Of a stretch of DNA of 21,352 bases, positions 1 through 21,352 are shown piece after piece. Every line of letters starts with the position of its first letter. Position 1 is the first letter of the stretch. Under the pieces are notes generated by a model. The model did not search any database. It was not told the origin of the DNA and saw only the letters and a list, made by a program, of their open reading frames with translations. Location: positions 1 through 21,352 of IMG/VR virus record IMGVR_UViG_3300031918_000166; one strand, written 5' to 3'. This DNA is from a virus. A program made the position numbers and the translations under genes.

Positions 1-1172
1 TTGAAAGTGCTACCGCTAAACTGATAGCATCATGGTGTAGTGATTACTTCCAAAAATATGGAAAAGCTCCTGGAAAAGCAATGGAAGCTCTTTTCTACCA
101 AAAAGTAAAAAAAGGGTTACTTGCTAAAGATTTAGCAGAGGAAATTGAAACAGAAATCTTACCAAGTTTATCCCAAGAGTATGAGGTAGAAGAAGAATCG
201 GAAACGATTGATTTCATTGTAGATGAAGCAATGAGCTATTTTAATGAGCGCCGGTTATTACAACATTCTGATCAAATAAAAAATCTTGTTTCCAAAAATA
301 AGATAAAAGAAGCGGAAAAGAAAATAATTGATTACATCCCTTTAGAGAATATTAACAATTCTCTGAATGCCCATATTAAAACCATTAAGCAAATTCGTCA
401 AGAGGATAAGCCAAAACCAATAGTAATTATGTCTTCGTGGTTAAAGCAAGGACAAACGACTATTATTTATGCCGGTCCGGGTGTTGGGAAATCATTATTA
501 GCTATTTTAGTTTCTTACTTAGTTGGGCTTCATGAATATGACGATAAAGAACAAGAAATTGGAAAATGGCAGGTTAAACATCCTACGGGGTGTTTATATA
601 TCGACGGAGAGATTGGTGAGATTGAAATGGAAGAGCGTATTGCCCAATTTGAATGGTTGGGCAAGCAGAGCAATCGACATCGAATCAAAGTCTTATCAAT
701 CCCTGAATACCAGTTTGCAACGGAAGACTCTTTTACTTTAGCTACAAGAGAGAACCAATTAAAGATAATTCAATGGCTTAAAGAAAATAATGATTATAAG
801 CTAATTGTTTTAGATAGCGTGAGTACCTTATTTGGTTTAGTGGAAGAGAATGATAACTCGGAATGGAGTAATAAAGTCAACCCATTTTTACGCGATTTAA
901 GAGCTTTAAAAGTGGCCTGCATCTTATTACATCACTCAGGGAAAGAAGGCAAAAGGGGGCTTCGTGGGGCATCAGCAATGGGGGCAATGGCTCATAATAT
1001 CTTCAAATTATCGGATCATCCTGACAAAGATAGGGATCTTGGAGAAGCTTGGTTTATTATCACCAAAGATAAACAACGTGGGGCAGGATTTGGTTTTAAA
1101 TCGTTTGCTCTTCATTTTAGTCAAAATAGTAGTAAAACGGAAACCCATTGGGAAATAACTAAATTTCAATAA
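1..1172 (+). CDS. RepA-like replicative helicase (RecA-fold ATPase), 5' partial
   Basis: The frame is open from nucleotide 3 without a stop, so the ATG at 81 is probably internal and the gene starts before the window. The residues before that ATG (ending QKYGKAPGKA) read as ordinary coding sequence. A Walker A motif GPGVGKS lies at 474-494 and a Walker B-like LIVLDS at 801-818. These are followed by LLHHSGKEGKRGLRGAS, the H-motif and basic patch typical of hexameric RepA/AAA_25-type ATPases. The family unwinds DNA at replication forks or loads as a hexameric helicase. The polymerase, clamp and SSB genes in the same window support a replicative role. The N-terminal part resembles the helical domain of DnaB-like phage helicases, but I cannot tell whether a primase domain precedes it. 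The ATPase assignment is firm; the exact helicase class is inferred. Confidence 0.82.
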   Translation, partial: ESATAKLIASWCSDYFQKYGKAPGKAMEALFYQKVKKGLLAKDLAEEIETEILPSLSQEYEVEEESETIDFIVDEAMSYFNERRLLQHSDQIKNLVSKNKIKEAEKKIIDYIPLENINNSLNAHIKTIKQIRQEDKPKPIVIMSSWLKQGQTTIIYAGPGVGKSLLAILVSYLVGLHEYDDKEQEIGKWQVKHPTGCLYIDGEIGEIEMEERIAQFEWLGKQSNRHRIKVLSIPEYQFATEDSFTLATRENQLKIIQWLKENNDYKLIVLDSVSTLFGLVEENDNSEWSNKVNPFLRDLRALKVACILLHHSGKEGKRGLRGASAMGAMAHNIFKLSDHPDKDRDLGEAWFIITKDKQRGAGFGFKSFALHFSQNSSKTETHWEITKFQ

Positions 1173-1173
1173 T

Positions 1174-1398
1174 ATGAATAAACTATTTAATGTTGGGGAT
1201 ACTATTTATGGATTTTGTAATGGTTATTTTGGAAGAGATGATTATTATACAAAAATATGTGTGATGGTTACTGAAAAGTATGCTATATTCCAATACACGG
1301 AAGGCTTTTTTTCTCAAGGCTATGCAACAGTCTTAAATTATAGAGAAGGTTTAAACCTTGATACTGTAAATACATGGAAAGTAAATCCTTATGAATAA
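1174..1398 (+). CDS. Small hypothetical protein
   Basis: A 74-residue ORF starting one base after the helicase stop, with the next gene overlapping its end. It is rich in aromatic residues (Tyr, Phe) and contains VGDTIYGF near the start, which suggests a small beta-strand-rich fold. No catalytic motif, signal peptide or membrane segment is visible. I do not recognise the family. Its tight packing on the coding strand argues that it is a real gene cotranscribed with the helicase. Confidence 0.6.
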   Translation: MNKLFNVGDTIYGFCNGYFGRDDYYTKICVMVTEKYAIFQYTEGFFSQGYATVLNYREGLNLDTVNTWKVNPYE

Positions 1399-1630
1399 TA
1401 TGAATTCAAATTTATCTAATAAATGGAATGATAAAAGTTATTATTCCATGTTTATTCTTTATAAAAAACTTATTGAAGGGAAAAAATGTATAGTAGCTAC
1501 AAAAGAACCAAAACGTAAAGTACAAATATTTAAACTGGTAAATAATTGTGATCTTATTTTGACACGAATAGAAAATTCCGTTTTGTCATTATATAAAGCT
1601 ACATTAAAAGATCCTATATGTAAAACATGA
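1391..1630 (+). CDS. Small hypothetical protein
   Basis: A 79-residue ORF that overlaps the previous gene by 8 nt. The sequence is basic and Lys/Asn-rich (for example KEPKRKVQIFKLV), compatible with a small nucleic-acid-associated protein, but there is no recognisable motif. A second in-frame ATG six nucleotides downstream (MNNMNS) is an alternative start. Function unknown. Confidence 0.5.
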   Translation: MNNMNSNLSNKWNDKSYYSMFILYKKLIEGKKCIVATKEPKRKVQIFKLVNNCDLILTRIENSVLSLYKATLKDPICKT

Positions 1631-1633
1631 GGT

Positions 1634-1717
1634 ATGCCATATAAGGCAGATACTCATTATTGCTATTGTTGTGGGACTAATCAAATTATTGGAAGAAAAG
1701 TTGATAATGATGAATAA
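1634..1717 (+). CDS. Possible 27-residue Cys-rich miniprotein
   Basis: A very short ORF beginning MPYKADTHYCYCCGTNQ fills the only gap between two genes and overlaps the start of the HNH gene (ATGATGAATAA). The HYCYCCG cluster could be half of a zinc-binding knuckle. It may equally be a remnant or a translational leader for the endonuclease. Its length makes chance occurrence likely, so confidence is low. Confidence 0.25.
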   Translation: MPYKADTHYCYCCGTNQIIGRKVDNDE

Positions 1718-2111
1718 ACTACAAAGAATGCTGGTTTGGCATAAGTATCATGAACATTGTGCTTATTGTGGTAAGACTATTGAATATAAGGAAATGGAAG
1801 TGGATCATAAATTTCCACGTAGATTGGCTTGGATGTTTAAAAATCCGGCTAAGGTAGCTCAATACCATTTATCAGGTACAGTAGATGATTTTGAAAACTT
1901 AATGCCATCATGTAGAAGGTGTAATCATTATAAACGTAGTTATTTATTAGAAGGGTTCCGAAAACTTATGAAAACTTTGCATAAAAGGATTATGCAAAAT
2001 TATATTTGTAAGGTTGCCCACGATTACGGTATAATAAAGATTGAACCTTGGGATGGTATATTTTATTTTGAACGACAAATGAAAAGAACCAAAAATAAAC
2101 ATCATGAGTAA
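1707..2111 (+). CDS. HNH endonuclease
   Basis: A 134-residue protein from the paired ATGs at 1707/1710. A GTG at 1671 would add 12 residues but lies inside a possible upstream mini-ORF. The motifs are classic HNH: a zinc-binding CAYC (C18, C21), the catalytic EVDHKFP (D33, H34), ENLMPSC (N64) and CRRCNHYK (C69, C72, N73, H74). Such proteins cut double-stranded DNA with a metal ion in a beta-beta-alpha-metal fold, and are often free-standing homing endonucleases or packaging nucleases in phages. It lies upstream of the queD-queE genes, between small unknown ORFs. That placement suggests a homing endonuclease rather than a terminase partner, but its target cannot be read from sequence. Confidence 0.88.
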   Translation: MMNKLQRMLVWHKYHEHCAYCGKTIEYKEMEVDHKFPRRLAWMFKNPAKVAQYHLSGTVDDFENLMPSCRRCNHYKRSYLLEGFRKLMKTLHKRIMQNYICKVAHDYGIIKIEPWDGIFYFERQMKRTKNKHHE

Positions 2112-2307
2112 AAAAACAAAGTATGTAGCAAGTTTAGATATTGATTATCAAATGCTTGACAGAAAAGAAATAATTGATAAGCGGATAATAGATTTTGATT
2201 TACTACAAGAAAAGGAAGGGGACACCCTTGTAATTATGCTTGAGGATGGTAAGCAAATTGAGATTAGTTTACTTTTAAGTGGTCAAATATTTATACAAAG
2301 TGATTAA
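2104..2307 (+). CDS. Small hypothetical protein
   Basis: A 67-residue ORF overlapping the HNH gene by 8 nt. It is strongly mixed-charge and predicted beta-rich (GDTLVIMLEDGKQIEISLL), with alternating hydrophobic residues. No known motif, membrane segment or signal peptide. The family is not recognised. Confidence 0.55.
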   Translation: MSKKTKYVASLDIDYQMLDRKEIIDKRIIDFDLLQEKEGDTLVIMLEDGKQIEISLLLSGQIFIQSD

Positions 2308-2309
2308 CT

Positions 2310-2513
2310 ATGGAACTAATAGATTTAGAACAAAAGATTATAAAGGATATAGCCGATGCATTCCCATTTTCATATACGGAATGTTATAAGGTCTACCAAA
2401 AATGTTGTTCCTTTGATAAAACCATACAAATTTTAGACCTTTGCCGGTCTCATTGTATAGATACAGAATTAGCAATTGCTTTATTAGAAATAAAAAATAA
2501 CAATCACTTTTAA
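2310..2513 (+). CDS. Small hypothetical helical protein
   Basis: A 67-residue ORF two bases after the previous stop, predicted mostly helical. It contains four Cys (two adjacent, then single ones in LCRSHCID) without the regular spacing of a zinc finger. Its organisation of three short helices resembles UBA-like bundles, but this is only an impression. It is the last gene before the 7-deazaguanine genes. Confidence 0.55.
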   Translation: MELIDLEQKIIKDIADAFPFSYTECYKVYQKCCSFDKTIQILDLCRSHCIDTELAIALLEIKNNNHF

Positions 2514-2525
2514 ATTTTAATTATT

Positions 2526-2894
2526 ATGTACATAATCAGAAAAAGTTTTGAATTTAGTGCCAAGCACGCTTTATCAGGATTGCCAGAAGGTCATCAATGT
2601 GCCCGTGATCATGGTCATAATTATGTAGTGACCGTGGAGTTATCTTCCACTTCTTTAAATGAAGTGGGTTTTGTGAAGGACTACGGTGAACTAAAACCAA
2701 TAAAGGAATACATTGATTCCACATTCGATCATCGCGATTTGAATGCCATTTTTACTTTTAATCCTACTGCCGAAAATATGGCAAAATTCTTTTTTGAATA
2801 TTTTCGATCGGTCTTAGGATTTAAACAACTAAGAGCGGTAGATGTATCGGAAACTCCAAAAACAGTATCTCGTTATACTCCTGATTATGATTAA
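2526..2894 (+). CDS. queD: QueD, 6-carboxy-5,6,7,8-tetrahydropterin synthase
   Basis: This 122-residue protein has the full signature of the 6-pyruvoyl-tetrahydropterin synthase fold. The zinc ligands are H14 (AKHAL) and H29/H31 (HGHNY), the catalytic Cys is C25, FDHRDLN supplies D68/H69, and the C-terminal E109 lies in SETP, where the pterin is bound. QueD converts 7,8-dihydroneopterin triphosphate from FolE to 6-carboxytetrahydropterin. The length is normal for bacterial QueD. It overlaps queE by 8 nt, and queC and folE follow, so it acts in the preQ0 pathway rather than in biopterin synthesis. There is no Shine-Dalgarno; the start is preceded by an AT-rich stretch. Confidence 0.93.
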   Translation: MYIIRKSFEFSAKHALSGLPEGHQCARDHGHNYVVTVELSSTSLNEVGFVKDYGELKPIKEYIDSTFDHRDLNAIFTFNPTAENMAKFFFEYFRSVLGFKQLRAVDVSETPKTVSRYTPDYD

Positions 2895-3663
2895 GCAAAT
2901 CATCACCGCATTCCCGGATTTTAGAAAAACGGTGCCTGTTGATGAACCATTCCTTAATATCTCAGAATTTTTCTGTGATACTATACAAGGGGAAGGAATC
3001 AATATAGGTCACCCAGCAGCATTTTTGCGGCTTCAAAATTGCAGTCTTAATTGCTGGTATTGTGATACGGAAGAAGTCTGGAGAAAAGGCAATCCCTATA
3101 CCTTTACTGAATTATTTGATTTAATGGATCAAGCGGATTTGCCTCGTAAATTACAAGAAGGCCAGCATTTGGTATTAACCGGTGGAAGTCCATTACTGCA
3201 ACAAGAGGGGCTTTGTAATTTTATTAATACATTTCTCACTTTGTATGATTTTAAACCTTATATTGAAATTGAGAATGAATGTGCAGTTTTTCCTAAACGG
3301 GATCCAATGGAATCTGATATTATTGATTTGGTTGATTGTTGGAATAATTCACCAAAATTATCAGGTAGTGGTAATCCCACCTCTCTTCGATATCAACCGA
3401 AAATATTAAAGCAAATGTCTTCTCTTTGTAACAGTTGGTTTAAAATTGTAGTCGGACCGGAAACAAGATGGCAGGAAATTGAAGAGAAGTATCTTACTCC
3501 AAAATTGATTGAACGTAGTCAAATTATTCTTATGCCTCAAGGAGCGACAAGAGCAGAACTGGAAGACAATAGGGAAATGGTTCTTGTTATGGCAATTGAG
3601 CATGGGGTGAGGTATTGTACCAGAGAGCATATTGTCCTTTGGGATAAGAAGACAGGGGTTTAA
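2887..3663 (+). CDS. queE: QueE, 7-carboxy-7-deazaguanine synthase (radical SAM)
   Basis: A 258-residue protein. I chose the ATG at 2887 because the N-terminus then runs into the conserved FFCDTIQGEG (residues 28-37). An ATG at 2842 exists but lies deep inside queD. The radical SAM cluster motif is CSLNCWYC (C52, C56, C59), the CX3CX2C form of QueE, followed by DT. The SAM-binding motif usually written GGEP reads TGGSPLL here, with Ser101 in place of Glu. QueE rearranges 6-carboxytetrahydropterin into 7-carboxy-7-deazaguanine. It is overlapped with queD and so probably translationally coupled. The rest of the protein, including the C-terminal region, is complete. Confidence 0.92.
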   Translation: MIKQIITAFPDFRKTVPVDEPFLNISEFFCDTIQGEGINIGHPAAFLRLQNCSLNCWYCDTEEVWRKGNPYTFTELFDLMDQADLPRKLQEGQHLVLTGGSPLLQQEGLCNFINTFLTLYDFKPYIEIENECAVFPKRDPMESDIIDLVDCWNNSPKLSGSGNPTSLRYQPKILKQMSSLCNSWFKIVVGPETRWQEIEEKYLTPKLIERSQIILMPQGATRAELEDNREMVLVMAIEHGVRYCTREHIVLWDKKTGV

Positions 3664-3839
3664 TTATACCTGTCTGGGTATTATGATAATAAGGGGTAAA
3701 TTTATTGATTTATTTGATGTAATAATGATGTAAAAGCCCTTTATTAAAAAAATTAATCGTATAATAGATTGTTAGAAAATTAATCATTATTTTTATAGTT
3801 TATTTTTAGTTATTTACAAATTTTTAATTTTATTAAGTT
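3664..3839 (+). promoter_or_regulatory. Intergenic regulatory region upstream of the acidic winged-helix gene
   Basis: A 176-nt non-coding, very AT-rich stretch, the longest gap in the window. It contains a TATAAT hexamer (3760-3765) inside a 23-bp segment (3748-3770) that recurs exactly at 16042-16064. It also holds an imperfect inverted repeat, AATAAGGG (near 3690) with CCCTTTATT (3737-3745). A short hairpin ACAGG/CCTGT at the queE end has no T-run. It is probably the promoter and 5' leader of the next gene, which also has its own terminator. Confidence 0.5.
3748..3770 (+). repeat. 23-bp direct repeat with TATAAT, copy 1
   Basis: This 23-bp segment, core ATTAATCGTATAATAGATT, is identical to 16042-16064. 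Both copies lie in non-coding gaps. The TATAAT and conserved flanks suggest a phage promoter or regulator site. A short dyad (AATC...GATT) frames the hexamer. No clear -35 box is seen. Confidence 0.6.
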
Positions 3840-4670
3840 ATGTCCACTCAAAAAGAATTGAAGAAAGCAATTGTTGAATTGAATGATCTACTTGGTTTGG
3901 ATCCACAGGTTGATCCAAAGGGTTCTGAAAAGGAATTGATGAAAGGTATTAAAGCGGCATTAAAATTGATCACTCCAGCCGATACATTTTCTGCCGGCAC
4001 GCAAGCGGTTCTTGATGAAATAAAACCTCCAGTTGTAAAAGCAGCGGCTCCTGCAAAAGGTAAAAAAGCTCCGGTGGTTGTTGAGGACGACGAGGATGAA
4101 GATGAAGACGACGACGAAGACGCCGATGAAGACGACGACGACGAAGAGGAAGAAGAGGAGGAAGAAATTCCTGCTCCTAAAGCAAAAGGCAAAAAGCCTG
4201 TAGCTCCTGCTCCTGCCCCTAAAGCAAAAGGCAAAAAGGCACCTGTCGTTGTTGAAGACGATGACGATGATGAAGAGGAGGAGGAGGAGGAAATTCCTGC
4301 ACCGAAAGCCAAAAAAGGTAAAAAAGCCCCTATCGTTGTTGAAGAGGACGATGAAGAGGAGGAAGAAAAACCTAAAGCCAAAAAAAGCAAAAAGGAAGAA
4401 GCTGCCCCCAAAACCAAAAAGACAAAAGAAGAAATCTTCAAAGGTCCCGGCATCATTAAAACCATTGTTGACCTACTGGAAAAATCCGGAAAAAAGGGAT
4501 TATCCATTGAAGAAATTCACGCCCATTTGGTTGCCAACTTTCCTGACCGCGATTCGAAAAGCATGCTGAATACGGTTCGCGTACAAGTACCTGGTCGAAT
4601 TTCAAAAGAAAAATTTGAACTCGAAAAGTTATCCACCGGAAATTTCCGCAAAAAGGTAGCGAAAGCGTAA
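3840..4670 (+). CDS. Acidic/basic low-complexity protein with C-terminal winged-helix (HARE-like) domain
   Basis: A 276-residue protein in three parts. Residues 1-65 are a helical N-terminal domain. Residues ~72-190 are alternating Lys/Ala/Pro-rich and Asp/Glu-rich blocks built on a repeated GKKAPVVVEDD unit (about residues 74, 131 and 160). Residues ~197-274 are a compact domain (FKGPGIIKTIVDLLEKSGKK then LSIEEIHAHL) resembling HARE-HTH or RNA polymerase delta-type winged helices. The layout suggests a DNA- or RNA-polymerase-associated chromatin-like protein, but no function is proven. It is a separate transcription unit: a leader with a promoter-like repeat upstream and a strong terminator downstream, set between queE and queC. 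Its base composition is GC-richer than its neighbours because of GAC/GAG/GAA repeats. The long complementary-strand open frame is an artefact of these repeats. Confidence 0.8.
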   Translation: MSTQKELKKAIVELNDLLGLDPQVDPKGSEKELMKGIKAALKLITPADTFSAGTQAVLDEIKPPVVKAAAPAKGKKAPVVVEDDEDEDEDDDEDADEDDDDEEEEEEEEIPAPKAKGKKPVAPAPAPKAKGKKAPVVVEDDDDDEEEEEEEIPAPKAKKGKKAPIVVEEDDEEEEEKPKAKKSKKEEAAPKTKKTKEEIFKGPGIIKTIVDLLEKSGKKGLSIEEIHAHLVANFPDRDSKSMLNTVRVQVPGRISKEKFELEKLSTGNFRKKVAKA

Positions 4671-4698
4671 TTTTATCTTTTATCTTTTTTACTGATTC

Positions 4699-4739
4699 AA
4701 AAAGCATTTCTGATATATCCTTATTAGAAATGCTTTTTT
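4699..4739 (+). terminator. Rho-independent terminator after the winged-helix gene
   Basis: The arms AAAAGCATTTCT (4700-4711) and AGAAATGCTTTT (4726-4737) are perfectly complementary over at least 12 bp. They enclose a 14-nt AT-rich loop and end in a run of six T. The hairpin lies 29 nt after the stop codon and before queC, so it should stop transcription of the acidic protein gene. Confidence 0.88.
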
Positions 4740-4753
4740 AAAATTATATCAAT

Positions 4754-5491
4754 ATGAAAAAAGTAGTTATGGGATTAAGTGGGGGTATGGATTCTACCAC
4801 CTTACTTGCAATCCTTTTGGATGACGGTTATGACGTCCATTGTTGCTCCTTTACATATGGTTCCAAACATAATGCCTATGAAGGAAAAGCAGCAGAAAAT
4901 ATTATAAAATATTACAAAGAACAAGGGTTACCTGTTACCCATTATCAAATTGATTTAACAGGAGCGTTTACTCACTTTCAATCAGACCTACTCAAAACTG
5001 GAGGAGCTATTCCGGAAGGACATTATGATGGGGAAAACATGAGATCAACCGTCGTACCGGGACGCAATATGATAATGGCGTCAATTATGGCAGGGCTTGC
5101 AGAATCTATTGGTGCAGAATCTATTGCATTAGGAGTGCACGCAGGTGATCACCATATCTACCCAGATTGTCGAAAAGAATTTATTAAAGCATTTGACTCG
5201 GCTGTCTATTTATCGTCTGATCGTAAAGTTTCTGTACTCACTCCTTTAATTGATGATGACAAAGCAAGTATTTTAATTAAAGGATTTAATATAGAAACCG
5301 AGGATACATTGGTTCCTTATGATCTTACGCGAACTTGTTATGCCGATCAGGAATTGTCATGTGGAAAATGTGGTAGCTGTATTGAGCGGATACTTGCTTT
5401 TAATGCAGTTGGTTGGTGTGATCCTATTGATTATGAACTTTGCTGGGGAGACGTATTAGAAAATGCACTAAAATTAAACTCAGAAAAATAA
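4754..5491 (+). CDS. queC: QueC, 7-cyano-7-deazaguanine (preQ0) synthase
   Basis: A 245-residue protein with the PP-loop SGGMDST (residues 9-15), the QueC signature VPGRNMI (101-107), HAGDHHIYPDCR (129-140), and a C-terminal zinc site made by C195 and SCGKCGSC (C203, C206, C209). QueC uses ATP and ammonia to convert 7-carboxy-7-deazaguanine to preQ0. The length is close to bacterial QueC and there is no fused amidotransferase domain, unlike the GAT-QueC proteins that make formamidine derivatives. The gene follows a terminator, so it may have its own promoter in the 82-nt gap, although no clear one is seen. folE starts one base after its stop. Confidence 0.94.
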   Translation: MKKVVMGLSGGMDSTTLLAILLDDGYDVHCCSFTYGSKHNAYEGKAAENIIKYYKEQGLPVTHYQIDLTGAFTHFQSDLLKTGGAIPEGHYDGENMRSTVVPGRNMIMASIMAGLAESIGAESIALGVHAGDHHIYPDCRKEFIKAFDSAVYLSSDRKVSVLTPLIDDDKASILIKGFNIETEDTLVPYDLTRTCYADQELSCGKCGSCIERILAFNAVGWCDPIDYELCWGDVLENALKLNSEK

Positions 5492-5492
5492 A

Positions 5493-6377
5493 ATGCAAAA
5501 AAAGTATGTTACTTGGACGGAAATATTCCGTCGATTAAAGTGTATTGATAAACCTGGAAATATTGTATACGGTATTCCTAAAGGGGGAATGATTGCCGCT
5601 GGGTTTCTACAAAACGCAGAAGTAACCCATGAGCCAGCGATTGCCACTGTCATATTGGATGATATTTGTGATTCAGGTAAGACCATGCTGCATTACATGA
5701 ACAATCTTCCATACATTAAAGAGCGTCAATTTTATGCTTTATTTGATAAAAACTCAAGTAAGGATGATCAGCAATTTTGTGAAGGGGCTTGGCTTGTATT
5801 TCCTTGGGAAAAAGATCATCCTGCAGGAGAAGATACCATCCAACAAAACATTATTCGGCAATTGCAATATATTGGGGAAGACGTTACCAGAGAAGGTCTT
5901 TTAGATACTCCTAATAGAGTAGTTAAAAGTTGGGGTAAGATATTTGAGGGGTACACCAAAAAACCTGAGGATATTCTTACTACTTTTGAGGTAGGTGATT
6001 ATGATCAAATTGTTCTTTTAAAGAATATTGAATTTTCTTCGATGTGTGAGCATCATATGTTGCCATTCTTTGGCAAAGCACACGTTGCATATCTTCCATC
6101 AACCAAAATCATTGGTATTTCAAAACTTGCCCGTCTTATTGACATTTATTCTCGGAGATTACAAATCCAAGAGCGTATTGGTGAGCAAGTGACCAAAGAT
6201 TTAATGGATTTACTTAATGCTCGGGGAGCGGCTTGTATTATAGAAGCTCAGCATTTATGTATGAAAGCAAGAGGAGTGGAAAAACAAAGCTCAGTAATGG
6301 TTACCTCAAGTATGAAAGGTGTTTTTCTTGATAATCCTATTGCCCGTCAGGAACTTTTAGCATTAATCGGAAAATAA
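5493..6377 (+). CDS. folE: Phosphoribosyltransferase-like / GTP cyclohydrolase I fusion (FolE)
   Basis: A 294-residue protein with two domains. Residues ~112-294 are a GTP cyclohydrolase I: zinc ligands in CEHHMLPFFGKAHVAYLP (C185, H188) and C256 in QHLCMKARGVE, plus GISKLARLI and the QERIG segment. It makes dihydroneopterin triphosphate from GTP, the first step to preQ0. Residues 1-~108 resemble xanthine-guanine phosphoribosyltransferase: YVTW near the start, YGIPKGGMIAAG, the PRPP loop ILDDICDSGKT (54-64) and WLVFPWE (100-106). This domain is shorter than a free XGPRT (about 150 residues), mainly between the PKGG loop and the PRPP loop. The fusion is continuous, with no frameshift. It may supply or salvage a purine for the pathway; that role is inference. 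The FolE assignment is firm. Confidence 0.93.
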   Translation: MQKKYVTWTEIFRRLKCIDKPGNIVYGIPKGGMIAAGFLQNAEVTHEPAIATVILDDICDSGKTMLHYMNNLPYIKERQFYALFDKNSSKDDQQFCEGAWLVFPWEKDHPAGEDTIQQNIIRQLQYIGEDVTREGLLDTPNRVVKSWGKIFEGYTKKPEDILTTFEVGDYDQIVLLKNIEFSSMCEHHMLPFFGKAHVAYLPSTKIIGISKLARLIDIYSRRLQIQERIGEQVTKDLMDLLNARGAACIIEAQHLCMKARGVEKQSSVMVTSSMKGVFLDNPIARQELLALIGK

Positions 6378-6378
6378 A

Positions 6379-6642
6379 ATGAAAACAATTTACAAATACC
6401 CTCTTCTTATTGAGGGTAAGCAGGATGTTGAAATGCCAATGGGGGCTACTATACTATCACTCCAAATGCAAAGTGGTATTCCATGTGTATGGGCTTTGGT
6501 TGATACTGATAATAATGGTATTCATAATAGACGTTTTCGTACATTCGGTACGGGGCACCCTATTCCAGAGGAATTAAAATTAGTGTATATTGACACTTAT
6601 CAAAAAGGGGGCTGTGTTTTCCATTTATTTGAAGAAATATAA
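6379..6642 (+). CDS. Small conserved phage protein (DUF7352-like)
   Basis: An 87-residue protein starting one base after folE. It has features of a small family common in phages and bacteria: an N-terminal KYPLLIEGKQDVEMPMGA, then a GIPCVWALVD segment, and RRFRTFGTGHPI near the end. I associate this with a domain of unknown function, probably DUF7352, but cannot search. It is predicted to be a small beta-rich fold. It is not known to act in base modification; it sits between folE and dpdA and is probably cotranscribed. Confidence 0.7.
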   Translation: MKTIYKYPLLIEGKQDVEMPMGATILSLQMQSGIPCVWALVDTDNNGIHNRRFRTFGTGHPIPEELKLVYIDTYQKGGCVFHLFEEI

Positions 6643-6643
6643 A

Positions 6644-7687
6644 ATGAATGTCTATTTAGCCGGCAATTCTCAATACCAAAGTATTTGGGTTTATATTGCC
6701 CAAAAGCATACAAAAGCCCTATTATCGTATCATTACGTCGAAAATGAAGGTAGACCCTTCTGGAAAAGAACAATTAAAGCCATGATTAAAGCAAACAAAA
6801 AAGTAAATCTCTTTTTAGATTCAGGGGCATTCTCTGCCAAATCACAAGGAGTAGAAATTAATTTGGAAGAGTACATTGCTTTCATTAAAGCAAATAAGCC
6901 TTACCTGCAGGTCTATGCTAATTTAGATGTAATTGGAGATGCCCGAGCTACTTGGAAAAATCAAATGATCATGGAGGAGGCCGGTTTAAAGCCTCTTCCA
7001 TGTTTTCATTATAACGAAGATGAAAAGTGGTTAAAAAAGTATCTGGATAAGGGCTATCCCTACATTGCATTAGGAGGTATGGTTGGCGTACCAAGTACCC
7101 AACTAAAACAATGGTGTGATCGTATTTGGAAAAATCATCTTTGTGATGAAAATGGGATGCCTAAAATTAAAGTCCATGGATTTGGTCTAACCAGTCTTAA
7201 ACTAATGTTAAGGTATCCTTGGTATAGTGTTGATAGTACTTCATGGGTGGTTACCGGACGTATGGGATCCATTTATGTCCCATCCTATAAAGACGGAAAA
7301 TGGATTTATGACGAGCAGTCTTTAAAAATTGCTGTATCTAATAAAAGCCCTAATTTAAAAGAAGCCGGTCAGCATATATCCACATTACCTATAAAAATGC
7401 AAAACATTATTCTTAATTATATTCATGATAAAGGATATGTATTAGGAGTATCAGAATATAAAAAGGAAAATCAGACTTACGAACTAAAAGAGAATGAAAA
7501 ATGGTCTGAGAAAAAACCAAGTAATGCAAAAGAAAAGCGTGAGGTAGAAATTATTTTGGAAGAAGGTATTTCCAATCGCTACCAATTAAGAGATGAAATG
7601 AATATTATTTATTTTATGGATCTTGAAAAATCAATGCCTGTTTATCCATGGGCATTTAAAAAAGGACAAAATGGTCTCTTCTACTAA
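6644..7687 (+). CDS. dpdA: DpdA-like DNA 7-deazaguanine transglycosylase
   Basis: A 347-residue protein. I chose the ATG at 6644, one base after the previous stop, because it gives the conserved MNVYLAG start. An ATG at 6590 is inside the previous gene. It resembles phage DpdA proteins, distant TIM-barrel relatives of tRNA-guanine transglycosylase: LFLDSGAFSAKSQG (D59), YANLDVIGD (91-99), PCFHYNED, ALGGMVG, HGFGLTS (178-184) and SVDSTSW (D197). D59 and D197 are candidates for the two catalytic Asp. The CXCXXC zinc site of bacterial TGT is absent, as in phage DpdA. It should replace guanine in DNA with a preQ0-derived base. Linkage to queD, queE, queC and folE strongly supports this. The C-terminal ~130 residues are less recognisable. 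Confidence 0.85.
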   Translation: MNVYLAGNSQYQSIWVYIAQKHTKALLSYHYVENEGRPFWKRTIKAMIKANKKVNLFLDSGAFSAKSQGVEINLEEYIAFIKANKPYLQVYANLDVIGDARATWKNQMIMEEAGLKPLPCFHYNEDEKWLKKYLDKGYPYIALGGMVGVPSTQLKQWCDRIWKNHLCDENGMPKIKVHGFGLTSLKLMLRYPWYSVDSTSWVVTGRMGSIYVPSYKDGKWIYDEQSLKIAVSNKSPNLKEAGQHISTLPIKMQNIILNYIHDKGYVLGVSEYKKENQTYELKENEKWSEKKPSNAKEKREVEIILEEGISNRYQLRDEMNIIYFMDLEKSMPVYPWAFKKGQNGLFY

Positions 7688-8300
7688 AAAAGATTTAACA
7701 GTTAAAAGGACTCGTGATTTTTATGAAGGGCAGATAAAAAGAGAACAAGAAGCATTTTATTTAAATGATTTATTTTTTAAAATGAGGATTCCTTGTCAAT
7801 TTTCCCGCTTTCATCACGTCTTAAAAGCTATGAATACCAATAAAAAGGTTGAGAATAATATACTCAATAACTATGTTGGTACGGAACTTGGAGGTACTGG
7901 AATGTCATTACACTACCGACTTAAAAAAATAGGGACTGACCAAGAAATCCCTTTCATATTTGCCTATGAAGGTTCCGGTGGAATTTATCTTAAATTACCA
8001 TCAGAATTTAAAACACTTCCACAAGCCTATTTGGATTTATTAGCATTTTCCAATTATCATATCTTAGTTGTAAGTAAAGATTCAACAGAATCAGTGAGGT
8101 TATATTCCAGAGCAATCGCCATACAAGATATAATTGATCGACCAAGAATATGGAAATGGAAAATGGGGACCTCAAAAGGAAATACTAATAGGTTACAATT
8201 CTATGGAGCTTTATCTTTAGTAAAGTACAGAGTACCTTATGAACCGTCTTTATTGGAAGTCCCATTACTTGAACAATTAGATAATTTATTCCAAAAATGA
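7671..8300 (+). CDS. Unknown protein overlapping dpdA
   Basis: A 209-residue protein from the ATG at 7671, which overlaps dpdA by 17 nt. An ATG at 7623 would overlap much more. The first ~50 residues are charged and helical (TRDFYEGQIKREQEAF). Later parts include GTELGGTGMSLHYRLKKIG, AYEGSGGIYLKLP and a hydrophobic YHILVVSK strand, suggesting a mixed alpha/beta soluble enzyme or scaffold. I do not recognise a family. The tight coupling to dpdA makes a partner or later-step modification role plausible, but that is inference. Its stop overlaps the ATG of the next mini-ORF (ATGA). Confidence 0.75.
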   Translation: MVSSTKKDLTVKRTRDFYEGQIKREQEAFYLNDLFFKMRIPCQFSRFHHVLKAMNTNKKVENNILNNYVGTELGGTGMSLHYRLKKIGTDQEIPFIFAYEGSGGIYLKLPSEFKTLPQAYLDLLAFSNYHILVVSKDSTESVRLYSRAIAIQDIIDRPRIWKWKMGTSKGNTNRLQFYGALSLVKYRVPYEPSLLEVPLLEQLDNLFQK

Positions 8301-8467
8301 AAATCTATTTTGCTGGGAACAGAGGTACTTTTAAAGTAGGTCCCAATAATTTGGAAATGCAACTGCTTAATTTACATAACAAAAGATTGTTAAGTTATTT
8401 TTTTATTGAGAAAGCAGTAATGAAAAATGCCTTAGCCAGTTTTTTAACTATAAAACAATTGACATGA
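8297..8467 (+). CDS. DpdA N-terminus-like miniprotein 1 (56 aa)
   Basis: A 56-residue ORF starting in an ATGA overlap with the previous gene. It begins [10 protein letters not shown] and has [12 protein letters not shown] at residues 28-39. DpdA has MNVYLAGNSQ and ALLSYHYVE in the same order, so the miniprotein matches only the first ~35 residues of the transglycosylase. The barrel and catalytic Asp residues are absent. The next ORF starts in an ATGA overlap. It could be a remnant of a duplicated dpdA, or a small functional partner. Confidence 0.6.
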
Positions 8468-8628
8468 AAATTATAATAAAAAGAGAACTATATATTGACC
8501 ATGATCATTTGACAGGAAAGGTAAGAGGTCTCCTCTGTGTTAAATGTAATATTGGTTTAGGAGCATTCTATGACAATATTCAATTTTTAGAGAATGCTAA
8601 AAAATATTTATATCATTACACATTATAA
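8464..8628 (+). CDS. Truncated endonuclease VII-like protein
   Basis: A 54-residue ORF matching the C-terminal half of recombination endonuclease [23 protein letters not shown] (from residue 10), then [19 protein letters not shown]. The catalytic DHDH and the second zinc pair CVKC (C25, C28) are present. The first zinc CXXC that normally precedes the DH motif is missing, and the frame upstream (open back to a stop at 8407) does not supply it. It is therefore probably a degenerate or minimal version, embedded among miniproteins. Its start overlaps the previous stop (ATGA). Confidence 0.65.
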
Positions 8629-8640
8629 ACATTAGATGAC

Positions 8641-8787
8641 ATGCGTATTTATCTCGCTACATGGTTACTTGAAGTTTCTCAGGGGAAGTCCTTAACTAAA
8701 ATAGGGGCTAAGAAGCGATTAATGAGCTACTTCCATACGAAAGACAAAGAAAAATTATTTATACCTTACGTAATAAAAGGAAAATGA
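8641..8787 (+). CDS. DpdA N-terminus-like miniprotein 2 (48 aa)
   Basis: A 48-residue ORF beginning MRIYLATWLL with AKKRLMSYFHTK at residues 23-34, the same two-part signature as the DpdA N-terminus and the two sister ORFs. It starts 12 nt after the truncated endonuclease VII and ends in an ATGA overlap with the next miniprotein. It has no catalytic residues of its own. Confidence 0.58.
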   Translation: MRIYLATWLLEVSQGKSLTKIGAKKRLMSYFHTKDKEKLFIPYVIKGK

Positions 8788-8957
8788 TACTTTATATGGC
8801 AGCAACTGCTCCGGGAAATGAACAAAAAAGAAAGCATCATATGCTAATTCTGCCCCATCGTTTACTTAGTTATTTTTTAATTAAAGCTAAAAAATTAGAA
8901 TGTGATGTTTTATTTACCTCAATAAAAAAGTATAATAATGAAAGAACACGTAGTTGA
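8784..8957 (+). CDS. DpdA N-terminus-like miniprotein 3 (57 aa)
   Basis: A 57-residue ORF beginning MILYMAATAPGNEQKR with LPHRLLSYFLIK at residues 23-34. It shares the M-x-x-Y-x-A start and the LLSYF block with DpdA and miniproteins 1 and 2. It overlaps the following DUF3820-like gene by 20 nt. The conserved spacing (Tyr4, Ala6, then SYF about 24-29 residues later) in three separate reading units argues that these are not chance ORFs. Confidence 0.58.
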   Translation: MILYMAATAPGNEQKRKHHMLILPHRLLSYFLIKAKKLECDVLFTSIKKYNNERTRS

Positions 8958-9135
8958 ATTAGATGATAATTCAATAATGCCATTTGGAAAATTCAAAGGG
9001 AAAGAATTGGCAAATGTTGATAATTCATACTTGAGATGGTTTTATGAACAAAATATTTTAAAAAGAAATCTATCAGGTTTTAATCTGTTACTAATGAATT
9101 ATATTAATGATAACAAGGAAATAATATTAAAATAA
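8938..9135 (+). CDS. DUF3820-like small protein
   Basis: A 65-residue protein containing MPFGKFKGKELANVDNSYL followed by RWF, the signature of the DUF3820 family (typically MPFGKYKG...PxxYLxWF). Members are small and are often found next to replication or exonuclease genes in phages; their biochemical role is not established. The stop overlaps the clamp ATG by one base (TAATG), suggesting coupled translation with the sliding clamp. Confidence 0.75.
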   Translation: MKEHVVELDDNSIMPFGKFKGKELANVDNSYLRWFYEQNILKRNLSGFNLLLMNYINDNKEIILK

Positions 9136-10139
9136 TGAAAAAACAAGACATTTTAGATGCTTTAACTATTGTAAAGCCGGGATTATCAAGTAAGGATATT
9201 ATTGAGCAAGCCTCAAGTTTTGCCTTTATAGGAGGTAATATCGTTACATATAATGATGAAATAAGCATTCAACATCCAATTGAAGGACTTAATTTTGAGG
9301 GGGCTATAAAAGCTGAAGTATTATACGGTCTTCTCACTAAGATTAAATCGGAGGAAGTGGAAATGACTGTCAATGGTAATGAGTTAACCGTCTCTGCCGG
9401 AAGAACTAAAGCCGGAATAACCTTTCAAGAAAAAGTGGTACTCCCATTAGATGAAATTACCGAAAAAACTAAATGGAAAAAGTTACCCGTTGATTTTTGC
9501 AAATATTTAACAATGGCCGCTGGAGCATGCTCTTCTGATATGAGTACGGCAGTTCTTACCTGCATCCATGTAGTTAAAGACGGCTATTTAATGGCATCGG
9601 ATAATTACAAGATATTGAAAGCCAATCTGACGGGACCCCTACCAATTGACTCTTTTTTATTACCTGCCAATTCCGCCATGATTGTTGCCAAGATCCATCC
9701 AATAAGGGTTAGTACTGGACCTGGTTGGATCCATTTTAAGAATGAGGCCGGAACTATCATTTCCTGCAGAATTTTTGAAGATAAATATCCCAATATTACG
9801 GAAGTGCTCATTACTAAAGGGACAAAAGTAACTTTCCCTGTTGCTCTTAGTAAATCACTTGATCGTGCCGGTGTCTTCTCTAAAAGGGAACATATCTTTG
9901 ATGAAATGGTCGAATTGACCCTTCAAAATAAACGATTGATCGTGAAGGCAAAATCGGATCAAGGATGGTTTGAAGAGAGCCTAAACATGCAATATGAAGG
10001 TAATTCGATGACCTTATTTATTACCCCCTATCTTTTAAAAGATATCATCAGTCAGACCAATGATTGTGTGATTGCTAAAAATAAATTGAAATTTGAAGCC
10101 CCTGACTGGATTTATGTATCTGCCTTAAAAAACATCTAA
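9135..10139 (+). CDS. dnaN: DnaN-like sliding clamp
   Basis: A 334-residue protein consistent with a three-domain beta-clamp. ISCRIFEDKYPNITEVL corresponds to the conserved region around the DnaN R-x-x-x-G-x-[FY]-P-[DN]-Y segment. The following FPVALSKSLDRAGVFSK resembles the helix that starts the third DnaN domain. Repeated strand patterns such as VEMTVNGNELTVSAG are typical of clamp sheets. Clamps encircle DNA and tether the polymerase. It is adjacent to a family A polymerase and a clamp-loader-like ATPase, which supports the call. Overall similarity to bacterial DnaN looks low, so a distinct phage clamp subfamily is likely. Confidence 0.72.
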   Translation: MKKQDILDALTIVKPGLSSKDIIEQASSFAFIGGNIVTYNDEISIQHPIEGLNFEGAIKAEVLYGLLTKIKSEEVEMTVNGNELTVSAGRTKAGITFQEKVVLPLDEITEKTKWKKLPVDFCKYLTMAAGACSSDMSTAVLTCIHVVKDGYLMASDNYKILKANLTGPLPIDSFLLPANSAMIVAKIHPIRVSTGPGWIHFKNEAGTIISCRIFEDKYPNITEVLITKGTKVTFPVALSKSLDRAGVFSKREHIFDEMVELTLQNKRLIVKAKSDQGWFEESLNMQYEGNSMTLFITPYLLKDIISQTNDCVIAKNKLKFEAPDWIYVSALKNI

Positions 10140-11354
10140 ATGAAGGGATTTTTCTCATTACAAGAAACAACATCCACATCACGTCCTGATGGTAAGATTT
10201 ATTCCTGTATAAGCTGTGGGGCATATAAATCTTGTCATTCCCCTAAAATAGAACCACAGGGGACCGGGAAAATAATGATCATTGGTGCCTTTCCTAATTC
10301 ACTTGATGATAAAAGAGGTTTACTATTTCAAGGAAAAGATGGGAAAATGGTTCAAAAGGTCTTTGATGAATTTGACATTGATATCTACAAAGATTGTATT
10401 TTAACCAATGCTTTACGATGCAATTTAGCAACAACGGAAGCTACCAGAAATCCTACTAATTATGAGATACAATGTTGTCGTAGATTTCTTTTAAAGTCTA
10501 TTCAAGCGTTAAAACCAAAACTTATCTTTTTATTAGGTGATGAAGCTCTTTATAGTTTAATAGGGCATCGGTGGAAAAAAGATTTGGATAAAATAGCTAA
10601 ATGGAGAGGATGGGTCATTCCTGATCAGGATTTTAAATGTTGGATTGCCCCTATTTATGATGCTAAAAAAGTGGATGCTTGTAAAGGTCCCGAAATGTAT
10701 AATATTTGGAAGTCTGATATTGCCAATGCTTTAGCCTATTTTAAAAAACCATTTCCAGAGTATATTGAGCCGGAAATTGAGTATTTAGAAGAAGACCAAT
10801 TAGATATATTATACACTATAAAAGATGATATAGCATTTGATTATGAAACAACTGGATTAAAACCTCAAGAAGAAGGGCATCGAATAGTATGTGTTTCTAT
10901 TGCTGATTCTTTAAATCATGTGTATACTTTTATGATGCCAAAAAGCAGAAAAAAGAGGAAATCATTCATTGATTTAATGCAAAATCCAAAAATTGGAAAG
11001 ATTGCACAAAATATGAAATTTGAAGATAATTGGACCAATGAACGATTAGGATGCTCTGTAGAAAACTGGGTATGGGATACCATGTTAGCCACTCATATTA
11101 TGGATAATAGAAGTGGCATTTCTGGATTAAAATTTCAAGCTTATGTCCAATTTGGAATCGTTGATTATGATAGCTCTGTTAATCCTTATTTAAAAGCACC
11201 TAATGAAGATAGTAAAAATAATAAAAATAGAATAATGGAGTTATTGGAAAAACCAGGAGGTCAAAAATTACTTTTAAAGTATTGTGCCTATGACAGTGTA
11301 TATGAGTATCGTTTAGCATTTTTGCAAAGACCGGTAATTGAATTACCTTTTTAA
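10140..11354 (+). CDS. UDG-like domain fused to 3'-5' exonuclease domain of DNA polymerase I
   Basis: A 404-residue protein. Residues ~20-205 are a family 4/5-like uracil-DNA glycosylase fold with iron-sulfur cysteines C23, C26 and C32 (CISCGAYKSC), C94 and C112/113. They include IMIIGAFPNSLDDKRG in place of the usual GExPG motif, and KPKLIFLLGDEAL. Residues ~225-395 are a DEDDy exonuclease: FDYETTGL (D234, E236), AQNMKFEDNW (N291, D296) and YCAYDSVYEY (Y381, D385). This matches the N-terminal half of phage PolA proteins such as that of SPO1, which carries a UDG-like domain. The polymerase domain is a separate gene downstream. The glycosylase motif is altered, so the UDG part may be structural. 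It starts right after the clamp stop. Confidence 0.87.
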   Translation: MKGFFSLQETTSTSRPDGKIYSCISCGAYKSCHSPKIEPQGTGKIMIIGAFPNSLDDKRGLLFQGKDGKMVQKVFDEFDIDIYKDCILTNALRCNLATTEATRNPTNYEIQCCRRFLLKSIQALKPKLIFLLGDEALYSLIGHRWKKDLDKIAKWRGWVIPDQDFKCWIAPIYDAKKVDACKGPEMYNIWKSDIANALAYFKKPFPEYIEPEIEYLEEDQLDILYTIKDDIAFDYETTGLKPQEEGHRIVCVSIADSLNHVYTFMMPKSRKKRKSFIDLMQNPKIGKIAQNMKFEDNWTNERLGCSVENWVWDTMLATHIMDNRSGISGLKFQAYVQFGIVDYDSSVNPYLKAPNEDSKNNKNRIMELLEKPGGQKLLLKYCAYDSVYEYRLAFLQRPVIELPF

Positions 11355-11357
11355 TTT

Positions 11358-11460
11358 AGGATGTTGCGTGAGTGGTTTAAACGTAGTGCAACGTAGATGC
11401 CACAGTGTCTCGTGCAGGGCAATACTGTGTTATCCAGAGGTTCGAATCCTTTACAGCCTA
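11358..11460 (+). tRNA. tRNA or tRNA-like gene, isotype uncertain
   Basis: This lies in the 133-nt non-coding gap between the two polymerase halves. The acceptor arms AGGATGT (11358-11364) and ACAGCCT (11453-11459) pair except for one A-G mismatch, and the outer TTT/AAA could extend the helix. The D arm is CGT-GAGTGGTTTAA-ACG (11367-11383). The T arm AGAGG-TTCGAAT-CCTTT (11436-11452) is canonical. The middle is abnormal. The best anticodon stem, GTGCA with TG(C)CAC, has a bulged C and gives the loop ACGTAGA with anticodon GUA (Tyr) but C instead of U33. The variable region is about 32 nt and contains CACAGT/ACTGTG. A direct repeat AACGTAG (11380, 11390) suggests a duplication. No CCA is encoded. 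It could be a degenerate or unusual type II tRNA. Confidence 0.6.
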
Positions 11461-11487
11461 AATTTTACCTTTTTAAATTATAGTATA

Positions 11488-11724
11488 ATGGACAATGACA
11501 AATGGTTTGAACAATTTGATTTTACAAAGGATAAAATTGAAACTCTTTTTACCTCCTATGAGTTTACACAAGAATGGAATACCATACAAAATCTAAGAAA
11601 ATGGAGACGTAGAATGGCAATAATGGTTATACTTAATGATGTTTGGTTTAAAATGCCAGATGAAGTTAATATAAGAAATAATACTCCAGGATGGCAAGAA
11701 CTTTTAAATTTAATTGAAGAGTAA
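11488..11724 (+). CDS. Small hypothetical protein between polymerase halves
   Basis: A 78-residue protein from the ATG at 11488. The longer upstream reading frame runs through the tRNA-like element and is unlikely to be used. The protein is Trp-rich (DKWFEQFDF, TQEWNTIQNLRKWRRR, DVWFKMPDEV) and helical, with a basic stretch in the middle. It overlaps the polymerase start by one base (TAATG). The family is not recognised. It may link the exonuclease and polymerase genes or be an inserted passenger. Confidence 0.6.
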   Translation: MDNDKWFEQFDFTKDKIETLFTSYEFTQEWNTIQNLRKWRRRMAIMVILNDVWFKMPDEVNIRNNTPGWQELLNLIEE

Positions 11725-13160
11725 TGCAAACAAGAGCAAATATTCACATAGATAGCTGGGAAGCCTATGACCTTTTACATAAAGGTACATTAGCATTAGC
11801 CCGAGCGGAAAGACAAGGTATCCATATTAATTTAGAGTATATTGCTAATAAAAAGAAAGAGTTAGCAAAGACAATAAATAAATTGGAACAAGAATTTATG
11901 GAAACCCCATTTTTTAAAGATTGGCAGAAATCCTCCCATAAGAAGGTTAATATAAATTCAAGTCTTCAGTTACGGGATTACCTTTATACCGTATTAAATT
12001 TAAAGATTGAGAAAGAGACTAAGAGTGGGAAAGGATCAACCGATGAAGAAGCCCTGAAACAATTAAATATACCTGCATTAGATATATTATTAAAGATGGG
12101 ATCTTTACGAAAGATGAAAGATACCTATTTAGATGGTTTTGAAAAGGAACAAGTAAATGGGGTTATCCATCCCTTTTTCAATCTTCATATTCCGGTAACA
12201 TACCGATCATCGTCTGATTCTCCTAATTTTCAAAATCTTCCAAATCGAGATGAAGAGTTAATGAAAATTGTTCGATCTGCCTTGTATCCCCGTTTAAATC
12301 ATACTCTATATGAATTTGACTTTAAAGGGTCAGAAGTACGGATTAGTTGTGCCTATCATAAAGATCCAACCTTAATTAAGTATCTGAATGATCCTATGAG
12401 TGATATGCACGGAGATTTAGCAGAACAATTATTCTTAGTTCCTAAATTTAATAAAAAATTGCCGGAACATTATACTTTACGGCAAGCGGCTAAAAATGGA
12501 TTTATATTTCCTCAATTTTATGGATCATATTGGAAAAATTGTGCTCCAAGTTTAGTCTGTGAATGGGGAAAATTACCGTCAATTGGAAAATGGAAAAAAG
12601 GACAGGGTATACCAATGCCGGGAGGATCTTTCTTAGCGGATCATTTAATACAAAAGGGTATTACAGAATTAGGGACAGTGAGTCATCAAGGACATGGAAA
12701 TACCGTTACTGGATTTATGAAGCATGTCCAGACCATTGAAGATAATTTTTGGAAAAAGCGATTTCCCGTATATGCTAAATGGAAAGAATCATGGTATGCT
12801 GATTATCAGGAAAAAGGCTATATTGATATGCTTACGGGCTTTCGTTGTTCCGGATTTATGCGGAAAAATGACGTAACCAATTATCCAATACAAGGGGCAT
12901 CTTTTCATTGTTTATTGTGGAGTCTAATCAAATTAGATGCATTTTTAATAAAAGGAAATTTTGATTCTAAAATTATTGGTCAAATTCATGATAGTATTGT
13001 ATTGGATATGCTACCAGAAGAAGCTCCTGTAATAATTAAAAAAATACAAACTATTGTTAATGAAGAATTACCAACAGCTTGGAAATGGATTAATGTTCCT
13101 ATTGAAATGGAAATGCAACAATACAAATTAAATGGATCATGGGCTGATAAAGTAAAATAA
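11724..13160 (+). CDS. polA: DNA polymerase family A, polymerase domain
   Basis: A 478-residue protein starting at the palm/thumb region, without its own exonuclease domain. SSSDSPNFQNLP (162-173) precedes motif A, EFDFKGSEVRIS (D199, E204). Motif B is RQAAKNGFIFPQFYG (R253, K257, Y266), one residue longer than the usual O-helix spacing. NYPIQG follows at 387. Motif C is GQIHDSIVLD (D423), with Ser424 in the place where many family members have Glu. The two metal-binding Asp are intact, so it should be active. It copies phage DNA together with the clamp and the UDG-exonuclease protein. The split from the exonuclease part is at the normal domain boundary. Confidence 0.93.
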   Translation: MQTRANIHIDSWEAYDLLHKGTLALARAERQGIHINLEYIANKKKELAKTINKLEQEFMETPFFKDWQKSSHKKVNINSSLQLRDYLYTVLNLKIEKETKSGKGSTDEEALKQLNIPALDILLKMGSLRKMKDTYLDGFEKEQVNGVIHPFFNLHIPVTYRSSSDSPNFQNLPNRDEELMKIVRSALYPRLNHTLYEFDFKGSEVRISCAYHKDPTLIKYLNDPMSDMHGDLAEQLFLVPKFNKKLPEHYTLRQAAKNGFIFPQFYGSYWKNCAPSLVCEWGKLPSIGKWKKGQGIPMPGGSFLADHLIQKGITELGTVSHQGHGNTVTGFMKHVQTIEDNFWKKRFPVYAKWKESWYADYQEKGYIDMLTGFRCSGFMRKNDVTNYPIQGASFHCLLWSLIKLDAFLIKGNFDSKIIGQIHDSIVLDMLPEEAPVIIKKIQTIVNEELPTAWKWINVPIEMEMQQYKLNGSWADKVK

Positions 13161-13177
13161 ATTTAATACCTTCACCA

Positions 13178-13354
13178 ATGAGAAGATTAAAATTTACTGA
13201 TAAAAGAGAAACTCAGGATCTTTTTATTAACGGTTATATTTATACTTTAATAAAAGGAAGAAAAGATCAAATGGGAAATGTAAGTCCCCCATCTTTCTTA
13301 GGGAAAAAGGGATGGGCTTTACTATCAATTTATAAATTAAAAAGAACAAGATGA
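13178..13354 (+). CDS. Small basic hypothetical protein (58 aa)
   Basis: A 58-residue ORF in the gap after the polymerase, ending in an ATGA overlap with the next gene. It is basic at both ends (MRRLKFTDKRE and YKLKRTR) and contains NVSPPSFLGKKGWALLSIYK. No family is recognised. The overlap and absence of stops on this strand support it as a real gene. Confidence 0.5.
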   Translation: MRRLKFTDKRETQDLFINGYIYTLIKGRKDQMGNVSPPSFLGKKGWALLSIYKLKRTR

Positions 13355-13557
13355 AATCAACAAACAATCCTTTACTTCAAATTGAAAAAGCAAAATTGGA
13401 AGCCCATTTAGCTTCATTGATACGACAACCTTTACATGAATTTATTGTGAAAAATAAATTACCAGAGGTTACTTTAGATGTACAGGTTCATCATAAAGAT
13501 GGTGGTGAAATACTTAATAGGACAACATCAGTAAAAATAATAATTACAATATTATGA
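13351..13557 (+). CDS. Small hypothetical protein
   Basis: A 68-residue protein with an N-terminal helix (IEKAKLEAHLASLIRQPL) and a C-terminal beta-like segment (TLDVQVHHKDGGEIL). It overlaps both neighbours by 4 nt. No known motif is visible. Confidence 0.55.
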   Translation: MKSTNNPLLQIEKAKLEAHLASLIRQPLHEFIVKNKLPEVTLDVQVHHKDGGEILNRTTSVKIIITIL

Positions 13558-13937
13558 AAGCACAAGAAAAAATTCAGGCAGTTATTGAATCACTCAATGA
13601 AAGAATTGGAAAATTACAGGACTCAATCCAAACCGCTACTAATCAATTAAATATGTATACAGAAGTACTTAATTGGGTAAAAGAAGAAGCGGATTCGGAT
13701 TCAGTGTATGTAAGCGGACCTATGAAGCAAAAACAAAAGTCTGGAACGTCCCTTACTTGGAATCAAATAATGGACTATTCAAGAAAAGGGTTGGAGGAAT
13801 TAGTGGAAGAGGAAGAATTGGACATTATTTATGACTCTTATTCCTTAAACAATAATGGAGTCAATTATTTACGGGAAGATATAGCAATTGCTTTAAATAT
13901 TACAATTCCAGGTGGTAAAACAAAAATAAGAAACTAA
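13554..13937 (+). CDS. Hypothetical coiled-coil protein
   Basis: A 127-residue acidic protein. Residues 3-45 form a likely coiled coil (IQAVIESLNERIGKLQDSIQ with heptad spacing). A linker and a second helical region, LEELVEEEELDIIYDSY, follow. The clamp-loader gene begins at its last base (TAATG). It could be an accessory protein for the replication complex, but no family is recognised. Confidence 0.6.
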   Translation: MKAQEKIQAVIESLNERIGKLQDSIQTATNQLNMYTEVLNWVKEEADSDSVYVSGPMKQKQKSGTSLTWNQIMDYSRKGLEELVEEEELDIIYDSYSLNNNGVNYLREDIAIALNITIPGGKTKIRN

Positions 13938-14848
13938 TGAGTTTATATTTACAATATCGCCCAACATCCTTTGAAGCAGTAAAAGGAAATGAAAATATAG
14001 TAGCTACTTTAAGTACAATGCTATCTAAGAAGAATCATCCTCATGTATATCTTTTACATGGACCAACCGGATGTGGGAAGACTACAATTGCAAGGATTAT
14101 TGGGGCTCAATTAGGATGTAAAGGGGCTGATTTTCGGGAAATTAATTGCTCTGATTTTAATGGGATTGATACTATCCGGGAAATTAATAAAAATAGTCAT
14201 TATATGCCTATGGAAGGTCCTGTGCGTATTTGGTTGATTGATGAAGTCCATCAAATGACCATTCCTGCGCAAAACGGATTTCTAAAAATTTTAGAGGATA
14301 CCCCACCTCATGTTTATTTTATATTGTGCACCACTGATCCTCAGAAATTATTAGCAACTATTAGAGGTCGGTGTAGTGAATTTCAAGTACAAGTCTTATC
14401 GGAACTACAAATGAAAGGTCTTTTACGTAGTATCGTAAAAGCCGAAGGTCAGACTTTAACCTCTGAAATTTATGAGCAAATTATACAGGATAGTTTAGGA
14501 CATCCCCGAAATGCAATTCAAACGCTTGAGCAAGTTCTTAATGCTGAGCCGGAAATGAGATTAGAGGTAGCTATGAAAGCAGCAGAACTTCAATCTCAAT
14601 CCATTGAGTTAAGTAGAGTCTTAGTAAAACCGAAAGCTTCGTGGAAAGAAGTCCGGACTATCCTGTTACAATTAAAAGGGCAAGAACCTGAAGAAATAAG
14701 ACGGTCTGTAATCGGATATTGTTCTGCTATTTTATTAAAATCAGAAAATGATAGGGCAGGACTTGTTTTAGAGAATTTTATTGAACCTTTTTATAATTCA
14801 GGATTTCCAGGATTAGTATTAGCATCCTATCTTACAATTAAAAGTTAA
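13937..14848 (+). CDS. Clamp-loader AAA+ ATPase (DnaX/RFC-like)
   Basis: A 303-residue protein with the full AAA+ set of clamp loaders. It begins LYLQYRPTSFEAVKGNENIV, the DnaX/RFC N-terminal signature. Walker A is GPTGCGKT (42-49), Walker B WLIDEVH (99-105), sensor 1 ILCTTDPQK, an SRC-like GRC (R145) supplies the arginine finger, and sensor 2 is GHPRNAI (R191). It lacks the Cys4 zinc insertion of bacterial DnaX, and the length is closer to T4 gp44. It should load the sliding clamp encoded at 9135-10139 using ATP. No second loader subunit is recognisable in the window, so it may act alone or with host or unknown proteins. Confidence 0.92.
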   Translation: MSLYLQYRPTSFEAVKGNENIVATLSTMLSKKNHPHVYLLHGPTGCGKTTIARIIGAQLGCKGADFREINCSDFNGIDTIREINKNSHYMPMEGPVRIWLIDEVHQMTIPAQNGFLKILEDTPPHVYFILCTTDPQKLLATIRGRCSEFQVQVLSELQMKGLLRSIVKAEGQTLTSEIYEQIIQDSLGHPRNAIQTLEQVLNAEPEMRLEVAMKAAELQSQSIELSRVLVKPKASWKEVRTILLQLKGQEPEEIRRSVIGYCSAILLKSENDRAGLVLENFIEPFYNSGFPGLVLASYLTIKS

Positions 14849-15108
14849 TGGCTATGTTTACACTTATTACTTATTTTAATGATAAAAAAACAATTTGTGC
14901 GGATGATTTTAATAATAAAGAACAATCTATATTATTAAATGTAAAACTGATACAATCCATATCGACCCCAATCATGTACTATTTACCTTTTTCTGGGGAT
15001 ATACCTATTAATAAGTACTCTATTGTAACTATGCAATCAGGTGATTCTTTTTGCATCTATTATGATGAGTATGTGCATTTATCAAGCAAGGTCGTTATTA
15101 TTCAATAA
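14848..15108 (+). CDS. Small hypothetical protein
   Basis: An 86-residue protein beginning at the last base of the clamp-loader stop. A second ATG six nucleotides downstream is possible. It is mostly beta-strand-like with many Ile, Tyr and Ser residues (TPIMYYLPFSGDIPINKYSI) and no clear membrane helix. The family is not recognised. Confidence 0.55.
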   Translation: MAMFTLITYFNDKKTICADDFNNKEQSILLNVKLIQSISTPIMYYLPFSGDIPINKYSIVTMQSGDSFCIYYDEYVHLSSKVVIIQ

Positions 15109-15112
15109 TAAA

Positions 15113-15460
15113 ATGTATAAACAATGTATAACAGAAGGATGTTGTAATGATGTTAGACCAAGTACAAGGTACTGTTATAGTTGTTTACAAAGACACTATA
15201 AAGAAAAACATCCATTAAGATACTGTTATAATACTTTAAGGTCTAATGCAAAAAGAAGATACAAAGGATTTGGTATTACCTTTGCTGAATTTGAGCAATT
15301 CTGTAAAGATACCGGTTACATAGAAGGGAAGGGTAAAACAAAAACAAGCTTATCTATTGATCGAATTTACAATTTTCAAGGGTATGATTTTACTAACATG
15401 AGAGTTCTTACATTATCAGCAAATTCAAAAAAAGGAATATATGACGACGTCCCTTTCTAA
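15113..15460 (+). CDS. HNH-like endonuclease (H-to-R variant)
   Basis: A 115-residue protein from the ATG at 15113; an earlier ATG lies inside the preceding gene. Cys pairs (C5, C10/C11, C21, C24) near the start suggest a small zinc-binding module. The C-terminal half has SLSIDRIYNFQGYDFTNMRV then ANSKK, the common phage HNH-like signature S-I-D-R-I-x-N-x-x-G-Y-x-x-x-N. Here Arg follows Asp where classical HNH enzymes have His (D83, R84, N95, N104). It is probably a free-standing homing endonuclease. The next gene overlaps its end by 20 nt. Confidence 0.75.
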   Translation: MYKQCITEGCCNDVRPSTRYCYSCLQRHYKEKHPLRYCYNTLRSNAKRRYKGFGITFAEFEQFCKDTGYIEGKGKTKTSLSIDRIYNFQGYDFTNMRVLTLSANSKKGIYDDVPF

Positions 15461-16043
15461 ATTAGATAATTACTTTGATAAAGGTTTCCATCAAAAAGAT
15501 TGGTATGTAAATGAAGTAAACAACTTAATTTATTTATTACCGGAATTTAAAGATTTACCTATAGTTAGAGTATTTGCAGTAACCAGTATGTCATCTTCTA
15601 TTGAATCAAATGTCCATTTAGCAATTAAAGCATTATTACAATGGAAAAGGAATGAACCATTTACTGGATTTTTACCAAATCAAATACTTTACCTTAATTT
15701 ACTTCGACAAGGGAAAGATGTGCCAGGTAGAAAAATTATGAGTTTCATTCGTGCTTTAGAAGGTGATGAAGAGGCCGTTGTTGTTGATATTTGGATGTGT
15801 AGAGCATTTAATATTATTAGGGAAAGACCCTTACGAGGTAGAAGCTACTTCCGATCACCATCTAAAAAAGAGTATGATTGTATTGAATCTTTTGTAAAAA
15901 TAGATGCTAAAAGAAGGGGAGTCACTCCGAGACAATATCAAGCAATTATTTGGACAGGAATAAAAACAGAACAAGGATTTCTTTCCAAGAATGTATGTTG
16001 GAGTGACTTACTTATTACAAAGAAAGGGTTATTTTCGTTTTAA
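15441..16043 (+). CDS. HhH DNA-glycosylase-like phage protein (DUF7178-like)
   Basis: A 200-residue protein predicted to be all-helical. The middle and end resemble helix-hairpin-helix glycosylase folds found as unknown-function proteins in phages: a RVFAVTSMSSSIESNVHLA opening, KIMSFIRALEGDEEAVVVDIW with the Asp of the VDxW signature, and a C-terminal YDCIESFVK ... GVTPRQYQAIIW. I recall such proteins as DUF7178 but could not search. If correct, it could recognise a modified or damaged base. No iron-sulfur Cys cluster is visible. The start overlaps the HNH gene. Confidence 0.6.
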   Translation: MTTSLSKLDNYFDKGFHQKDWYVNEVNNLIYLLPEFKDLPIVRVFAVTSMSSSIESNVHLAIKALLQWKRNEPFTGFLPNQILYLNLLRQGKDVPGRKIMSFIRALEGDEEAVVVDIWMCRAFNIIRERPLRGRSYFRSPSKKEYDCIESFVKIDAKRRGVTPRQYQAIIWTGIKTEQGFLSKNVCWSDLLITKKGLFSF

Positions 16044-16064
16044 AAATTAATCGTATAATAGATT
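16042..16064 (+). repeat. 23-bp direct repeat with TATAAT, copy 2 (probable promoter)
   Basis: This is identical to 3748-3770 and occupies nearly all of the 25-nt gap after the glycosylase-like gene. TATAAT is at 16054-16059, and the next ATG is at 16069, only 9 nt beyond the hexamer. If this is a -10 box, the transcript would start almost at the start codon, giving a leaderless or nearly leaderless mRNA. Confidence 0.5.
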
Positions 16065-16068
16065 AGAT

Positions 16069-16263
16069 ATGACTCATTTAGAATTTTTATCAGAATATCA
16101 AAAGAGCATTACGCCTTATATGTCCGTGGAAGATTATGTCAAACAAAGTAATTATGTAGATATAATGGCATATATTGATTGGTTAGAAACCAAATTAAAC
16201 GATGAACTTTTAAAAAATAGTACTAATTTAAAAAGAACAAAATGGATTATGCAAAAGACATAA
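16069..16263 (+). CDS. Small hypothetical protein
   Basis: A 64-residue protein just downstream of the TATAAT repeat. It is helical, with DYVKQSNYVDIMAYIDWLET and a Lys/Asn-rich tail. The next gene overlaps by 22 nt. No motif is recognised. It would be the first gene of a transcript that includes the ssDNA-binding protein and recombinase genes. Confidence 0.55.
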   Translation: MTHLEFLSEYQKSITPYMSVEDYVKQSNYVDIMAYIDWLETKLNDELLKNSTNLKRTKWIMQKT

Positions 16264-16733
16264 TAATTGATGAAGAGGCCTTGGATAAGGAGTGGTTGAG
16301 GCAACCGGCATTAATGATGAAATATGCCAAGCATTCCGCTCGTATGCAAAACGCTTTAGAAGAAGCTAAACAAGAATTGGACATTGCAAGAGCTGAAGCC
16401 GATAGAACAATACGAGAAAATCCAAAAGGCTTTGATATCCCTGATCGAGTAACGGAAGGTGCTATCTCAAGTGCTATATTAACATATAAGCCATATATAG
16501 AAGCCTCAAAAGCTTTTTTAGATGCCAAGTATGAAGCCGACATGGCAAAAGCTGCCGTTAATGCTTTTGAACATCGCAAATCAGCATTAGAAAATTTAGT
16601 CCGGTTATATGGACAACAATATTTTGCCGGACCATCTGTCCCATATCAAATTAACAGAGAATGGGAAGCAAAAGAAAAGGACAAAAGAGTATCAAAGAAA
16701 ATAAGTGAAGGTATGCAAAGGAGGCGGAAATAA
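16242..16733 (+). CDS. Helical protein, possible recombination mediator (UvsY-like position)
   Basis: A 163-residue, almost entirely helical protein. It begins with an acidic segment (IIIDEEALDKEWLRQP) followed by a long helical hairpin (MQNALEEAKQELDIARAEAD and KAFLDAKYEADMAKAAVNAF), then ALENLVRLYGQQYFAGPSVP. This architecture is seen in a conserved phage family located near ssDNA-binding and RecA-like genes. By position and fold it might be a UvsY-like mediator that helps load recombinase on SSB-coated DNA. The similarity is architectural, not proven. Confidence 0.6.
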   Translation: MDYAKDIIIDEEALDKEWLRQPALMMKYAKHSARMQNALEEAKQELDIARAEADRTIRENPKGFDIPDRVTEGAISSAILTYKPYIEASKAFLDAKYEADMAKAAVNAFEHRKSALENLVRLYGQQYFAGPSVPYQINREWEAKEKDKRVSKKISEGMQRRRK

Positions 16734-16984
16734 TGGAAAGAGGTATCAGTAATAAAGATAATAAAATTTGGGTGACTGTGTCTCATACCATCCCACTTGC
16801 TAATTATGAAAATGCAAAAATTGAAATTGGAATGGAAACGACATTAAGCCCAAGAGAAATCCCGGCTGATAGTATTGATTCTCTTTTTGATCAATTAAGT
16901 GACATCCTTTATGAAAAATCTCGTAAAATAAAACGGCAGTATTTGCCAAAAAAAGAGAAATCAAGAAATATTGAGTATGATTAA
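16733..16984 (+). CDS. Small conserved phage protein
   Basis: An 83-residue protein with KIWVTVSHTIPLANYENAKI then EIGMETTLSP, resembling small phage proteins often next to ssDNA-binding genes. The first half is beta-strand-like and the end is basic and helical (YEKSRKIKRQYLPKKEK). It starts on the last base of the previous stop. No catalytic motif is visible; the name and function are unknown. Confidence 0.6.
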   Translation: MERGISNKDNKIWVTVSHTIPLANYENAKIEIGMETTLSPREIPADSIDSLFDQLSDILYEKSRKIKRQYLPKKEKSRNIEYD

Positions 16985-17005
16985 TATTAATTTTAAATTG
17001 TAAAA

Positions 17006-18433
17006 ATGAAGACCAAAAAATTCAGTTTCAAAGGGAAGGTTAACAAAGCCTCCAAGAAAAAAGCACAAGAGCGTTCCAGTTATGGCTATTTAGCATTACC
17101 AAGCAATGTTCATGTATTTGCTCCGGAATGTGACTCTCGTGTATCTTTGGATTTTTTACCGTATAAGGTAACAAGTTCAAATCATCCTGACAAAGATGAA
17201 AGTGATGGTACCGCGGTAAAAGGTTCCTATTGGTATCGTCTACCATTTAAAATTCACCGTAATGTTGGGGCAGGTGGTAATCAGACAACAGTGGTCTGCC
17301 CTACATCATTTGGTAAGAAATGTCCTATCTGTGAGTACAGAATGAAAAAGGTCGCTGAAAAAGCTGACAAAGATGAAATTAAAGCATTAAATGCTTCTGA
17401 TCGGTATTTATATGTAATTAATCCTTTGGATAGTGCAAAACATGAAAAAGGAAAATGGCATATTTTTGACATTTCTCATGCAATGCTCCAAAAATTATTA
17501 GATGATGAACTGGATGAAGGTTCTGTATCTGAAAGTTTTATGGACCTTGAAGAAGGACAGACTTTAAAAATTCGTTTTACAGGAAAAACTATTGGCAGTA
17601 GTAAACCGTTCCCGGAGGCTACCAAAATAACATCCGTTGAAAGGGCAAAACCATACAAAGAGACTGTTGCTGATGAAACCCCGAAATTGGATGATGTTCT
17701 TATTGTTTTGTCTTATTCAGATTTGGAAAAGAAATTCTTCGAATTACCAGATGATGATGAAGAAGAGGAAGAAGCACCAAAGAAAAAGAAAAAGGCAGCC
17801 CCTATTGTGGAAGACGATGACGACGATGAAGAGGACGACGATGAAGAGGATGACGATGACGAGGAGGACGATGATGAAGAGGAGGAAGAAGCCCCTGTCG
17901 TTCGTAGTAAGAAAAAAGTGACCCCAGCTCCTACTAAAGGGAAAGGTAAAAAAGCCCCTGTTGTGGAAGAGGATGAAGACGAAGACGAGGAGGATGACGA
18001 CGAGGAAGAAGAGGAAATTGTCTACTCCTGGGAGGATATTTCTAAAATGAAACATGTTCAGCTCATTGATTTAGCAGAGACTGCCGGAATTGAAGCCTCC
18101 GATTATGATGACGATATAAAGGCACTGCGTAGGGCAATAGCCGTATCTATGGGAATTAAAATCCCAAAAACTACAGCGGCTGCTCCAGTAACAAAAGAAG
18201 CACCCAAGAAAAAGAAAAAACCAGTAGTGGTGGAAGATGATGACGAGGACGAGGACGAGGACGAAGATGAACCCGCGCCAGTAACCGTTTCAAAAAAGGG
18301 AGCTAAAAAAGCAGTAAAAAATGAATGCCCTTCCGGCTATCGTTTTGGCATTGATACTGATAAAAAAAAGGATTGCGAAGATTGTGATCTTTGGGATGAA
18401 TGTAGTGATGCTAAAAAGAAAAGGAAAAAGTAA
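17006..18433 (+). CDS. gp32-like ssDNA-binding protein with long acidic/basic tail
   Basis: A 475-residue protein. Residues 1-~215 resemble T4 gp32-type ssDNA-binding proteins: a basic start, YWYRLPFKIHRNVG, a zinc-binding CPTSFGKKCPIC (C98, C106, C109), and DRYLYVINPLDSAKHEKGK then FDISHAM. Residues ~247-335 and ~400-425 are Asp/Glu runs separated by Lys-rich KKAP units. Residues ~340-385 (SWEDISKMKHVQLIDLAETA) look like a SAP/HeH-type helical module. The end (CPSGYRFGID, then C457, C460, C466) is a second Cys cluster. Acidic tails of SSBs recruit replication proteins; here the tail is unusually long and multi-domain. It coats ssDNA during replication and recombination. Confidence 0.85.
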   Translation: MKTKKFSFKGKVNKASKKKAQERSSYGYLALPSNVHVFAPECDSRVSLDFLPYKVTSSNHPDKDESDGTAVKGSYWYRLPFKIHRNVGAGGNQTTVVCPTSFGKKCPICEYRMKKVAEKADKDEIKALNASDRYLYVINPLDSAKHEKGKWHIFDISHAMLQKLLDDELDEGSVSESFMDLEEGQTLKIRFTGKTIGSSKPFPEATKITSVERAKPYKETVADETPKLDDVLIVLSYSDLEKKFFELPDDDEEEEEAPKKKKKAAPIVEDDDDDEEDDDEEDDDDEEDDDEEEEEAPVVRSKKKVTPAPTKGKGKKAPVVEEDEDEDEEDDDEEEEEIVYSWEDISKMKHVQLIDLAETAGIEASDYDDDIKALRRAIAVSMGIKIPKTTAAAPVTKEAPKKKKKPVVVEDDDEDEDEDEDEPAPVTVSKKGAKKAVKNECPSGYRFGIDTDKKKDCEDCDLWDECSDAKKKRKK

Positions 18434-18846
18434 TGATTCTCAATCGGACTAAAGTTAAATTTACTGGAAATCCAATTAAATCTGATAAAATGATTAAACA
18501 TGTAGGGGCTTATATCCCCCTACGTGTTTTTTCTAATATTACGATTTATACTTTAGCAAAGAATTGGAATAAATCTAACATGGTATCCACCATATTAGAC
18601 CAATGGCTCTTAAGTAATTTTACTTCTGATATAGAGAAAGAATGTATCCAAATAGTAGCATCTAATATTTACAATTATTTTAAAGAGTTAAAAAGTACTC
18701 ATAAATCAACAATGTCATATGAGCAATTTATTCAAATGAGCATTAAGGAATTAGAGTATAAAGGTATTATTGCTATCACTATTAAATCCATTCTAAAAGA
18801 AATTGATTTTTTACACGAAATAAATAATCATGGAAAGACGAAATAA
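18433..18846 (+). CDS. Possible ribbon-helix-helix DNA-binding protein
   Basis: A 137-residue protein starting on the last base of the SSB stop. Residues 24-60 (VGAYIPLRVFSNITIYTLAK then NKSNMVSTILDQWL) look like a ribbon-helix-helix DNA-binding domain: a beta-strand followed by two helices with a Ser/Asn-rich turn. The C-terminal half is helical. If so, it may be a regulator of the surrounding genes. Codons ~22-33 contain a strong terminator-like hairpin, described separately. The end overlaps the recA start by 17 nt. The RHH assignment is by pattern only. Confidence 0.6.
   Translation: MILNRTKVKFTGNPIKSDKMIKHVGAYIPLRVFSNITIYTLAKNWNKSNMVSTILDQWLLSNFTSDIEKECIQIVASNIYNYFKELKSTHKSTMSYEQFIQMSIKELEYKGIIAITIKSILKEIDFLHEINNHGKTK
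18496..18532 (+). terminator. Terminator-like hairpin inside the RHH-like ORF
   Basis: The arms AAACATGTAGGGG (18496-18508) and CCCCTACGTGTTT (18517-18529) form a 13-bp stem with a single T-G wobble and an 8-nt loop, ending in TTTTTT (18527-18532). This is a textbook intrinsic terminator, 62 nt after the SSB stop but within the next reading frame. It may end most SSB transcripts and attenuate expression of the downstream regulator-recombinase genes. Confidence 0.7.
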
Positions 18847-19885
18847 TGGGACTCCCTCTTTAAGTGCTCAAATGAAAAGTAAAGTTAAAAATAAAAAAGT
18901 AGAAGAACAAAAAGCCCCTGACGGTAACTTTGATACCGTTATTAGCACCGGTTCTACTTTATTAGATTTAGCAATAAGTGGGGGAAGAAAAAAGGGAGGT
19001 GGTATTCCAGGAGGGGTCTTTGTGGAAATATTTGGACCATCTTCAGCTGGAAAAACAGTGCTCTTATGTGAGATTGCAGGTGATGTGCAAAGAAAGGGAG
19101 GTCAAGTTCGATTTGATGATCCGGAGGCACGTTTAAATACAACCTTTGCTCAGTTATTTGACTTAAACACAGATGATATTGAATATGCCACTCCTGATAA
19201 AGTGACCCAAGTTTTTGCAAATATCCGAGAATGGGAACCCATTAATAAAAATGTAATTAATGGTACGTTTACTGACTCATTAGCCGCTTTATCTACAGAT
19301 ATTGAAATGGATAATGATGATGGTGATAAAATGGGGATGCGTAGAGCAAAAGAATTTAGTGAGGGCTTCCGGAAAAACGCTCGTATTATTACCAAAAAGA
19401 ATTATATCATGGTTTGTAGTAATCAAGTCCGTGAAAATAGTGATGCCGGTAAATATGGAGTTAAGTATAAATCAACAGGTGGTTTTGCTATTGGGTTTTA
19501 TGCATCTTTAAGGCTTAGAGCAACTAATCCAGAAAAGATTTGGGTGGAAAAAACAGTAGCTGGAAAGAAAGTAAAACGTTGTATTGGGGTGGAAACTACT
19601 TTTGAAGTTTTTAAATCATCCATTTGGAAGCCATTTCATTCCGCCCCTGTAGCTATTATTTTTGATTACGGTATTGATGATATTCGCATGAATCTTCAAT
19701 ATGTAAAAGATTATACAAAAAATACAACTTATCAAGTACGGGATATTAAACTTTCCAACAGTATGGATGATTCCATTAAAATGGTTGAAGAACAAACACT
19801 TCAAAGAAAATTAAAACGGGAAGTAATTGAGCTTTGGGAAGAAATTGAATCAAAATTTGTAACAGAAAGGCAACCAAAAAGATGA
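18830..19885 (+). CDS. recA: RecA-like recombinase
   Basis: A 351-residue protein with the RecA/UvsX core. An N-terminal TVISTGSTLLDLAISGG precedes Walker A GPSSAGKT (69-76). RFDDPEARLN carries the catalytic Glu99 (equivalent to the DAEHALD region). The Walker B strand reads GTFTDSLAAL (D149). CSNQVRENSD followed by TGGFAIGFYASLRLR covers the DNA-binding loop 2 region. It should form filaments on ssDNA and promote strand exchange, with the SSB and the possible mediator encoded upstream. The C-terminal third is less conserved. The ATG at 18830 overlaps the preceding gene; a later ATG would drop the charged N-terminal tail but keep the core. Confidence 0.9.
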   Translation: MERRNNGTPSLSAQMKSKVKNKKVEEQKAPDGNFDTVISTGSTLLDLAISGGRKKGGGIPGGVFVEIFGPSSAGKTVLLCEIAGDVQRKGGQVRFDDPEARLNTTFAQLFDLNTDDIEYATPDKVTQVFANIREWEPINKNVINGTFTDSLAALSTDIEMDNDDGDKMGMRRAKEFSEGFRKNARIITKKNYIMVCSNQVRENSDAGKYGVKYKSTGGFAIGFYASLRLRATNPEKIWVEKTVAGKKVKRCIGVETTFEVFKSSIWKPFHSAPVAIIFDYGIDDIRMNLQYVKDYTKNTTYQVRDIKLSNSMDDSIKMVEEQTLQRKLKREVIELWEEIESKFVTERQPKR

Positions 19886-20178
19886 AACCAATTTATGTAA
19901 TTAAAAACGTACCGGCAAAATTACCATTCCAGAGTACAATTTTGTATTCCTTTCTATTGTGGTATTTTAAAGTTGACAATTTATGGTGGGGTATTTTTAT
20001 TTGTATTTATTTTATCTACTGGCTCATAGTAGGTTATATTGTATTTCATCAAAAACAAATTGACATTACTTCCCCACCATCCATTGATGATGACCATGAT
20101 GTGTTTGAGGCTAAAATTAGTTTTGCAAAAAAATTGCAAGATATTGTAGATAAAAATAAAAATGGAAAGACTCAATAA
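19882..20178 (+). CDS. Small membrane protein with two transmembrane segments
   Basis: A 98-residue protein overlapping the recA stop by 4 nt. Two hydrophobic stretches, about residues 15-28 (FQSTILYSFLLWYF) and 34-55 (LWWGIFICIYFIYWLIVGY), are likely membrane helices. A charged cytoplasmic-like tail (SIDDDHDVFEAKISFAKKLQ) follows. The family is unknown. A membrane protein in a replication cluster could anchor replication or act in the host membrane, but this is speculation. Confidence 0.6.
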   Translation: MKPIYVIKNVPAKLPFQSTILYSFLLWYFKVDNLWWGIFICIYFIYWLIVGYIVFHQKQIDITSPPSIDDDHDVFEAKISFAKKLQDIVDKNKNGKTQ

Positions 20179-20437
20179 TTCCAATCCTTATTGGTTTACA
20201 GGATATTTAATTTCTTATAATTTACCTCAACGAAGGTACGGTAATTTTGGATCATCAGCTAATATACTAAATGATACAACGTTACGGCCTAAGTTGGGGG
20301 ATTATATGTTCCGTAGGTCTTCAAGTGGTTTGCTTTATATTTATTATGCATTTACTAAAAAAGGTTGGGAGCGATTACCAGAAATCATGGAATATGACCA
20401 AAATGTACGATACCATCAACTTAATTATTTACAATGA
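20162..20437 (+). CDS. Small hypothetical protein
   Basis: A 91-residue protein overlapping the previous gene by 17 nt and the resolvase by 4 nt. It is rich in Tyr and Arg (SSSGLLYIYYAFTKKGWERL) with an Asn/Gly-rich start. No motif is recognised. The long overlaps suggest translational coupling. Confidence 0.52.
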   Translation: MERLNNSNPYWFTGYLISYNLPQRRYGNFGSSANILNDTTLRPKLGDYMFRRSSSGLLYIYYAFTKKGWERLPEIMEYDQNVRYHQLNYLQ

Positions 20438-21174
20438 AAAGAACAAAACAAATACCCCAAATAGAGTCCTCAAAAAAAGGGATATCATGTATAGGAGAAT
20501 ACCTTGATTGTACCGGACCATATCCTCATATGGTTGACAATAGTCCGGAAACTATGAAAATGAGAGGGGAATCACATCTTCCTGATACAGGGCAAGGTTT
20601 AGATCACGGTGTTAAAATGAATTGGGTTGTTATTGATGAAAAAGTACATGATTTTATTGTGCTTGCAAATGATCCATCTGTATGTGCTTGGGGATATGCT
20701 GTCCTCAATGGAAAAGGGGAAATCCTTGCAACAGGCTGTATCAAAACTGTTGGTGGAGGCAAGAAAATGAGAATCAGAAAAGGTGATGATACCATTCGTC
20801 GTATATCTGAAATAGATGAACGATTAAAACAAGTTATTGAAGAGTATCATGTAACCTATATGATTTCCGAACTACCACATGGTTCTCAGAATGCCTCCGC
20901 CGCAGTTATGCAAGGATCAGTCTCCGGGATAGCCCAAACAATATCTGTTTTTACCGGAATAGGAATTGAATGGTATAGTGAGGGGGATAGTAAAAAATGT
21001 TTATTAGGAAAGATTTCAGCAGAAAAAGTGGAAACCATTAATGCCATTTCCAAACTGTATGGGGATAAATGGAGAACTAAAACCAAATATATTAATGAAG
21101 CAGTAGCTGATGCACTTTCTATTCATTACGTAGCAAGTAAACAATCTTCAATACTAAAAATGTTTAATCGATGA
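20434..21174 (+). CDS. RuvC-like Holliday junction resolvase
   Basis: A 246-residue protein. From residue ~72 it has the RNase H-fold pattern of RuvC: VLANDPSVCAWGYAVLNGKG (D80), then YMISELPHG (E146), and the final acidic motif NEAVADALSIHYVA (E222, D226). It probably cuts branched DNA before packaging, alongside RecA. The first ~70 residues (including CTGPYPHMVDNSPETM and HLPDTGQG) are not part of RuvC and look like an extra, possibly disordered, N-terminal region. A start further in (the Met at residue 62) would remove it, but upstream overlap with the previous ORF favours the longer form. Confidence 0.82.
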   Translation: MKRTKQIPQIESSKKGISCIGEYLDCTGPYPHMVDNSPETMKMRGESHLPDTGQGLDHGVKMNWVVIDEKVHDFIVLANDPSVCAWGYAVLNGKGEILATGCIKTVGGGKKMRIRKGDDTIRRISEIDERLKQVIEEYHVTYMISELPHGSQNASAAVMQGSVSGIAQTISVFTGIGIEWYSEGDSKKCLLGKISAEKVETINAISKLYGDKWRTKTKYINEAVADALSIHYVASKQSSILKMFNR

Positions 21175-21352
21175 AACCTACCTATATTGAAAAGTGTAAG
21201 TCAGAAAAACGTCAAATAATGGACAGACAAAATACAAAATGGAGTGAAACTATTGCGGGTAAATGCAAACATAAATGGCAACCAATTTCTTTTGTATTTG
21301 AAGGCCAACTTTTAGATAAAGATGGAAGAGTCCTTATCCGACAACCTGATTT
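21171..21352 (+). CDS. Conserved phage protein, 3' partial
   Basis: A reading frame starting in an ATGA overlap with the resolvase and open to the end of the window (60 complete codons). It contains CKHKWQPISFVFEGQLLDKD followed by GRVLIRQPD, a pattern found in small phage proteins with a later zinc-binding Cys pair, which would lie beyond the window. It also has an earlier KCKSEKRQ stretch. Function unknown. Confidence 0.6.
   Translation, partial: MKPTYIEKCKSEKRQIMDRQNTKWSETIAGKCKHKWQPISFVFEGQLLDKDGRVLIRQPD

Follow-up and report, generated by a model that had tools for sequence, protein, structure and literature searches.

What could a stable hairpin be doing within the early codons of a viral gene that lies between a gp32/SSB-like gene and a recA/UvsX-like recombinase gene? 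The question arises in a 21,352-nt stretch of viral DNA (IMG/VR record IMGVR_UViG_3300031918_000166, positions 1 to 21,352), which as a whole we call the window. Around the hairpin, a UvsY-like gene, a small ORF, the gp32/SSB-like gene, a gene for a ribbon-helix-helix (RHH) protein and the recA/UvsX-like gene follow one another (Table 1). The product of the gp32/SSB-like gene, hereafter ssb, is named as a putative SSB from its gene context and its resemblance; PHROG and Pfam searches of this product returned no SSB match. The RHH ORF shares its first base with the end of the ssb stop codon, and its own end overlaps recA by 17 bases. Two other contigs encode an identical RHH protein (100% identity), and among named phage records we found no near relative of the ssb-RHH-recA region, the recA matches there reaching at most about 32% identity. 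Three relatives of the ssb gene (L317, L318 and L319) sit in MAG bins that bear the labels Bacteroidota and Ignavibacteriales, which hints weakly at the hosts. Both the ssb gene (17700-18300) and the gene before queC (3840-4670) encode long poly-Asp/Glu, Lys-rich low-complexity tails, and similar tails are present in relatives. A search of the window for tRNA genes found none.

Table 1. Features of the recombination locus in the window.
Feature	Position	Strand	Evidence and remarks
UvsY-like recombination mediator gene, weak match	16242..16733	+	phrog_231 4.5e-5, phrog_1069 1e-16; two genes upstream of ssb
gp32/SSB-like gene (putative), long acidic tail	17006..18433	+	CPxC-containing core conserved in relatives
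RHH protein gene, 137 aa	18433..18846	+	homologs between ssb and recA; predicted N-terminal RHH and C-terminal three-helix part
RNA hairpin, 13-bp stem (one U-G), 8-nt loop	18496..18529	+	fold z, synonymous z, covariation in relatives
T6 run, hairpin 3' edge	18527..18532	+	first three T paired in stem; not conserved in relatives
recA/UvsX-like recombinase gene	18830..19885	+	phrog_97 UvsX-like 7e-44; PF00154 6e-33; overlaps RHH gene end

The hairpin consists of the arms AAACATGTAGGGG and CCCCTACGTGTTT around the loop CTTATATC, with 12 Watson-Crick pairs and one U-G pair, and it occupies codons 22-33 of the RHH ORF (encoded peptide KHVGAYIPLRVF), 63-96 nt past the ssb stop codon. The minimum free energy of 18480-18545 is -24.4 kcal/mol against a shuffle mean of -8.66 (sd 2.6; z -6.05), with none of 200 shuffles folding as well. 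Synonymous resampling of the window copy gives a mean of -9.5 against the actual -23.9 (z -4.6, p 0.003), and since the hairpin is lost when the protein is kept, protein coding is not its explanation. Among the terminator-like sites of the window it is the strongest, by far the longest and the most G+C-rich. The preliminary description of this DNA, made from the letters, had placed a 13-bp stem, an 8-nt loop and a T6 run (18496-18532) in codons ~22-33 of an RHH gene just after ssb, and had added that the hairpin codes for conserved-looking residues of the RHH strand. All of this holds, with one of the pairs being G-U. A known RNA family was rejected, as Rfam gave no match for the hairpin, and so was a recurring sequence element, the core sequence being found only in the window phage and two same-sequence contigs. 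A literature search of partial coverage found no report of an ssb-RHH hairpin element.

The host ORF of the hairpin is a real gene, whose product is predicted to carry an N-terminal ribbon-helix-helix at about residues 20-63. The AlphaFold model, built from 55 aligned members, has a pLDDT of 87.8; residues 20-63 align with the solved RHH proteins CopG, NikR, Arc, AmrZ and HicB, and two family members match PF01402. In addition, the family profile matches 2kel in the PDB (E 0.003), which we take to be an SvtR-like RHH protein from a virus of archaea. The monomer model leaves the strand unassigned, and a PDB fold search with the whole protein returned nothing at E < 0.001; the evidence for an RHH protein therefore comes from the N-terminal domain. 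In the model the C-terminal half forms a bundle of helices that faintly resembles RecX (3e3v; PF02631 in two relatives). RecX is a regulator of RecA and the RHH gene adjoins recA, which makes a RecA-modulating role a candidate for this protein.

Is the hairpin a peculiarity of one virus? Searches with recA and ssb, of which we took up to 80 matches each while several hundred further ssb/recA loci also matched, yielded at least 95 distinct middle proteins, 90 of them usable, and an RHH gene lies between a gp32-like ssb and recA in at least about 90 divergent uncultured phages. The first clue to conservation came from L005, whose RHH protein is 37-38% identical to that of the window: the same codons read ATTCGTAGGGG-TACATTTG-CCCCTACGAAT, which form a perfect 11-bp stem that differs in sequence from the window copy and has no U-run. 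When the stretch around the homologous Gly codon was resampled synonymously in all 90 relatives (300 resamples, each with the phage's own codon usage), the mean z was -3.2, with p<0.05 in 71 and p<0.01 in 61. A folding scan of ssb, RHH gene and recA in 50 representatives gave a single peak, at the hairpin codons (mean z -3.40, 72% below -2.5); all other windows of the three genes lay between -0.7 and +0.5, bar the one overlapping the peak.

The pairing is conserved to a degree that the individual bases are not. Over the 12 stem pairs of 87 representatives, which were not selected for the presence of a hairpin, Watson-Crick combinations number 609 where the synonymous null expects 414 (+15.5 sd), G-U combinations 144 against 158, A-C combinations 62 against 97 (-5.2 sd) and all others 229 against 375. 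Third codon positions in the stem track the partner base in the same set: opposite position 16, a partner G, T, A or C goes mostly with a third base C, A, T or G, respectively. All four Watson-Crick types occur at -1/+16 and three at -4/+19, and in 48 of the 87 the arms pair strongly in exactly one register. Similarly, an ungapped alignment of 61 sequences, chosen for the Gly...Pro pattern and so somewhat enriched, gives a covariation score of 0.374 against 0.194 when shuffled (reached in 0 of 500) and at most 0.18 when slid. The preliminary description would have been undermined by a protein that was kept while the pairing was lost; instead, the pairing is conserved through compensatory changes across some 90 phages. 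The hairpin is thus under selection at the RNA level, and strongly conserved.

To which gene does it belong? The dyad centre lies at a median of 62 nt from the ssb stop codon (10-90% range 51-82; 78.5 in the window), and the gaps between ssb and the RHH gene are mostly -8 to +6 nt. The hairpin is kept in none of the three lineages whose RHH gene lies away from ssb (L054/L055/L057, L074 and L317), against 68 of 85 in which the two are adjacent (Fisher p 0.010). In L074, a textbook terminator stands 18 nt after the displaced-RHH phage's ssb, and in L055 and L057 a tRNA gene lies 11 nt after it. ARAGORN assigns this tRNA (1312-1389) as tRNA-Ile AAT, directly after ssb at the usual place of the hairpin.

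Phages that have no RHH gene at all bear on the same question. Four of them carry a hairpin in the gap after ssb (L033, L110, L185 and L320), and five carry one inside early recA codons (L012, L210, L232, L267 and L274), the one of L012 having 24 pairs and a z of -6.7. The best z in recA is lower in phages without the RHH gene than in those with it (p 0.0012). Part of the evidence from phages without the RHH gene is the best of many windows, and three of the loci (L213, L217 and L218) are near-identical. In five others (L008, L048, L061, L107 and L240) no clear hairpin follows ssb, which means that not every ssb has one. Taken together, these distributions suggest that the conserved feature is a hairpin shortly after ssb, with the RHH strand codons as its usual seat. 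They are moderate evidence, short of proof, that it is linked to ssb rather than to the RHH gene, and its tie to the 3' side of ssb appears stronger than any to recA. A general habit of placing such hairpins after abundant genes was not seen in a survey of 61 major-capsid loci, which showed no enrichment (18% vs 10-15%), making the ssb site special. Within five contigs, early-gene hairpins are in only mild excess over mid-gene ones (z < -5 in 9 vs 3 genes), and whole-contig scans found a few others, one of them after the capsid gene of G009. This last (L328 8247-8780, the gene after the major capsid gene) is an 11-bp hairpin at offset 72, and it is not conserved in the 61 capsid loci.

Several explanations can be set against these data. 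The simplest is that the hairpin arises by chance, or as a by-product of a conserved V-G-x-x-x-P motif of the protein combined with codon bias. The Gly and Pro residues do favour GG and CC doublets, on which the canonical hairpin depends (Fisher p 1.5e-5), but when codons are redrawn according to the usage of each phage the protein stays and the hairpin disappears, the base at third positions goes with its partner, and relatives without the Pro codon (L010, L037, L059 and L126) often have a strong hairpin displaced to a nearby place in the RHH ORF. Synonymous resampling rules this explanation out for the family, and we give it next to no weight. A DNA palindrome that serves as the operator of the RHH protein within its own gene would fit the supported RHH fold, as RHH proteins bind inverted repeats and the arms do form one, centred in the codons of the DNA-binding strand. 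The half-sites, however, are not conserved, as the full set of Watson-Crick types at a single stem position illustrates. Moreover, no difference between G-T and A-C would be expected at a double-stranded DNA site, whereas G-U is tolerated here and A-C avoided, an asymmetry that points to the hairpin acting as sense-strand RNA. Varying half-sites and this asymmetry make a DNA operator very improbable.

If the element is RNA, the reading offered in the preliminary description deserves attention, namely a coupling-dependent intrinsic terminator: ribosomes on the RHH gene would keep the hairpin from folding, and without them hairpin and U-run would stop transcription before recA. The window copy does resemble an intrinsic (Rho-independent) terminator, with a stable G+C-rich stem and TTTTTTC right after it at 18527-18533; true intergenic hairpins with U-runs stand in the untranslated gaps after ssb in L033, L074 and L110, and T in the 8 nt past embedded stems is slightly above the null (3.81 vs 3.57; difference 0.24, se 0.09). 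Yet TTTT occurs within 11 nt of the stem in only 7 of 58 relatives, most coding-embedded ssb-RHH hairpins have no U-run, as in the perfect stem of L005, and the T-run of the window is what the codons V-F-S lead one to expect (T count 7 vs 6.1, p 0.23). Across the 58 relatives the U-run is not conserved along with the hairpin, so "intrinsic terminator" is unfit as a description of the family. The poly-T tail of the window copy appears mostly incidental, and this copy may still terminate. Of the preliminary description, the hairpin and its location in the RHH gene thus stood up, and the intrinsic terminator as stated did not; as a general account we consider it rather unlikely. Somewhat less likely again is an RNA operator, in which the RHH protein or SSB would bind the hairpin in its own message and repress translation of the RHH gene and recA. 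The hairpin lies within the RHH gene in most phages and is absent from RHH genes located elsewhere, and phage SSBs and polymerases control their own mRNAs (T4 gp32 and gp43; PMC3014915). Against it, no loop or stem sequence is conserved past what the codons impose, and the loops vary; the hairpin centre lies 43-137 nt after the start codon and leaves the ribosome-binding site uncovered, where an operator of the MS2 or gp43 type combines a structure at that site with a conserved loop; and hairpins follow ssb in phages without an RHH gene as well.

The explanation that we favour, with a probability of about one half, is that the hairpin is a 3'-end-forming or protecting element for the ssb mRNA and a translation-sensitive boundary to the RHH-recA segment, hidden at the start of the following ORF since the two genes abut. 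Transcription would continue from ssb through the RHH gene into recA. If translation of the RHH gene is not initiated, the hairpin would fold some 60-80 nt past the ssb stop codon and could halt 3'-5' exonucleases after downstream termination or cleavage; alternatively, it may help RNA polymerase to pause and stop. The outcome of folding would be a stable, ssb-rich mRNA, while on an RHH gene under translation the hairpin would be opened and RHH-recA expression could proceed. The U-run may add intrinsic termination in a minority of phages, the window included. The preliminary description's suggestion that translating ribosomes keep the hairpin open seems right to us, as an idea, and its further idea that they thereby set recA expression is a possibility. 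We infer 3'-end formation, exonuclease blocking or stabilisation, and an effect on ssb:recA expression ratios; the hairpin, its selection as RNA, its position, the lack of a U-run in most relatives and a partial tie to ssb adjacency are observed.

Stable stem-loops of the REP/BIME type can protect the mRNA upstream of them against 3'-5' exonucleases and make expression within operons unequal. The phage hairpin is likewise a stable stem-loop and a candidate shield for the upstream mRNA, but REPs are repeated, intergenic and conserved in sequence, whereas the ssb-RHH hairpin is single-copy, lies inside an ORF and is conserved in its pairing. The closest measured parallel is the E-hairpin of Escherichia coli galE. 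It is located early in galT, some 130 nt past the galE stop codon, and forms the 3' end of galE mRNA as a barrier to 3'-5' exonucleases once failed initiation at galT has led to Rho-dependent termination (PMC9239205). In both cases the hairpin is found near the start of the downstream ORF, a short way past the stop codon of the upstream gene (dyad centre at a median of 62 nt here, 78.5 in the window), at a junction of a few nucleotides, the U-run is dispensable, and translation of the next gene would melt the structure. The two differ in that the 3' end, the exonuclease block and the Rho-dependent termination have been measured for galE, where the phage element is known from sequence, and in that the phage hairpin follows ssb and has its pairing conserved by covariation across a large phage group. 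The mRNA of T4 gene 32, which encodes the SSB of that phage, is the most stable T4 mRNA and also has special RNA structures and processing near its ends; the known element there is a 5' pseudoknot and RNase E sites rather than a hairpin in the next gene (PMC3014915). On the strength of the galE precedent and the stable T4 SSB mRNA we favour an ssb mRNA 3'-end hairpin.

Elsewhere in the window, positions 2526-7687 hold a complete-looking 7-deazaguanine cluster with PTPS/QueD, a radical-SAM QueE-like protein, QueC, a GTP cyclohydrolase I with an additional domain fused at its N-terminus and a DpdA-type gene resembling queuine tRNA-ribosyltransferase, which suggests that the phage DNA may contain modified guanines. 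Between the acidic-tail gene (3840-4670) and queC, an intergenic A/T-flanked hairpin with a T6 run stands at 4696-4741. At the same junction of G009 the gap is 15 nt, and a 12-bp hairpin lies inside queC (offset 42, z -6 to -7), a switch from gap to ORF that resembles the one seen after ssb.

To our knowledge, conserved RNA structure backed by covariation at synonymous sites has rarely been documented in phage coding sequence. Most of about 90 divergent phages keep the hairpin at the same codons, and the ssb-RHH hairpin makes, on evolutionary grounds, an unusually strong case for an RNA element within a phage ORF. It is tempting to speculate, as a possible if tentative extension, that a widespread and undescribed cis-acting RNA element, lying over the codons of the RHH DNA-binding strand, controls the ratio of SSB to RecA and serves as a feedback switch of the recombination module, one that ribosomes read and perhaps SSB or the RHH protein as well. 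The locus also offers a clear test case for how tightly packed phage operons achieve unequal expression, with much SSB and less recombinase. Finally, our results suggest that 3'-end hairpins may hide in the start of the next ORF, where they would escape scans for intergenic terminators.
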